Source: Halorubrum sp. Hd13 (lineage in GTDB: Archaea; Halobacteriota; Halobacteria; Halobacteriales; Haloferacaceae). Taken from it: a DNA stretch of 60,845 nucleotides. Shown here piece by piece: positions 1 to 60,845 of the stretch; positions within the stretch are counted from its first letter, which is position 1, and the number at the start of each line of letters is the position of its first letter. The notes under the pieces are model-generated. The model saw only the letters and a list, made by a program, of their open reading frames with translations. It searched no databases and was not told the origin of the DNA. The stretch lies in assembly GCF_002252755.1 (NCBI RefSeq), contig NZ_NHOY01000092.1, forward strand, positions 1 to 60,845. Reading direction: 5' to 3'. The position numbers were made by a program, and so were the translations under genes.

Positions 1-2
1 TG

Positions 3-124
3 GGCAGGCGGCGAACCGCGGTTCCCAGAGGATCGCTCACTCCAGTACTTCCCGGTACGCTGGTGGGCTTAACTTCCGTGTTCGGAATGGGTACGGGTGT
101 TCCCCCACCGCTCTGGCCGCCTTT
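3..124 (-). rRNA. rrf: 5S ribosomal RNA
   Basis: Large-subunit 5S rRNA, last gene of the rRNA operon. Read on the minus strand it starts AAAGGCGGCCAGAGCGG and ends near CCGCGGTTCGCCGCC, so the two ends pair as the 5S terminal helix. The conserved segment GAACACCCGTACCC lies inside. About 120 bases, the normal size. The exact 5' end is set by cleavage after the tRNA-like element just upstream. Ends are accurate to a few bases. Confidence 0.93.
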
Positions 125-126
125 AT

Positions 127-179
127 GCCGACGCTCGGATTCGAACCGAGCCTCTCCGCTGAGAGACGCCTGTGTCGGT
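127..179 (-). other. tRNA-like processing element in the 23S-5S spacer
   Basis: On the minus strand a CCGAC/GTCGG acceptor-like stem (174-178 with 128-132) encloses a small hairpin (CTCTC/GAGAG) and a perfect T-arm (CTCGG-TTCGAAT-CCGAG, 134-150). It ends only a few bases before 5S. There is no anticodon arm, so it is not a functional tRNA. Established knowledge: in Haloferax volcanii tRNase Z matures the 5S 5' end by recognising a tRNA-like fold in the spacer. This element fits that role here, by inference. Confidence 0.75.
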
Positions 180-200
180 GGTTCCGATCTCGCGATCGGC

Positions 201-248
201 CGACCGTGTATACGTGCGATCCAGTTACCGCCTGAACTCATGCGAGTG
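201..248 (-). other. 23S processing stem, 3' strand
   Basis: Complementary to 3266-3314 upstream of 23S. A block of more than 20 bases ending near 223 pairs exactly, an unpaired/bulged segment of about 7 bases follows, then GAGTTCAG pairs again. This matches the bulge-helix-bulge organisation used by the archaeal splicing endonuclease to excise pre-23S rRNA, although the central 4-base helix is imperfect here. Confidence 0.7.
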
Positions 249-255
249 TGGTGTC

Positions 256-3180
<2,925 letters not shown>

Positions 3181-3265
3181 GTTGTTGGACGGTTCCGAAA
3201 GGAACCTCCAACGGTGTCAAGTGACATAGTGTCACCCGACTGTATATGGTTCACTGACGTTCCAC

Positions 3266-3314
3266 GAACTCGTATGAGTTCAGTGGACGTCTGGATCGCA
3301 CGTATACACGGTCG
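3266..3314 (-). other. 23S processing stem, 5' strand
   Basis: Partner of 201-248. Together they bracket 23S and would fold it into a long stem-loop whose bulged region is the cleavage site. The pairing continues past the bulge through GAGTTCAG. The rest of the spacer, 3181-3445, has no gene. Confidence 0.7.
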
Positions 3315-3445
3315 TCATCGAATCTCCCTGGCGGGGAGTTCGTCGAACCCTTCCCATCCGCGGTTTCCCGGGATGGTGCATCGGTCGTCGTAACCCAACG
3401 GAATCGCGTCTCCCACTTAAGGGGACGGATTCACGCTGGGGGACA

Positions 3446-3517
3446 TGGACTCACTGGGATTCGAACCCAGGGCATCCTCCTTGCAAGGGAGGCACTCTAC
3501 CGCTGAGCTATGAGCCC
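3446..3517 (-). tRNA. tRNA-Ala (anticodon TGC) in the 16S-23S spacer
   Basis: Complete cloverleaf on the minus strand: acceptor stem GGGCTCA/TGAGTCC with discriminator A, anticodon loop CTTGCAA giving TGC, T-arm CTGGG-TTCGAAT-CCCAG. CCA is not encoded. A single tRNA-Ala(UGC) between 16S and 23S is standard for haloarchaea; it is co-transcribed with the rRNAs and released by RNase P and tRNase Z. Confidence 0.96.
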
Positions 3518-3550
3518 ACCTTCCCGTGTGGGAAGGCTCTGCGCTTGTGG

Positions 3551-3586
3551 TGTGTGAACCGTGGTAGTTCGTCGGTGTCCAGATCG
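3551..3586 (-). other. 16S processing stem, 3' strand (bulge-helix-bulge)
   Basis: Complementary to 5258-5294 upstream of 16S. The pairing runs CCGTGGTAGTT with AACTACCACGG, then a 3-base bulge, a 4-base helix (CACC/GGTG), a second 3-base bulge on the other strand, and again TCCAGATCG with CGATCTGGA. This is the consensus archaeal bulge-helix-bulge motif cut by the tRNA splicing endonuclease. Confidence 0.85.
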
Positions 3587-3679
3587 GTGTCTGAACGGAC
3601 ACGTGACCATGCATGAGTAGTGACCGTCTTGAGAGACGGTCGAAAGGTGAGCTCGCCCAGAGGGCGAGTCTCGGGTCTG

Positions 3680-5149
<1,470 letters not shown>

Positions 5150-5257
5150 GTATAACCTCCGAACCTGGTTCCCGGCTCGGAGGGGGTGTTGGCGGGTTTT
5201 GACTCTCGGTGAGTCAAAACACCATTGCATGGTCTATGTGGTGTCCGGGTCAGCCAG

Positions 5258-5294
5258 CGATCTGGATGACACCGAACTACCACGGCTCACATCA
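5258..5294 (-). other. 16S processing stem, 5' strand (bulge-helix-bulge)
   Basis: Upstream partner of 3551-3586, about 110 bases before the mature 16S 5' end. Both 3-base bulges and the 4-base central helix of a bulge-helix-bulge are present. Confidence 0.85.
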
Positions 5295-5416
5295 GATTTC
5301 CTCTTACGCCGGAGCGCAGGGGGCGAAATCCTCATATCGGTGAGTCGGTCGAACCGACTCTGCGAAACCGGGCCGAATTGAACGGCCCGAATCCGCGGTG
5401 CGTTCTTTGCGTTTCA

Positions 5417-5450
5417 ACCGAACGGGCTTATACACTTAAGCACGTCGGAA
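5417..5450 (-). promoter_or_regulatory. rRNA promoter P2 (proximal)
   Basis: On the minus strand TTCCGACGTGCTTAAGTG followed by TATAAGCCC, about 270 bases upstream of 16S. It has the same architecture as P1 at 5519-5546: a TTC(C)GACG upstream box, TTAAGT TATA/BRE-like core, AAGCC downstream. Haloarchaeal rrn operons typically have several such tandem promoters. Confidence 0.65.
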
Positions 5451-5518
5451 CGCTTTGACCGGCCGCGGTGCGGCCGGCCGTTGTCCCCCACGCCGGGGGA
5501 CCTTCGCATTCAACACGA

Positions 5519-5546
5519 ACCCCGGCTTGTACTTAACCCCGTCGAA
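5519..5546 (-). promoter_or_regulatory. rRNA promoter P1 (distal)
   Basis: On the minus strand TTCGACGGGGTTAAGTACAA, very close to the haloarchaeal rRNA promoter signature (TTCGACG followed by a TTAAGTA-type TATA element). It sits about 100 bases upstream of P2; the intervening DNA has GC-rich inverted repeats (around 5458-5500). I see no gene in 5150-6079; the part after 5550 is intergenic DNA ahead of tbp. Confidence 0.7.
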
Positions 5547-6029
5547 CCATCGCCGCCACGTCATGCGGTTTCATTGAGAGAGGTTGCCACGACGGATCGC
5601 GAACTGAAGACATCCGGAGCCCGTCGAGGAGAGGTGGTTCGGTCGAACCGCAGGAACTGATTTGCGAGAAAGTGTTTTTTTTCTGTCACTGACTGAAGCG
5701 AGGCCGCGGGGGAGATTCAGCGACGGATCCCGTTGAGGTCGCTTCGCGAGCGTGGGGTTCGAGACGCCGTTTCGACCACGGATGAACGAGCGCTCCGACC
5801 GGGAAAAAGTAAAGTGAACTTCGACGGCGATAGTCCGCTCTCGGTGGAGAGATACTGCTCGTCTCGAACTGATTGCTAGTCACGTGCGTGCGCGAACAAC
5901 GAAAGGAGTAGTAACACAGCAGCACAGTAGCAGTAACACGCAACTGTAATCGTCAGGACAGGGTTGAACCGCCCGGGCCCCGCGGATAAAAAGGAAAGTA
6001 GTGAGGAACACACCGCGAGCGAGCGGTTG

Positions 6030-6053
6030 TTTATACCACGGGCGTTTATAAGG
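6030..6053 (+). promoter_or_regulatory. tbp promoter (two TATA-like boxes)
   Basis: TTTATACC (6030-6037) and TTTATAAGG (6044-6052) precede the tbp start codon at 6080. The second is 27 bases from the ATG, so it would give a leaderless transcript. A third AT-rich run, CATATAAAAG (6064-6073), directly abuts the gene. TBP binds such boxes, so self-control is possible (inference). Confidence 0.6.
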
Positions 6054-6079
6054 GAGGGGGACGCATATAAAAGCGAACG

Positions 6080-6640
6080 ATGACGAACCCTGCTGATTCG
6101 ATCGAGATCCAGAACGTCGTTGCATCGACCGGTATCGGCCAAGAGCTCGACTTGGAAGCGCTCGCAGAGGACCTCCCGGGCGCCGATTTTAACCCGGACA
6201 ACTTCCCCGGCCTCGTCTACCGGACTCAAGAGCCGAAGGCGGCCGCACTCATTTTCCGGTCGGGGAAGATAGTGTGCACGGGCGCAAAGAGCATCGATGA
6301 CGTCCACGAAGCGCTCGGGATCATCTTCGAGAAGCTTCGCGGACTCCAGATCCCCGTTGAAGAGGATCCCGAAATAACGGTGCAGAACATCGTGTCAAGC
6401 GCCGACCTCGGTCACAACCTCAATCTCAACGCGCTGGCGATTGGGCTCGGCCTAGAGGACGTCGAGTACGAGCCGGAGCAGTTCCCTGGACTCGTCTATC
6501 GGATGGACGAGCCGGAAGTAGTCATCCTGTTGTTCGGCAGCGGGAAGATCGTCATCACCGGTGGGAAGCGAACAGACGACGCCGAGGAGGCCGTCGAGGA
6601 GATCGTCGAACGGATCGAGGGACTCGGCCTCCTCGGCTAA
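6080..6640 (+). CDS. tbp: TATA-box-binding protein (TBP)
   Basis: General transcription factor that binds the TATA box and, with TFB, recruits RNA polymerase. At 186 residues it has the normal archaeal size. It consists of two imperfect direct repeats (about residues 7-92 and 98-183), each with a FPGLVYR motif (near 42 and 137), a saddle-strand motif FxSGKIVxTG (FRSGKIVCTG, FGSGKIVITG) and a basic/acidic helix afterwards. The protein is very acidic, as usual in halophiles. The ATG at 6080 is chosen because of the TATA box 27 bases upstream and the conserved N-terminus. Haloarchaea usually carry several tbp copies; which paralog this is cannot be told here. It is transcribed towards orc1 (convergent, 100 bases apart). 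Confidence 0.97.
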   Translation: MTNPADSIEIQNVVASTGIGQELDLEALAEDLPGADFNPDNFPGLVYRTQEPKAAALIFRSGKIVCTGAKSIDDVHEALGIIFEKLRGLQIPVEEDPEITVQNIVSSADLGHNLNLNALAIGLGLEDVEYEPEQFPGLVYRMDEPEVVILLFGSGKIVITGGKRTDDAEEAVEEIVERIEGLGLLG

Positions 6641-6740
6641 ACGCTCGCTCGATCGGATCGGCTCGATCACGTCCAGACGATACGGCTCGATCACGCTCAA
6701 ACGGCGAACGGAGGGCGGTAAGTCGTCGGATCCGCGGTGG

Positions 6741-7943
6741 TTACGCCGCGCTATCCTCTGTCAGTACCTCCTTGACGACGCTCGGATCCTCCAACAGTTG
6801 GTGTTTCGTGTAACTGCCCTCCGCGCTCCCGCCGCTGTGTTTCGACTGTTCGATGATGTCGAGGAACGCGTGTTCCTTGAGGAGGTCGCGGACGCGGCGG
6901 AGCGAGAGGCTGTCCGACCCCTCCTGCCGGCAGATGTTCTCGTAGATCTCGTACACGCGACTAGTTCGGAAGCCGTCCTGTCGCCCGTTCGAGAGAGACA
7001 GCAGCGCGAGCGCTTGGAGGACGTACCGGGAGTGCGGCGTCGATCCGCGTATGAGCTCGCGGAAGCGATCCGTTTCCGCGCGCTGGCGCGCCTGCGTGAC
7101 GAACTCCTCGCGAACGGTGGGTTCGTCGTTCCCCTGTGCGATCTCGCCGGCGTATCTGAGGATGTCGATGGCCTTCCGTGCGTCTCCGTGCTCCCGTGCC
7201 GCGAGCGCAGCGGCGCGCGGAATGGTGGACGGATCCAGGACGTCGTCGTGGAAGGCGTCCGCCCGGGCTTGCATGATCTCTCGGAGTTGGTTCGCGTCGT
7301 ACGGCGGAAACACGAACTCGCGTTCACAGAGGCTGGATTTGACTCGCTCGTCCATCCGGTCTTTGTACTGGATCTTGTTGCTGATCCCGACGACGCCGAG
7401 CTTGCAGTCGGTGATCTTCCCGGCCTCGCCCGCTCGGGAGAGCTGCATCAGGATCGCGTCGTCGTCGAGCTTGTCGATCTCGTCGAGGATGATGAGCACG
7501 ACGTCGTATCGCTGGTCGAGGATGCGCCAGAGTCGCTTGTAGTAGGTCGACGTCGAGAGCCCCTTGTCGGGGACGTTGATCCCGGTCGCGTCGGGGTCGT
7601 TCACACCGTCGGCGATCGTCTGCACGGCCTGCGTCTCGGTCGTGTCCTGCGCGCAGTCGACGTACGCGAAGGTAGCGTTGACGCCCTCCTCGCCGGCGGT
7701 CGAAACGAGTCGCTTCGAGACGTACTTCGCGCAGAGAGACTTCCCCGTCCCCGTTTTCCCGTAAATGAGTACGTTGCTCGGGCTCTGGCCGAAGATGGCC
7801 GGATTGACAGCGTTCGCGAGATCGGCGATCTCGTCGTCCCGGCCGACGATACGACCCTCTCCGGGGAGATGACTGATCTCGAGGAGCTCCTTATTCGCGA
7901 ATATCGGGTCCTCCCGAGTGAAGAGGTCGTCCGCTGCGTCCAT
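6741..7943 (-). CDS. orc1: Orc1/Cdc6 family replication initiator
   Basis: Origin-recognition AAA+ ATPase that binds origin recognition boxes and loads the MCM helicase. 400 residues, normal length. Walker A GKTGTGKS at about 62-69, Walker B LDEID at 153-157, sensor-1 region GVVGISN near 187, and a C-terminal winged helix (about 300-400). The frame stays open upstream of the ATG at 7943, but that extension would translate two origin boxes and is not protein-like; MDAADDLF is the typical family start. The nearest box begins only 8 bases upstream of the start codon, so the initiator probably represses its own promoter when bound there (inference). Haloarchaea encode many Orc paralogs, each generally paired with its own origin; the numbering of this one is unknown. 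Confidence 0.96.
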   Translation of the reverse strand: MDAADDLFTREDPIFANKELLEISHLPGEGRIVGRDDEIADLANAVNPAIFGQSPSNVLIYGKTGTGKSLCAKYVSKRLVSTAGEEGVNATFAYVDCAQDTTETQAVQTIADGVNDPDATGINVPDKGLSTSTYYKRLWRILDQRYDVVLIILDEIDKLDDDAILMQLSRAGEAGKITDCKLGVVGISNKIQYKDRMDERVKSSLCEREFVFPPYDANQLREIMQARADAFHDDVLDPSTIPRAAALAAREHGDARKAIDILRYAGEIAQGNDEPTVREEFVTQARQRAETDRFRELIRGSTPHSRYVLQALALLSLSNGRQDGFRTSRVYEIYENICRQEGSDSLSLRRVRDLLKEHAFLDIIEQSKHSGGSAEGSYTKHQLLEDPSVVKEVLTEDSAA

Positions 7944-7950
7944 GGGATCG

Positions 7951-7974
7951 ACACCGGGTTTCCGGTGAAATGCG
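7951..7974 (+). promoter_or_regulatory. Origin recognition box 1
   Basis: ACACCGGGTTTCCGGTGAAA plus TGCG. Differs from box 2 at a single base over 24. It lies 8 bases upstream of the orc1 start codon, over the expected promoter. Confidence 0.75.
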
Positions 7975-8016
7975 TTCCGCTTCGAGCGTGAGGCGAGAGG
8001 AGATCCATTGAGACAC

Positions 8017-8040
8017 ACACCGTGTTTCCGGTGAAATGCG
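8017..8040 (+). promoter_or_regulatory. Origin recognition box 2
   Basis: ACACCGTGTTTCCGGTGAAA plus TGCG, the same orientation as box 1 and 66 bases away from it. Confidence 0.75.
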
Positions 8041-8130
8041 GTAGGTGGGGTGGTGGTGTTGGGTGGGCGGGGAGCGGGGCGGTAACAGAGTGGGGGCAGC
8101 ACGGTCGAAGGGGCTACCGCGGCGCTCGAA

Positions 8131-8150
8131 TTCACCGGAAACGCGGTGTT
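8131..8150 (-). promoter_or_regulatory. Origin recognition box 3 (inverted)
   Basis: Read on the minus strand it is AACACCGCGTTTCCGGTGAA, matching boxes 1 and 2 except for the variable base after ACACCG. Confidence 0.72.
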
Positions 8151-8370
8151 CGATTTCTAACTCCCAGTGGCCGGAGACGAGCGGCTGGCCTTCGACGATA
8201 ACGAGGGTATTCGACGATAGGACGCCGTTCGAGCCGACTGAGGTTTTGATGCCGAACTGGTTGCATTTCCGATGAAAGTCTCTCTACGATCGAGAGAATT
8301 CTCTCTACGATTGCTGCCAGTGGACTGTACTCAAAACGAGTTTATAATTCTTTATGGAAGTCGGTGGGTC

Positions 8371-8425
8371 TTTTTTCGAGCGAGGGATCGCTTTTCCGAG
8401 CGAGGGATCGCTTTTCCGAGCAGGG
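8371..8425. repeat. Three 20-base direct repeats inside the origin region
   Basis: Unit CGAGCGAGGGATCGCTTTTC at 8377-8396 and 8397-8416, followed by a truncated third copy; a T-rich run precedes the first. It sits next to the AT-rich stretch with TTTATAATTCTTTATG. Could bind a second initiator or simply be a minisatellite. Confidence 0.7.
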
Positions 8426-8493
8426 GTGGCAGAGGCTGGGAGTTGGGAGGACGGATCCGGACCCGCTCCGCCCCCACCCGCCAAGCCACCGTG

Positions 8494-8513
8494 TTTCACC
8501 GGAAACCCGGTGT
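8494..8513 (-). promoter_or_regulatory. Origin recognition box 4 (inverted)
   Basis: On the minus strand ACACCGGGTTTCCGGTGAAA, identical to box 1 over 20 bases, in opposite orientation. Confidence 0.75.
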
Positions 8514-8709
8514 GTCACTCCCTTCCTCGACGTGGTACCTCCGACTCGACCGAACCCACCAGTCGTCGATGTGACAACGCTCCCGAGACCGCGTCGTCGC
8601 GAACTCCTTCGAGTCCTCGTCGGTGAAGTCGAGAGGGCCGAGGGCTCGGCGACCAGAAGGATCAACGACTAGAGCGCCCAGCAGTCAGAGCGCTCAGCGA
8701 TCAGAACGC

Positions 8710-9816
8710 TCAACGGTCGGAGGAATCGGCGCCGTCCGCCCCTGCCGGCCCGGAAGCCCGAGTACCGAGGTCGGGGTGAAGCAGCGCGAGGTCGGGATCC
8801 ATCCCACCGAGCGTCGAGACCTCATAGGCGATGCGGTACGACTGGGTGAGAACCTGCACCGGCAACAGAAGCACGAGCAGGAGCGCAGACCCGGCGAGCA
8901 CCGCGAGCGCGATTGCCGCCGCCCCGGCTGTGGTTCCAACCAGCGCGCCAAGTCCACCGAGAGCGACGGCCACGAGGAGGAGCACGAGGCCGGCGACCGT
9001 GGCCACGAGCGCGAAGGCGAACACGGCCGCGATCCCCGCGACGACCGAAAGCCCCAGCGAGACGACGAAGTGGACGAGAAGATAGACCACCAGTTCCGTC
9101 CACTCGGCGCGCAGCGTTGTCCAGAACCGACTCCATCCCCCGAGAACCCCGGTCTCCTCGACGATCATGGTCGGCACGACGAACTCGTAGGTGAAGCGAA
9201 GCGCGAGTACGGCGACTGCGACGAACGCGGCGCCGAGAACTCCCAGAACGACGGCCGTACCGACCGATAGCGACCCGAGCGTTCCGGCTACCGCGTCGAC
9301 CGGCTCCCACCCGATCGGAGCGTCCCCAGCGACCGTAACGAACGCCGCGAGCGCGACGGGCGCCGCCGCTGCGATGCTCAGCGTCGCGGTAAACAGAAAC
9401 AGCCCGATCGATTGGCGGAGCCGTGCGAGGAACGGCCGCCAGATCCGGACCTCGTTCGTGCGGATGGCGTCGTAGAAGACCAGCCGCAGTGACAGCGAGA
9501 CGACCGAGACCGCGACGATCAGCAGGCCGATTCCGACCGCGACGACTGCGAGCGTCCCCGGATCGATCGACCCTACGGACCGCTCGATAGTCGCGGGGTT
9601 CGGACCGACGCCGCCGACGCCCGAATCCATCCCCCGAGGCGGCGCCACGTCGGTGTCGGAGACGAATGAAACCGGAACGTTCGCGCTCGCGCCGCTTCCG
9701 CCCATCAAGAGTACGAGGAGGGCGAGTTTCGCCCAGCGAACCAGGCTGAACGGGAACAGGAACCGACGCGTGGCGTCGACCGCGTCGTCGAGGGCGGCGA
9801 CGGCGTGCCAACTCAT
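8710..9816 (-). CDS. Polytopic membrane protein (haloarchaeal conserved type)
   Basis: 368 residues with roughly seven hydrophobic helices. The N-terminal part resembles the start of a haloarchaeal family of unknown function that I associate from memory with DUF7544 (SWHAVAALDDAVDATRRF). An extracellular-looking loop of about 45 residues follows the first helix (near 45-90), and the second half is almost continuous Val/Ala/Leu-rich membrane segments. The C-terminus after YEVSTLGGMDPDLALLHPD is a short soluble tail. A TATA box (TTATATAAG, about 9839-9847) sits 25-30 bases upstream of the ATG, supporting this start and leaderless expression. No catalytic motif is visible. Monocistronic, on the far side of the putative origin from orc1. 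Function unknown. Confidence 0.85.
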   Translation of the reverse strand: MSWHAVAALDDAVDATRRFLFPFSLVRWAKLALLVLLMGGSGASANVPVSFVSDTDVAPPRGMDSGVGGVGPNPATIERSVGSIDPGTLAVVAVGIGLLIVAVSVVSLSLRLVFYDAIRTNEVRIWRPFLARLRQSIGLFLFTATLSIAAAAPVALAAFVTVAGDAPIGWEPVDAVAGTLGSLSVGTAVVLGVLGAAFVAVAVLALRFTYEFVVPTMIVEETGVLGGWSRFWTTLRAEWTELVVYLLVHFVVSLGLSVVAGIAAVFAFALVATVAGLVLLLVAVALGGLGALVGTTAGAAAIALAVLAGSALLLVLLLPVQVLTQSYRIAYEVSTLGGMDPDLALLHPDLGTRASGPAGADGADSSDR

Positions 9817-9961
9817 GGCCGACAGTTCTCACGGATCTCTTATATAACGTGTTGCGAACCCTCGCCGAAGTGCCGCCGAAGCCCGGCCGGAACGCATGCG
9901 GAACGCCGCCGAGGCGTCGCCGACCACAGCCCTTTACGCCGGACGGTCCGAGGCTCCGAGT

Positions 9962-10828
9962 ATGAAAGTCCGCGGCGAGCGAGAGTGCCAGGGGTGCGGC
10001 GCTCGGTGGTCGTACTACGAGACGGGAAGCGTCGAGTGCCCGGACTGCGGGAGCCTCCGAAGCGTCGGCGTCGACGACCGCACGGCCCACACTGACGCCC
10101 CCGCGTCCCTCGACCTCAGCCCACATAGTGCCCGGTTCGGAGACGCGAGCGGGACCCTGCCCGCGGAGGGGGTCGACGACCTCAAGTCGGATCTCCGCGA
10201 GTACGTCCGCAAGCGCGGGTTCGTTCGCGGCGGAGAGCTGCTCCCGCTCGACACCGTCTACCTCGCGGCCCGAGAGCTCCTGGAGGCGGTCGACTGCTAC
10301 GACCGGCTCCGCGATCCGACCGACGCTGGCCGCGAGTACCTCCTCGATCTGCTGGCCGGAGCCGACGACGGCGACCGCCCCGCGACGGCGGACGTCCCCG
10401 AGCGACTGCGCGAGGCACGCGGGATGGCGGCGGCTCGCGCGGTCGACGAGTACCGGAGCGACCTCCTCGCGTTCCTCGACGAACTCGACGCCGATGGCGA
10501 AACGGACGACGCAGCCGTCGACGCCACCGAGGTCGAAACCGCCCCTGAGGTCGAAGCCGACTCCGAAATAATGAGCGACGAGGAAGCGCCCGCGCCGACG
10601 GTAACGGTCGCCGGCGACGACCCGCAGTCCCGGATCGCACCGGCCAGAGAGGTCCTCGGGCGCCTCCGCGACAGAGCGAAACGCGTCGAGGCGCTCAACG
10701 GCGACGTCCCCGCCGCGGACGCCGACGCGCTCGTCGACGCCGCCGACGCGCTCGGCGAGTACGTTCGGGTCGGGGACGCCGCGGCGCTCGAACGGGCTCG
10801 GTCGCAACTAGCCGACCGAGAGCCCTGA
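9962..10828 (+). CDS. Zinc-ribbon protein of unknown function
   Basis: 288 residues. An N-terminal zinc ribbon (CQGCGARW then CPDCG, about residues 9-30) is followed by a long acidic, mainly helical part. The middle (LLPLDTVYLAARELLEAVDC) and the C-terminal region (ILGRLRDRAKR-like helices) look like two helical domains separated by a disordered Asp/Glu/Thr-rich linker. An upstream ATG at 9896 gives a 22-residue extension that is not protein-like; CTTTACG about 30 bases before 9962 could be its TATA element. Conserved haloarchaeal family as far as I can recall (DUF7117-like). Role unknown; the ribbon suggests nucleic-acid or protein binding. Confidence 0.8.
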   Translation: MKVRGERECQGCGARWSYYETGSVECPDCGSLRSVGVDDRTAHTDAPASLDLSPHSARFGDASGTLPAEGVDDLKSDLREYVRKRGFVRGGELLPLDTVYLAARELLEAVDCYDRLRDPTDAGREYLLDLLAGADDGDRPATADVPERLREARGMAAARAVDEYRSDLLAFLDELDADGETDDAAVDATEVETAPEVEADSEIMSDEEAPAPTVTVAGDDPQSRIAPAREVLGRLRDRAKRVEALNGDVPAADADALVDAADALGEYVRVGDAAALERARSQLADREP

Positions 10829-10906
10829 CGCGCCGAACAGAGAGATCCGACGCGCCGAACAGAGAGACCCGACACGCCGAACAGAGAGACCCGACACGCC
10901 GAACAC
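10827..10906. repeat. 22-base tandem repeat, 3.6 copies
   Basis: Unit GACGCGCCGAACAGAGAGAY plus CC, starting within the stop codon of the preceding zinc-ribbon gene. Copies differ by one or two bases (GACGCG/GACACG). Confidence 0.9.
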
Positions 10907-10968
10907 GTCGAAATCACGCGTGATACTCGCGGGGGCACATTCAACCGCCGCCCCATCGACTGCCGCTT

Positions 10969-11196
10969 ATGACGCGGTTCGACGTCCACGACCACCGCCA
11001 CGCGCTGAAACAGCTCAAGGACACGGGATCGACGCGACTCTGGAAGAATCGAAAGGACGTCCCGTGCCCGGTCTGTGACGCCCCGTTCGACCGACTGTTC
11101 ACGACGCGGGAGATCGGAACGACATTCCCCGAGAACGACGGCGCTCGATTCTGTCTGCTCCGCGACGACCACGCGATCCACCTCTTCCGGCACTGA
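10969..11196 (+). CDS. Small zinc-finger-like protein
   Basis: 75 residues. A CPVCDAPF motif (about 33-40) gives one Cys pair; a distal Cys (RFCLLRDDHAIHLF) and the last His residues could complete a zinc site. Rich in His/Asp/Arg. The pattern CPVCxxPF ... FCLLRDD recurs in haloarchaeal small CxxC proteins (DUF7385-like, from memory). The ATG at 10969 is the only plausible start. Function unknown; such proteins may bind metal, RNA or other proteins. Confidence 0.75.
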   Translation: MTRFDVHDHRHALKQLKDTGSTRLWKNRKDVPCPVCDAPFDRLFTTREIGTTFPENDGARFCLLRDDHAIHLFRH

Positions 11197-11224
11197 GCCC
11201 TCCGTCTCTCCCGGTACCGGCCCC

Positions 11225-12937
11225 TCAGTCGCTCGCGACCGGGTCGACGTCGGGTTCCGGCTCTTCGATGTAGCGTTCGGTCCACGTTCCTCGGGCGAAC
11301 CAAGCGACCCCGATCACCGCGCCGAGGATGTTACCGAGTGCCATGCCGACCCAGACCCCCGTCTCGCCCCACCCGACGACGAAGACCAGGTAGCCCACGC
11401 TGGCGACGCGGCCGACCCAGAGCGTGAGGATCGAGATCACCATCGCGGTCTTCGTGTTACCGGCGCCGCGGAACGCGCCGAGGATCACCTGCGAGACGCC
11501 GATGAAGGCGAACTCGACCGAACGGATCCGAACGTACTCGCCGGCGTAGCCGACCGTCGCGGGCGCGTCCGGCACGTCGCCGAGGAAGGCGCCAACGATC
11601 GGTTCGGTGAACGCCACCGCGACGACCGCGACGAGGAACATCACGCCCGCACCGGTCCCGGCGGCGAGCTTGACCGACCGCGCGGCGCGATCAGCCCGGT
11701 CCGCACCGAGGTTCTGCCCCACCATCGTGTCGATCGCGCGCCCGAGCCCCATCGCGGGGAGGAACACGAGCGAGATGAGTCGGTTCCCGAGCCCGTAGGC
11801 CGCCACCACCGGCGGCGAGAACGTGACCACCATCGCCGTGAGGGTGATCATCGCGAGCGCGCTGGTCGTCTGCTCGACGCTGGAGGGGAGCCCGAGCCGG
11901 AAGATGTCGCGGATGAACCCCAGGTCGGGGACGAGGTGGCTCACCGTGACTGCGGGGCCCAGCCCGGTGCCGAACAGCAGCCAGATACCGATCGCGGTGG
12001 CGACTCCCCGAGAGAAGATCGTCGCTATCGCGGCTCCTTCGATCCCGTACCCGGTGAATCCGGTGGCCGCGAACAGCGTGGCCTCCAGCGCGACCGGGTC
12101 GACCGCGCCGACGACCGGGGCCCCCGCGAGCCATTCGAACAGCGGGTTGTCCGCGAACCCGAAGATGAGAAATGGGTCGAGAAGGACGTTCAGGACCACG
12201 GAGACGAGCATCACCGCCATCGGCGTCCGGGTGTCGCCGTAGCCGCGCATCAGCGCGGAGAAGACGAAGAAGCCGAACATCAGCGGGATGCCGGCGAAGA
12301 TGACTTCCATGTAGTCGGCCGCGAGGGGGATCACCGTCGCCGCCGTGGCGGGGTCGCTCGGGAGGAGCTCCAGGGCCGGGCGCGTGTAGAAGTACCCCGC
12401 GACCCCGATGAACACCGAGAGCACGGAGACCGTGAAGATCGTCTGTCCCGCGACCAGCCCCGCCGACCGGTCGCCGTCTGCTCCCGTGTACTGCGCCACG
12501 AGAATGGCGCCCGCGGTGGTGAACCCGCCGGCGACGGCGATAAGCAGGAATATCAGCGGGAACGCGAGGCTGATCGCCCCGACCGCCTCCGCGGAGAGCC
12601 GGCCGAGGTAGAGCGTGTCGACCACGTTGTACGTCACCTGCAGCAGCTGGATGACGACGATGGGCCACGCCAGTTGGAACAGCGGCCGCACCAAGCTCCC
12701 CCCCGTGATCGATTCCTTGGGGACGCGTTCGTCGCCGTCGCCGGGCCCGTCACCGCCGGGGCTATCACTGCCGCCGGACCCGTCACCGCCGGGGCTATCA
12801 CTGCCGCCGGGCCCGCCACCGTCAAGGCCGTCGCTGCCGCCAGAACCGTCGCCATCGGGGTCGTCGCCATTATGAGGGCCGTTTCCGTCGACCCCTGGAG
12901 GGGAATCCGGTCGGTCCTCGGAGGGCTCGTCGCTCAC
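11225..12937 (-). CDS. MATE family multidrug/cation exporter
   Basis: Membrane antiporter predicted to export drugs or metabolites in exchange for H+ or Na+. After an acidic Gly/Ser/Asp-rich tail, twelve hydrophobic helices form two MATE halves; signatures include PIVVIQLLQVTYNVVDTLYL in the first half and LGLPSSVEQTTSALAMI at the start of the second. I chose the GTG at 12937 (570 residues). The frame continues to a TTG at 12964, but a TATA-like CTTATAAAT (12939-12948) lies between and the GTG start reads MSDEPSED, a common haloarchaeal N-terminus. However, that TATA is too close to serve this start, so transcription may come from the mscS gene 68 bases upstream. The first ~75 residues contain an 11-residue duplication (see repeat 12747-12812) and are unusual for the family. 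Confidence 0.93.
   Translation of the reverse strand: MSDEPSEDRPDSPPGVDGNGPHNGDDPDGDGSGGSDGLDGGGPGGSDSPGGDGSGGSDSPGGDGPGDGDERVPKESITGGSLVRPLFQLAWPIVVIQLLQVTYNVVDTLYLGRLSAEAVGAISLAFPLIFLLIAVAGGFTTAGAILVAQYTGADGDRSAGLVAGQTIFTVSVLSVFIGVAGYFYTRPALELLPSDPATAATVIPLAADYMEVIFAGIPLMFGFFVFSALMRGYGDTRTPMAVMLVSVVLNVLLDPFLIFGFADNPLFEWLAGAPVVGAVDPVALEATLFAATGFTGYGIEGAAIATIFSRGVATAIGIWLLFGTGLGPAVTVSHLVPDLGFIRDIFRLGLPSSVEQTTSALAMITLTAMVVTFSPPVVAAYGLGNRLISLVFLPAMGLGRAIDTMVGQNLGADRADRAARSVKLAAGTGAGVMFLVAVVAVAFTEPIVGAFLGDVPDAPATVGYAGEYVRIRSVEFAFIGVSQVILGAFRGAGNTKTAMVISILTLWVGRVASVGYLVFVVGWGETGVWVGMALGNILGAVIGVAWFARGTWTERYIEEPEPDVDPVASD
12747..12812. repeat. 33-base in-frame duplication in the MATE gene
   Basis: Two exact or near-exact 33-base copies encoding a GGSDSPGGDG-type 11-residue unit in the cytoplasmic N-terminal tail. 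The length keeps the reading frame. Confidence 0.85.
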
Positions 12938-13004
12938 TGATTTATAAGTGAACGGCTCGGTCAATCAGGCTTCCGATTCCGGCGGTCCGCGTGGTGCGGT
13001 GGTC

Positions 13005-14129
13005 TCAGACGCCGTCGCCGCCCGTCGGCCGATCGCCTTCCGTGCTGTCGCTGACGGCTTTCTCACTGTCCGACCGGTCGTCTTCGAGGTCGTCGGCCGG
13101 GGAGTCGCCGTCGACTGTGCGGCCGCCCCGCGTGCCGTCGTCGACGGGGTTGTCACCCGCCCGCTCGCCGGCCGGGCGCCCGTCCTCCGGACCCCCCACC
13201 CGCGCGACGCCGGAGGTGTCGTCGAAGACGAGATGGCGGTGCGGGTACGCCATCTCGACGTCGGCGTCGGTGAGGCGCTCGCGGATCCGGGTGTTCACGT
13301 CCGACTGCACCTTCGCGAGCTTGTACGGCTTCTTCACCCAGTACCGGAGCCGGAGCAGGATCCCGTCGTCGCCGAACTCGTGGAGTCGGCAGTCCGGGCT
13401 GGCGACGTACCGCGCGACGCCGACGCGAATGTCCGGGCCGCCGTTGATGACGGCGTCGCAGTCTCGAGCCGCCCGCTCGATGAGCCGTCGAGCTTGTGGG
13501 ATGTCGCTCTCGTATGTGACGAGCACGTCGATGGACCGCCGCGTGCGCTCGTCCTCCGCCGAGAAGTTGGTCACGTCGCGCTCGCGCATCGCCCCGTTGG
13601 GAACGACGAGGAACGTGTTGTCGAGGGTGAATATCTTGGTGTACCGGATCGTGATGTCCTCGACGAACCCCGTGGTCCCGTTCTCCAGCTCGATCATGTC
13701 GCCGATCTCGAACGGCTGGTCCGCGAGGATGAACACGCCGTTGATGAAGTTCCCGACGAGCGGAGCGAGGATGATACCGATCACGGCCGAGAACACCGCC
13801 GTCCCGACGAGCAGGTCGGTGAACTGGAAGCCGGCCGCTCGGAGCCCGAACAGCAGCGCGATGGCGATCGTCCCGACGCGGACACCGCGGACGATCGTCT
13901 GGGCGACGCTCTGTCTCGACACCCGCCGAGCCACCGGGCGGCCGATGAGCCGAACGAGGAACTTCGAGACGAGCACCCCCAGTCCGACCGAGAGGAGCAC
14001 CAACGCCAGCCCCGAACCGGGGAGCGACGCCAAGCGGGAAACGACGTTCGTCACCGGGTCGAGGACCCGCCCCAGCATCGGACCGAGGAGCGTCCCCGAT
14101 ATCGACGCCGCGCCCGCGGGCTGTGCCAT
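13005..14129 (-). CDS. mscS: Small-conductance mechanosensitive channel (MscS family)
   Basis: Membrane channel that opens under tension and releases solutes during osmotic down-shock. 374 residues. Three N-terminal transmembrane helices (about 25-120) are followed by the pore-lining helix and MscS core FQFTDLLVGTAVFSAVIG and GNFINGVFILADQPFEIGD, then the beta domain (GFVEDITIRYTKIFTLDN, LVVPNG) and a C-terminal alpha/beta part to about residue 310. The remaining tail is acidic and low-complexity. The ORF is open a further 129 codons upstream, but that part is out of character; MAQPAGAASIS is chosen. MATE follows on the same strand after a short gap. Confidence 0.94.
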   Translation of the reverse strand: MAQPAGAASISGTLLGPMLGRVLDPVTNVVSRLASLPGSGLALVLLSVGLGVLVSKFLVRLIGRPVARRVSRQSVAQTIVRGVRVGTIAIALLFGLRAAGFQFTDLLVGTAVFSAVIGIILAPLVGNFINGVFILADQPFEIGDMIELENGTTGFVEDITIRYTKIFTLDNTFLVVPNGAMRERDVTNFSAEDERTRRSIDVLVTYESDIPQARRLIERAARDCDAVINGGPDIRVGVARYVASPDCRLHEFGDDGILLRLRYWVKKPYKLAKVQSDVNTRIRERLTDADVEMAYPHRHLVFDDTSGVARVGGPEDGRPAGERAGDNPVDDGTRGGRTVDGDSPADDLEDDRSDSEKAVSDSTEGDRPTGGDGV

Positions 14130-14180
14130 AGCAAGTCCGCCGTCGCCCACCGGAAAAAGGGTTTCTCCCTTCCTGCGGAT

Positions 14181-14230
14181 TCGGGACGGCGTCGGGGAGA
14201 CAAAGTCGGGACGGCGTCGGGGAGACAAAG
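14181..14230. repeat. 25-base direct repeat, two copies
   Basis: TCGGGACGGCGTCGGGGAGA plus CAAAG at 14181 and again at 14206, between the divergent mscS and PAC2 genes. TCGGGACAG starts a third, broken copy. Confidence 0.9.
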
Positions 14231-14303
14231 TCGGGACAGTGTTCAGGAACTTGAGGTCGCGGACCGGGAAACCACTATCATCCCGCCGAGCGAACCCGGC
14301 ACC

Positions 14304-15044
14304 ATGTCCGAGACCCCGCCCGCGAACCCGTCGTTCAGCGTCGCGCACGATTCCGCGCCGAGCGACGTTCTCGTCGCCGGCTTCTCGTCGTTCGGCCTCG
14401 CCGGACTGACCGCCGTGGACTACCTCGTCAACGACCTCGACCTCGAGGAGACCGGACACGTCCGGATCGAGGGACTGCCGTCGATCACCCCGTTCGCGAA
14501 GGGGCGACCGCGCCATCCGATCCGACTGTACTCCGCGGACGACGTCGACGTCACCGTGCTCGTGGCCGAGCAGTTCGTTCCGCCCGCGCTCGGGAAACTA
14601 CTCTCGACGGCGGTCCTCGACTGGACCGAGGGCGCCGGAGTCTCGGAGATCACGGTGTTGGCCGGGGTGCCGATCCCGCACGGTCCGGACGCTCACCGCA
14701 CCTTCTACGTCGCGACGGACGACTACCGCGAGGCGCGCCTCGCGGACGAGACGGTCCCGCCGATGGAGGCGGGCTTCCTCGACGGGACGAACGCCTCGCT
14801 GCTCGAACGAGGGATGGACTCGTCGCTCGGCGTCGGCGTGCTCATCACGCCCGTCCACGCGCAGGCCCCGGACGTGGAGGCCACGGTGCGGCTCGTGGAT
14901 ACGGTGAACCAAACCTACGACCTCGGAGTCGACTCCGGGCCGCTGACGTCGTTCGCGGAGGAGGTTCGCAATCACTACGAGGGCCTCGCCGAGCGGATGG
15001 AGGAGCGCGAGCCGGAGGGCGGGTACGACCGGATGTACATGTGA
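14304..15044 (+). CDS. PAC2 family protein (proteasome assembly chaperone-like)
   Basis: 246 residues. PAC2/PbaA-type proteins bind proteasome core subunits or act as regulators in archaea. Family hallmarks are the N-terminal strand-turn VLVAGFSSFGLAGLTAVDYL (about 21-41), FVPPALGKLLSTAVLDW, then the ILAGVPIPHG-like strand VLAGVPIP and a GLLIxPxHAxxP-type segment (GVLITPVHAQAPD). The C-terminal helix ends in KR/E-rich EGLAERMEEREPEGGYD. The ATG at 14304 is the right start because the long ORF upstream lies antisense to mscS. The last codons and the stop belong to a 31-base tandem repeat, so the C-terminus may vary between strains. Confidence 0.9.
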   Translation: MSETPPANPSFSVAHDSAPSDVLVAGFSSFGLAGLTAVDYLVNDLDLEETGHVRIEGLPSITPFAKGRPRHPIRLYSADDVDVTVLVAEQFVPPALGKLLSTAVLDWTEGAGVSEITVLAGVPIPHGPDAHRTFYVATDDYREARLADETVPPMEAGFLDGTNASLLERGMDSSLGVGVLITPVHAQAPDVEATVRLVDTVNQTYDLGVDSGPLTSFAEEVRNHYEGLAERMEEREPEGGYDRMYM

Positions 15045-15128
15045 GTGCGACCCAGCCGACCGGACGTACATGTGAGTGCGACCCAGCCGACCGGACGTAC
15101 ATGTGGGGGCGACCCAATCGACCGGATC
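15028..15128. repeat. 31-base tandem repeat spanning the end of the PAC2 gene
   Basis: Units at 15028, 15059 and 15090 plus a partial at 15121; core GTACATGTGAGTGCGACCCA. The first unit encodes the last residues (DRMYM) and the stop codon of the PAC2 gene. Confidence 0.92.
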
Positions 15129-15210
15129 GCCCAGGGGGATCCCGCTCTGAAAACGCGTGCAACTCGACTCATAGTAAAAACCTATATCGGAGGGGCGTAT
15201 CGTACTCGAT

Positions 15211-16263
15211 ATGACCGACGACCTCCGCGACACCCTCGACCACGTCGGGGACCGGTTCAACCTCGGCGAGTACGAGATCGACGCCTACCTCGCGGTGTTG
15301 GAGCACGGCGAACTGACGGCGAGCGACATCGCCGACCGGACGGACATCCCGCAGCCGCGCGTGTACGACACGGTCCGGAGCCTCTCGGACCGCGGGCTCG
15401 TGGAGCTCCGCGAGTCGCGTCCGATGAAGATCGTCGCCGTCGACCCGGAAGACGCGTTCGGCGACCTCCGGTCGTCGTTCGCGGAGATGGTCGACGAACT
15501 CGAGGCGAGGTACACCGCTCCGACCCGGGAGACCGAGGCCGTCTCCCTCGTGAAGTCGCGCTCGACGATCCTGCGGTACCTGGAGGAGATAATCGCCGGC
15601 GCGGAGTTCGAGCTCGCCGTCTCGCTGACCCCCGGTCTGCTTCGCCGCTTCCGCGACGAACTCGCGGCGAAGGTGGCCGACGGCGTCAGCGTCGAACTCC
15701 TCGTCACTCCCGCCTCGAAGGCGCCGGACCCGGACGAGTTCGACTACCTCGAAGTGTCGACCATCGCACGGGCGCGACGCGGGATCACCACGCCCATCCT
15801 CGCGGTCGCCGACGGTGAGTACTCCGTTTACGCCACGCAGGACGCGCTCCGCGACGACCGCGAGCGATACGGGGTCATCTTCAACCGCTCAGCGCTCGGG
15901 TTCCTCGTCTCCGGCTTCTTCGGTACCGTGCTGTGGACGACGGCGGAGACTCTCGCCACCGACGGCGCAGCGCGCCCGTTCCCGCGCCGCTACGCGTCGA
16001 TCCGCCGCGCCGTCAAGGACGTCAGGGAGTTCGGCGGCGAGGGGTTCTACGCCACCGTCGAGGGACGCGACATCGAGACCGGCGAGGCGGTCACCGTCAG
16101 CGGCCGCGTCGTCGACCTCGCGTTCGAGGAGTCCGAGGAGGTCGCCTCGCTGGTCGTCGAGACGACGTCCGGACGCGTCGAAATCGGGGGACGGGTCGCG
16201 TCTCTCGAAGACGTGGAGGGGCAGGAGATCGTCATCGGTCGCGGCGAGCCGCCGGCGCTGTAG
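15211..16263 (+). CDS. trmB: TrmB family transcriptional regulator with sugar-binding domain
   Basis: Sugar-responsive regulator. 350 residues, the size of Halobacterium TrmB, which controls gluconeogenesis and metabolic genes. The N-terminal winged helix-turn-helix is at about 15-85 ([20 protein letters not shown]). A phospholipase-D-like/sugar-binding domain follows ([45 protein letters not shown]) and the C-terminal TrmB beta domain (about 270-345). A TATA-like AACCTATAT lies about 25 bases before the ATG, giving a leaderless message. Assignment to TrmB itself rather than a paralog is inferred. Located upstream of an aldo/keto reductase on the same strand. Confidence 0.9.
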
Positions 16264-16270
16264 GGCGGGA

Positions 16271-16281
16271 TTCCTTTTTAA
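16271..16281 (+). terminator. Possible T-run terminator after trmB
   Basis: TTCCTTTTTAA starts 7 bases after the stop codon in otherwise GC-rich DNA. Archaeal polymerase ends transcripts at T-runs without needing a hairpin. Weak evidence. Confidence 0.35.
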
Positions 16282-16335
16282 CTCTCAGTCCGCGCAGTCG
16301 GTCCGATTTATTAATGATCCCGACGCCCGATCCGT

Positions 16336-17304
16336 ATGGAGTACACGACGCTCGGCGACACGGGGACGACCGTCAGCGAACTGGCGCTCGGCTGTATGAG
16401 CTTCGGGAGCGAGCACGAGTGGATGCTCGACGAGGAGGAGGGCCGCGAGCTCGTCGAGCGCGCGATCGAGCTCGGGGTCACGTTCTTCGACACCGCGAAC
16501 GTCTACTCGACCGGCGAGAGCGAGGCGATCCTCGGCGACGTCCTCGCGGAGTACGACCGCGACCGGTTCGTCGTCGCGACGAAGGTGTACGGCGAGATGG
16601 ACGAGTCGAACCCGAACTCGGGCGGGCTCTCGCGGAAGGCGATCGAACAGGAGCTACAGCACAGCCTCGACCGGCTCGGGATGGACACGATAGATCTGTA
16701 TCAGATCCACCGTTGGGACGACGACACGCCGATCGAGGAGACGCTGGCGACGCTCGACGACGCCGTCCGGCGCGGCGACGTGCGGTACGTCGGCGCCTCC
16801 TCGATGTGGGCCCACCAGTTCGCCGAGGCGCTCCACACGAGCGAGCGCGAGGGGTACGAACGCTTCGCCACGATGCAGAACCTCTACAACCTCGCGTACC
16901 GCGAGGAGGAGCGCGAGATGGTTCCCCTCTGCGAGAGGGAGGGGATCGGCATGATCCCGTGGAGCCCGGTCGGCGCCGGCTACCTCGCGCGGCCCTTCGA
17001 GCGCGACGACGCCACGCTCCGCGGGGAGCACGAGACCGAACTCGGGCGGCCGTACCGCGAGGGCGGCGGCGAGGAGATCAATCGGCGCGTCCAGGAGTTG
17101 GCCGACGAGAAGGGCGTGGAGATGGCGCAGATCGCGCTTCGGTGGGTGGCCGGCAAGGACATCGTCGACGCGCCGATCGTCGGCACGTCGAGCGTCGAAC
17201 ACCTAGAGGACGCGGTCGAGGCCCTCGACATCGACCTCTCCGGGTCGGACGTCGAGTGGCTGGAGGAGCCGTACGAGCCCGTCCGGGTCTCCGGCCACGA
17301 GTAG
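16336..17304 (+). CDS. Aldo/keto reductase
   Basis: NADP(H)-dependent oxidoreductase with a TIM barrel, 322 residues. The catalytic tetrad is complete: Asp52 and Tyr57 (FFDTANVY), Lys83 (ATK) and His125 (LYQIHRWD). NADP-binding segments near the C-terminus include GTSSVEHLEDAVEAL. The sequence LALGCMSFGSEHEW and the potassium-channel-beta-like layout place it with the group acting on small carbonyl compounds; the substrate is unknown. The ATG at 16336 follows AT-rich TTTATTAATG at about -27. Stands alone, 72 bases after trmB. Confidence 0.93.
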   Translation: MEYTTLGDTGTTVSELALGCMSFGSEHEWMLDEEEGRELVERAIELGVTFFDTANVYSTGESEAILGDVLAEYDRDRFVVATKVYGEMDESNPNSGGLSRKAIEQELQHSLDRLGMDTIDLYQIHRWDDDTPIEETLATLDDAVRRGDVRYVGASSMWAHQFAEALHTSEREGYERFATMQNLYNLAYREEEREMVPLCEREGIGMIPWSPVGAGYLARPFERDDATLRGEHETELGRPYREGGGEEINRRVQELADEKGVEMAQIALRWVAGKDIVDAPIVGTSSVEHLEDAVEALDIDLSGSDVEWLEEPYEPVRVSGHE

Positions 17305-17408
17305 CTCGCGGCCGGAGTGGACTCCCGGCCGACGCCGAACGCCGATCCGCGGACCGCACCCCTGTGTCGGCGTAACACACTTAAGAGCCGACTCTGTACT
17401 GTCACTCA

Positions 17409-18128
17409 GTGGCATCCCGACAGGGCGGAGCGGGAGACGCGGAGTCATCCCGTTCCGGATCGACGGAGCGTCGGACTGCGTCCACGACCGCGCCGGCGGG
17501 GTCACGCCGGCGGGCGGGGAGGTCGGACACCCTTCCCTTCGACCCCGAGACGGGCGACTATCGACGGCAGTGCTCGCCGTCTCCGCGCCGGTCGTCCGTC
17601 GCGCGAACCGCGGAGGATCCGCCGGTCCGCGACCCCGGTCTCTACGCCCTCACCGATCACTTCCGCGACCGGCTGGAACAGCCGGGTCGCTACGTGTCGA
17701 CCCGCACCGTGAGCGACGCGATCCGCCGCGGTCAGCTCCGCTGGAACCGGACCGACGGCTGGCGGTTCGCCCTCGTCGACGGGGGCATCCGGTTCGTCGT
17801 CGTCGTCGGCGACACGGAGACGAACTCTCCCGTCGTCGTCACCGGTTGGACCGAGGTGGCCAACCGCGAGGCGGCCCTCGACGCCCGCCGGTGGGACCCC
17901 GTGGACGTCGACACCATCGCCGTGCGGGCGGCGCTCAGCGAGTCGGCGTCGACGCCGATCCCCGACCGGATCCGCCCCCGGACCGTGACCCGACCGTTCG
18001 TGGTGGGCGATCACCGCCTGAAGACCGAGCCGGGCGAGCCGTACGTCCGGTGCGACGACTGCGGCTGCCGGTTCCGCTCGAAGGACGCGATCACCTCCCG
18101 CGGCTGTCACGGGCGCTCCGGTCGATAA
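17409..18128 (+). CDS. Hypothetical protein with C-terminal zinc-finger-like motif
   Basis: 239 residues from a GTG start at 17409, with CTTAAGAG about 30 bases upstream as a possible TATA. The first 65 residues are Arg/Ser-rich and probably disordered. The middle (DPGLYALTDHFRDRLEQPGR to VVVTGWTEVANREAAL) looks like a small alpha/beta fold of the relaxase or toxin-endonuclease-like type (RTVSDAIRRGQ, GGIRFVVVVGD); this is only a resemblance. The C-terminus has CDDCGCRF and GCHGR, a possible Cys3/His metal site. No neighbour points to a role. A start further downstream is possible. Confidence 0.7.
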   Translation: MASRQGGAGDAESSRSGSTERRTASTTAPAGSRRRAGRSDTLPFDPETGDYRRQCSPSPRRSSVARTAEDPPVRDPGLYALTDHFRDRLEQPGRYVSTRTVSDAIRRGQLRWNRTDGWRFALVDGGIRFVVVVGDTETNSPVVVTGWTEVANREAALDARRWDPVDVDTIAVRAALSESASTPIPDRIRPRTVTRPFVVGDHRLKTEPGEPYVRCDDCGCRFRSKDAITSRGCHGRSGR

Positions 18129-18207
18129 GACCGCGCCCCGTCCGTCAGCCTCCTCGCTCCGAGCCGCGGACGCTACCCATTTCAGCGTCGCGGCCGAACC
18201 GTCGTCA

Positions 18208-20100
18208 ATGACCGACGACCCCGAGGGGTCCGGCGCCGAGGACGGTTCCGCGGCCGCCGCCGACGTCTCGCTCGACCGCTTCCACGAGGCCCTCGAGGCC
18301 GAGGAGCGACCGATCGCGACCGCCAGCGAGGTCGCTCGTCGGCTCGGCACGACGCAGTCGGCCGCCCGCGACGCGCTGGCCGCGCTCGTCGACCGCGGCG
18401 ACGTGGACCGGCTCGACGTCGAGAGCGACCCGGTCGTCTTCTACCCGACCGACTGGGGGCGGCTGGCGAGCCGCGAGCGCGTCGTCGCGTTTCCGAACCG
18501 CCGCGAGATCGTCGTCGACCGCCCGACGCAGTACACCCGCGCGCGGCTCTCGCAGTTCGCGTACCTCGTCGACACCACCGGGACGGAACCCGGCACCCGC
18601 GGGTACCTCTACCGGATCCGGCAGGAGGACGTGTGGGCCGCGCCGTTCGACGACGCCGACGCCCTCGTCGCGAGCCTCCGGTCGGTGCTCCCGCGTCGGT
18701 ACGACCACCTCGAGGAGTGGATCCGCGACCAGTGGCGCCGTGCGCACCGGTTCCGCTTATACACCCACGAGGACGACTACGTCGTCTTGGCGGCCGCCTC
18801 CGAGAGCCTGATGGGCAACGTCGCGGACCAGCACCTCGACGACGACCACCTCCGCGCGCCGATCTCCGAGACGGAGGCGTGGGTGAACGAGGACGCCGTC
18901 GCCGAGGTCAAACGCGCCCTATACGACGCGGGCTACCCGGTCGAGGACGACCGCGACCTCGACGTGGGCGACCCGGTCGATATCGATCTCACCACCGACC
19001 TCCGGCCGTATCAGGAGACGTGGGTCGAGACGTTCCTCGAGCGTCGCTCCGGGGTGTACGTCGGCCCGCCGGGCTCCGGAAAGACCGTGGCCGCCATCGC
19101 GACCATCGCGGCCGTCGGCGGCGAGACGCTCATCTTGGTCCCCTCCCGCGAGCTCGCCGGCCAGTGGCGCGAGGAGCTGCTCGAACACTCGACGATAGAC
19201 CCCGCCGACGTCGGACTGTACCACGGCGGGCAGAAGGAGATCCGGCCGATCACGATCGCGACCTACCAGATCGCTGGCATGGACCGCCACCGCTCCCTGT
19301 TCGACTCCCGGAAGTGGGGACTGATCTGCTTCGACGAGTGCCACCACGTTACCGCGCCGGTGTACAGCCGCACGGCGGAGCTCCAGAGCAAACACCGCCT
19401 CGGGCTCTCGGCTACTCCGGTCCGCGAGACCGGGAGCGAGGAGGAGATCTACACCCTGATCGGCCAGCCGATCGGCGCCGACTGGGACGCCCTCTTCGAG
19501 GCGGGGTTCGTCCAGGAGCCCGAGGTGGAGATCCGGTACGTCCCGTGGCGCGACGAGCTGGCGCAGAACGAGTACGCCAGCGCCGACGGTCGAGAGCGCC
19601 GCCGGGTCGCCGCGGAGAACCCCGCGAAGATCGAGGAGATCCGGTACCTGCTGGCCGCCCACCGAGACAAGAAGGCGCTCGTCTTCATCGAGTTCCTCGA
19701 TCAGGGCGAGGCGATCGGGGACGCGCTCGGCGTGCCGTTCATCAGCGGCGAGACGCCGCACCGCGAGCGCACGGAGCTGTTCCGACGGTTCCGGGAAGAG
19801 GGCGGGGACGGCGACGAGCCCGGGGCGGACGGGGACGACCTCGACACTCTCGTCGTCTCCCGCGTCGGCGACGAGGGGATCGACCTCCCGAACGCCGAGG
19901 TCGCGATCGTCGCCAGCGGGCTCGGCGGCTCCCGCCGGCAGGGCTCCCAGCGCGCCGGCCGGACGATGCGCCCCTCCGGCTCCGCGCTCGTCTACGTGCT
20001 CGCCACTCGCGGCTCCAGCGAAGAGGAGTTCGCGCAGCGCCAGATGCGACACCTCGCGCGCAAGGGCGTGCGAGTGCGCGAGACGAACGTGGCGGAGTAG
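18208..20100 (+). CDS. XPB/Rad25-like superfamily 2 helicase
   Basis: DNA helicase/translocase, 630 residues. N-terminal region with a winged-helix-like segment (SEVARRLGTTQSAARDAL, about 40-60) and a damage-recognition-like domain. RecA1 has motif I GPPGSGKT (286-293), motif II DECH in CFDECHH (376-379) and motif III LSATPVRET. RecA2 has VFIEFLDQGEAI, the motif V region VGDEGIDLPNAEV and motif VI QRAGRTMRP near 580. The DECH and QRxGRxxRP combination and the order match archaeal XPB, which unwinds or remodels DNA in repair. A short disordered acidic loop (GGDGDEPGADGDDL) interrupts RecA2. The ATG at 18208 is the first plausible one. Confidence 0.93.
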   Translation: MTDDPEGSGAEDGSAAAADVSLDRFHEALEAEERPIATASEVARRLGTTQSAARDALAALVDRGDVDRLDVESDPVVFYPTDWGRLASRERVVAFPNRREIVVDRPTQYTRARLSQFAYLVDTTGTEPGTRGYLYRIRQEDVWAAPFDDADALVASLRSVLPRRYDHLEEWIRDQWRRAHRFRLYTHEDDYVVLAAASESLMGNVADQHLDDDHLRAPISETEAWVNEDAVAEVKRALYDAGYPVEDDRDLDVGDPVDIDLTTDLRPYQETWVETFLERRSGVYVGPPGSGKTVAAIATIAAVGGETLILVPSRELAGQWREELLEHSTIDPADVGLYHGGQKEIRPITIATYQIAGMDRHRSLFDSRKWGLICFDECHHVTAPVYSRTAELQSKHRLGLSATPVRETGSEEEIYTLIGQPIGADWDALFEAGFVQEPEVEIRYVPWRDELAQNEYASADGRERRRVAAENPAKIEEIRYLLAAHRDKKALVFIEFLDQGEAIGDALGVPFISGETPHRERTELFRRFREEGGDGDEPGADGDDLDTLVVSRVGDEGIDLPNAEVAIVASGLGGSRRQGSQRAGRTMRPSGSALVYVLATRGSSEEEFAQRQMRHLARKGVRVRETNVAE

Positions 20101-20224
20101 TCCGTGGCGGAGTCGTCCGTGGCGGCGTAGCCGCCGGTCGCGGAACGGTCGGAGACGGAACCGCCGACTCGCCGGCCCCGGCGGGGAACGCCGAGCACGG
20201 ACGGGCCTATCTCGGTTCAGGCCG

Positions 20225-20779
20225 TCAGAGCGAGTCCGCCAGGCGCTCGGCCGCCTCCTCGATACTGTCCTCGTTCTCGATGAACCGGACCGGCGCGTTC
20301 TGGTCGCGCGCGTACTGGAGCGCGGCGGAGCGGTTGAGGTCCTGTTCGAAGGAGATCTTGCGCTCGGTCACCGCGTGCGAGTCGCGGTCGCCCGTCCGCC
20401 GGCGGTCGAGGATGGTCTCCGGACTCGCTTCCACGAGGACGAACGCGCTCGGCGAGACGTCGTGGAGCACCTCCGAGGGGAGCCCTTGGACGTAGCCGGC
20501 CTTCGTTTCGACCGCCAAGTGCGTCGAGAGGAGGACGTCCGCCTCCGCCGCCTCGTCGGCGACGAACTCGCCCGCGCGGCGCTGGAGCCGGCGCGTCTGC
20601 GACTGTGAGAGATCGCCCAGTTTCGCCCGTTCGGTCGTGAGCCCCATCGCGGCCGCCTGTTCGAGCATCACGTCGCCGAAGTTGATCAGTTTGTACCCGT
20701 CTCCGAGCCCGCGTCGGACGGCCTGACAGACGCTCGAGAGCCCGACGCCGTTGACTCCGGACACCAGCGTAACCGCCAT
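20225..20779 (-). CDS. adkA: Adenylate kinase, archaeal type
   Basis: Catalyses ATP + AMP = 2 ADP. 184 residues, the size of the trimeric archaeal AdkA family. P-loop GVNGVGLSS (8-16) replaces the usual Lys, as also occurs in this family (Methanococcus has GVPGVGGTT). The AMP-site segment NFGDVMLEQAAAMG, the RRLQRRAGEFVADEA helix and STHLAVETKAGYVQGLP follow the family pattern. The start codon overlaps the stop codon of the upstream DUF5789-type gene (TGATG), so the two are translationally coupled. Assignment rests on pattern similarity from memory. Confidence 0.88.
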   Translation of the reverse strand: MAVTLVSGVNGVGLSSVCQAVRRGLGDGYKLINFGDVMLEQAAAMGLTTERAKLGDLSQSQTRRLQRRAGEFVADEAAEADVLLSTHLAVETKAGYVQGLPSEVLHDVSPSAFVLVEASPETILDRRRTGDRDSHAVTERKISFEQDLNRSAALQYARDQNAPVRFIENEDSIEEAAERLADSL

Positions 20780-21063
20780 CAGAAGCTCACCTCGGTGTCC
20801 TCGTCCTGCGGCATGGCGCCGCGGTCGTCGTAGTACCGGCGTCCGATAAACTGCGCCCCGACGAGCGACATCATCGTGTCGTAGAGGTCGTCTGCCGAGT
20901 GGAACTCCTCCATGTCGGACCGCTCGATCACCGCTCGGATCGTCGTGGCCTCTCCGTCCGGAGGCGACAGCTCCGTGCTACCCACCGTCTCTAGCACCGC
21001 CTTCCGTGAGGCCGGAAACTGTAGCTTCCGTGCGAACAGATCGCGAGTCTCTGGTAAGCGCAT
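20779..21063 (-). CDS. DUF5789-like small protein
   Basis: 94 residues, haloarchaeal. Contains LPETRDLFARKLQFPASRKA, a Gly/Ser-Pro-Pro turn, VIERSDMEEFHSADDLYDTM and the C-terminal IGRRYYDDRGAMPQDED; I recognise this pattern as the DUF5789 family (related to DUF2795). No catalytic motif. The ATG at 21063 is preceded by a TATA-like TACTTTACC about 27 bases upstream; an open frame further upstream is not protein-like. First gene of a two-gene unit with adkA, with the stop and start overlapping by one base. Function unknown. Confidence 0.85.
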   Translation of the reverse strand: MRLPETRDLFARKLQFPASRKAVLETVGSTELSPPDGEATTIRAVIERSDMEEFHSADDLYDTMMSLVGAQFIGRRYYDDRGAMPQDEDTEVSF

Positions 21064-21156
21064 ACATATCACATGACACTGTGTGGTAAAGTAGCTACGC
21101 GTGTGGTCCCGTCCGAGGGATCGCCGCGGCCGGCGCAACGCCGCTCGGAGCAGTGC

Positions 21157-21213
21157 GCTCTGATCGCACCGCACGGAGCGATAGGCTCTGATCGCACCGC
21201 ACGGAGCGATACG
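21157..21213. repeat. 28-base direct repeat, two copies
   Basis: CTCTGATCGCACCGCACGGA plus GCGATA at about 21158 and 21186, directly after the stop codon end of the minus-strand TIM-barrel gene. Confidence 0.88.
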
Positions 21214-21214
21214 C

Positions 21215-22003
21215 TCAGCGCAGCGCCCTTCGGAGGGTCGCTGCCCCGCGCTCGATCGACGCGATCGGATCGGCGGGGTCGTCGTGCTCGTAGACGAGCC
21301 ACTCGACGTCGGCGTTCCGCGCGCTCGCGACGACCGCGTCGAGGTCCACGTCGCCCTCGCCGAGCGCGACCGACTCGCCGCGATCGGCGTCGACGTCGGT
21401 GACGTGGACGTGCGTGATCCGGCCGGCGTGTCGGTCGATCAGCTCGGCGGGGTCCGCCCCGCCGACGAGCGCCCAGCCGGCGTCGATCTCTAACTCGACC
21501 CGATCGTCGGTCCGGTCGATCAGTCGCTCGATAGCGGGGTCGCCGTCGAGGCTCGCGAACTCCTGGTCGTGGTTGTGGTACGCGAGCCGGACGCGCTGGG
21601 CGTCGAGGGCCGCCGCGAGGTCGTTCAGCCGCGTCGCGACCGCTTCGACCGCGGCCGCGCTCTCGAAGTGCGTCGGGTCGAGCCACGGGACGACGAGCGT
21701 GTCGACGCCGAGCCGGTCGTAGCGGTCGACGGTCTCGTCGAAGTCGTCTTCCAACGCCTCGGCCGGCGTGTCTTCCAACGCCTCGGCCGGCGTGTCTTCC
21801 AACGCCTCGATCGGGACGTGCGCGGAGGCGGCCTCCAGACCGTTCCGGTCGAGCGCCGCGAGCACCGCCTCGATCGGCGACTCGCCAACCCGGTAGGCGA
21901 ACTCCACTCCGTCGTAGCCGGCCCCGCCCACGCGGTCGAGCAGCTCCGGGAGCGGAGCGTCGATCGAGCGCAGCGTGTACAGCTGGACCGCGATATCGAT
22001 CAT
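21215..22003 (-). CDS. Sugar phosphate isomerase/epimerase-like TIM barrel protein
   Basis: 262 residues of the xylose-isomerase-like TIM barrel superfamily. It starts MIDIAVQLYTLRS, then GYDGVEFAYRVG, LVVPWLDPTHF, RLAYHNHDQEF (a His pair typical of the metal site), ELEIDAGWALVGG and THVHVTDVD. These supply the usual Glu/Asp/His metal ligands. The exact reaction is unknown; related proteins isomerise or epimerise keto-sugars or inositol derivatives. Residues about 66-86 are an 8-residue duplication (EALEDTPA twice plus EALED), an expansion not usual in the family. Divergent from the TPP enzyme gene, with a 122-base shared promoter region. Confidence 0.88.
   Translation of the reverse strand: MIDIAVQLYTLRSIDAPLPELLDRVGGAGYDGVEFAYRVGESPIEAVLAALDRNGLEAASAHVPIEALEDTPAEALEDTPAEALEDDFDETVDRYDRLGVDTLVVPWLDPTHFESAAAVEAVATRLNDLAAALDAQRVRLAYHNHDQEFASLDGDPAIERLIDRTDDRVELEIDAGWALVGGADPAELIDRHAGRITHVHVTDVDADRGESVALGEGDVDLDAVVASARNADVEWLVYEHDDPADPIASIERGAATLRRALR
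21746..21809. repeat. 24-base in-frame tandem repeat in the TIM barrel gene
   Basis: Exact 24-base units at 21746-21769 and 21770-21793 plus a partial third; they encode EALEDTPA. Being a multiple of three, gain or loss of copies keeps the frame. Confidence 0.92.
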
Positions 22004-22125
22004 AGCTGTCGTTTCTCGGCCACCGATGTGTTGATTCGGATATCCCGCGGCCGCGACGCCGCCGACCGGCCGGCGGCCCCCGATGCCGCCGAAGGTTTGA
22101 ACACGCGCTCCGTCGACCTCGCGGT

Positions 22126-23913
22126 ATGGAGACTACCGACTCCCCGGGCGGTACGATCGCCGACGGGGTCGACGCGCCGACCGTCGCCGAAGCGGTCGTC
22201 GACCACATGCTCGACCGCGGGGTCGACGTCGCCTTCGGGATCCCCGGGAAGCAGACGCTCCCGCTCAACCGAGCGCTCGCCGATCGCGACGCGCGGTTCG
22301 TGGTCGCGCGCCACGAGACGGCAGTCACCCACCAGGCGTGGGGGTACGCCGAGACGAGCGAGCCGGGCGCGATGGCGGCGACGGTCGTCGTCCCCGGGCC
22401 GGGAGATATGAACGCGATGAACGGGCTGAAGAACGCCCTGAACGACTGCGTCCCCCTCCTCCACCTCGCCGTCGAGACGGAGCGCGAGGTGCGCGGCGGC
22501 GACGGAATCCACGAGACGCCGCCCGAGACGTACGACACGGTCGTCAAGGAGAACGTCCTCGTGGACTCGCCGGCGGGCGCCGTCCCCGCCGTCGCCGACG
22601 CGATTCGCGTCGCTCGCGAACACCCGCAGGGGCCGGTTCGTGTCGGGATCCCGAAGGACGTCCTCGCGAGCCGGACGCCGCAGCCCGCGGTCGGAGAGCG
22701 GTCGCCGAGCGCGCCGCCGGCCCCGCCCGCCGACGCCGTCGACCGCGCCGCGGAACTGCTCGCGGGGGCCGACGCCCCGGCGATCCTCGCGGGCGGCGGC
22801 GTGCGACGGGCCGGCGCGAGCGACGCGCTCCGGTCCGTCGCGGAGGCGCTCGACGCGCCGGTCGCGACCACGTACAAGGGGAAGGGAACGCTGCCGGAGA
22901 CGCACGCGCTCTCCGCCGGCGTCCTCTGCGGCGGGTCGAGCACCGACCTCCGGGAACTGCTCGGCGCGGCCGACGTCGGGCTCGTCGTCGGGTCCGACCT
23001 CGACGCGGTCGCGACCGCCTCGTGGTCGGTCTCGATGCCGGACCGGCTCGTCCACGTCACCCTCGACGGAGACGACGTCGGATTCGGCTACGAGACGGAA
23101 CTCGGGGTCGTCGCCGACGCGGACGCGTTCCTTCGTGCGCTCGACGATCGTCTCGACCAGGGCCGGGAGGCGGACCCCTCGCCGCCGGTCTCGTCGTCGC
23201 CGGCCTCGTCGTCGCCGGCGGCGGACGGGGCCGAACTCGACGGCGCCGAGCGGGCCGGTGCGGTCAGGTCGGCCGACGAGGAGCGGTTCGCGACGCTCGC
23301 CGACGGGCGGGCCCCCGACGACCCGCTCCGGTCCGTCGAAGTCCTCCGGGAGGTCCGGGAGGCGCTCCCGGACGAGACCGTCGTCACGGCGGACGCGGGC
23401 GGGTTCCGGCTCTGGACGCTCGTCTCCTTCCCGGCGTCGGGGCCTCGATCGTACGTCAACCCGGGGTCGTGGGCGACGATGGGCACCGGGCTCCCGTCGG
23501 CGATCGGCGCGAGGCTCGCCAACCCCGACCGCGACGCCGTCGCGCTCACCGGGGACGGCGGACTCATGATGTGCGTTCACGAGCTACACACGCTCGCCGC
23601 CGAGGACCTCGACGTGACGGTGGTCGCGCTCAACAACGACGACTACGCGATCATCAGCGAGGAGGCGTCGCGCTCGTACGACTTTCCCGAAAGCGCCTAC
23701 GGGTGGGCGGACGCGGGCCTCGACCTGGTCGCCGTCGCGTCCGGGATGGGCGTCCCCGCGGAGCGGGTGACCGACCTCGACGCGGTCGGGGACGCGGTCG
23801 ACGCGGCCCGGCGCCGCGACGGCCCCGCGCTGGTCGAGGTCGTGACTGACGCGGCGGAGCCGCAGGCGAGCGAGTGGATGACGCGGGACCGCCCCGTCGA
23901 CGAGGAGCGATAG
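22126..23913 (+). CDS. Thiamine-pyrophosphate-dependent enzyme (acetolactate synthase-like)
   Basis: 595 residues with the three-domain layout of the acetolactate synthase/benzoylformate decarboxylase superfamily. N-terminal domain: catalytic Glu64 in ARHETAVTHQAWGYA. Central domain, FAD/NAD-type fold: about 205-340, with GGGVRRAGASDALRSVAEAL. C-terminal TPP domain: NPGSWATMGTGLPSAIGARL, then the Mg2+/TPP motif GDGGLMM to NNDDYAII. A disordered insert (PPVSSSPASSSPAADGAEL) links the last two domains and is unusual. It is not clearly IlvB; the reaction could be a decarboxylation or carboligation of a 2-oxo acid. The start at 22126 is the first in-frame ATG. Confidence 0.9.
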   Translation: METTDSPGGTIADGVDAPTVAEAVVDHMLDRGVDVAFGIPGKQTLPLNRALADRDARFVVARHETAVTHQAWGYAETSEPGAMAATVVVPGPGDMNAMNGLKNALNDCVPLLHLAVETEREVRGGDGIHETPPETYDTVVKENVLVDSPAGAVPAVADAIRVAREHPQGPVRVGIPKDVLASRTPQPAVGERSPSAPPAPPADAVDRAAELLAGADAPAILAGGGVRRAGASDALRSVAEALDAPVATTYKGKGTLPETHALSAGVLCGGSSTDLRELLGAADVGLVVGSDLDAVATASWSVSMPDRLVHVTLDGDDVGFGYETELGVVADADAFLRALDDRLDQGREADPSPPVSSSPASSSPAADGAELDGAERAGAVRSADEERFATLADGRAPDDPLRSVEVLREVREALPDETVVTADAGGFRLWTLVSFPASGPRSYVNPGSWATMGTGLPSAIGARLANPDRDAVALTGDGGLMMCVHELHTLAAEDLDVTVVALNNDDYAIISEEASRSYDFPESAYGWADAGLDLVAVASGMGVPAERVTDLDAVGDAVDAARRRDGPALVEVVTDAAEPQASEWMTRDRPVDEER

Positions 23914-24028
23914 CCGAAGGGACGCGAACGGCCGCCAGTCCCGTCGATGGTCCCCGTCAGAACGTTTCACGCCTCGCGTTTCGGGTATCTGAAGCGAGAT
24001 ATATACGGGCGGGACGGCGACGGTCCGC

Positions 24029-24457
24029 ATGCGCAATCCGTGGGTCCACGACGACGTGCCGGAGGCGGCCGGCTCCGGGTACGGCGGGCGAGTGCAGCTG
24101 CTCGGTGCGGTCGTCTGGGGGGCGCTCCTGTGCGGCGTCGGCGGGACCGCGCTCCTCGTCGGGACCGGGACGGTCGAACCGGCGCTCGCGGCGTCGCTGC
24201 GGTCGGCCGTCACCTACGTTCTCGCCGGGGCGGCGTCGGTGCTCCTGTTGCCTCTCGTCTTGCGGCTTCTCGCCGTCTCGCGGCTGCTCGCTGCGGTCGC
24301 CTTCCTCGCCGGCGCGTGGCTGGTCGGGGGGTTCGTCTGGAGCCGCGAGTCCGAGCGTATCCTCGGGACCCTCCCGGGCGAGGGAGGTCTCGGCCCGGGC
24401 GCGGAGTCGTTCGGTGGTCTGTTCGAACTGGCGGAGACGCTCTTCGCGCTCCTCTGA
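24029..24457 (+). CDS. Small membrane protein
   Basis: 142 residues with three predicted membrane helices (about 27-50, 59-83 and 85-106). N-terminus MRNPWVHDDVPEAAGSGYGG and the acidic C-terminal tail are soluble. TATA box GATATATAC ends about 25 bases before the ATG, supporting a leaderless start. Not recognised as any named family; conserved-looking but of unknown role. Sits 115 bases after the TPP enzyme gene, likely separately transcribed. Confidence 0.75.
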   Translation: MRNPWVHDDVPEAAGSGYGGRVQLLGAVVWGALLCGVGGTALLVGTGTVEPALAASLRSAVTYVLAGAASVLLLPLVLRLLAVSRLLAAVAFLAGAWLVGGFVWSRESERILGTLPGEGGLGPGAESFGGLFELAETLFALL

Positions 24458-24509
24458 ACCGCCCGCGCCCCGGACTGCCGGCGATCGCGACCGGGTGAGT
24501 CGGAGCGTG

Positions 24510-24530
24510 AACCTTAACAACATTCGTTGT
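24510..24530 (+). promoter_or_regulatory. Promoter and inverted-repeat operator upstream of the oxidoreductase
   Basis: A TATA-like CCTTAACAA (24512-24520) merges with the inverted repeat ACAAC-ATTC-GTTGT (24517-24530), 12 bases before the ATG at 24542. A protein bound there would block the promoter. Inference only. Confidence 0.45.
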
Positions 24531-24541
24531 GAATTCGGCGT

Positions 24542-25612
24542 ATGACTCACGCGAACGACATCGCCGTCGGCATCGTCGGCCTCGGCGGGATCGGGAAGCA
24601 CCACGCGACGAAGCTGACGGAACGCGGCGCGAACCTCGTCGGCGGCATGGACATCGACGCCGACGCCCGGCGGCGGTTCCACGAGGAGTTCGACGTCCAC
24701 GCGTACGAGAGCGAGACGGACCTGTACGAGGACTGCGACGCCGTCCTGATCACGACGCCGAACCGCTTCCACGAGGAGTACGCCGTCTCGGCGCTGAAGG
24801 CCGGCCTCGACGTGCTCTTGGAGAAGCCGCTCGCACACACGGTCGAGAGCGCCGAGCGCATCGCCGCGGCCGCCCGCGACGCCGAGGGGTTCTGCATGGT
24901 CGGGTTCAACAACCGGTTCGCGGAGCCCGTCCAGGTGATCAAAGGCTACCAGGACGAGGGGCGGTTCGGCGAGACGACCCACGTCGAGGCGAACTACGTC
25001 CGCCGCCGGGGAGTCCCCGGCCGCGGCTCGTGGTTCACGTCGGGCGACGTCGCCGGGGGCGGCGCGCTCATCGACATCGGCGTCCACGCCGTCGACCTGG
25101 CGCTGTACTTCCTCGACCACCCGGAGGTCGTCGAGGTGTCGGGCGAGACGCGCTCCGAGTTCGGGAGCCGGGACGACTACGCGTTCGTCCACATGTGGGG
25201 CGACGACAACGGCGCCGAGGGGTTCGACGTCGAGGACTCGGCGTCGGCGTTCATCCGCGACGCCGACGGCAACACGGTGTCGCTGGAGGTCGCGTGGGCG
25301 ACGAACCGACCGACGAACGACGAGTTCGTGATCCGCGGGACGGAGGCGGGCGCGACGTTCGACCGCGGCAGCGACGAGCTCACGATCCACGAGGCGCGCT
25401 CCTTCGACGGCGACAGCCACCACTTCTCCGACACCGAGGTCGAGACCCGCGAGGGCGACAGCCACGGGGCCGAGCAGTCGGCGTTCCTCGAAGCGGTCGC
25501 CGCGGGCGAGGCGCCCGCGATCAACACGATCGACGAGGCGCTCTCCGTCCAGCGCGTCATCGACGCAATCTACCGATCCTCGGAGCGCGGCGAGGCCGTC
25601 CGGCTGGACTGA
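24542..25612 (+). CDS. Gfo/Idh/MocA family oxidoreductase
   Basis: NAD(P)-dependent sugar or polyol dehydrogenase, 356 residues. Rossmann motif GIVGLGGIGKHH (about 10-21); DAVLITTPNRFHEEYAVSAL; the signature Lys in EKPLAHT (about 97-103); then the GFNNRF segment and an alpha/beta domain with GGGALIDIGVHAVDLALYFL, where the Asp/His pair is typical of the active site. The substrate is unknown; possibilities are sugar or inositol-type alcohols. No operon partner: the DUF418 gene follows after 97 bases. Confidence 0.93.
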   Translation: MTHANDIAVGIVGLGGIGKHHATKLTERGANLVGGMDIDADARRRFHEEFDVHAYESETDLYEDCDAVLITTPNRFHEEYAVSALKAGLDVLLEKPLAHTVESAERIAAAARDAEGFCMVGFNNRFAEPVQVIKGYQDEGRFGETTHVEANYVRRRGVPGRGSWFTSGDVAGGGALIDIGVHAVDLALYFLDHPEVVEVSGETRSEFGSRDDYAFVHMWGDDNGAEGFDVEDSASAFIRDADGNTVSLEVAWATNRPTNDEFVIRGTEAGATFDRGSDELTIHEARSFDGDSHHFSDTEVETREGDSHGAEQSAFLEAVAAGEAPAINTIDEALSVQRVIDAIYRSSERGEAVRLD

Positions 25613-25709
25613 GGCCGGCCCGGTCCCGCCCTCGGCCCGAGTCCCCGCCGTCTCCGGCTCCCGCTATCCGAACCTATTCGGTTCTCCGGTTCCTCCTCGG
25701 AAGCAATCC

Positions 25710-26930
25710 GTGACACGCGACGCCGGCCCGACCCCGCCCTCCGAACGCATCGTCAGCCTCGACGCGCTCAGAGGGTTCGCCCTGCTCGGAATCCTGCTCA
25801 TCAACGTCTGGGTGTTCGCGATGCCGGAGGCGTCGCTGTTGAACCCCACCGTGTACGCCGATTCCACCGTCTACGGCGACTTCACAGGCGCGAACTACTG
25901 GGCGTGGTTCGCCGGCCACGTGTTCGCGCAGTCGAAGCTCATCACGCTGTTCTCGGCGCTGTTCGGCGCCGGAGTCCTGCTGTTCGTCGGGAGCAAAGAG
26001 GAGAAGGGACAGGACGCGGTCCGGCTCCACTACCGGCGGACCGCGGTGCTCATCGCGGTCGGACTCGCGCACGCGTACCTGCTGTGGTACGGCGACATCC
26101 TCGTCGCCTACGGCTTCACCGGGCTGTTCCTGATCACGGTCCGCGACACGGACGCGAAACGGCTGGCGGCGCTCGGCGGACTCTTCCTGCTGTTCGTTCC
26201 CGTCACGGAGCTGTTCGCCGCGGTCAGCATCGGCGGCGACGCGATCGCGTCTCAGTGGGCGCCGAGCGAGGCCGCCCTGCGCCAGGAGGTGGCGACCTAC
26301 CGGAGCGGCTGGCTCGAACAGATGGACCACCGCGTCTCCGCCTCCTTCCAGCGACAGACGTCCGGCTTCATCGGGTCCAGCTTCTGGCGCGTCGGCGGCG
26401 TGATGCTGCTCGGAATGGCGCTGTACCGCTGGGGCGTGCTCACCGGCGAGCGCTCGGCGCGGTTTTATAAGCGGCTCGTCGCCGGCGGGGTCGTCGGCGT
26501 CGCGGTCGTCGTCGCCGGCGTCGCCTACATCGAGGCGAACGACTGGAGCGCGGGCGCGGCGCTGTACTGGCGTCAGTTCAACTACTGGGGGAGCCTCCTC
26601 GTCGCCGGGGGCTACGTCGGGCTCGTCATGCTGTACGCGAAGCGGCGGCCCGACGGTCCGGTGACGAGGACCTTCGCCGCGGTCGGCCGGACCGCGTTCA
26701 CCAACTACCTCCTCCAGACAGTGCTCGCGACCTCGATCTTCTACGGCCACGGCCTCGGCCTGTTCGGCTCCGTGAACCGCGTCGAACAGTACGGGATCGT
26801 CCTCGCCATCTGGGTCGTGCAGGTGGTGCTGTCGGTGGCGTGGCTCAACTACTACCGATACGGCCCCGTGGAGTGGGTCTGGCGGACGCTGACGTACGGG
26901 GAGCGGCAGCCGCTGAAGAATCCGAACTAA
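25710..26930 (+). CDS. DUF418 family membrane protein
   Basis: 406 residues with about ten membrane helices. The N-terminal ERIVSLDALRGFALLGILLINVW is the DUF1624/DUF418 opening; the C-terminus carries the DUF418 core with FAAVGRTAFTNYLLQTVLATS and WLNYYRYGPVEWVWRTLTYGE. Reported DUF418 proteins are uncharacterised; an acyltransferase-like fold has been proposed from the LDALRG motif. GTG start at 25710 is the only one that gives the family N-terminus intact. Confidence 0.9.
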   Translation: MTRDAGPTPPSERIVSLDALRGFALLGILLINVWVFAMPEASLLNPTVYADSTVYGDFTGANYWAWFAGHVFAQSKLITLFSALFGAGVLLFVGSKEEKGQDAVRLHYRRTAVLIAVGLAHAYLLWYGDILVAYGFTGLFLITVRDTDAKRLAALGGLFLLFVPVTELFAAVSIGGDAIASQWAPSEAALRQEVATYRSGWLEQMDHRVSASFQRQTSGFIGSSFWRVGGVMLLGMALYRWGVLTGERSARFYKRLVAGGVVGVAVVVAGVAYIEANDWSAGAALYWRQFNYWGSLLVAGGYVGLVMLYAKRRPDGPVTRTFAAVGRTAFTNYLLQTVLATSIFYGHGLGLFGSVNRVEQYGIVLAIWVVQVVLSVAWLNYYRYGPVEWVWRTLTYGERQPLKNPN

Positions 26931-27023
26931 TCGAATTTCGCTGGCCGTCATTTTCCCGGTTCGATCGTAGTCTGTGTATATGTCGTTGCCGTCGTTGGCA
27001 CGACGAACCCCTCCGGCGGCTCG

Positions 27024-27290
27024 GTTATAAATAATCGAACACGCGTCGACGGTGAAGGCATCCAAGGCTCCAGCCGTGAGGCGCGCCCCGCACCGCAACC
27101 GCAGCCTCACGCCTCCCCAGCCTCGCCGCTGGCACCCTCCGCTTCGCTTCGGGAGCCAGCGACTCCCTCGCGCGCGCTCTCGCCGGCGGCTACGCCGCCG
27201 GCTGTCAGAGGGACCTTCGGTCCCTCGCTACTCGCGGCCTCCGGCCGCTCAAAAAGCACGCGCCACCGCACGCTTATTAAAATAAGCCGT
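27024..27290 (+). ncRNA. Structured intergenic element, possible ncRNA or dispersed repeat
   Basis: The gene-free space 26931-27293 begins with a strong TATA (GGTTATAAATAATCG, 27022-27036). From about 27053 it holds a run of stable stem-loops: GCTGGC...GCCAGC with a GCTTCGCTTCGG loop, CGGCGGC-TAC-GCCGCCG, GAGGGACC-TTCG-GGTCCCTC and GCGGCC-TCC-GGCCGC. It ends with an AT palindrome, GCTTATT-AA-AATAAGC (27272-27287). The 77-residue ORF over it (Arg/Pro-rich) is not protein-like. Such elements occur as dispersed intergenic sequence in haloarchaea, from memory. Expression is unproven. Confidence 0.45.
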
Positions 27291-27293
27291 CAG

Positions 27294-28013
27294 TCAGGAC
27301 ACGTCGACGACTCGGTTCGACAGCGTCCCGACGCCCTCGTAGGTGATCTCGACGCGCTCGCCCGGTTCGACGAGCCCGGGGTTCGCCGGGCTCCCGAAGG
27401 CGACGCAGTCGCCGGGCTCGAAGGTGAACCGCTCCGAGAGGTACGAGACGATCTCGTGGGGACCGAACAGCATCAGCTCGGTGTTCGCGTCCTGACGCTG
27501 CTCCCCGCCGACCGTCGTCGAGATGTCGAGGTTCGTCGGGTCGACGTCGGTCTCGATCCACGGGCCGAGGGGCGCTGAGCCGTCGAACGCCTTCCGCGCG
27601 GTCCGCCCCTGCTGGTCGAGCGCGTCGACGTCGTTCATCACCGTGTAGCCGCGGACGACCTCGGGAACGTCCTCGGGGGCGACATCCCGGCAGCGCTCGT
27701 CGATGACGGCGACCAGCTCGCCGGCGTACGTCAGCTCGTCGGTCCACTCGGGGTACGCGATCGACTCGCCGTGCGCGAGCAGGCTCGCCGGCGGTTTGAT
27801 GAAGAAGTCGGGCTCCTCGGGCCGCTCGTACTCCATCTGATCGAGTGTCTCGACGTAGTTCCGTCCGACGCAGTAGAGCGCGCTCGGGTCGCAGGGCGGG
27901 AGGAGCCGCCCGTCGCGACCGACCTCGTAGCGGCCGTCGTCGTCGACGATCGTCCCGTCCTCGTAGCGTCCGGAGACCGGTCCGTCCGGCGTGAGCAGGC
28001 GTGCGAGTCGCAT
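27294..28013 (-). CDS. Fumarylacetoacetate hydrolase family protein
   Basis: 239 residues of the FAH superfamily, which hydrolyses or decarboxylates 2-oxo acid-type compounds such as fumarylpyruvate or acylpyruvates. Core motifs: YCVGRNYVETLDQM, PDFFIKPPASLLAHGESI, ELTYAGELVAVID, YTVMNDVDALDQQGR with KAFDGSAPLGPWI, and GDCVAFGSPANPG near the end. The acidic cluster E..E..D needed for Mg2+ is present (for example Glu in YAGELVAVIDE and Asp in MNDVDALD). The start ATG at 28013 is usual. Single gene; a 26-base repeat lies behind its promoter side. Confidence 0.92.
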   Translation of the reverse strand: MRLARLLTPDGPVSGRYEDGTIVDDDGRYEVGRDGRLLPPCDPSALYCVGRNYVETLDQMEYERPEEPDFFIKPPASLLAHGESIAYPEWTDELTYAGELVAVIDERCRDVAPEDVPEVVRGYTVMNDVDALDQQGRTARKAFDGSAPLGPWIETDVDPTNLDISTTVGGEQRQDANTELMLFGPHEIVSYLSERFTFEPGDCVAFGSPANPGLVEPGERVEITYEGVGTLSNRVVDVS

Positions 28014-28049
28014 GGCGGCACGTCCACGCGGGGGCGTCGAAAAGGCGTC

Positions 28050-28125
28050 GGTCGCGGTCAGTCGTCGTCACGGTCGATCGCGGTCAGTCGTCGTCGCGGT
28101 CGATCGCGGTCAGTCGTCGTCGGTC
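28050..28125. repeat. 26-base tandem repeat, 2.6 copies
   Basis: Unit GATCGCGGTCAGTCGTCGTC plus six bases, overlapping the stop-codon end of the minus-strand gene at 28110, so it encodes the final DDD residues. Its GTCAGTCGTCGTC core resembles the reverse complement of the 57848 repeat. Confidence 0.85.
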
Positions 28126-28526
28126 GCGGTCCCGATCACCACGCCAGACCGGATCTCCAGCGCGGTCTCGAACTCCTCGCGCCGCGTCCGACCCGAGCCC
28201 GCCCGCTCGACAGCCGTCTCGTGGGCGCGGGCGACGGCGTCGCGCTCGCGGTCAGTGAGTCCCAGCCGCTCCCCCACGCTCTCCCAGTGGTCGGGCTCCA
28301 CAAGGAACGTCTCGCGGTCAGGCTCGGTCGCGATGCGCTCGTATCGCCGCCTGTACTCGGCGATCCGCGGACCTAGGTCCGCCTGCACGCGGGCGAGGAG
28401 GGAGGGGAGCCGCTCGGCGGGGACGCTGGCGAGCGCCGCCGTCTTGACCAGCGCGGTCCCGTCGATCGGGTAGTCGCCGTTCGGCGACGTCGACCCCGTC
28501 CCGGGTGACTCCTCGTCGCCGGCCAT
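28110..28526 (-). CDS. Hypothetical protein, third gene of the SAMP/MoaD-like operon
   Basis: 138 residues. The N-terminus MAGDEESPGTGSTSPNG is disordered; the rest is alpha-helical with TALVKTAALASVPAERLPSL, RYERIATEPDRETFLVEP and DRERDAVARAHETAVERA. Ends in acidic TATDDD, where the gene runs into a 26-base repeat. Start codon overlaps the previous stop (TGATG), so it is translationally coupled. Not recognised; being co-transcribed with a ubiquitin-like protein, it may act with it (inference). Confidence 0.75.
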   Translation of the reverse strand: MAGDEESPGTGSTSPNGDYPIDGTALVKTAALASVPAERLPSLLARVQADLGPRIAEYRRRYERIATEPDRETFLVEPDHWESVGERLGLTDRERDAVARAHETAVERAGSGRTRREEFETALEIRSGVVIGTATDDD

Positions 28527-28870
28527 CAGCCTCCGGCCCGCATCGCCTTCTGACGGTACTTCGGGAGGAGTTCGGCCAGCGCGTCCGGGTCGCCGACGAA
28601 CTCGGCGGTCACTTCGGTGAGTCGAATCGCAGCCGCGGCCGTCACCGTCTCGGCGCTGAGCGCGACGCGCCACCCGTCGCCATCCACGCGGGTCGCCTCG
28701 GCCGGGTCGTCCGTGCCCACGAGCGTCCCGCCGAGGTTGACGAGGTAGTGGGCCGCGAGCCGCCGGGAAATCCCGCGGTACGCGACCGTCTCGCGCTCCC
28801 AGCCCTCCTCCGCGGGCGGGGGACCGTCGACGGGCTCGGTCCCGCCGCTCGCCTCGCCGTCGGGGGTCAT
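28526..28870 (-). CDS. Hypothetical protein, second gene of the SAMP/MoaD-like operon
   Basis: 114 residues. A short acidic N-terminus (MTPDGEASGG) is followed by an alpha/beta domain with WERETVAYRGISRRLAAHYL, VNLGGTLVGTDDP and DGWRVALSAETVTAAAAI. No catalytic motif. Translational coupling at both ends: its ATG overlaps the stop of the ubiquitin-like gene (ATGA) and its stop overlaps the start of the next gene (TGATG). Members of this group are sometimes placed with molybdopterin genes in haloarchaea, but I cannot confirm that here. Confidence 0.75.
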   Translation of the reverse strand: MTPDGEASGGTEPVDGPPPAEEGWERETVAYRGISRRLAAHYLVNLGGTLVGTDDPAEATRVDGDGWRVALSAETVTAAAAIRLTEVTAEFVGDPDALAELLPKYRQKAMRAGG

Positions 28871-29148
28871 GCGCCGCCCGCGACCGGCGGGAACACCGAG
28901 AGCCGGTCGCCGTCCTCCAACGCCGTCTCCAGCCCGTCGAGGTGAAGCACCTCGCGGCCGTTCTTGAGCACGTTGATCTGGGGGGCGAGGCCGCCGTCGA
29001 CGACCAGGCGACCGTTCATCCCCTCGTACTCCGCTTCTAGCTCCCGCAACACGTCTCCGACGCTCGACCCGTCGGCGAACTCCGCCTCGACGATTTTCCC
29101 GCCGGCGGCCTCGCGAAACGTCGCGAAGAACCGCAGTTCCAGTTCCAT
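28867..29148 (-). CDS. MoaD/SAMP-type ubiquitin-like protein
   Basis: 93-residue beta-grasp protein. It starts MELELRFFATFREAAGG and contains LRELEAEYEGMNGRLVVDG, INVLKNGREVLHLDGL and TALEDGDRLSVFPPVAGGA. It closely resembles haloarchaeal SAMP3/MoaD (small archaeal ubiquitin-like modifier; also a sulfur carrier for molybdopterin). Such proteins normally end in Gly-Gly, which becomes thiocarboxylated or isopeptide-bonded; here one Ala follows. The last codons GGC GGC GCA TGA overlap the next gene's ATG. A TATA-like TTTTATGTC lies about 25 bases upstream of the start. An upstream in-frame ATG gives a non-homologous extension and is rejected. Confidence 0.87.
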   Translation of the reverse strand: MELELRFFATFREAAGGKIVEAEFADGSSVGDVLRELEAEYEGMNGRLVVDGGLAPQINVLKNGREVLHLDGLETALEDGDRLSVFPPVAGGA

Positions 29149-29267
29149 ATGCGCGTAATCGGTCCGGACCGACATAAAACGGTCCCGAGAAGCGGGGAGG
29201 AACCACACCGCTCGTGCGATGTGGTACCATAGCTTTAGGTTCCACCGGTCCGTCCGATCACTCGGAA

Positions 29268-30797
29268 ATGTCAATCAAGGCGTACGATTACGCGGTCGTC
29301 GGCGCCGGGTCGGCGGGCTGCGTGGTCGCGCGGCGGCTAGTTGAGCGGGGGAACGACGTGATTTTACTCGAAGCGGGGGCACCCGACGAGAACCACGAGG
29401 AGCGGATCAACACACCGGTCCGCTTTCCGGAGCTGTTCAAGTCCGAGGCCGACTGGGAGTACTACACGGAGCCGCAGCCGGAGATGAACGACCGCCGGCT
29501 GTACCATCCCCGCGGGAAGACCCTCGGGGGGTCGAGCTCGCTGAACGCGATGATCTACAACCGGGGCGTTCCCTGGGACTACGACAACTGGGCGTCGATG
29601 GGGAACGACGGCTGGAGCCACGACGAGATGCTCGACGCGTTCAAACGGAGCGAGGACTTCGTCGGCACCGGAGACGAGGAGTTCCACGGGACGGGGGGAC
29701 CGCTGACCGTCGACGACCTGTCCGACCCGCACCCGGCCTCCGAGGCGTTCGTAGACGCGGCCGAGGAGTGCGGCATCGAGCGGAACGCCGACATCAACGG
29801 GCGACGGCAGACCGGTGCGGGACTGTACCACGTGACGCAGCGGGACGGGAAGCGGTGCAGCAGCGCCGCGGCGTTCATCAAACCGGTACTGGACCGCGCC
29901 GGGCTGACCGTCGAGACCCGCGCACACGTCACCGGTATCCGGTTCGACGACGCGAACCGCGCCGAGGGCGTCGACTACCGACGCGACGGCGAGACGCACG
30001 AGGTCGACGTCGCGGAGGAGGTGGTGCTCAGCGCGGGGGCGTACGACACGCCGCAGCTACTGATGTGCTCCGGCGTGGGGCCGGCAGAGCACCTTCGCGA
30101 CCACGACGTCGACGTGGTCGCCGACCGACCGGGCGTCGGCCGTAACCTCCAGGACCACCTGTTCAGCTTCGTCGTGTACGATCGGACCGACGACGAGCCG
30201 CCGGCGCCGACGTCGAACATCGGGGAGGGCGCCGGGTACACCTACGTCGACGACGACGAGCCGGCGCCGGACCTCCAGTTCCACTTCTGTCCGACGTACT
30301 ACATGAACCACGGCTTCGACAACCCCGACGGGCTCGGGTTCTCGATCGGCGCGACGCAAGTGCGGCCCGAGAGCAGGGGGCGGGTCGAGCTCGCCTCCGA
30401 CGATCCCACCGATGACCCCGTCGTCGATCCGCGGTACCTCTCGGCCGAGCCGGACCTCGAGGTCCTCCGCGAGGGCGTCAAGCGGGCCCGTGAGATCGCT
30501 CGGGCCGACGCCCTCGACCCGTATCGCGGCGCGGAGGTCTGGCCGGGCGAGGACGTCGAGACAGACGCGGAGATCGAGGAACACGTGCGCGAGACCGCTC
30601 ACACGGTGTACCACCCGGTCGGGACGTGTCGGATGGGGGACGACGAGTCGGCGGTCGTCGACGATCGGCTCCGTGTGCACGGCGTGGACGGCGTCCGGGT
30701 CGCCGACACGTCGGTGATGCCGACGATTCCGAGCGGCAACACCAACGCGCCCGCGATCGCCGTCGGCGAGCGGGCGGCGTCGCTGCTCGAGGCCTGA
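29268..30797 (+). CDS. GMC family oxidoreductase (choline dehydrogenase-like)
   Basis: FAD-dependent alcohol dehydrogenase, 509 residues. FAD motif GAGSAGCVVARRL at 12-24; the GMC signature 1 region RGKTLGGSSSLNAM; the second signature AGAYDTPQLLMCSGVGP. The C-terminal active site has His445/His449 (HTVYHPVGTCRMG) and the Asn motif SGNTNAP near 490. Typical substrates are choline, glycerol-like alcohols or aldehydes; no betaine-aldehyde dehydrogenase or transporter lies next to it. Start at MSIKAYDY chosen over the open frame upstream because the Rossmann strand begins there. Confidence 0.92.
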   Translation: MSIKAYDYAVVGAGSAGCVVARRLVERGNDVILLEAGAPDENHEERINTPVRFPELFKSEADWEYYTEPQPEMNDRRLYHPRGKTLGGSSSLNAMIYNRGVPWDYDNWASMGNDGWSHDEMLDAFKRSEDFVGTGDEEFHGTGGPLTVDDLSDPHPASEAFVDAAEECGIERNADINGRRQTGAGLYHVTQRDGKRCSSAAAFIKPVLDRAGLTVETRAHVTGIRFDDANRAEGVDYRRDGETHEVDVAEEVVLSAGAYDTPQLLMCSGVGPAEHLRDHDVDVVADRPGVGRNLQDHLFSFVVYDRTDDEPPAPTSNIGEGAGYTYVDDDEPAPDLQFHFCPTYYMNHGFDNPDGLGFSIGATQVRPESRGRVELASDDPTDDPVVDPRYLSAEPDLEVLREGVKRAREIARADALDPYRGAEVWPGEDVETDAEIEEHVRETAHTVYHPVGTCRMGDDESAVVDDRLRVHGVDGVRVADTSVMPTIPSGNTNAPAIAVGERAASLLEA

Positions 30798-30836
30798 CCG
30801 GCCGGTTCGCCCGGCGGGACCGCGTTCGGAAGGGGA

Positions 30837-31220
30837 CTACAGGTCCGAGAGCCGGATCCCGTCCTCGACGAGCCGGAAATTCCGCTCGCGACCCAGCTCG
30901 TCGCCGAGCCACTCGTGTTCGTACAGCTGTCCGATCAGTTCCACGTAGAGGTTCCGCCACGCGATGGCGTAGATCGGGGACTGCCCCCACGCGCGCAGTT
31001 CCGGAACGAACTCGTGGTACGTGCTCGCCTGCGTCTCCATTCGCTCGACCGCGTCGGCGACGACCTCGGCCGCCTCCGCGGGCTCGGCGCCCTCGATCTC
31101 CTCGTTGATCCGCGACTGAATGCCGGCGATGGCGCGACGCATGTCCTGTTCGGCGGTCTCGTCCTCCTCGGGGAGCGACTCGACGACCCCTCGCGGCACG
31201 CCGAGCTCTATCTCTGGCAT
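30837..31220 (-). CDS. Conserved helical protein of unknown function
   Basis: 127 residues, mostly amphipathic helix. It has an acidic N-terminus (MPEIELGVPRGVVESL), a middle with DMRRAIAGIQSRINEEIEGA and AVERMETQASTYHEFVPEL, and a C-terminal SPIYAIAWRNLYVELIGQLY. No known motif or cofactor site. ATG at 31220 preferred: nine more codons upstream are open but not convincing. Its stop lies 40 bases from the GMC gene end (convergent). Function unknown. Confidence 0.75.
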   Translation of the reverse strand: MPEIELGVPRGVVESLPEEDETAEQDMRRAIAGIQSRINEEIEGAEPAEAAEVVADAVERMETQASTYHEFVPELRAWGQSPIYAIAWRNLYVELIGQLYEHEWLGDELGRERNFRLVEDGIRLSDL

Positions 31221-31243
31221 ACCGAATCGTCCGGCGGCGACGC

Positions 31244-32053
31244 TCAAAAAACCCGCTCACCGATCCGCCGCTCGACGGGGGCCTCCACGAGCCACCGACC
31301 GGTGAGCGTCCCGACCCGATCACGCGCGGCCGCCGGGTCGGTCGATACCGACTCGTCTCCCCGCTGCGGCCCGTAGGCGCCGAACCCGGCGTGATTGACC
31401 CCGTCGAGCTCGATCACCCGGGCGTCGTCGGGCAGGTTCGACCGGCTCTCGCGCTCGCGGTCCGCGTCGATCACCCCGTCGGCGCCCCCGAGCACCGAGA
31501 GGACCCGCAGCCCGCTCTCTGAGACGTCGCTGTCGCAGTAGGCGGCGTGGAGGACGAGCCCGTCGAGGTCGACGGCGTTGGCCGCCGCGTACCGACAGGC
31601 CATCGCGCCGCCGAGCGAGTGGCCGCCGACGTACCACGACTCGACCGCCGGGAGCGCCGCCCGCGCGTCGTCGGCCCGGTTCGGTCCGAGCACCGCGAGG
31701 TTCAGCGGCACGTCGACGATCACGACGGCGACGTCTCGCCCCGCGACCGTCGCCGCGGCGGTCGGGACGTAACTCTCCGGGTTCACGCGCGCGCCGGGAT
31801 AGTAGGCGAGTCCGACCGTCTCCGCGGTCACCGGCCCGCTCCGAACGACCGTCAGCCCGTCGAGCCGCTCGACGGTGACGGCCGACGAGGACTCGACCGC
31901 GTTCACCGCCGCCTCCTCCGGGCCCGCGCCGACCGCGAAGTAGAGCCCGGCACCGGTCGCGAGAACCGCCGCACCCAGCGCGATCACCGCGACGGCGACG
32001 GCGACGGTGCGGCGGGCGGGGAGCCGACCCGTGTCGTCTCCCTCGGGGCTCAC
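31244..32053 (-). CDS. Membrane-anchored alpha/beta hydrolase
   Basis: 269 residues. One N-terminal transmembrane helix (VAVAVAVIALGAAVLATGAG, about 17-36), then an extracellular hydrolase domain with the nucleophile elbow GGHSLGGAMA near residue 150 and a likely His in DGVNHAGFGAYG. The frame is open for a long way upstream, but the GTG at 32053 overlaps the stop of the AbrB-PhoU gene (GTGA), marking the real start and coupling the two. The product likely acts outside the membrane on an ester or peptide-like substrate; no lipase lid or typical carboxylesterase motif is seen. Confidence 0.82.
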   Translation of the reverse strand: MSPEGDDTGRLPARRTVAVAVAVIALGAAVLATGAGLYFAVGAGPEEAAVNAVESSSAVTVERLDGLTVVRSGPVTAETVGLAYYPGARVNPESYVPTAAATVAGRDVAVVIVDVPLNLAVLGPNRADDARAALPAVESWYVGGHSLGGAMACRYAAANAVDLDGLVLHAAYCDSDVSESGLRVLSVLGGADGVIDADRERESRSNLPDDARVIELDGVNHAGFGAYGPQRGDESVSTDPAAARDRVGTLTGRWLVEAPVERRIGERVF

Positions 32054-33048
32054 GGGGTCGGCGCGGCCTTCTGGAGGGCCGTCTCCGCGATGTTGCCGCC
32101 GTAGTCGGCCGACCGGAGGACGGAGTCGACGACGAGCCCGAGCAGCTGCGCGCGGGCCGGGTCCAGGTCGCGGAGGAGTTCGTCGATCGCGCGCACCCGT
32201 TCGTCGATCGCCCTGACGCCCGTGCGAGCGTCGTTCGCCAGCCGCGTCGCCTCGTCGCTGTCGTCGGCGAACAGCGCGTCCATCGCGGTGTCGATCACCT
32301 CGACCGCGTCGCCGTGGAGGTCGTTGACCGCCTCGACGACCTCGTCGGGAAGCGGCTCGTCGATGCTGAGCGTCAGGTGGCCGATCTTCGTCGCGTGGTC
32401 GCCGATCCGCTCCAGCTGGCGGGCGCTGGAGTGGTAGTCGAAACACTCCTCGCGCGGGAGGCCGAGCTCTTCGGCCGCCTTCGGCGTGCGAAGCGTCGCG
32501 CGGAAGATCCGGGAGACGACGAGCCAGAGCCGATCGAGGTCGTCGTCGCGGCCGATCACGTCGCGGGCGAGGTCGTGGTCGAGATCGGAGAGCGCGGCGA
32601 GCGCGTCCTCCAGCATCGACAGCGATATCAGCCGCATCCGGGTGACGGCGTTGTGGATCGACAGCTCCGAGGAGTCGAGCAGGTCCTGGATGACGACCCG
32701 GTCGCGCGTCTCCTCTAACACCTCCAGGCCGACGAGGCTCTGGACCGCCTCGCGGATGGCGGAGCGCTGCTCAGTGGAGATCCCGGCGCCCTCCAGTTCG
32801 ATCACGTCGAACCCGCTGACGTACATCGTCGTCACCGCCCGGGTGAGCGCCTGCCCCGAGAGGTCGGTGACGTCGAGCGTCCCGCGGGTGCGCTCCTCCT
32901 CCGACCGCGGCGTGAGGAACAGCGAGTCGCCGTCGGGGAAGAACTCGATCTCGGTGCCGGCCTCCACGCCGTTTTCCGTCGCCCACGTCTTCGGGATCGA
33001 GACCGTGTACGTCGAGCCGCCGGTGACCTGCACCTTCCTCGTTTCCAT
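32050..33048 (-). CDS. phoU: AbrB-PhoU domain regulator
   Basis: 332 residues. N-terminal SpoVT/AbrB DNA-binding domain (METRKVQVTGGSTYTVSIPK, about 1-45), then two PhoU-like three-helix bundles (about 95-175 and 200-310) with DSSELSIHNAVTRMRLISL and SSARQLERIGDHATKIGHL, the conserved PhoU helix. Haloarchaeal AbrB-PhoU proteins are linked to phosphate-dependent control of uptake and alkaline phosphatase. No pst genes lie here. The ATG at 33048 is chosen since the AbrB domain starts right there. The alpha/beta hydrolase gene overlaps its stop by 4 bases, forming an operon. Confidence 0.92.
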   Translation of the reverse strand: METRKVQVTGGSTYTVSIPKTWATENGVEAGTEIEFFPDGDSLFLTPRSEEERTRGTLDVTDLSGQALTRAVTTMYVSGFDVIELEGAGISTEQRSAIREAVQSLVGLEVLEETRDRVVIQDLLDSSELSIHNAVTRMRLISLSMLEDALAALSDLDHDLARDVIGRDDDLDRLWLVVSRIFRATLRTPKAAEELGLPREECFDYHSSARQLERIGDHATKIGHLTLSIDEPLPDEVVEAVNDLHGDAVEVIDTAMDALFADDSDEATRLANDARTGVRAIDERVRAIDELLRDLDPARAQLLGLVVDSVLRSADYGGNIAETALQKAAPTP

Positions 33049-33174
33049 GTATACAGATCGCACACGATATCCCTTAAGTTTATTCAAAATATATACTCCG
33101 TATGCGCCTCGAAAATCCGGCATAAGTCGTATCTCAGCGGCCTTAATTCGGATAGAAGCCGCGGACGAGACCTA

Positions 33175-33230
33175 ACTATCGGTTGTCTTATAAATATTAT
33201 ATATGTCTATATATTTATTCCGCGGGCCGC
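33175..33230. promoter_or_regulatory. AT-rich divergent promoter island
   Basis: About 40 bases, TCTTATAAATATTATATATG and ATATATTTATTC, nearly all A/T in a very GC-rich genome, lie between the divergent phoU and maoC genes (33049-33294). Several TATA-like boxes on both strands. Confidence 0.6.
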
Positions 33231-33294
33231 GCGGGACGCCGACGTTCGAGGGTGAACCCCGGGCTTGAGGCGGCGGGGCGCCGATCGTTGCGTC

Positions 33295-33702
33295 ATGCCA
33301 GTCGCGACTGTCGGCGAGACGGCGTCCCACGAGGTACAGGTCACGGAGGAGGCGATCGACGCGTTCGCCGAGCTCTCGGGCGACGAGAACCCGATCCACC
33401 TCGACGACACGTACGCCGCGGAGACGATGTTCGGCGGGCGCGTAGCCCACGGGATACTGTCTGCGGCGGCGGTCTCCGCGGCGCTCGCGTCGCTCCCGGG
33501 CGACATCGTCTACCTCGAACAGGAGCTGTCGTTCGAAGCGCCAGTGCGCCCGGGCGAAACGGTCAGGGCCGCCGTCGAGGTCGTCGAGGACCTCGGCGGC
33601 GACCGACTGCGGGTGCGGACGGAGGCGTTCGTGGACGCGCGCGAGGAGCGCGTCCTCGACGGGGAAGCGACGATACTCTCGGTGGCCCACGAGGACGACT
33701 GA
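33295..33702 (+). CDS. MaoC-like (R)-specific enoyl-CoA hydratase
   Basis: 135-residue single-hotdog protein. It carries the hydratase-2 motif SGDENPIHLDD (Asp/His catalytic pair near residues 30-37), then AHGILSAAAVSAALASLPGD. MaoC hydratases act on trans-2-enoyl-CoA to give (R)-3-hydroxyacyl-CoA, often for beta-oxidation or PHA synthesis. Start ATG at 33295; ten upstream residues from 33265 look non-native. It is convergent with the KAS III-like gene, 36 bases apart, so it may take part in the same acyl-CoA chemistry as the liv block. Confidence 0.92.
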   Translation: MPVATVGETASHEVQVTEEAIDAFAELSGDENPIHLDDTYAAETMFGGRVAHGILSAAAVSAALASLPGDIVYLEQELSFEAPVRPGETVRAAVEVVEDLGGDRLRVRTEAFVDAREERVLDGEATILSVAHEDD

Positions 33703-33738
33703 CCGCGCGGACCGACGCCCCGACGCACAGCGGGCCCG

Positions 33739-34758
33739 CTACCCGTGCCAGCGGAGCACCGTCGCCGCCCACGTGTACCCGGTGCCCGCGGCGAGGAAGC
33801 AGACGAGGTCGCCGTCTGCAAGCCGACCGTCGGCCAGCCCCTCCTCGACGGCGAGCGCCTGATCGACGCTCTGGACGTGGCCGTACTCGTCGAGGTAGTA
33901 GCCGTCCCGCTCGGGGTCGAGCCCGAGCTCCTCCAGCACCAGGTCGTGGAAGGACCGCTTCATGTGCGTGAGCGCGACGAAGTCGAGGTCGGTCCGCTCG
34001 AACCCCGACCGCGACAGCGCCTCGTCGGCGACGGAGCGGAACGCCGGCAGCGAGACCGGGCCCAGTCGCTCCTTCATCCCGTCGGGGTCGGGGACCTGCA
34101 GCGCGTGGAGCCCCTCGCGCACCGTCGCCTCGCTCGGCGGGCGCTTCGACCCGCCAGCGGGCATCACGACGTCGTCGGCGAAGGAGCCGTCCGTCTCGGC
34201 CGCGCTCTCGTGGACCGTCGCGCGGGCGCGGTCGCCGGGGTCGGCCTCGACGACGAACGCGCTCGCGCCGCTCCCGAAGTTGAACATGAACGACGCGTCC
34301 TCGTCCTCGTAGTCGACGAGGTCCTCCTCCCGGCTCGCCGAGACGAGCAGCGCGGTGTCGGTCTCCTCGACCGCGAGCTGAGCCGCCGCCTGCCGGAGCG
34401 CTATCGGGGCGCCGGCACATAGCGTGTAGCTCTCGGTGGCGTAGGCGTTCTCGGCGCCCAACGCCTCGGCTATCGCGGCCGCGGCCGACCACACCACGTG
34501 GTCTTTGAACTCCGAGCCGTGGTAGAGGAGGAGGTCGACCGCGGTCGGGTCGACGTCGGCGTCCGCGAGCGCCTCGCGGGCCGCCTGCTCGGCCATGTCC
34601 GTCGCGTGGTCCCCGTCTCGCGGGCAGACGTGCTTCTCGGTCACGCCCATCTTCTCGACGACGACCTCCTCGGGGATCCCGCTGATCTCGGCGATCTCCG
34701 CGCCGGTGATCGTGTCGGGCGGCACGTACGTCCCGAGGCCGGTGATTCCGACCGTCAT
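33739..34758 (-). CDS. KAS III-like condensing enzyme (beta-ketoacyl synthase III family)
   Basis: 339-residue thiolase-fold protein. Cys114 in YTLCAGAP is the acyl-accepting nucleophile; His265 lies in LTHMKRSFHD. In FabH the third residue is Asn in YGNTSA; here the segment reads DEYGHVQS, so His294 takes that place. The glycine-rich GSGASAFVV and FLAAGTGYTWAATVLRW at the C-terminus are family-typical. Its start overlaps the stop of livM (ATGA), so it belongs to the transporter operon. Archaea lack bacterial-type fatty-acid synthesis, so a different acyl-CoA condensation is expected; the reaction is unknown. Confidence 0.88.
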   Translation of the reverse strand: MTVGITGLGTYVPPDTITGAEIAEISGIPEEVVVEKMGVTEKHVCPRDGDHATDMAEQAAREALADADVDPTAVDLLLYHGSEFKDHVVWSAAAAIAEALGAENAYATESYTLCAGAPIALRQAAAQLAVEETDTALLVSASREEDLVDYEDEDASFMFNFGSGASAFVVEADPGDRARATVHESAAETDGSFADDVVMPAGGSKRPPSEATVREGLHALQVPDPDGMKERLGPVSLPAFRSVADEALSRSGFERTDLDFVALTHMKRSFHDLVLEELGLDPERDGYYLDEYGHVQSVDQALAVEEGLADGRLADGDLVCFLAAGTGYTWAATVLRWHG

Positions 34759-35984
34759 CGGCGGTACCTCCGTAGCCGCTCCGGCAGGCGCTTGCCGACG
34801 GTCCCCCCGAGCCGGTCGCGCACCGTGCCGAGGATCCCGTTGGGGACGAACAGCACGAAGAGCACGAAGACGATCCCGAGGTAAAGCGGCGCTCGTCCGG
34901 CCAGAGCGGTGTTGACGAACAGCTCGACGCTGAGCCCGAAGACGTCGGTCTCGAGGACGGTCGCCGGGACCCCTTCACGGATGTAGGTCGCGAGACCGCC
35001 GCTCTCGGTCGAGAGCACGTCCTCTAGCCACTGGTGGAACGCCGTGCCGAACAGCGGTCCCGCCAGCGTGCCGAACCCGCCGATGATCGTCGTGATCAGC
35101 GCGTCGGCGGTGACGAGGAAGAAGTAGGAGTTGTCCGGCGACACCGACCGGGCGTACGCGGCGAAGATCCCGCCGGCGACCGCCCCGAAGAAGCCGCTGA
35201 TCGCGAACGCGGCCAGTTTGAACCGGTAGGTCGGATAGCCGACGGCGCGGGCGCGCTCCTCGTTCTCGCGGATGGCGACCATCACCCGCCCGAACGGCGA
35301 GTGGAGGATCCGCTGCATCGCGAAGTACGAGGCTAAGACGACGGCGCCCAGCGCGTAGTAGGAGACCACCGTCGCGGAGACGTCGATCCCCAGGCCGAGT
35401 AGATTCTCGACGCTGGTGCCGGTGAGCCGTCCGACCCGGAGGCTCAGCGCGTCGACGTACGGGACGCCGATCGCGAGCCCGTCGCCCCCGATCGTCGCCC
35501 CCTCTTGGGGGTTCGTGGAGACGTACCCCCACGAGCGGATCAGCTCGTAGATCACCTGCGCGAACCCGAGCGTGATCATCGCGAAGTACACCCCCGTGAG
35601 CCGGAACGAGACCGAGCCGATGACCAGCGCCAGCAGCGCCGCGAGCAGCGCGCCGAGCAGCAGCGTGATCATGAACGGCGTCCCGCCCGGGATCCCGGGG
35701 ATCTGCCCGTTCGCCGCGAGCACGACGAAGTACGCCCCGGTGCCGTAGAACGCGGCGTGGCCGAACGAGAGGTAGCCCGTGTAGCCGCTGACGAAGTCGA
35801 AGCTCATCGCGAACAGCCCCATGTACAACACGGCGATCATGAACGTGATCCCCGGGAGGAACGCCGCCGTCTCGGCCGCCAGCGGCGACGACTCCAGCGC
35901 GCCGTTGACCGGCGGGTACAGGAAGAAGACGAGGACGACGGCGGCGTGGACCGCGTGGTCCCGGGCGTAGTCGGCGAGGGTCAC
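34755..35984 (-). CDS. livM: ABC transporter permease LivM-type
   Basis: Membrane permease of the branched-chain-amino-acid type ABC importer; 409 residues, about nine helices. Signature region SFDFVSGYTGYLSFGHAAFYG (about 61-80) and the cytoplasmic EAA-like loop VRENEERARAVGYPTYRFKL as AIRENEERARAVGYPT. The start is uncertain: GTG at 35984 is 80 bases after livH, and the frame is open back to the livH stop, where an ATT (36068) overlaps it. The encoded extension would be a disordered Asp/Ala-rich tail. I use GTG. Overlaps the condensing-enzyme gene downstream by 4 bases. Confidence 0.93.
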   Translation of the reverse strand: MTLADYARDHAVHAAVVLVFFLYPPVNGALESSPLAAETAAFLPGITFMIAVLYMGLFAMSFDFVSGYTGYLSFGHAAFYGTGAYFVVLAANGQIPGIPGGTPFMITLLLGALLAALLALVIGSVSFRLTGVYFAMITLGFAQVIYELIRSWGYVSTNPQEGATIGGDGLAIGVPYVDALSLRVGRLTGTSVENLLGLGIDVSATVVSYYALGAVVLASYFAMQRILHSPFGRVMVAIRENEERARAVGYPTYRFKLAAFAISGFFGAVAGGIFAAYARSVSPDNSYFFLVTADALITTIIGGFGTLAGPLFGTAFHQWLEDVLSTESGGLATYIREGVPATVLETDVFGLSVELFVNTALAGRAPLYLGIVFVLFVLFVPNGILGTVRDRLGGTVGKRLPERLRRYRR

Positions 35985-36063
35985 GGCGCGGTCGACATCG
36001 CTGACTTCCGCGTCGTCGCGCCCGGCGTCGGCCCCCGCGTCGTCGGCGGAGGAGTCGGGGTCG

Positions 36064-37098
36064 CTAATGGCCGCCCACCTCCTCGACGCCGTAGAGGCCC
36101 TGCGGCCTGACGATCAGCATGCCGACTAACAGCAGGAAGATCGTCACCTCGGAGAGGCCGGAGAAGGTGACGACGCCGGTCGTGAACAGCCACGTCGTCA
36201 CCGAGTCCGCGATGCCAACGATCCCCGCGGCGACGACGGTGCCGCGGAAGCTCCCGAGCCCGCCGATGATCACGACGACGAACGCGTACAGGAGCACGTC
36301 GATGCTCAGCAGGACGCTCGGCCCCCAGATCGGGTCCCACATCAGCAGGACCCCGCCGACCGCGGCGAGGCCCGTCCCGACGCCGAAGACGACGGTGAAC
36401 GCCCGGCGGACGTCGATCCCGAGCGCCTGCACCATCTCGGTGTCCTCGCTCCCGGCCCGGATGTATAATCCGTACAGCGTCCGGGTGAGGAACAGCCAGA
36501 CGGCGACGAGGACGACGCCGCCGATCAGCACCTCGAACAGGTAGAGCCGCCGCACTGCGATCCCGAGGAAGTCGGTCCGTCCCAGCAGCACGTCCGGCGC
36601 GGTACCCATCGGCGCCTGCCACTGCGGGTCCGGCTGGATGCCCCGCAGCGTCAACACGATCCGCGCGACCTCCTCGATGATCAGCGAGACGCCGAACGTC
36701 AGCAGGATCTGGTAGGTCGGCGTGCGGTCGTAGATCGGTCGGATCAGCTTCAGCTCGATGAGACTGCCCGCCGCGGTGGTGACGGCGAAGACGATCGCCA
36801 TCGCGGCGAAGAAGACGCCGATCGTCGCGAGCGTCCCCGTCCCGGAGCCGACGACCAGAACGAGCACGAGCCCGCCGAGGTACGCGCCGACCATCGTGAC
36901 GGCGCCGTGGGCGAAGTTGAGCACGCCCATCAGCCCGAACACGAGTGTGAGCCCCACCGCGATGGTGAAGTAGACGGCGGCCTTGCCGAGCCCTTCGACG
37001 AGGACGCGGACCGCGGTCCGGAGCCCGTCGGCGGCGCCGCCCGTCGCGAGCAGCGGGGCCGGGTCCGCGACGCCGAGGGAGAGCGCGGTCGCGCTCAT
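36064..37098 (-). CDS. livH: ABC transporter permease LivH-type
   Basis: 344 residues with about eight or nine membrane helices. Family signatures: GLTLVFGLMGVLNFAHGAVTM (about 49-69) and the C-terminal VLLSIDVLLYAFVVVIIGGLG. Forms the transmembrane heterodimer with LivM. Start ATG at 37098 overlaps the livF stop by 4 bases (ATGA), so livF is translated just before it. Residues before about 35 (ADPAPLLATGGAADG) form a variable N-terminal extension. Confidence 0.95.
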   Translation of the reverse strand: MSATALSLGVADPAPLLATGGAADGLRTAVRVLVEGLGKAAVYFTIAVGLTLVFGLMGVLNFAHGAVTMVGAYLGGLVLVLVVGSGTGTLATIGVFFAAMAIVFAVTTAAGSLIELKLIRPIYDRTPTYQILLTFGVSLIIEEVARIVLTLRGIQPDPQWQAPMGTAPDVLLGRTDFLGIAVRRLYLFEVLIGGVVLVAVWLFLTRTLYGLYIRAGSEDTEMVQALGIDVRRAFTVVFGVGTGLAAVGGVLLMWDPIWGPSVLLSIDVLLYAFVVVIIGGLGSFRGTVVAAGIVGIADSVTTWLFTTGVVTFSGLSEVTIFLLLVGMLIVRPQGLYGVEEVGGH

Positions 37099-37793
37099 GC
37101 GGTGAGGTACCTCCGGATGCGCTCGTCCTCGCTCGTGACGCCGTCGGTGTCGCCCTCCTCGACGACGACGCCGTGGTCGACGAGGTAAAACCGGTCGGCC
37201 AGGTCCATCGCGAGCCGGAAGTTCTGCTCGACGAGTACCATCGTCGTGTCCGCGGAGGCCGCGCGGAGCGCCTCGACGACGTCGCTCACGATCTGCGGCG
37301 CGAGCCCCTCGCTGGGCTCGTCGACGAGCAGCAGGTCGTTGTCGCCGAGCATCCCGCGGGCGATCGCGAGCATCTGCTGTTGGCCGCCGCTGAGGTCGCC
37401 GGCCTCCTTGTCGGCGAACCGCTCAAGGGCCGGGAAGAGGTCGTACGCCTCCCCTATCCGGGCGTCCGGGTCGGCGGCGGCGTGGGCGGCGACGCGGAGG
37501 TTCTCCGCGACGGTCAGGTGCGCGAACACCCGCCGGTCCTCCGGCACCCACCCCATTCCGCCGCCGGCGATCTCGTGGGGCTCGCGGCCGGTGACGTCCT
37601 CGCCTTTGAATCGGACCGTCCCGCGCCGCGGCGGCGTCAGCCCGAGCGCGGTCCGTAGCGTCGTCGTCTTGCCGACCCCGTTGCGACCGACGAGCGCGAC
37701 GATCTCGTCGTCTTCGACGGTCAGGTCGAGCCCCTGCAGGATGTGGCTCTCGCCGTAGTACGTGTGGACGCCCTCGAACTCCAACACGCTCAC
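37095..37793 (-). CDS. livF: ABC transporter ATP-binding protein LivF-type
   Basis: 232-residue ATPase. Walker A GRNGVGKTTT (36-45), Q-loop, ABC signature LSGGQQQ near 138, Walker B LLLVDEPSEG, and a final VLVEQNFRLAMDLADRFYLV, where His-switch and LivF-type C-terminus fit. Its stop overlaps livH and its start overlaps livG by 4 bases. Hydrolyses ATP to drive the LivHM permease. Confidence 0.96.
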   Translation of the reverse strand: MSVLEFEGVHTYYGESHILQGLDLTVEDDEIVALVGRNGVGKTTTLRTALGLTPPRRGTVRFKGEDVTGREPHEIAGGGMGWVPEDRRVFAHLTVAENLRVAAHAAADPDARIGEAYDLFPALERFADKEAGDLSGGQQQMLAIARGMLGDNDLLLVDEPSEGLAPQIVSDVVEALRAASADTTMVLVEQNFRLAMDLADRFYLVDHGVVVEEGDTDGVTSEDERIRRYLTA

Positions 37794-38761
37794 CGGCCGC
37801 CACCTCCGCGGTTCGGCGTTCGCCCAGACGCTCGGCCCCGTTCGGCCGGCGGGGCTCGCCCTGTCGGCCGGTCGACGCGACGACCGCCGTCGGTCGCCGC
37901 CGCGGAGCCGTCGCCGTCGGTCCCGCCGCTCTGCTCCTCGCCTGTGGCGTCGCCCTCGCGGCCGTAGCCGCCGAGATACGCCTCCCTGACGGCCGGGTCG
38001 TTCCGGACCGACTCGGGCGGGCCGTCGGCGATGAGCTCGCCGCGGTGGAGCACCGCGATTCGGTCGGAGATGCCCATCACCACGTCCATGTTGTGTTCGA
38101 TCAGCATCACGGAGTGGTCGGCGGCGACGTCCTCGATCAGCGCGACCACGTCGTCGACCCCCTCGCTGGAGACCCCGGCGGTCGGCTCGTCGAGCAGGAG
38201 CAGGTCCGGGTCGCCGGCGAGCGCGACGCCGACCTCCAGGCTCCGTTTCTCGCCGTGACTGAGGTTCTCCGCGACGGCGTCGGCCGCTCCATCGAGTCCG
38301 ATCCGGTCGAGGATTTGGTGGGCCTCCTCGTAATGCGCGTCGAACGACCGAACGTTGCGCCAGAGCTTCCAGGCGTCGCCGCCCCGCGCCGCCTGCGCCG
38401 CGATCCGGACGTTTTCCAGCACCGTGAGCGTCGGGAAGAGGTTCGTGATCTGGTACGACCGGTGGATCCCGGCCAGCGCCGTCTCGTGAGGCGAGGCGTC
38501 CGTTATGTCGCGGGTGCCGACCCCGCCGTCTCCGCCCTCGCCGGCCTGGCCGCCCTCGCCGGCTCCCGCGCCCGGTGCGAACCGGATCGCGCCGTCGGAC
38601 GGCTCCAACACTCCAGTGAGGAGGTTGAAGAACGTCGTCTTCCCGGCGCCGTTCGGGCCGATGAGCGAGCAGAGCTCGCCGGACTCCAGCGCGAAGTCGA
38701 CCCCGTCGACCGCCGTGATCCCGCCGAACCGCTTCGTCAGCCCGTCGGTTTCGAGCAGCAT
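37790..38761 (-). CDS. livG: ABC transporter ATP-binding protein LivG-type
   Basis: 323-residue ATPase. Walker A GPNGAGKTTFF (35-45), then a Gly/Glu-rich insert after RFAPGAGAGEGG, the Tyr-Gln LivG motif IHRSYQITNLFPTLT, ABC signature LSHGEKRSLEVG, and Walker B DLLLLDEPTAGVS. The last 60 residues are an Arg/Gly/Asp-rich low-complexity tail (ATGEEQSGGTDGDGS... GRTPNRGGGGR) not found in typical LivG, which is about 255 residues. Start overlaps the binding-protein stop (TGATG). Confidence 0.95.
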   Translation of the reverse strand: MLLETDGLTKRFGGITAVDGVDFALESGELCSLIGPNGAGKTTFFNLLTGVLEPSDGAIRFAPGAGAGEGGQAGEGGDGGVGTRDITDASPHETALAGIHRSYQITNLFPTLTVLENVRIAAQAARGGDAWKLWRNVRSFDAHYEEAHQILDRIGLDGAADAVAENLSHGEKRSLEVGVALAGDPDLLLLDEPTAGVSSEGVDDVVALIEDVAADHSVMLIEHNMDVVMGISDRIAVLHRGELIADGPPESVRNDPAVREAYLGGYGREGDATGEEQSGGTDGDGSAAATDGGRRVDRPTGRAPPAERGRASGRTPNRGGGGR

Positions 38762-40215
38762 CACAGCGAGCAGCTGGCGTCCTCCTCGGGGACCATGACG
38801 TCCTCGGCGTCGAGCCGTTCGAGCGGCTCGCCGGGCATGATGGGCGCGTCCCACGTCTCGGCGAACTCGTCGCTCGTGGGGACCGGCCAGGCGACGGTCA
38901 TCTGGGAGGCGCCTTGGTTGTTGTGGCCCTGGAAGGTGTAGCCGTCGGCGCCCTTCGGCGTGTCGGCGACGGTCATCCCGCGCAGCGCCTCCGCGACGTC
39001 GGCGCCGTCCGTCGACCCGGACTCCGTGACGGCCTGCGAGAGGGCGGAGGCGGCGGTGAACGTCCCCGAGCTGAACAGGTCGGGGACGATGTCGTACGCG
39101 TCGATGTGCATCTGTCGGAACTCCTCGTTGATCGGGTTCTCGTACTGGTTCCAGTGGTACCGGCTGGTGAACGGACCGAGCCCGGCGTCCTTGATGTCCT
39201 GCTCGGTGAAGCCCTCGCCGAGCGCCGACTCGATCGTGCCGCCGATGAGCTGGGTCGTCAGCAGCGCCGCGAACCCGCCGAACACCTGCACGTCGAACGA
39301 GATCGCCGAGGTGAGGAACTGCGGCAGCGTCGACGCCGTGAACCCGCCGACGACGCCGGACGCGCCGTTCGAGACGGCCTCCTCGAAGAGCCCGTCGAAC
39401 TCGGAGTAGCCGACCTCGACGAACCGCGGCTCCAGCACCTCGACGCCCTGACTCTCGAGGACCGCGGTGTAGTTCTCCGCGACGCTCTGTCCGAAGGCGT
39501 TGTCGGACGCGAACACCGCGACCGTGTCGATGTCGAAGTTCTCGGCGACGTACGTGCCGCCCGCACGCGCGTCCATCGCGGTGTGCTCGCTCGCGCGGAA
39601 CGCCAGCGGGTGACAGAACTCCTCGTTCACCGTGATGCCCGCGTCGGCCGCGGGACCGATGAGGTACGGGACCTCGGACTCGTCGACGACGGTGTCGATC
39701 AGGCGCCGCGCGCTGTCCGAGGACGTGCCCCCGAAGAGGACGTCGACGTCCTCGTCGAGCACGAGGTTCGTCGCGACGTTCTGTGCGGTGTCGGGGCTGA
39801 ACTGGGTGTCCTCGACGATGATCTCGTAGGTCGGGCCGTCGTCCGTCTCCAGCGTGTAGGTGCCCGGCGTGAGCTCCTCGATCGGATCGACGTCGTGTTT
39901 GTACGCCAGCCCGGAGTAGAACCCCATGAGGCTGATCTGGCCGTAGTACTGGAGGTCACCGGAGGTCGGCTGCAGCGCCCCGATCCGGAGCGTCTCCCCG
40001 GAGAGGTCTCCGCCGTCGCCTCCGTCCTCTCCGTCGCCGGATCCCCCGTCTTCGCCGTCGCCGGAGCCGCCGTCGCCGCCGTCGCCGCTCCCGCCGTCGC
40101 TCCCGTCGCCGCCGTTTCCGGAGCAGCCGGCGAGTCCTGCGAGTCCGACTCCGCCGACCGCGGCGCCAGTTCGTCGAAGATACGACCGTCGCGTGGTTAC
40201 GTCTCGCATACGCAT
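38761..40215 (-). CDS. Lipoprotein substrate-binding protein of the Liv-type ABC transporter
   Basis: Binding protein of the importer, 484 residues. Twin-Arg-like N-terminus (TTRRSYLRRTG) and lipobox LAGC (about 31-34) predict a Tat-exported, lipid-anchored protein, typical for haloarchaea. A Gly/Asp linker (GGDGSDGGSGDGGDGGSG) joins the anchor to a leucine-binding-protein-like domain (about 80-475) with LRIGALQPTSGDLQYYGQIS and FTASTLPQF. Start at 40215 follows a TATA-like segment by about 30 bases; the ATG at 40209 is also possible. First gene of the operon SBP-livG-livF-livH-livM-KAS III. The ligand cannot be named; Liv-type proteins bind amino acids, amides, urea or aromatic acids. Confidence 0.93.
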   Translation of the reverse strand: MRMRDVTTRRSYLRRTGAAVGGVGLAGLAGCSGNGGDGSDGGSGDGGDGGSGDGEDGGSGDGEDGGDGGDLSGETLRIGALQPTSGDLQYYGQISLMGFYSGLAYKHDVDPIEELTPGTYTLETDDGPTYEIIVEDTQFSPDTAQNVATNLVLDEDVDVLFGGTSSDSARRLIDTVVDESEVPYLIGPAADAGITVNEEFCHPLAFRASEHTAMDARAGGTYVAENFDIDTVAVFASDNAFGQSVAENYTAVLESQGVEVLEPRFVEVGYSEFDGLFEEAVSNGASGVVGGFTASTLPQFLTSAISFDVQVFGGFAALLTTQLIGGTIESALGEGFTEQDIKDAGLGPFTSRYHWNQYENPINEEFRQMHIDAYDIVPDLFSSGTFTAASALSQAVTESGSTDGADVAEALRGMTVADTPKGADGYTFQGHNNQGASQMTVAWPVPTSDEFAETWDAPIMPGEPLERLDAEDVMVPEEDASCSL

Positions 40216-40361
40216 ACCGATGAGACACACCGGCAAAAGGGGCCGAGTTAAGATGTTAACAAGCGACGCGAAACCGCGAGGGATCAGGCGAAAACGCTCG
40301 CTCACGCGGAGAATCAAGGGGCCGGGCGAGTCACGGACTCAGTCGACCGCAGTCGCCCGGC

Positions 40362-41063
40362 TCAGTTCATCCGGTCGAGCGCCTGCACGACGCTACGGAG
40401 CAGTTTCTTCTCGCCGCGGCGCATGTTCTTCGAGACCGCCGCCGTCGACACGTCGAACTCGTCGGCGAGCGTCGAGAGGGTCGCCTCTCGCGGCGACTCG
40501 AAGTAGCCGGCGTCCGCCGCCGTCTCGATGGTCTCGCGCTCGACGTCGGTGAGGTCGCGGCAGGCCTCCAACATCGTGGAGGCCGCGTTCGCGTTGCGCA
40601 TGGTGTCGAACAGCGACTCCATCGACAGCTCCGAGCGGTCCTCGACCACGAACTCGTTGCCCTTCTCCAAGTCGTGTAGCGCCGCCTCCGTGGTCTCGTC
40701 GTCGTCGAAGCCGACCTGCCACTGCTCGGAGCCGTCGGCGATCCGGAACGGGCCCGTGATGTAGCCGCCGTGGTCGGTGATCGTCGACATCGCGTTCGTC
40801 TCCTCGATGACCGTCCGGATGATCGCGGTGTCGTCCCGCTTCGAGAACAGGCGGTACTCGGCCATGTTCTCGTGGTCGCGGAGCCTCTGCAGGCCCTCGC
40901 TCAGCTCGTAGCGGTCGGACGACTCGACGAGCAGTCGGGTCTCCAGCTGTTCGGCCGCCGTGTCGAGCTGCCAATGCATCGCGGAGAACCCGACGTCGTG
41001 GTCCGCGGAGGTGTCGATGAACGGGCAGTCGAACTGCTCCATATCCATCGTGACGTCGATCAT
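40362..41063 (-). CDS. Bat-type HTH regulator
   Basis: 233 residues. N-terminal alpha/beta region of unknown fold (about 1-150) and a C-terminal HTH_10 domain (about 168-230) with LTDVERETIETAADAGYFES, STLADEFDVSTAAVSKNMRR, typical of haloarchaeal Bat-like regulators. TATA box GTTATATATG (about 41081-41092) is about 25 bases upstream of the ATG at 41063, indicating a leaderless message. Located just upstream of the liv operon and downstream of the acyl-CoA ligase gene, same strand, so it is a good candidate to control them (inference). Confidence 0.93.
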   Translation of the reverse strand: MIDVTMDMEQFDCPFIDTSADHDVGFSAMHWQLDTAAEQLETRLLVESSDRYELSEGLQRLRDHENMAEYRLFSKRDDTAIIRTVIEETNAMSTITDHGGYITGPFRIADGSEQWQVGFDDDETTEAALHDLEKGNEFVVEDRSELSMESLFDTMRNANAASTMLEACRDLTDVERETIETAADAGYFESPREATLSTLADEFDVSTAAVSKNMRRGEKKLLRSVVQALDRMN

Positions 41064-41196
41064 GGCCTCCCCTTATCTCCCACATATATAACGGTTGTTC
41101 CTGTGGGACGCCCGCCACGTCGTGAGACGGCCGAAAACGGCGGGATAGCGCCCGACAGCTCGTTCCCGGCACGCTCGGCTCGGTCGCGTCGGACCG

Positions 41197-42783
41197 TCAC
41201 TCCCCGAACCGCTCCTCGATCGCCGCCCGGTCGATCTTCGACGGGCCCGACGTCGGCATCTCCTCGACGAACGCGAGCCCCTTCGGCACCGCGTACCGGG
41301 CGACGCGGGAGGCGAGGTGCGAGCGCAGGTCGTCGAGCGTCAGCGACTCGTCGCCCACGACCACCGCCTTCCCGACGGTCCCCCACTCCTCGCTCGGAAT
41401 CCCGATCACGACGGCCTCCTCGATCTCGGGGTGATCCGTGAGCGCGTCCTCGACTCGCGGCGGGTAGACGTTCTCCCCGCCGGAGACGAACATGTTCTTC
41501 TTGCGACCCTCGATGTGGTAGTAGCCGTCCGCGTCGACGCGGGCCAGATCGCCCGTCGAGACCCAGTCGCCGAACGTCTCGGCCGTCTCCTCGTCGTCGT
41601 TCCAGTAGCGGTCCGCCGCCGCGGGGCCGGCCAATTCAAGCTCGCCGACGGTCCCGTCCGGGACCGGGCCGTCCTCGTCGACCACGCGCGCGTCGACCGC
41701 GAGCGCGGGCACGCCGACGCTGGCGGTCTTCTCCGGCGGGAAGCCGTCGGGCATCGCGAAGTTGTTCGGGCCGCACTCCGTGAGCCCGTACCCCTGCGAT
41801 ATTTCCACGCCGCGGTCGCGCCACGCGTCGATGACGCTCTCGCGGCACGGCCCGCCCCCGCTCTTGACGAACCGCAGGGAGGAGAGATCGGTGTCGGCCC
41901 ACTCGTCGTGGCGCGCCATCATCCGGAGCACCGCGGGGACCGCGACGAGCGTCGTCGCGCGTTCGCGCTCGACGTCGGCGAGGACGCGGCCGGGATCGAC
42001 CTCGGGGCTCAACAGGATCCGCGCCCCCATCTGGAGGAAGGGGACGGTGAGCACGTTCCACCCGCCGGTGTGGAACATCGGGAACACCATCGGCGTCACG
42101 TCGTCCTCGCGGAGCCCCCACGCCGTGATCGTGTTGAACGCGTTCCAGCGGATCGCGCCGTGGCTGATCACCGTCTCCTTCGGCGTGCCCGTCGAACCGC
42201 CGGTGTGGAGGAAGAGGTGCGGGTCGGCGAGCGAGACGGCGGCGGTCTCGACCGGCGAACCGTCGTCGGGGAGGTCAGCCCCGAGCGTGCGCCACGCGTT
42301 GTCCGCGTCGGTCGCGATCGCGCGCACCGGGGGCTCGACGTCGGCGCGCTCCAAGGCGTCGACCACGTCGCCCTCGAACGGCGTCTCGGCCGCGAGGAGC
42401 GCGGGGTCGACGTCGCCGAGGACCGCCGCGAGCTCGCGCTCCGCGAGCCGGTGGGAGAGTGGGGCCAACACCGCCCCGACCTTCGCCGTCGCGAAGAACA
42501 GGTCGAGCAGCTCCACGCGATTCCGCGAGACGACGGCCACGCGGTCGCCCTTCCCGACGCCGACCTCGCGGAGGAACCGCGCGGTGCGGTTGGCGCGCTC
42601 GTCGAGGTCGGCGTACGTGTACTCCTCGCCCGCGGCCGTGTCCGTGACGGCGACGCGGTCGGGCGAGAGTCGCGCTCGGCGCGCCGACAGCGACCCCACC
42701 CACTCGTACGCCCGGTCGCCGTGCGGGTGCGGCCGGGGGTCGTCGGCTCCCTCCCCGCCACTCCGCGGATCGTTCCCGGCCAT
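41197..42783 (-). CDS. AMP-dependent acyl-CoA synthetase/ligase
   Basis: Activates a carboxylic acid to its CoA thioester via an acyl-AMP. 528 residues of the ANL superfamily. P-loop HTGGSTGTPKETV near 190, VFPMFHTGGWN, A5-type YGLTECGPNN near 340, A8 DWVSTGDLARVDADGYYHI and the terminal A10 Lys in GPSKIDRAAI. Similar to medium/long-chain or benzoate-type ligases; substrate unknown. The alpha/beta hydrolase gene lies immediately upstream, with one base between its stop and this ATG (TGAGATG), so the two form an operon. Confidence 0.93.
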   Translation of the reverse strand: MAGNDPRSGGEGADDPRPHPHGDRAYEWVGSLSARRARLSPDRVAVTDTAAGEEYTYADLDERANRTARFLREVGVGKGDRVAVVSRNRVELLDLFFATAKVGAVLAPLSHRLAERELAAVLGDVDPALLAAETPFEGDVVDALERADVEPPVRAIATDADNAWRTLGADLPDDGSPVETAAVSLADPHLFLHTGGSTGTPKETVISHGAIRWNAFNTITAWGLREDDVTPMVFPMFHTGGWNVLTVPFLQMGARILLSPEVDPGRVLADVERERATTLVAVPAVLRMMARHDEWADTDLSSLRFVKSGGGPCRESVIDAWRDRGVEISQGYGLTECGPNNFAMPDGFPPEKTASVGVPALAVDARVVDEDGPVPDGTVGELELAGPAAADRYWNDDEETAETFGDWVSTGDLARVDADGYYHIEGRKKNMFVSGGENVYPPRVEDALTDHPEIEEAVVIGIPSEEWGTVGKAVVVGDESLTLDDLRSHLASRVARYAVPKGLAFVEEMPTSGPSKIDRAAIEERFGE

Positions 42784-42784
42784 C

Positions 42785-43591
42785 TCAGGCGACCCCGTCG
42801 AGGAACGACCGGATCCTGTCGTCGACGGCGTCCCGCTCCTCGATGAAGAAAAGGTGGGGCCCGCCCTCGATCCGTTCGACCGTCGCGTGCCGGATGAGTT
42901 CGGCCAGACGGTCCGCGTTCTCGACCGGGAGCACCCGGTCGGCGGTGCCGTGGACCACCAGCGTCGGGACCGACAGCTCGCCGAGCCGGTCGGACGCGTC
43001 GAACGCGGCGACCGCGGCGGCCTGCGCCTCCCGGCCCGCGGGCGTCGCGTCGCCCGACAGCCGCCAGTCGACGATCCGATCGACGAGCTCCGGCTCGCGC
43101 TCGTAGAACCCGTCGCTCACCGCGGGCTCCATCAGGTACCGGATCCGCTCCCGCGGGTCCGCGTCCTCGGGCGCGGAGAAGATGTGATCTTGAACCTCGG
43201 GCGGCGTCTCGGCCGCGCCCTCGCCGCCTGGCGAGGTGCAAAGCAGGGTCAGCGAGGCGACCCGCTCGTCGGTCAGCGCGAGCTCCTGCGCGATCATGCC
43301 GCCCATCGAGGCGCCGCAGACGTGCACCCGGTCGACGCCGCGGTCGTCGAGCACGGCCCGCGCGTCGGCCGCCATCTCGGCGATCGCGTACGGCCCCTCC
43401 GGGACGTCGGAGTCGCCGGTCCCGCGGTTGTCGGGACGGAGCACCTCGTACCCGTCCGCGAGGTCCTCGGTCAGCCACCGCCACATCCAGCGACCGTACC
43501 CCAGCCCCTCTAAGAGGAGGACCGTCGCGCCGTCGCTTTTCCCGTCGACGGCGTAATTTATCGCGACGCCGTCGCGTGTCGCTCTCGGCAT
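42785..43591 (-). CDS. Alpha/beta hydrolase
   Basis: 268-residue hydrolase. Nucleophile elbow CGASMGGM (Ser near residue 100), acid Asp in VHGTADRVLPVENA, and His in GGPHLFFIEE; oxyanion motif LEGLGYGRWMW. The sequence resembles enol-lactone or haloperoxidase-like hydrolases (RPDNRGTGDSD). Co-transcribed with the acyl-CoA ligase downstream, which suggests that it opens an ester or lactone and the acid is then activated with CoA (inference). The ATG at 43591 is chosen; upstream frame lies across the tRNA region and is not protein-like. Confidence 0.92.
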   Translation of the reverse strand: MPRATRDGVAINYAVDGKSDGATVLLLEGLGYGRWMWRWLTEDLADGYEVLRPDNRGTGDSDVPEGPYAIAEMAADARAVLDDRGVDRVHVCGASMGGMIAQELALTDERVASLTLLCTSPGGEGAAETPPEVQDHIFSAPEDADPRERIRYLMEPAVSDGFYEREPELVDRIVDWRLSGDATPAGREAQAAAVAAFDASDRLGELSVPTLVVHGTADRVLPVENADRLAELIRHATVERIEGGPHLFFIEERDAVDDRIRSFLDGVA

Positions 43592-43785
43592 ACCAGTACA
43601 GACGGGGTCGCGCCGCATCAACCCGCACGTTAACGTTTCAACCACCCCACCGGTGTCAAGCGGACTCAACGCGCCGACCGCTCTCGACGGCGGGGCGGAA
43701 TCCGGGGACGAAGCCCCTGTCGAGGCGTCCCACGGTGACGGGAGTTGAGAAGAGTTAAATCGGATGCGGCACAAGCGGAAATCGC

Positions 43786-43896
43786 GCTCGGTTGGTGTAG
43801 TCCGGCCAATCATGTTGGCCTTTCGACGGATGCGGCGCATCGGTGCGCCGGTTCGGAAGTCAGCCGACGACCAGGGTTCAAATCCCTGACCGAGCA
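43786..43896 (+). tRNA. tRNA-Glu (anticodon TTC) with intron
   Basis: Acceptor GCTCGGT/ACCGAGC plus discriminator A, D-arm GTGTAGTCCGGCCAATCAT, T-arm CAGGG-TTCAAAT-CCCTG. The anticodon arm TTGGC/GCCGA is interrupted by a 36-base intron (43826-43861). After splicing the loop reads C-T-TTC-G-A, giving anticodon TTC. TATA-like AGTTAAATC lies about 25 bases upstream. CCA is not encoded. Confidence 0.92.
43826..43861 (+). other. tRNA-Glu intron
   Basis: 36-base intron after position 37, in the canonical archaeal place. Precursor pairing gives a bulge-helix-bulge: CTTT (32-35) with GAAG at the intron's 3' end, 3-base bulges CGA and TCA, and flanking helices CGGA/TTCG and TTGGC/GCCGA. Cleavage after the second bulge base gives the intron bounds used here. 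Confidence 0.85.
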
Positions 43897-43989
43897 CTTC
43901 TCGCGAAACCGCTCCGGCAGCGACGGGTCCGTTCGGCCACCGCCGCTCCGAAGGGGAAGAATCACCACGCTCGCCGACGAGTCCCCGAT

Positions 43990-45165
43990 ATGAGCGACGA
44001 CCCCGAAGGCGACGACCCGCGCTTCGAGACCCGCGCGATCCACGCGGGACAGGAGCCCGACCCCGAGACCGGCGCGCTGATGACGCCGATCCACGCGAAC
44101 TCCACGTACGAGCAGGACGGACCGGGCGACCACCGCGGCTACGAGTACAGCCGGACCGGGAACCCGACGCGGACCGACTTGGAGGCGAACCTCGCGTCGC
44201 TGGAGTCGGGGAGCCACGCGCGCTGCTTCTCCTCGGGCATGGGCGCGATCAACACCGTCCTGAACCTGCTGTCGGCGGGCGACCACGTCGTCGCCGGCGA
44301 CGACGTGTACGGCGGCACCCACCGCATCCTCACGCAGGTGTACGACGAGTACGACGTCGACACCACCTTCGTCGACACCACCGACCACGACGCCGTGCGG
44401 GACGCGGTACGGGAGGAGACGGAGCTGGTTTGGGTCGAGACGCCGACGAACCCCCTGATGAACGTCAACGACATCGGCGCGCTCGCGGACATCGCCCACG
44501 CCAACGACGCGCTCTGTGCGGTCGACAACACGTTCGCGACCCCGTACCTCCAGCGTCCGCTCGAACACGGCGCCGACGTCGTCTGCCAGTCGCTGACGAA
44601 GTACCTCGGCGGCCACTCCGACACGATCGGCGGCGCGCTCATCGTCGACGACGAGGGACTCGACGAGCGACTCGGCTTCTACCAGAACTCGGTGGGCGCG
44701 ACCCCCGGCCCGTTCGACTGCTTCCTCGTGCTCCGCGGGACGAAGACGCTCCCGGTGCGGATGGACCGCCACTGCGAGAACGCCGCGGCGCTCGCGGAGT
44801 GGCTCGAGTCCCACGACGACGTGAGCCGCGTCTACTACCCCGGCCTGGAGAGCCACCCGGACCACGAGCTCGCCGCAGAGCAGATGGACGCGTTCGGCGG
44901 CATGCTCTCCTTCGAGTTCGACGGGAGCCTCGATCAGGCGTCGACCGTCGTGAGCGAGACCGAGGTGTTCACCCTCGCGGAGTCGCTCGGCGGGGTCGAG
45001 AGCCTCATCGAGCAGCCGGCCGCGATGACCCACGCCGCGATCCCGCGCGAGGAGCGTCTCGCGGCGGGGCTCACGGACGGACTCATCCGCGTCTCCGTCG
45101 GCCTCGAACACGTCGACGACATGAAGGCGGACCTGCAGGCCGCGTTCGACGCGGCCCTAGAGTAA
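43990..45165 (+). CDS. metB: Cystathionine gamma-synthase/lyase-type PLP enzyme
   Basis: Cys/Met-metabolism PLP enzyme, 391 residues. N-terminus FETRAIHAGQEPDPETGA, then the substrate-phosphate-type arm YSRTGNPTRTDLE; the PLP Lys204 in QSLTKYLGGHSD and Asp179 in VDNTFATP. It forms cystathionine from an activated homoserine and cysteine, or cleaves it; synthase and lyase roles cannot be separated by sequence alone. Start ATG at 43990 is 94 bases after tRNA-Glu; the open frame upstream covers the tRNA. Confidence 0.9.
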   Translation: MSDDPEGDDPRFETRAIHAGQEPDPETGALMTPIHANSTYEQDGPGDHRGYEYSRTGNPTRTDLEANLASLESGSHARCFSSGMGAINTVLNLLSAGDHVVAGDDVYGGTHRILTQVYDEYDVDTTFVDTTDHDAVRDAVREETELVWVETPTNPLMNVNDIGALADIAHANDALCAVDNTFATPYLQRPLEHGADVVCQSLTKYLGGHSDTIGGALIVDDEGLDERLGFYQNSVGATPGPFDCFLVLRGTKTLPVRMDRHCENAAALAEWLESHDDVSRVYYPGLESHPDHELAAEQMDAFGGMLSFEFDGSLDQASTVVSETEVFTLAESLGGVESLIEQPAAMTHAAIPREERLAAGLTDGLIRVSVGLEHVDDMKADLQAAFDAALE

Positions 45166-45180
45166 CCGAACTCCGCCGCG

Positions 45181-45260
45181 GCCGCGCCCCACAACGGCCG
45201 CGCCCCACAACGGCCTCGCCCCGCACCGGCCACCTTCCGGACCGGCCACCTTCCGGACCG
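45181..45260. repeat. 16-base tandem repeat, five units
   Basis: Two copies of GCCGCGCCCCACAACG, one GCCTCGCCCCGCACCG and two of GCCACCTTCCGGACCG, beginning about 16 bases after the metB stop codon. The CTTCCGGACCG core also occurs in the 57848 repeat. Confidence 0.9.
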
Positions 45261-45336
45261 GCCGCCGCGCGCCCCGAATCCGGCACCCTTCGCCGCACGG
45301 GCACCCTTTATAACGGTCGCGCCGAGTGGCGTCGCC

Positions 45337-46284
45337 ATGAGCGATCCAGACGTCCTCGTGCTGCGACAGACGATCCACGGATCGGACGCGTCGGACCTCG
45401 TCGCGTCGCTCCGCGAGCGACTCCCCGACCGCGAGATCGCGCTGGCGCGGACGCCGGCGGAGGAGCGCGAGCTGATCGCGAACGCCCGCGCCGCGGTGGG
45501 GCTCCACATCGACGAGGAGCTGTTGGCGGCCGCCGAGGAGCTCGAACTGTTCGCCTGCGTGTTCGCCGGGACCGGGCACCTCCCGCGCGAGGCGCTCGCG
45601 GACCGCGGCGTCGCCGTGACGAACGCCTCCGGCGTCCACGGCCCGAACATCGCCGAGTACGTCGTCGGGTCGATGATCACGCACGCCCGCCGGTGGCCGC
45701 GCGCGCACCGCCAGCAGGCGGACCGCGAGTGGCGCACCTACGAGACGACCGAGGTGTACGGCTCGACGGTCGCCGTCGTCGGGCTCGGCGCCATCGGGCA
45801 GACGGTCCTCGAACGGCTGGCGTCGTTCGACGTCGAGGCGGTCGGCGTCCGGTACTCGCCCGAGAAGGGCGGCCCGGCCGACGCGGTGTACGGCTTCGAC
45901 GAGTTCCACGAGGGGATCGCCGACGCCGAGTACGTGGTGCTCGCGTGCCCGCTCACCGAGACGACGCGGGGGATCGTCGACACGGAGGCGCTCAAAACGA
46001 TGCGCTCCGACGCCGTCCTGATAAACGTGGCGCGCGGGCCGATCGTCGACACCGACGCCTTGGTCTCCTCGCTCAGGAACAGCCGGATTAGAGGGGCCGC
46101 CCTCGACGTGACCGACCCCGAACCCCTCCCGGAGGACCACCCGCTGTGGGGGCTCGGGAACGCCACGATCACCCCGCACAACGCCGGCCACACGCCGCAC
46201 TACTACGACCGCGTCGCCGACATCCTCGCCGGCAACCTCACCCGGCTCGATGACGGCGAGGAGCTTGAGAATCGGGTAGTATAA
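45337..46284 (+). CDS. D-2-hydroxyacid dehydrogenase
   Basis: NAD-dependent dehydrogenase, 315 residues. NAD motif VVGLGAIGQTVLERL (about 147-162), NVARGPIVD with substrate-binding Arg, the catalytic acidic motif DVTDPEPLPEDHP and the His in TPHNAGHTP. Acts on a D-2-hydroxy acid and 2-oxo acid pair; the exact substrate is unknown. TATA-like TTTATAAC about 30 bases upstream of the ATG at 45337. Confidence 0.94.
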   Translation: MSDPDVLVLRQTIHGSDASDLVASLRERLPDREIALARTPAEERELIANARAAVGLHIDEELLAAAEELELFACVFAGTGHLPREALADRGVAVTNASGVHGPNIAEYVVGSMITHARRWPRAHRQQADREWRTYETTEVYGSTVAVVGLGAIGQTVLERLASFDVEAVGVRYSPEKGGPADAVYGFDEFHEGIADAEYVVLACPLTETTRGIVDTEALKTMRSDAVLINVARGPIVDTDALVSSLRNSRIRGAALDVTDPEPLPEDHPLWGLGNATITPHNAGHTPHYYDRVADILAGNLTRLDDGEELENRVV

Positions 46285-46299
46285 GATACTCGGACGGCG

Positions 46300-46397
46300 G
46301 ACCGCGGCGTCGACATCGGGGACCGCGGCGTCGACATCGGGGACCGCGGCGTCGACATCGGGGACCGCGGCGTCGACATCGGGGACCGCGGCGCCGG
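46300..46397. repeat. 21-base tandem repeat, 4.6 copies
   Basis: Unit GACCGCGGCGTCGACATCGG plus G, in the short space between convergent genes, ending at the stop codon of the cyclophilin gene. Confidence 0.93.
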
Positions 46398-46398
46398 T

Positions 46399-46965
46399 CT
46401 ACTCGTCGACGGCGACCTGCTCGATCTCGACCGTGTCGCGGGGCTCGTCGCGTCGGTCGGTCGGGACGGCGCCGATCTCTTCGACGACGTCCATCCCGTC
46501 GATGACCTGGCCGAAGACGGCGTGCTTGCCGTCGAGGTGCGGGGTCGCGTCAAGCGTGATGAAGAACTGCGAGCCGTTCGTGTTCGGGCCGGAGTTCGCC
46601 ATCGAGAGGATCCCCGGACCGTCGTGGGTGAGGTCGTCGTGGAACTCGTCGTCGAACTGGTAGCCGGGGCCGCCGCGGCCGTTCTCCTGCGGGTCGCCGC
46701 CCTGGATCATGAAGTCCTCGATGACGCGGTGGAAGACGTTCCCCTCGTACAGCGAGTCGCCGCGGACCTCGCCGCTCTCGGGGTCTTCCCACGTGTTGGT
46801 GTCGCGCGCGGGGTCGGCGTCCGCGGCGGGGTCGTGACGCGCCAGTCCGAGGAAGTTCTCGACCGTCTTCGGGGCGCGGTCGGCGAACAGCTCGACGACG
46901 ACGTCGCCGTGGTTCGTCTGGAGCGTCACCTGCGGGTTGTCGGGGTTGGAAACCTCTCGTGCCAT
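46399..46965 (-). CDS. Peptidyl-prolyl cis-trans isomerase, cyclophilin type
   Basis: Cytoplasmic proline isomerase, 188 residues. Catalytic Arg in [15 protein letters not shown]; the active-site segments [16 protein letters not shown] and [17 protein letters not shown] loop insertion ([20 protein letters not shown]) is typical for haloarchaeal members. The open frame to 47082 gives a basic N-terminal extension that is not cyclophilin-like; the ATG at 46965 gives [11 protein letters not shown]. Convergent with the dehydrogenase gene, across the 21-base repeat. Confidence 0.95.
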
Positions 46966-47068
46966 GTCGCCGTGAAGGGACGCGCGTCGGAAAACCCTAC
47001 CCATCCCCGCCGCCGCGTCCCCGACCGCGAACACCGCGTTTATAAACGGACGTCGCCGACGCGTCGAC

Positions 47069-47269
47069 ATGGGTTCGACCACCGTCCTGACCGCCGCCGC
47101 GCTTCTCGTCGGGGTGACGGTCGGCGCGCTGTTCGCGTTCCTCCGCGTCCCGATCCCCGCCCCGCCGGAGTTACCGGGCGTGATGGCGATCGTCGGGATC
47201 TATCTCGGCTTCAAACTCGTCGGCTACGTCGATGTGGGCTTCGACCTGCTCGACGCGCTCGGGCTGTAA
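47069..47269 (+). CDS. XapX family small membrane protein
   Basis: 66 residues with two helices (about 8-26 and 37-53) and the XapX core [37 protein letters not shown]. XapX proteins are found beside xanthine or sugar metabolism genes in bacteria and are of unknown function. ATG at 47069 has TTTATAAAC about 30 bases upstream. Divergent from cyclophilin. Confidence 0.88.
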
Positions 47270-47280
47270 CGGTCCGCCCT

Positions 47281-47330
47281 CACCCGTCGCTTCGGCCGCC
47301 TCCACCCGTCGCTTCGGCCGCCTCCACCCG
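47281..47330. repeat. 22-base direct repeat, 2.3 copies
   Basis: CACCCGTCGCTTCGGCCGCC plus TC at 47281 and 47303, starting 11 bases after the XapX stop codon. Confidence 0.88.
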
Positions 47331-47414
47331 CCGATCCGTCCCGCTCGCGGGTCGACTGCGCCGCTCGCTCGAACGGCCGGTATCGTTTTGCACCCGGCCC
47401 GAGCAGTGCCGGGT

Positions 47415-47924
47415 ATGTACGACGACATCCTCCTCCCGGTCGCGCCCGGCGGCGAGTCGAACGACGCCGTCCCGCACGCCGCCAGCCTCGCCGAGCGCTA
47501 CGACGCCACCGTCCACGTCGTCTCCGCGGTCGACACGCTGGCGCAGACGCTCGGCGGGCCGCAGGCCGGAGCGTTCGCCGAACGGATCGAGGACGCCGCG
47601 CGAAAGCGCGTCGAGACGGTGACCGCGGAGCTCGATGACGCGGGGGTCGACGTCGTCGGCGACGTCAGGCAGGGCGAGCCGATCGACATCATCGAGGCCG
47701 CCATCGAGGACACCGGCGCCGACATCGTCGTGATGCCGAGCCACACTCGCAGCGGCCTCCGGCGAGTCCTCCTCGGAAGCGTCACCGAGAAGATAGTCCG
47801 GGTCTCTTCCGTTCCCGTCGTCACCGTGCCGATGGCCGTGGACGGCGACGACGCGACGACGGGCGAGGATGCGACGACGGGCGACGCCGACGGGGGCGAC
47901 GACCGGTCCGCAGACGGGACGTGA
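47415..47924 (+). CDS. Universal stress protein (UspA family)
   Basis: 169 residues of the Usp fold. N-terminal strand YDDILLPVAPGGESNDAV, then ATVHVVSAVDTL, and the C-terminal ATP-binding-type motif region VMPSHTRSGLRRVLLGSVTEKIVRVSSVPVVTVP, a G2xG9xG(S/T)-like motif. The last 25 residues are acidic low-complexity (DDATTGEDATTGDADGGDD). Cytoplasmic, often ATP- or AMP-binding stress factor. Its stop codon overlaps the truA GTG start (GTGA), so they are coupled. Confidence 0.94.
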   Translation: MYDDILLPVAPGGESNDAVPHAASLAERYDATVHVVSAVDTLAQTLGGPQAGAFAERIEDAARKRVETVTAELDDAGVDVVGDVRQGEPIDIIEAAIEDTGADIVVMPSHTRSGLRRVLLGSVTEKIVRVSSVPVVTVPMAVDGDDATTGEDATTGDADGGDDRSADGT

Positions 47925-48835
47925 CCGCCGCCGCGACGACTCGCGCGTTCCGGGTCGCGTACGACGGCCGCGAGTACGCCGGCTTCCAGCGCCAGCCCCA
48001 CGCGACGACCGTCGAAGGCACCCTCCTCCGGGCGCTCGCGGAACACGGACTGCTCGATCGCGGGGACGGGCCGACGCACGCGACGCCGCCGGGCTACGCC
48101 GCGGCGGGCCGCACCGACGCCGGGGTCTCCGCGGTCGCGCAGACGGTCGCGTTCGAGGCGCCGACGTGGCTCACGCCGCGGGCGTTCAACGGGCACCTCC
48201 CGGGATCGGTGCGCGTCTGGGCGGCCGCGGACGTCCGGGACGGGTTCCACGCGACGCACGACGCGGTCCGGCGGACGTACCGGTACCACCTCTACGCGCC
48301 CGCGGCGGGTGCCTCCTCGCCGGCCCCCGACGGGGCCGTGGACGACGGACGCGTCCGCGACGCCCTCGGTCGGCTCTCGGGCCGCCACGACTTCCACAAC
48401 CTGACGAGCGACGACGCGGGGACCGTCCGGAACCTGACCGCGACCGCGTCCCGGGACGGCGACCTGCTCGTGGTCGAAGTCGCCGCCGACGGCTTCCCGC
48501 GCGCGCTGGTCCGCCGGCTCGTCGCCGCGGTCCGGGCGGTCGGACGGGGCCACACCGAGCCGTCGCGGATCGACCGCCTGCTCGACGCGGAGCCGGTGCC
48601 GGGGGAACTCGGCGTCGGCCCCGCGCCGCCCGAGCCGCTGGTGCTGTGGGACGTCGCGTACGACGGGGTCGCCTTCGACGTCGACCGGGAGGCCGCCGAG
48701 AGCGCCGGCGTCGCCTTCGGAGAGCGGTACCAGACGGCCCGTCACGCCGCCGCCGCGACGGGGGCGATCCGGGACCGGATCGCGTCGGGGGACCGCGTCG
48801 AGTCCGCGGAGCGCCGCGACGGCGACGCCTCTTAG
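47921..48835 (+). CDS. truA: tRNA pseudouridine(38-40) synthase TruA
   Basis: Converts U38-U40 in the anticodon arm of tRNAs to pseudouridine. 304 residues. Catalytic Asp66 in the GRTDAGVSA motif, N-terminal RVAYDGREYAGFQ RNA-binding strand, RTYRYHLYAP, and FVRRLV-like PRALVRRLVAAV near the C-terminus. GTG start at 47921 overlapping the usp stop. Extra C-terminal helix beyond ~265 (AARHAAAATGAI) is usual in archaea. Confidence 0.95.
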   Translation: MTAAATTRAFRVAYDGREYAGFQRQPHATTVEGTLLRALAEHGLLDRGDGPTHATPPGYAAAGRTDAGVSAVAQTVAFEAPTWLTPRAFNGHLPGSVRVWAAADVRDGFHATHDAVRRTYRYHLYAPAAGASSPAPDGAVDDGRVRDALGRLSGRHDFHNLTSDDAGTVRNLTATASRDGDLLVVEVAADGFPRALVRRLVAAVRAVGRGHTEPSRIDRLLDAEPVPGELGVGPAPPEPLVLWDVAYDGVAFDVDREAAESAGVAFGERYQTARHAAAATGAIRDRIASGDRVESAERRDGDAS

Positions 48836-49380
48836 TCGGCCGCGCTCACCTCGGCGGCGTCGGCGGACGGGGTCTCCATCCCGTCGACGCGCAGGAGGAG
48901 GGTGTTGCCGTCGACGTTCGTGGCGTCGACGGTCCCCGAGAGGCGCAGCCCGGCGGCCGGCGTCGGACCGACGGTGACGTGATCGCCGGCCTCGAAGGGA
49001 CCGACCGGACCGCGGATCACCAACTCAGCGCGGCAGAGTTCGGGGTTGGCGACGCTGGAGAGGTCGATCTCCTCGACGTTCACGCCCTCTACCGGGTCGC
49101 CATCGACGGCGACCGGCGTGGTCTCGGCGTCGTCCATCCGCTCGACGCCGAGAGTCTCGTAGGCGCCGTCGGTGGGGACGTACCCGCCGTCGGGCCCCGG
49201 GACGCCCTCGACCAGCCGGAGGTCCCGAAGGCTCTGCATCCGGTTCCGGACCGTGCCGGCTTTGCGATCGATCGACTCGGCGATGTCACCCCCGGAGACC
49301 GGGAGATCGGCGTTTTCCGCGAGGTTCACGAGCGCGGTCAAGACGCGTTTCTGACTCGTCGTGAGCTGTATCGTCGGCAT
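48832..49380 (-). CDS. Winged-helix transcriptional regulator (Rrf2-like)
   Basis: 182 residues. N-terminal winged helix (about 6-75) with QLTTSQKRVLTALVNLAE, GDIAESIDRKAGTVRNRMQS and GYVPTDGAY, as in haloarchaeal regulators annotated as Rrf2-type. The C-terminal half (VNVEEIDLSSVANPELCRAE) may form a sensor domain; only one Cys is seen, so an iron-sulfur cluster is unlikely. TATA-like CGTTTATTCATATC lies about 25 bases upstream of the ATG at 49380. It overlaps the truA stop by a few bases on the opposite strand (convergent). Confidence 0.88.
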   Translation of the reverse strand: MPTIQLTTSQKRVLTALVNLAENADLPVSGGDIAESIDRKAGTVRNRMQSLRDLRLVEGVPGPDGGYVPTDGAYETLGVERMDDAETTPVAVDGDPVEGVNVEEIDLSSVANPELCRAELVIRGPVGPFEAGDHVTVGPTPAAGLRLSGTVDATNVDGNTLLLRVDGMETPSADAAEVSAAD

Positions 49381-49680
49381 ACACGAACCCAACAAATTGA
49401 TATGAATAAACGTTTGCTTCTACGCACCTTATATTCTTGATACAGTAATTGAGCGCCGAGTAATCCCACAAACATATGTTATTAGTGCCAAAATGCATAG
49501 AGAACAGAACTCCTGCTACTCCATATGAGACACAATCTGCGTATCAGCTATCTTTCGCTGTATGACCCCGAATTTCTTTATCAGTATTCCGTATTTACAC
49601 TGGTATCTGAGATAATTCTCACAATACCTTATATAGTTGGCACCGTGGATATTTACCCGTCCGTTCGGAAGCGGGAGCCG
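49381..49680. promoter_or_regulatory. AT-rich intergenic island upstream of nadE
   Basis: About 300 bases that are clearly AT-rich, with many short A/T runs (TTGATATGAATAAACG, CATATGTTATTAG, CTTTATCAGTATTCCG). It holds the promoter of the HTH regulator on the minus strand and a TATA (CCTTATATAG, 49627-49636) facing nadE. A 93-codon ORF (49525-49806) crosses it, but its composition is unlike haloarchaeal protein. The rest, up to 49798, is ordinary GC-rich DNA. Confidence 0.55.
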
Positions 49681-49798
49681 AACATGAATCGTCGAACCGA
49701 CGGTCGACCGCGGTCGGGTCCCCGCCGAGCTGCGGTCCCGGACCGCGCCACGCCGTGGAACCGCGGAGCGACGACGGGGACGACCGGAGGCCCGAACG

Positions 49799-50791
49799 AT
49801 GAGTGATCGGGGGTCTCCCGCCTTCGAGGGCGACTCGTTAGACGGGCGCGCCGCGAGTTCGGTCCGGTCGGACGCTCGCGACGAGACGGCTGCGACCGAC
49901 GGACCGCACGCCGGCGAGTCCGTTCCCGACGACGTCACCGGCGACGGGGACCGTCGCCTCCGCGACCCCGGTGACGAGCGCGAGCGGGTCCGCTCGTTCC
50001 TGGAGTCGCGGGTCGCGGCCGCCGGTGCCGAGGGGGTCGTGGTCAACATGAGCGGCGGGCTCGACTCCACGGTGACCGCGGCGCTGGCCGTCGAGGCGCT
50101 CGGCGCCGACCGCGTGTACGGGCTGATACTCCCGTGTAATAAGGTCGGCGCGCACCACGCTCGCGACGCCGAGGCACTGGCCGAGGCGCTCGGGATCGAT
50201 CACGACACGGTCCACCTCCATTCGCTGTTCGCGCAGCTCGGCGCGGTCGCGCCCGACAGATTCGACCTCCACGACGAACCGGTCCTGTCCGGCAACGCCG
50301 TCGCCCGGCTCCGGATGACGCTCGCGTACCTCGCCGCGAACGCGACGGACCGCCTCGTCTGCGGGACGGCCAACCGGAGCGAGCTGCTGCTCGGCTACTT
50401 CACGAAACACGGCGACGGCGGTGCGGACGTGCACCCGATCGGGCACCTGTACAAGACCGAGGTCCGCGCCCTCGCGTCCGAGCTCGACGTCCCCGAGTTC
50501 GTCGTCGAGAAGCCGCCGACCGCGGGATTCCTCCCCGGACAGCGCGACGCCGACGATCTGGGCGCCCCGTACGAGGTCATCGACCGCGTGCTCCGGCTCG
50601 GCGTCGACCGCGGGCTCGGCGCCGCGGCGATCGCGGAGCGGCTGTCGGACGGCGAGGAGGACGACGTTGACGTCGACGAGGAGGGCGGCGTCGACGTCGA
50701 CGAGGAGACCGTCGCCGACCTTCTCGACCGACACCGGGCCACGGCTCACAAGCGCACGACGCCGACCGTGCCGACCGGGCGCGGGCCGTAG
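49799..50791 (+). CDS. nadE: NAD+ synthase
   Basis: Makes NAD from deamido-NAD with ATP and ammonia. 330 residues. ATP-pyrophosphatase motif SGGLDST (85-91), CNKVGAHHARDAEALAEALG, GNAVARLRMTLAYLAAN, the NAD-binding CGTANRSELLLGYFTKHGDG and the KTEVRALASELDVPEFVVEKPPT region with GFLPGQRDADDLG. About 60 extra N-terminal residues are disordered. The C-terminal VDVDEEGGVDVDEE is an acidic repeat. An alternative in-frame start is possible within the tail. Single gene, 8-base overlap with a doubtful ORF upstream. Confidence 0.95.
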   Translation: MSDRGSPAFEGDSLDGRAASSVRSDARDETAATDGPHAGESVPDDVTGDGDRRLRDPGDERERVRSFLESRVAAAGAEGVVVNMSGGLDSTVTAALAVEALGADRVYGLILPCNKVGAHHARDAEALAEALGIDHDTVHLHSLFAQLGAVAPDRFDLHDEPVLSGNAVARLRMTLAYLAANATDRLVCGTANRSELLLGYFTKHGDGGADVHPIGHLYKTEVRALASELDVPEFVVEKPPTAGFLPGQRDADDLGAPYEVIDRVLRLGVDRGLGAAAIAERLSDGEEDDVDVDEEGGVDVDEETVADLLDRHRATAHKRTTPTVPTGRGP

Positions 50792-50832
50792 CCCCCTCCG
50801 TCGCTCCCTCCGTACCGCACGACTGACGCGCG

Positions 50833-52275
50833 CTACTCCCAGCCGTCGGGCCAGAGGTCGGCCGCGCGCATCCCCGTCTCGAAGTCGGCGTCGCGGAACT
50901 CGGCGACGAGTTCCTCGCGGTCGAGCCGGGGCACGTCGCGCTCGGCGGCCGCGAACTCGCAGACGAGCAGCGCCGTCAGCATCGCGTGCTCCCGGACGTT
51001 CCGGTCGTCGACCTTGTCTCGCGTGTCCGCGTGCGTGTGACCCCAGCCGCGGCCGCGGTCGCCGGAGTCGCTGTGAAGCTGGAGCGCCGGCACCCCGCGG
51101 CGGACGAACGGCCACTGGTCGGAGAACGGGTGCGGCTCCGCGTCCACCGCGATCGGCTGGCGGGTCGCCGTCGACACCGACCTCGCGACCGACGCGGCCG
51201 CGTCGGAGGCGTGCGCGAGCGCGACGAGGTCCCGGTGGCGCCCCGCGCCGTCGACGTTGATCACGCCCCGTATCCGGTCGAGGTCGACCGTCTCGGCCAG
51301 GTGCTCCGCGCCGAGGAGCCCGACCTCCTCGGCGCCGACGGCGACGACGTCGACGCCGATCGGGAGCTCCGCTTCGGTCAGGATCCCCGCCGCGGTCGCC
51401 ACGGTCGCGATCCCGCAGCCGTTGTCGAGCGCCCCCTCCGCGATGTCGTGGCCGTCGTAGTGGGCGAGCAACAGGAGCCGCTCGTCCGTGTCGGGCCCGA
51501 CGCGGCCGACGACGTTCCGGCTCTCGCCGGGCTCGGTCGTCGCCTCGACGGTGAGCTCGGCCTCGGCGGCCGCGTCGCTCGCGACGTGCGTCCCGCCCGC
51601 GCCGCCTCCGCCGGCCGCGTACTCCCGGAGCCACGCGCCGGACTCCTTGGAGACGCCGACCGCGACAGCGTCGGCCTCCCCGCCGAACGTCAGCGAGCCC
51701 GTCGGCGGGAGCTGCCCGTCGAGGTGGTTGACGAAGACGAAGCCGACCGCGCCCGCCTCGATTGCGTACCCGAACTTCTCCATCCGGTGGACGAACCGAC
51801 CGTCCGGCGTCGTCGTCGAGGCGACGGCGATCCGCCCCTCGACGTCGCGCTCGTCGATCTCGGCGGGGGTGCCGTACCCCACGTCGACGAGCTCCCCGGA
51901 GACTTCGCCGGCGGGCGAGTACGGGAGCGCGATCGACTCGAACTCGCGGACCGAGCCCTCGCCGTTCCGGTTCGGGACCCGAACGCGAAGCGACGCGCGT
52001 CCGCGCTCCCACGCGTCCAGTTCGAAGGGCTCGGTGTCGACGTCGGCGAGCCCCGCGCGCTCGAACGCCGCCGCGACGACCCCCGCCGCCCGGCGCTCCC
52101 CGTCGCTGCCGGCCATGCGGCTCCCGATCGCGGTGAGGTCGGTGAGGAAGCGCCACGGTTCGTCGTCCGTCCACGTCCGGCCGAGCGCGGGGGCGAGCGC
52201 GGCGCGTCGCTCGCGGACGCGCTCGACGGCCTCCGCGTCGGCGGACACGTCGGCTTCGGTCGGCTGCGAGTGCAT
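50833..52275 (-). CDS. M28 family zinc aminopeptidase/carboxypeptidase
   Basis: 480 residues. A protease-associated-like insert (about 110-230) lies between two halves of the M28 fold. The binuclear Zn ligands are visible: His272 in AHYDGHD, Asp284 in GALDNGCG, Glu316/Glu317 in GAEEVG, Asp342 in INVDGAG, and His in GHTHADTRDKVDDR. No signal peptide, so probably cytoplasmic. Likely cleaves amino acids or acyl groups from peptides; exact specificity unknown. ATG at 52275. Confidence 0.93.
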   Translation of the reverse strand: MHSQPTEADVSADAEAVERVRERRAALAPALGRTWTDDEPWRFLTDLTAIGSRMAGSDGERRAAGVVAAAFERAGLADVDTEPFELDAWERGRASLRVRVPNRNGEGSVREFESIALPYSPAGEVSGELVDVGYGTPAEIDERDVEGRIAVASTTTPDGRFVHRMEKFGYAIEAGAVGFVFVNHLDGQLPPTGSLTFGGEADAVAVGVSKESGAWLREYAAGGGGAGGTHVASDAAAEAELTVEATTEPGESRNVVGRVGPDTDERLLLLAHYDGHDIAEGALDNGCGIATVATAAGILTEAELPIGVDVVAVGAEEVGLLGAEHLAETVDLDRIRGVINVDGAGRHRDLVALAHASDAAASVARSVSTATRQPIAVDAEPHPFSDQWPFVRRGVPALQLHSDSGDRGRGWGHTHADTRDKVDDRNVREHAMLTALLVCEFAAAERDVPRLDREELVAEFRDADFETGMRAADLWPDGWE

Positions 52276-52366
52276 GCTACAGACTGCCCCGGCAGCCTGT
52301 TAAGCATGTGGCTCCCGGCACCGGAAACGCTATGTTAAAGTGTGGTCGTCGGATAATTCCGGGCGA

Positions 52367-52437
52367 GCACCGTTGGTCCAGTGGTAGGACATTAGCTTCC
52401 CAAGCTAATAGCCCGGGTTCAATTCCCGGACGGTGCA
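52367..52437 (+). tRNA. tRNA-Gly (anticodon CCC)
   Basis: GCACCGT/ACGGTGC acceptor with discriminator A, D-arm GGTCCAGTGGTAGGAC, anticodon arm TTAGC-TTCCCAA-GCTAA (CCC), T-arm CCGGG-TTCAATT-CCCGG. 71 bases, no intron. TATA-like GTTAAAG about 30 bases upstream. Confidence 0.95.
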
Positions 52438-52481
52438 TTTCTCGAACGTAGTGAGAGAAATCACCGGACGGAATTGAACCC
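52438..52481 (+). terminator. Hairpin and inverted T-arm copy after tRNA-Gly
   Basis: TTTCTC...GAGAAA forms a stem-loop (52438-52460) at the tRNA 3' end, likely for termination or processing. Right after it GGAATTGAACCC (52470-52481) is an exact inverted copy of the 12-base tRNA T-arm segment GGGTTCAATTCC. Confidence 0.5.
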
Positions 52482-52548
52482 TATCAGTCGCGCGCAGCGA
52501 CCGGCGCGACGCGAGCGGCGGCACGGGGCGGACGGAACGCGCGCCCGA

Positions 52549-54030
52549 CTAGAAGATGTTCGCCTGCCCGTAGACGGAGATGCCGGTGTCAGTGATCTCG
52601 TACGGCTTCGTCTCCCGCGAGTGGTTCGCGTCGCGGATCTTCTGGATCTCGACGGCGAGCCGCGTCTCGCGGAAGTCAGAGCCGCGGATGTACTGGAGCA
52701 CGAACACCGCGTCGGTGAGGTACTCGACGATCCCGTGCCGGGAGGCGTAGGGGTTCTCCTCGCTGGCCTCCGAGGTCAACAGCGTCGTCACGCCGGCCTC
52801 CTTCAGCGACCGGGTGAAGCCGAACACCTCAGAGCGCCGCTTCGCCGGGTGGTCGTACATCATCTCCAGCAGCGAGACGGAGTCGAGCACCAGCCGGTCG
52901 GCGTCGAAGTCGGCGATGAGGCGGATGAGGTCGTTCCGGATCGAGGCCAGCGAGTTCGCCATCTCGATGGGGTCGATGGCGACGACGGCGAGGCGCCCCT
53001 CGTCGGCGTGGTCGCGGAACGTCCACCCCTTCTCCGACGCGGTCGAGAGGATCGACTCGCGCGTCTGCTCTAACGTGATGTACACGCCCTTGCCCCCGGA
53101 TTCGAGCGCCTCGTTGAGGAACTGGAGCGCGAACGTCGTCTTCCCCGTCCCCGCCCCGCCGATGACGGAGAGCAGGGAGCGACGCGGGACGCCGCCGAGG
53201 ATCATCTCGTCGAGTCCCTCGATGCCCACGTCGGTGCGCTCGATCGAGGACTCGAACTCGTCGGGGTCGACGTCGAATCCGGGCTCGGCGCCGCCGGCGC
53301 CGCCGGCACCGCCCGCGCCGTCACCGCCGCCGAACTCGCCGAAGCCGTCGGATCCGCCCGGAGCGCGGTTTCGATACCCGCCGAACGGGTCGTCCTCGCC
53401 GAAGGACCCGCCGCCGAACGGGTCGTCGCCGTCCGGCCCGGTGGCGCCGCCGAGCGGATCCCCCGCGCTCTCGTCCGCACCGGACGGGTCCGGGTCACCG
53501 AAAGCGTCCCCGCCGAAGTCGTCGTCACCGAGGTCGTCGCCGCCGCCGAAATCGTCCTCACTGAACTCCTCGCCGCCGAAGTCCTCGCCGCCGCCGAAGT
53601 CGTCGCCGCCGCCGAAGTCCTCGCCGGTCGCCTCGCCCGGCGATCCAGGCTCACCGAACTCTCTTCCGCCGAACGGATCGTCGTCACCGAACGATCCCCC
53701 GCCGAGTGAGTCGCTCTCAGCGCCGCCGTCGTCACCGCCTTCCGGGCCAGTCTCGTCGGTCTCGTCCGTCCCGTCGCGGACTCCGCCGAACGGGTCGTCC
53801 CCCTCCCCGCGGTCCGGAGCCTCGTCGCTACCGGATTCGTCGCCCACCGCCTCGGCGTCGTCGCCCACCGCCTCGGCATCGTCGGTCTCGGCGTCGTCGC
53901 CCACCGCCTCGGCGTCGTCGGTCTCGGCGTCTTCGCTCCCGAGATCGTCGGCCTCGGCGTCTCCCGAGCGGTCGGACTCGTCGTCGAGGTCGCGCAGCGC
54001 GCGCTCGAACCAGTCGTCCTCTTCGCTCAT
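52549..54030 (-). CDS. KaiC/RecA-type ATPase with long disordered N-terminus
   Basis: 493 residues. Residues 1-250 are disordered, acidic and Gly/Phe-rich, with repeated DDPFGG/DPFGG and FGG motifs (for example at 79-83, 118-122, 203-207, 214-218). Residues about 262-490 form one KaiC domain: Walker A GGAGTGKTT (291-299), catalytic Glu321 in YITLEQT, Walker B-like VLDSVSLLEM and the R-finger-like region near VEIQKIRDANHSRETKPYEI. The family regulates signalling or gas-vesicle and motility-like functions in haloarchaea; here no partner is evident. Upstream frame (to 54429) lies antisense to NAD kinase. Confidence 0.9.
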   Translation of the reverse strand: MSEEDDWFERALRDLDDESDRSGDAEADDLGSEDAETDDAEAVGDDAETDDAEAVGDDAEAVGDESGSDEAPDRGEGDDPFGGVRDGTDETDETGPEGGDDGGAESDSLGGGSFGDDDPFGGREFGEPGSPGEATGEDFGGGDDFGGGEDFGGEEFSEDDFGGGDDLGDDDFGGDAFGDPDPSGADESAGDPLGGATGPDGDDPFGGGSFGEDDPFGGYRNRAPGGSDGFGEFGGGDGAGGAGGAGGAEPGFDVDPDEFESSIERTDVGIEGLDEMILGGVPRRSLLSVIGGAGTGKTTFALQFLNEALESGGKGVYITLEQTRESILSTASEKGWTFRDHADEGRLAVVAIDPIEMANSLASIRNDLIRLIADFDADRLVLDSVSLLEMMYDHPAKRRSEVFGFTRSLKEAGVTTLLTSEASEENPYASRHGIVEYLTDAVFVLQYIRGSDFRETRLAVEIQKIRDANHSRETKPYEITDTGISVYGQANIF

Positions 54031-54151
54031 CGTTTCAGCCGGCCGTGGGCGGTCGACATGTCCTTGGCAACGCGGCCGGCCGGCTTGAAACTTTCCGGAA
54101 GCCGGGGCCGAAGTCCGCATCCTTTTGTCCGGTGGCGAGAATCGGTGGCGC

Positions 54152-54979
54152 ATGGAGGTCGGCATCGTGGCGCGGAAGGGAAGCGAGCGCGCGGCGAGCC
54201 TCGCCGCGGAGCTGCGCGACGCCGTCGTCGCCGCGGGCGCGTCCGTCTGGCTCGACGCGGAGACGGCCGACGCGCTCGGCGAGGGTGACCGCGGCCGCTC
54301 GGTCGACGCCCTCGACGACGCGGACCTCGCCGTCGCGGTCGGCGGCGACGGGACGTTTCTCTTCGTCGCGCGCAACGCCGGCGACACGCCCATCGTCGGC
54401 GTCAACCTCGGGGAGGTGGGCTTCCTCAACGCGGTTCCCCCGTCGGACGCCGAAGCGGCCGTGCTCGCCGAGGTCGACGCGTTCGGTCGCGGCGAACTGG
54501 ACGTGCGGGAGGCGCCGCGGCTCGCGGCGCACGCGGGCGACTGGACGTCGGTGCCGGCGGCGAACGAGGTCGTGATCCAGAGCGACCGCCGCGGTCCCGG
54601 GGCCGGCGTCGACTACGAGGTCCGCGTCGACGGGAGCCGCTACGCGGGCGGCCACGCGGACGGCGTCCTCGTCGCGACCCCAACCGGGTCGACGGCGTAC
54701 AACCTCTCCGAGCGCGGCCCGCTCGTCGGCCCGGGCGTGAGCGGGATCATCGTGAACGAGATGGCCGCCGAGTCGGGGATGCCGCCGCTCGTCGTCGACG
54801 TCGACGCCGCGGTCACGGTCGCGGTCGAGGGCGTCGACGAGGCGACCGTCGTCAGCGACGGGCGGAACGTGACGACCCTAGAGGCGCCGGTCGAGGTGAC
54901 CGTCGAGCGGACGACGCCCCCGATGCGGATCGCCGGCCCCCCGTCGGACTTCTTCGAGGCGCTAGGGAAGCTCTCCTGA
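54152..54979 (+). CDS. nadK: NAD kinase
   Basis: Phosphorylates NAD to NADP; cytoplasmic, 275 residues. GGDGT motif with catalytic Asp66 (VGGDGTFLF), NEVVIQ and the NAD-binding segment GVLVATPTGSTAYNLSERGPLV. VNLGEVGFLN and the C-terminal VVSDGRNVTTLEAP also follow the family. Start ATG at 54152; an extra nine residues upstream are excluded because MEVGIVARKG matches the family start. TATA-like CCTTTTGTC is about 30 bases upstream. Divergent from the KaiC-type gene. Confidence 0.96.
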   Translation: MEVGIVARKGSERAASLAAELRDAVVAAGASVWLDAETADALGEGDRGRSVDALDDADLAVAVGGDGTFLFVARNAGDTPIVGVNLGEVGFLNAVPPSDAEAAVLAEVDAFGRGELDVREAPRLAAHAGDWTSVPAANEVVIQSDRRGPGAGVDYEVRVDGSRYAGGHADGVLVATPTGSTAYNLSERGPLVGPGVSGIIVNEMAAESGMPPLVVDVDAAVTVAVEGVDEATVVSDGRNVTTLEAPVEVTVERTTPPMRIAGPPSDFFEALGKLS

Positions 54980-55050
54980 GCGGGCGTCTCACCCGCGACC
55001 GCTCCCTCGACGCGAAAGCTTCAACCGACCGCCGGTCGCATCCGCGCTCG

Positions 55051-55578
55051 ATGGAGGTTCCCCTCGGACTGGCGCCGTTCGCCGGACAGTCCCGCGGCGA
55101 ACACGCCGCCGTGCTCGCGGGGGGCGCGGTCGCGTGCCTGATCGGTTACGTCGGCGCCGCGGCCCTGCTTTTCGGCGTCGGCGCGCTCGATCACGGCGAA
55201 CCCGCGGGACCGCGCCGCGTCGCGTCCGGGTTCGCGTCGCTCGCCTGTTGGGGATTCTACACCGCCGCGTTCGTGCGCGGCAAGGGCGGTCCGGTGACCG
55301 ACGCCCTCGCTTACCCGGTCGCGACGGTGACGCTGATACCGTTCGCGTTTCGGTGGATCGCGTTCGGCCCGGCTTGGGGCGCGGTCCGCGACCGGATCGG
55401 GTTCCTCGTCTTCCAACCCGGGCTGTTCCTCGACGCGGCGGCCCTGATCGCCCCGGGCGTCGCCTTCGGCGCCGGGCTCCTCGCGCTCTGGGCGAGCGTC
55501 CTCGGCGAGGACGCGGTCGAGGAGTGGCAGCGGGAGCACCTCCCGGAGGAGTTCCGGCGGGCGTTCGCCGACGAGTGA
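55051..55578 (+). CDS. Membrane protein of unknown function
   Basis: 175 residues with about four membrane helices (about 20-44, 57-75, 88-106, 128-153), each rich in Ala/Gly/Val. Haloarchaeal small membrane protein; C-terminal acidic helix WQREHLPEEFRRAFADE is soluble. CTTCAACC about 30 bases upstream of the ATG may act as TATA. No named family recognised. Confidence 0.75.
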   Translation: MEVPLGLAPFAGQSRGEHAAVLAGGAVACLIGYVGAAALLFGVGALDHGEPAGPRRVASGFASLACWGFYTAAFVRGKGGPVTDALAYPVATVTLIPFAFRWIAFGPAWGAVRDRIGFLVFQPGLFLDAAALIAPGVAFGAGLLALWASVLGEDAVEEWQREHLPEEFRRAFADE

Positions 55579-55681
55579 GTCGGCGGCGGGAGAGGCGGTC
55601 CGCCGCGGACGGCCGCGACCGCGCGACTGCGGGACGACGCCGGCCCACAAAGCGTTTATGCCGCGGAGCGAACCGTTGGGC

Positions 55682-56359
55682 GTGAACCGCCGGTTCGCGC
55701 TGTTCGGATACCTCGTCGCGGGCCTCGCCGTCGCCTGCGCGGCCGTCGCCGCTTGGATCGCGTCGCCCGAGGCCGCCGTCGCACGGCTCGCGTTGCTCGC
55801 CGACGACCCGGTCCGGTTCGGGGTCGCGCTGCTCGCGCTGACCGCCGTCAGGCCGCTGTTAGCGTGGCCGACGACGCTGCTCGCCGTGGCCGTCGGGTTC
55901 GGATACGGCTGGGTCGGCGTCCCGCTCGGCGTCGTCCTGTTGGTGGCGACGGCCGTCGTCCCCTACCGCCTCGCGCGGGCGGGGAGCGTCCGGGTCCGCG
56001 GCGCCTCTCGGACCGCGGACCGCCTCTGCGACGCGGGCGAGCGGCTGGCGACCGCCGCCGGAAGCCTCCGTGCCGTGGCGGCCACCCGTCTGCTTCCGCT
56101 CCCCTCAGACGCGGTCTCGGTCGGGGCGGGAGCCGCTGGAGTCCGCACGCGACCGTTCCTCCTCGGAACCGCGGCCGGCGAACTCCCGTGGGTGATCGTC
56201 GGCGTCGCCGTCGGCGTCTCGCTGGACCGGCTCGCCGCGGGTGACCTCTCCGCGGTCGATCCGACCGTGCTGGTCGCGATGGCCGGCACGGGAGCGCTGC
56301 TGCTCGCCGGCCCGCTGTATCGGACGTTCGTGCGAGAAGAATCCGCTGCAACGGCGTGA
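55682..56359 (+). CDS. VTT/TMEM64-like (DedA superfamily) membrane protein
   Basis: 225 residues with five or six helices. The conserved TVP38/TMEM64 core WPTTLLAVAVGFGYGWVGV (about 61-79), AATRLLPLPSDAVSVGAG and the following LLGTAAGELPWVIVGVAVG place it in the VTT family, of uncertain function (lipid scrambling is known for eukaryotic members). GTG at 55682 is chosen: TATA-like GCGTTTATG lies about 27 bases upstream and an earlier ATG (55658) is inside it. Stand-alone gene. Confidence 0.85.
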   Translation: MNRRFALFGYLVAGLAVACAAVAAWIASPEAAVARLALLADDPVRFGVALLALTAVRPLLAWPTTLLAVAVGFGYGWVGVPLGVVLLVATAVVPYRLARAGSVRVRGASRTADRLCDAGERLATAAGSLRAVAATRLLPLPSDAVSVGAGAAGVRTRPFLLGTAAGELPWVIVGVAVGVSLDRLAAGDLSAVDPTVLVAMAGTGALLLAGPLYRTFVREESAATA

Positions 56360-56628
56360 CCGCCGCGGTCGGCGGTCGATGCCCTCGCGCGGTCCCGATC
56401 GGGACCGCGACTGCGGGAGGAACGCGCCGATCGTTCGGAAGCACCGAGCCCCCGAACGGTCGATGCGAACCGTGTGCCTCTCTGATAGCCGATGCGAGCG
56501 TGCATTCCCATAGACCCCGGATCCCGGGACGAACCCAGCCCTAACCCCGAAGCCGCGGCGGCGGCGCCGTCGCGACGCCGATCCGAGACGGCTTCAACGG
56601 GGGTCTACGGGTTACTTACCGTCGATCC

Positions 56629-57354
56629 TCACGAACCGCCGTCGGACTCGTTCCCGCCGCCGTCACCCTCGTCGGTCCCCCCGTAGGAGACCTCGATCCC
56701 GCGCGGAACCGGACGCAGGAGGTACGAGCCGTTCCCCCGGCGCACCGGCGCGAAGTCGGCGGTGAATCTCGTCCGGGTGTTCTCGCGGACTTCGAACGCC
56801 TCGTTGAACGTCAGCGGCGCGTTCCCGGGCAGGTCGACGTCAGCCTCGTCGCCGCCCTCCAGGGTACCGTCGACGTTCGTGACGTCGAGCTGGAGGAACT
56901 GGTACGTGCCGACCGACAGCTCCCGTTCGTCGATCAGCTGCGTCTCGCCGTTCTGCAGCCGGACGAGGTCCGCCTCCTGTGACTCGTCGAACTCGTGGTA
57001 CTCGCGACCGGCGGGTTCGTCGCCGTCACCGTCGTCGGTCTCGTTGCCGTCGTCGTCGCCGTCAGTCGCGTTCGCGTCGTCGCCGCCGTCACCGTCGGTC
57101 TCGTTTCCGTCCGCGCCGCTCTCGGCGCCTTCGGCTCCGAGCCAGATCCCCTGGACGGTGACCACGAGCGACTCGAAATCACCGATGTCGGCCGGCTGGT
57201 CAGTCACTCTGGTCGCGAGCGTTCCGGTCGCGCGGCCGACGCAGCCGGCGAGCCCGGCGGCCCCGAGCGCGGCGGCGCCGGTCGCCTGCAGGTAGGTCCG
57301 TCGGGAGACCGAATCGGTCTCGGCCGCGTCGGCGGCGGGCGTGCGGTCCGTCAC
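56629..57354 (-). CDS. Tat lipoprotein with DUF4382-like domain
   Basis: 241 residues. Tat signal SRRTYLQATG and lipobox LAGC (about 33-38) predict a lipid-anchored extracellular protein. The rest has a DUF4382-like fold: VVTVQGIWL, LVRLQNGETQLIDERELSVGTY with QLDVTNVDGTLEG, and RPVPRGIEVSYG. An Asp/Gly/Asn-rich insert of about 50 residues (GNETDGDGGDDAN...) is likely disordered and possibly glycosylated. A GTG start at 57354 lies one base after the previous gene's stop. Function unknown. Confidence 0.82.
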   Translation of the reverse strand: MTDRTPAADAAETDSVSRRTYLQATGAAALGAAGLAGCVGRATGTLATRVTDQPADIGDFESLVVTVQGIWLGAEGAESGADGNETDGDGGDDANATDGDDDGNETDDGDGDEPAGREYHEFDESQEADLVRLQNGETQLIDERELSVGTYQFLQLDVTNVDGTLEGGDEADVDLPGNAPLTFNEAFEVRENTRTRFTADFAPVRRGNGSYLLRPVPRGIEVSYGGTDEGDGGGNESDGGS

Positions 57355-57355
57355 G

Positions 57356-57661
57356 TTACGCGCCCCCCGACTCGTCGTCGGTCTCGGCGTCGTCACCGGC
57401 GTCGGCGTCGTCCCCGTTGCCGGCGACGTCGCTCACGGAGTCACCGAGGTCGTCGACGCCGCCCGAGAGGAAGTCGTTCACGCTACTCAGGATGTCGCCG
57501 ACGAAGTCCGGCACCTGATCCGGCAGGTCGCTCGGCGGGCCCGCGTCGCCCGACGCGTCGTCCGGTCCGGGCGTCGCCGCGACGGCACCGGCGGCCGCGC
57601 CGGTCCCGACTAGTACCACCGCGGCCAGCGCCACGATCAGTGTCGTTCGAATCGCGTTCAT
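57356..57661 (-). CDS. Secreted small acidic protein
   Basis: 101 residues. N-terminal Sec-type signal or anchor (MNAIRTTLIVALAAVVLVGT, about 1-30) and an acidic, disordered extracellular part with DILSSVNDFLSGGVDDLGD. No domain recognised. It is the first gene of a two-gene operon: the lipoprotein starts one base after its stop. Exported and probably bound to or shed from the membrane. Confidence 0.75.
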   Translation of the reverse strand: MNAIRTTLIVALAAVVLVGTGAAAGAVAATPGPDDASGDAGPPSDLPDQVPDFVGDILSSVNDFLSGGVDDLGDSVSDVAGNGDDADAGDDAETDDESGGA

Positions 57662-57847
57662 GACGATTTCTCCTCGGAGCGCGACCCTCTTTAATGGAAG
57701 AAGCCCTTCAGCCCATTTGGCTCCGATTTAACGCGGTTTAATCGCATGCAGGCGGCCTGACGGCTCGATCGCGACCTTCCCAGCCACCACTTATAAAAGA
57801 ACACGCCGAACGGTCGCGGTCGACGGCGCGGCCGCGGACGACGTCTC

Positions 57848-58051
57848 CGGCGACGACCGATCGCCTTCCGGACCGGCGACGACCGATCGCCTTCCGGACC
57901 GGCGACGACCGATCGCCTTCCGGACCGGCGACGACCGATCGCCTTCCGGACCGGCGACGACCGATCGCCTTCCGGACCGGCGACGACCGATCGCCTTCCG
58001 GACCGGCGACGACCGATCGCCTTCCGGACCGGCGACGACCGACCGCCTCCC
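57848..58051. repeat. 26-base minisatellite, about 7.8 copies
   Basis: Seven exact 26-base units with core CGACGACCGATCGCCTTCCG plus GACCGG, and a degenerate eighth. No spacers, so not CRISPR. Lies in the gap between aspS (ends 58111) and the secreted-protein gene (starts 57661). The rest of 57662-58110 shows a TTATAAAAG TATA-like box (57790) and nothing else I recognise. Confidence 0.95.
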
Positions 58052-58110
58052 GGGGAACACCATCCTCCGCGACGGACCGTCACGCGGCGGGTCGTCCCGG
58101 GTCGACGCCG

Positions 58111-59415
58111 TTACGGCTCCAGCCGGTTCGGGTCGCGCGGGAACATGATCGCCTCCTTGATGTTGTCGAGGTCGGCGACCTTCTGGACGAGGCGGTCGAT
58201 GCCGAGCCCGTAGCCGCCGTGGGGCGGCGTGCCGAAGCTGAGCGCCTCGATGTAGAACTCGAAGTTCGCGGTCTCGACGCCCTCCTCCTCCATGACGTCG
58301 ACCATGCGGTCGACGTCGTGCTCGCGCTGACCGCCCGAGGAGAGCTCCTGGCCTTTATAAATGAGGTCGAACTTCCGCGAGGCGATGTCGTCCTCGGGGA
58401 CGTCCTGCATGTAGTAGAACTTCTCGTCGGGGTAGCCGACGACGAAGAACGCCGGATGCCCCTGCTCTTCGAAGTGCTCGCCGAGCAGCTTCTCCCCCTT
58501 CGTGTCGAGGTCGGTCGGATCGTCCGGGAAGTGGCCGTACTCGGTCTCCAGGATATCGAGCGCCTCGTCGAAGGTGATCCGCGGGAAGTCGTCCTCGGGC
58601 ACGGCGAGGTCGACGTCGAGGAGATCGAGCTCGCGCTCGGCGTTCTCGGCGGCCGCGCGGAGCGCGTACCGCAGCGACTCCTCCTGGACGTCCATCACGT
58701 CGTCGTGGTCGTCGATGTACGCGAGCTCGACGTCGAACATCGCGATCTCGGAGACGTGCCGGGAGGTGGCGAAGTCCTCCGCGCGGAACGCGGTGCCCGT
58801 CTCGTAGACGGCCTCGTAGCCGGAGGCCATCAGCATTTGCTTGTACAGCTGCGGGCTCTGAGAGAGGAACGCGTCCTTGTTGTAGTAGAGGATCGGGAAC
58901 AGCTCCGCGCCGCCCTCGGCGCCGCCCTTCGAGATGAGCGGCGTCTTGATGTCGACGAACCCCTCGTCGTCGAACCACTCCTCCATCGCCGTCATCAGCT
59001 TCGAGCGCAGGCTGAACACGGCGAGCGTCTCCGGCTTCCGGAGGTCGAGCGCGCGGTTGTCGAGCCGGGTCGAGAGGTCCACCTCGATGTCCTTCGAGAT
59101 CTCCAGCGGGAGCGGGGAGTCGGCCTCGTCGATGACCTCGTACTCGGTCGGCGCGATCTCGACGCCGCCGGGCGCCTGGTCGCTCTCCAGCGGCTCGCCG
59201 ACCACGCGGACCACGTCCTCGGCGCCGGCGTCCTGCACGGCCTCGAACAGCTCCGGCTCGCGTTCCTCTTTGAAGACGACCTGAATGAGTCCTTCGCGGT
59301 CGCGCACGATGAGGAAGACGAGGCCTCCCAGGTCGCGGATCTCGTGGACGTGGCCGGCGATGGCGACCTCGTCCGCGTCCGGTTCGACGTCCGACGTGTG
59401 GATTCGCTCGATCAT
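58111..59415 (-). CDS. aspS: Aspartyl-tRNA synthetase (archaeal/non-discriminating type)
   Basis: Attaches Asp to tRNA-Asp, and in archaea commonly also to tRNA-Asn for later amidation. 434 residues from ATG at 59415 (an extra 14 residues upstream are excluded). OB-fold anticodon domain with [20 protein letters not shown] (about 18-37), motif 2 [11 protein letters not shown], and motif 3 [12 protein letters not shown] near the C-terminus. Class II catalytic core with [19 protein letters not shown]. No adjacent GatCAB. Its C-terminal end lies 60 bases from the minisatellite. Confidence 0.96.
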
Positions 59416-59669
59416 AACGGTGGCTTCGTTACGTGCATCTGGTCGGGCGTTCGGCATAGGCCTGTCGTCTCGCCGTCGACGGAACCCGTCGCCCGCGACG
59501 GTCTCGGCGGGGATTCGCGGCGATCACGCCCGGGGAACCCGTCGGTCTCTGGACCGCCTTCCTCGCCGAGGCGACGTCGCGTGACACTGCCTCACAACCT
59601 CGCCATAGATTTAATAACCATCCGACATATTGACGGAGTAACGGCGCATTCGCGCCGCGGAGTCCACGT

Positions 59670-59780
59670 ATGACCCACGCCCGTTCCCCCGTTCCGACGT
59701 CCGCCGCCGACAGCGGCGCGCTCCTCGGCTGGAACGGCTACGAGGCTCCGAACACACGGTCCGTCCGGCCGACCGCGTAA
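59670..59780 (+). CDS. Possible 36-residue small protein or leader peptide
   Basis: ATG at 59670 to TAA at 59780; the peptide contains ALLGWNGYEAPNTRSVRPTA at its C-terminus. A good TATA (GATTTAATAACC, about 59607-59618) lies upstream and would start a transcript near 59640, leaving a short leader. The next gene starts at 59979 on the same strand, so it may be a leader ORF. No other evidence that it is translated. The rest of 59416-59978 has no gene I can support. Confidence 0.35.
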   Translation: MTHARSPVPTSAADSGALLGWNGYEAPNTRSVRPTA

Positions 59781-59978
59781 CGCGCGTCGGCTGGGGAGGT
59801 TCCCCCGCGGGACGGACCGTATCCCGTTCTCTCCAGCCGCCGCGTCGACCGCTGAACTGCCCGGACGCGACCCTCCCCTCGCGAGCGCCGACGCCGCCTC
59901 GCCGCCCGCTCCCGCGGGCGTCGACGGCGACCCGCGGCGTTCGAGGTCGCACCGCGTTCGACTCGCGGCGAGGGCCTC

Positions 59979-60395
59979 ATGGCAGCAGCCATCCGCACGC
60001 AGACGGTGGAAGCGACGGTGACCGTTCGCGTCTCGCAGGCGGCCGGGGGCGACCTCGCGGCGGGCGCCCGGCGACAGCTGGAGCGCGTCGACGGCGTGAC
60101 CGTCGAGGATCTGACGATCGCCGGGGTCCGGCCGGGCCTGAACGACACCACGGTCGAGGCGGTCGCGACCCTCTCCGTCGAGGACGAGGGTCCGGTCGCC
60201 GACCCCGACGGGGAGACGGCAGGGAGACCCAACGACGAGACGAGAGGGAGACCCAACGACGAGACGAGAGGGAGACCCGGTGGGGGCCCGCGATCGGAGC
60301 CGCCCGGCGGCGTCGCGGACCGCATCGCGTCGCGCCTGGCGGACCGGTTCGGCGTGGAACCAGAGCGCGTCGAACGGGTCGATCCTCCGGAGTGA
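59979..60395 (+). CDS. Hypothetical protein with internal repeat
   Basis: 138 residues. The first 70 form an alpha/beta-like pattern (VEATVTVRVSQAAGGDLAAG, VTVEDLTIAGVRPGLNDTTV, EAVATLSVEDEG). A disordered 8-residue repeat (ETRGRPND, twice plus a partial) follows, and the last part is helical (DRIASRLADRFGVEPERV). I do not recognise the family. It faces larC convergently, 25 bases apart. The start ATG at 59979 could be preceded by others in the same frame. Confidence 0.65.
   Translation: MAAAIRTQTVEATVTVRVSQAAGGDLAAGARRQLERVDGVTVEDLTIAGVRPGLNDTTVEAVATLSVEDEGPVADPDGETAGRPNDETRGRPNDETRGRPGGGPRSEPPGGVADRIASRLADRFGVEPERVERVDPPE
60213..60282. repeat. 24-base in-frame repeat in the hypothetical gene
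   Basis: GAGACGAGAGGGAGACCCAA plus CGAC twice, with partial flanking copies; encodes the ETRGRPND octapeptide. Multiple of three. Confidence 0.88.
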
Positions 60396-60420
60396 CCGGG
60401 ACGGTTTCGATCGGTTTCCG

Positions 60421-60845
60421 TCACTCGCCCGCCCGGTCGCGGACCTGCGCCTCGGCCCGCCGGAGCACGTCCCGGATCGGGAGCCCCGCGGCCTCGGCGA
60501 CCGCGACCGCGTCGTCGTACTCGGCGCTCACGTCGTAGACGTCGCCGTCGGCGGTCGACGCCACCTTCACCGACACCTCGTGGGCGTCGCCGTCGACCGC
60601 GAGCGTCGCCGTCTCGAAGGCGCGGTCCGCGATCCACCGGTGGCTCGCGCCCGACTGCCGGACGCCGAGGGTCCCCGTCTCGCGGGCGAGCCGTTCCGCC
60701 ACCGCCTCGGCGTCGTCGGGCTTGCAGACGACATTCACGAGGTGTCCCGGCCGCGACTTCTTCATCGTCGTCGGGAGGATGGTCACGTCGCGGGCGCCGG
60801 CGCGCGTGAGCGTCTCCTGAAGCCCGCCGAGCACCTCCGGCGACG
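60421..60845 (-). CDS. larC: LarC-like nickel insertion protein, C-terminal part (cut by window edge)
   Basis: About 141 residues of the C-terminal part are present; the gene continues beyond 60845. The segment TILPTTMKKSRPGHLVNVVC matches the C-terminus of LarC, which builds the nickel-pincer cofactor of lactate racemase from a pyridinium-thiocarboxylate nucleotide and Ni2+. It also has RETGTLGVRQ and SVKVASTADGDVYDVSAEYDD. Whether a lactate racemase is nearby cannot be seen. Confidence 0.88.
   Translation of the reverse strand, partial: SPEVLGGLQETLTRAGARDVTILPTTMKKSRPGHLVNVVCKPDDAEAVAERLARETGTLGVRQSGASHRWIADRAFETATLAVDGDAHEVSVKVASTADGDVYDVSAEYDDAVAVAEAAGLPIRDVLRRAEAQVRDRAGE

Follow-up and report, generated by a model that had tools for sequence, protein, structure and literature searches.

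On the minus strand of the window, by which we mean the whole stretch of 60,845 nucleotides analysed here (contig NZ_NHOY01000092.1 of Halorubrum sp. Hd13), six genes lie in a row in the order SBP-livG-livF-livH-livM-KAS (Table 1). The first five make up a complete Liv/HAAT importer set, with a substrate-binding protein (SBP), two BPD_transp_2 permeases, and two ABC ATPases, and the sixth encodes a KAS III-fold enzyme, called KAS here; Pfam matches thus agree with the gene identities given in a preliminary description of this DNA. The reading frames overlap at all five operon junctions, as read from the sequence: by 1 nt in TGATG at SBP/livG, by 4 nt in GTGA at livG/livF and in ATGA at both livF/livH and livM/KAS, and by 5 nt in ATTAG at livH/livM, the latter through a non-canonical start, the ATT of livM. 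The coupling by overlaps that had been proposed for nearly all of the six genes therefore holds at every junction, but the ATT start codon of livM had been overlooked. Given that almost all 20 relatives sampled, and also most named haloarchaeal loci, repeat the SBP-livG-F-H-M-KAS order, the gene arrangement is more than chance. The MaoC hydratase, Bat-type regulator, acyl-CoA ligase, and alpha/beta hydrolase described nearby are likewise confirmed by their domain matches. The window MaoC is nearest to the enoyl-CoA hydratase part of PRK08190, the stop codon of the hydrolase lies 1 nt ahead of the ligase ATG, and the best paralogue of the ligase in its own genome stands at 37%.

Table 1. Features of the importer-KAS operon and of its neighbours in the window.
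Feature	Position	Strand	Remarks
MaoC hydratase	33265..33702	+	MaoC_dehydratas 1.9e-25; convergent with the operon
KAS III-fold enzyme (KAS), 339 aa	33739..34758	-	ACP_syn_III and ACP_syn_III_C; NCBIfam NF005308/PRK06840; Cys114, His265, Lys267, His294, Glu83
livM permease, 437 aa	34755..36068	-	BPD_transp_2; length counted from the ATT start (36068-36066)
livH permease, 344 aa	36064..37098	-	BPD_transp_2 1.6e-32; stop TAG 36066-36064
Shine-Dalgarno-like AGGAGGTG	36076..36083	-	within the end of livH, 7 nt upstream of the livM ATT
livF ATPase, 232 aa	37095..37793	-	ABC_tran 2.2e-30; GTG start overlaps the livG stop
livG ATPase, 323 aa	37790..38761	-	ABC_tran and BCA_ABC_TP_C
Substrate-binding protein (SBP), 484 aa	38761..40215	-	Peripla_BP_6 8e-50; acidic Gly/Asp linker
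Bat-type regulator	40362..41063	-	HVO_2525_N and HTH_10
Acyl-CoA ligase, 528 aa	41197..42783	-	AMP-binding 1.8e-79
Alpha/beta hydrolase, PcaD/esterase-like	42785..43591	-	Abhydrolase_1

ATT is a codon that almost never serves as a start, the infC gene of E. coli being a comparable case of an AUU start. Of 47 haloarchaeal loci, 44 keep CATTAG at the livH/livM junction, even though both codons, CAT and TAG, are in the minority there, and the two intact loci that depart from it carry ATG instead. ATGA is used in the host's remaining Liv operons, and in the window livM frame no canonical start precedes a GTG at codon index 28. Upstream of livM, the Shine-Dalgarno-like AGGAGGTG occurs in 36 of the 47 loci, and GAGGTG in 43. 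We infer that livM apparently starts at ATT, and that it is probably initiated at AUU by ribosomes terminating on livH, a start conserved throughout the class Halobacteria that may set the LivM dosage or force a strict LivH-LivM coupling; if true, this would be a deeply conserved archaeal AUU start. The haloarchaeal termination-reinitiation pairs of Huber et al. 2019 (PMC6728339), with their ATGA and TGATG overlaps, resemble this junction in the overlapping stop and start and in the Shine-Dalgarno motif within the upstream gene, but differ from it in that the window livM start is the ATT of ATTAG. It is rather improbable that LivH and LivM are instead fused through a +1 frameshift, or that livM starts at a downstream GTG, even though in most loci the livM frame extends open for 41-77 nt ahead of the livH stop, a strong Shine-Dalgarno-like sequence lies just before that stop, and PGAP-annotated records place the start downstream. 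Against these readings, bacterial orthologues begin close to the livH stop with either ATG or GTG, ATG replaces ATT in the two exceptional haloarchaeal loci, and 29 of the 44 loci have no ATG, GTG, or TTG ahead of the conserved core; moreover, we reason that a CAU-to-AUU slippage would mispair tRNA-His.

The KAS protein scores 413.7 bits against NCBIfam NF005308 (PRK06840), above the curated cut-off of 315, and its AlphaFold2 model (pLDDT 92.3, pTM 0.92) finds, in Foldseek, best matches that are all FabH/KAS III. It shares with them the fold (22% identity and a TM-score of 0.83-0.92 to 2ebd) and the nucleophilic cysteine, Cys114, present in 92 of the 94 family members aligned. In contrast, the catalytic His/Asn pair of FabH is absent from this alignment of 94: the His244 column is occupied by Thr, Val, Leu, or Ile, the Asn274 column is occupied by His in all 94 members, and His265 sits one residue off the FabH His column. 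KAS further differs from FabH in a charged lid of Glu83, Lys85, and Asp86, and in Lys267. As to the acyl carrier protein, a PF00550 search gave no match in the host genome (completeness figure of the tool, 100%), while 11 of 14 control genomes gave one. Because of the absence of the FabH His and Asn and of the lack of a detectable acyl carrier protein in the host, the label "3-oxoacyl-ACP synthase" is misleading for this enzyme.

KAS does not fit the two other families to which it can be likened. The loop bearing its His, which we equate with the GHP loop of degradative thiolases, and the expected catabolic role bring it near to the latter, but by sequence it belongs to the KAS III family. The thiolase motif set comprises CxS, NEAF, GHP, and CxG (PMC3406046), of which KAS has just a GH, at a position resembling that of GHP, with no NEAF and no CxG, and therefore, without this second cysteine, a thiolase mechanism would need another base. 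Glu83, in turn, falls on the catalytic Glu of HMG-CoA synthase in an alignment with the host's own enzyme, but KAS scores far under the HMG-CoA synthase models (48.4 of 353 bits for TIGR00748 and 70.1 of 244 for NF003274). A general role of Glu83 as a base like that of HMG-CoA synthase was considered but is not taken as shown, given that this residue is present in 12 of the 19 Bacillota members and missing in seven.

The importer, acyl-CoA ligase, alpha/beta hydrolase, MaoC, and KAS occur together in haloarchaea, Chloroflexota, and Bacillota, and so this set is not specific to haloarchaea. Among 45 haloarchaeal loci spanning 14 kb or more, KAS is linked to SBP in 39, livH in 40, the ligase in 32, and the hydrolase in 30; a Bat-type regulator lies near 32 of them, as would be expected for a putative local regulator. 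In Chloroflexota (n=19) the ligase is linked in 13 loci and the hydrolase in 10, and in Bacillota (n=17) livM is linked in 15, the hydrolase in 14, a CoA-transferase in 13, and the ligase in three, the CoA-transferase mostly standing in for the ligase. Some copies have as neighbours genes for a tryptophanase, for a protein resembling the enolase superfamily, or for 2-oxoacid dehydrogenase; these are lineage-specific and were left out of the functional reading. In the KAS tree, haloarchaea form one clade (support 100/100), nested within bacteria and sister to Chloroflexota, and the haloarchaeal gene was acquired a single time, from bacteria; KAS matches in the plasmid collection (E < 1e-20) are haloarchaeal only. 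The transporter and the enzyme have a common history, since the window livH is closer to the KAS-linked Chloroflexota livH (56% identity to a Thermoflexus fragment, about 33-41% to the others) than to the paralogues of its own genome (only 27-29%). Two genomes of the family Haloferacaceae carry the Liv part without KAS, one of them retaining the regulator, ligase, and hydrolase, and therefore KAS is not strictly required. A canonical thiolase replacing the lost KAS found no support in these two genomes: in one, a hotdog-thioesterase-like ORF, recognised by eye from its translation, follows livM, and nothing informative was seen in the other. The locus had earlier not been matched to a described haloarchaeal pathway, and indeed the literature searched, with most subscription journals outside its reach, yielded no account of the set and no paper on PRK06840, the gene cluster, or the livM ATT start.

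The genes linked to KAS in the relatives point to the chemistry involved. In all seven haloarchaeal cluster SDRs tested, the top three NCBIfam models were 3-hydroxybutyrate dehydrogenases, and so were the 13 best matches of the one searched against the PDB. Of ten Bacillota hydrolases picked for comparison with NF050089 (scl-PHA depolymerase), eight match it with E below 1e-80, at least three of them above its cut-off of 300 (375.3, 461.6, and 372.3), and a Bacillota hydrolase matches the PHB depolymerase 8ynv with E 1.8e-88. Taken together, the lack of a detectable acyl carrier protein, the missing FabH His and Asn, and the linkage in relatives to 3-hydroxybutyrate dehydrogenase-like SDRs, PHA depolymerase family members, and CoA-transferases point to catabolic cleavage. 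The preliminary description envisaged import, activation, and condensation or hydration; of this, it holds that the importer belongs to a single conserved functional set together with the enzyme for CoA activation, the hydrolase, the hydratase, and the homologue of condensing enzymes, but condensation is probably the wrong direction.

We infer, with about as much belief as doubt, that the cassette serves the catabolic uptake of small carboxylic acids bearing a 3-hydroxy or 3-oxo group, or of their esters, with a thiolase-like cleavage by KAS and a coupled translation that includes the livM ATT; PHA monomers or oligomers, for example 3-hydroxybutyrate, would be the best candidate substrates. 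SBP and LivGFHM would import the compound, the hydrolase would open an ester or lactone, the ligase (CoA-transferase in Bacillota) would form the CoA thioester, and the SDR, where present, and MaoC would interconvert the 3-oxo, 3-hydroxy, and enoyl forms, after which KAS would split the 3-oxoacyl-CoA as a thiolase does, taking the acyl group onto Cys114. The operon would be translated as a coupled chain, with livM started from ATT through termination-reinitiation at the livH stop. This scheme resembles the PHB/3-hydroxybutyrate route (PhaZ, 3-hydroxybutyrate dehydrogenase, CoA transfer, and thiolase) in that the relatives carry a PHA depolymerase family member, a 3-hydroxybutyrate dehydrogenase-like SDR, a CoA-transferase or ligase, and a hydratase, but differs from it in the Liv importer and in having a KAS III homologue in the expected place of the thiolase. 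It also differs from ordinary HAAT/Liv importers, whose full SBP and GFHM set it has, in its link to CoA activation and 3-oxoacyl chemistry. Against the catabolic reading, an SDR ortholog is absent from both the window cluster and the host genome (best 32%), the window hydrolase is PcaD/esterase-like and not a PHA depolymerase (58.4 bits for NF050089 vs. the cut-off of 300), the haloarchaeal SDRs fall below the curated 3-hydroxybutyrate dehydrogenase cut-offs, and two genomes have the Liv part without KAS.

A biosynthetic cassette, in which the imported acid is activated and condensed by KAS with another acyl unit, and the product is processed by SDR and MaoC into a PHA precursor, a PqsD-like signal, or another metabolite, is in our view unlikely. 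FabH is the nearest fold to KAS, the bacterial cluster SDRs reach their best scores with FabG/acetoacetyl-CoA reductase, and a second KAS III paralogue adjoins KAS in eight bacterial loci, recalling paired ketosynthases; however, besides the missing carrier protein and FabH His and Asn, no gene supplying malonyl-CoA was seen in the sampled neighbourhoods, and the 3-hydroxybutyrate dehydrogenase-like and PHA depolymerase family genes indicate breakdown. We consider it quite unlikely that aromatic or lignin-derived acids are degraded instead, with a Liv-type SBP, a feruloyl-CoA-synthetase-like ligase, and a PcaD-like lactonase feeding a beta-ketoadipate-like cleavage by KAS. The best PDB matches of the ligase are indeed a fatty-acyl-/feruloyl-CoA synthetase pair (8weu and 8wev), the window hydrolase is nearest to pcaD among the NCBIfam models (TIGR02427, 150.7 bits, below the cut-off of 255.85), and the SBP profile matches Rhodopseudomonas-type SBPs, some of which bind aromatics, but we recognised no gene for ring cleavage or for a decarboxylase in the clusters, the ligase and lactonase scores are all under their cut-offs, and the linkage to PHA depolymerase and 3-hydroxybutyrate dehydrogenase would be left unexplained. 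The nearest solved relatives of the SBP, 3n0x and 3nnd (profile match E 2e-98), are titled 'possible substrate binding protein', with no ligand stated. We hold it very unlikely that a usual branched-chain amino acid importer is accompanied here by passenger enzymes sharing no pathway with it, for although every subunit of the transporter belongs to the widespread HAAT/Liv type and the Liv and urea equivalog models are all under cut-off, the set recurs in three phyla with differing gene orders, and neither of the host's two further Liv operons showed a homologue of the ligase, KAS, hydrolase, or MaoC in the 20 kb sampled.

In summary, databases label these genes as a transporter for branched-chain amino acids and an enzyme of fatty-acid synthesis, but they more likely form a cross-domain cassette that scavenges small 3-hydroxy/3-oxo acids, possibly fragments of bioplastics, in brines. 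If this scavenging reading is true, many haloarchaeal genomes would be rid of a misleading annotation, and attention would turn to an enzyme of the KAS III fold that has an unusual Cys-His-His site and may act in the breakdown direction. Because of the conserved ATT of livM, gene finders truncate LivM in the family of this cassette, and the same codon would offer, in organisms with good genetics such as Haloferax and Halorubrum, an AUU start that is natural and has been selected in evolution, on which archaeal start-codon recognition could be studied.

The six genes from the substrate-binding protein gene (SBP) to that of a KAS III-fold enzyme (KAS), all on one strand, overlap at every junction, in gene order by TGATG, GTGA, ATGA, ATTAG, and ATGA. 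We found the six genes, their overlaps, and the neighbouring enzymes and regulator as given in the preliminary description, which was thus accurate. Upstream, a single nucleotide separates the hydrolase stop codon from the ligase start; the tRNA-Glu gene there had escaped a standard tRNA scan run without introns.

Features around the Liv-type importer and KAS genes in the window
Feature	Position	Strand	Remarks
Six-gene block	33739-40215	-	SBP, livG, livF, livH, livM, KAS
KAS	33739-34758	-	family NF005308/PRK06840
livM	34755-36068	-	
livH	36064-37098	-	
Apparent livM start ATT overlapping livH TAG stop	36064-36068	-	CC ATT AG, one base shared
Bat-type regulator		-	upstream of block; HVO_2525_N + HTH_10
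Acyl-CoA ligase and alpha/beta hydrolase		-	upstream of block
MaoC hydratase		+	downstream of block, convergent
tRNA-Glu(TTC)	43786-43897	+	36-nt intron; just upstream of hydrolase gene
PhoU-domain protein with N-terminal MazE/AbrB-like domain	32050-33123	-	adjoins MaoC gene

Of 47 haloarchaeal loci, 44 read CATTAG at the livH/livM junction; two others have GGATGA, which provides a canonical ATG, and the last (locus L071) has a broken livM frame. Given that CAT and TAG are rare (45 of 412 His codons in the same genes and 7 of 47 livM stops, respectively), and that a nearby Gly codon leaves its third base free (C18, T16, G12, A1), neither codon bias nor recent shared ancestry suffices to explain this conservation. 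The motif AGGAGGTG lies 7 nt upstream of the ATT in 36/47 loci, and the frame from the ATT to the conserved livM core, a stretch of 17-109 codons whose third positions are 82% GC and whose residues are 25% acidic, is stop-free in 44/44. No ATG, GTG, or TTG occurs in this stretch in 29 of the 44, and several Halorubrum reach a first canonical start codon only about 76-98 codons into livM; in four plasmid copies the public annotation has livM beginning 85-300 nt past the livH stop. The 18-base junction GAGGTGGGNGGCCATTAG was present in 34/148 genomes of the host's family, 32 of which also have KAS, and its reversed control in 0/148, while the corresponding junction is ATGA in the host's other Liv operons and in a second Liv operon of Halomicrococcus. 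The most economical reading of these sequences is that livM would start at AUU by termination-reinitiation; a +1 frameshift fusing livH to livM is less likely. Huber et al. (PMC6728339) treated ATGA and TGATG overlaps, and in the searched passages of that paper we found no mention of ATTAG; our claims of novelty refer to the literature outside most subscription journals.

KAS scored above the NF005308 cut-off in 33 of the 148 family genomes, themselves a draw from a larger group. In 20 loci retrieved from relatives, the order SBP-G-F-H-M-KAS is preserved in nearly all, usually with the regulator, ligase, hydrolase, and MaoC nearby; the exceptions are single subunits under detection in a few loci and one short stretch that stops before the ligase. 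Scanning a single genome for each GTDB r220 species gave 80 loci, about 55 of them haloarchaeal and the others from Chloroflexota plus one Halanaerobiaceae, and draws of roughly 250 genomes apiece yielded 21 genomes above the KAS cut-off in the phylum of the latter and 21 in Chloroflexota, with Thermus composti as the sole positive among the control genomes. Within 10 kb of KAS, 45 haloarchaeal loci contained SBP (39), livH (40), livM (39), regulator (32), ligase (32), hydrolase (30), a short-chain dehydrogenase/reductase gene (SDR; 15), and MaoC (12); 19 Chloroflexota loci, ligase (13), ATPases (13), hydrolase (10), MaoC (8), and SDR (6); and 17 Bacillota loci, livM (15), hydrolase (14), CoA-transferase (13), SBP (11), SDR (6), MaoC (6), a second KAS (5), and ligase (3). 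These counts, from non-independent loci of at least 14 kb analysed by simple ORF calling and BLAST clustering, are lower bounds. As a control, we sampled 20 kb around the host's two other Liv operons, where homologues of KAS, ligase, hydrolase, and MaoC were all lacking.

Two variant arrangements were also seen. In Halobaculum plasmids a 2-oxoacid dehydrogenase set of four genes (E1 alpha, E1 beta, a separate lipoyl domain, and E2) lies downstream of KAS, directly after it in locus L052 and with several other genes between in L054. KAS is absent from L200 (genome G060) and L199 (G117), which retain Liv genes with the ATTAG junction; L200 also keeps the regulator, ligase, and hydrolase, and has a hotdog-thioesterase-like ORF after livM.

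AlphaFold2 modelled KAS with high confidence (pLDDT 92.3, pTM 0.92); in Foldseek the model fell next to FabH and further enzymes of the KAS III type, with identities near 22%. Unlike FabH, the family has His in the FabH Asn column (94/94 members) and Thr, Val, Leu, or Ile in the FabH His column, next to which His occurs in 92/94; the predicted nucleophile is Cys in 92/94, Lys267 is kept in 93/94, and Asp299 in 94/94. A charged-loop Glu, found in 48/48 haloarchaea, 26/27 Chloroflexota, and 12/19 Bacillota, aligns with the HMG-CoA synthase glutamate when KAS is aligned with the host's own enzyme. The name "3-oxoacyl-ACP synthase" given in databases cannot apply literally, because a PP-binding acyl carrier protein is absent from the host genome, though present in 11/14 control genomes. 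In bacterial clusters there is frequently a further KAS III paralogue, KAS2, whose residue at the FabH-Asn column is Tyr and whose other loop has Gln/Asn (loci L173 on G148 contig 48, L171, L118, L125, L128, L167, L168, L170, and L175); L173 has two PRK06840 copies, one beside a CoA-transferase and the other beside a ligase.

A maximum-likelihood analysis of 62 dereplicated KAS, to which the KAS2 paralogues and one FabH were added, unites all 29 haloarchaeal KAS in one clade (100/100) beside Chloroflexota and within bacterial diversity, the root being less certain than this clade because the outgroup branch is long. The window livH is closer to KAS-linked Chloroflexota livH (about 33-56% identity, the 56% being a partial match in Thermoflexus) than to its own-genome paralogues (27-29%), which fits the importer and enzymes having travelled together.

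The strongest functional clue is the genes linked in relatives, although several family assignments are best hits under curated cut-offs. Haloarchaeal cluster SDRs, divergent from SBP or near it, had 3-hydroxybutyrate dehydrogenase as their top three NCBIfam models in 7/7 tested (189-226 bits, under the 307 cut-off), and the 13 best PDB matches of the one compared with that database were 3HB dehydrogenases. Their alignment has the SxH-K-Y-K and NxAGxQH motifs typical of these enzymes, in which they serve as a carboxylate clamp. Among ten Bacillota hydrolases chosen for this comparison from a cluster without the PcaD-like ones, and so giving no rate for all linked hydrolases, eight hit the model for intracellular short-chain-length PHA depolymerases (E <1e-80), and one matches PHB depolymerase structure 8ynv at 1.8e-88. 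In Bacillota clusters, the place held by the ligase in aerobes is taken by a butyryl-CoA:acetate-type CoA-transferase (290.6 bits, under the 674.8 cut-off), and some clusters add acyl-CoA dehydrogenase and, by our reading of the sequences, EtfAB. The PHA/3-hydroxybutyrate theme, recognised after viewing the matches among many comparisons of linked functions rather than predicted beforehand, is a hypothesis that the relatives support well. For the window copy this evidence is indirect: it has neither SDR nor PHA depolymerase, and its hydrolase is PcaD/esterase-like, which holds our confidence in a catabolic role at an even balance overall, and lower for any single substrate. What these gene sets share would be 3-hydroxy/3-oxoacyl chemistry following uptake, in the direction of breakdown, with short acids imported, activated with CoA, and cleaved in a thiolase-like manner.
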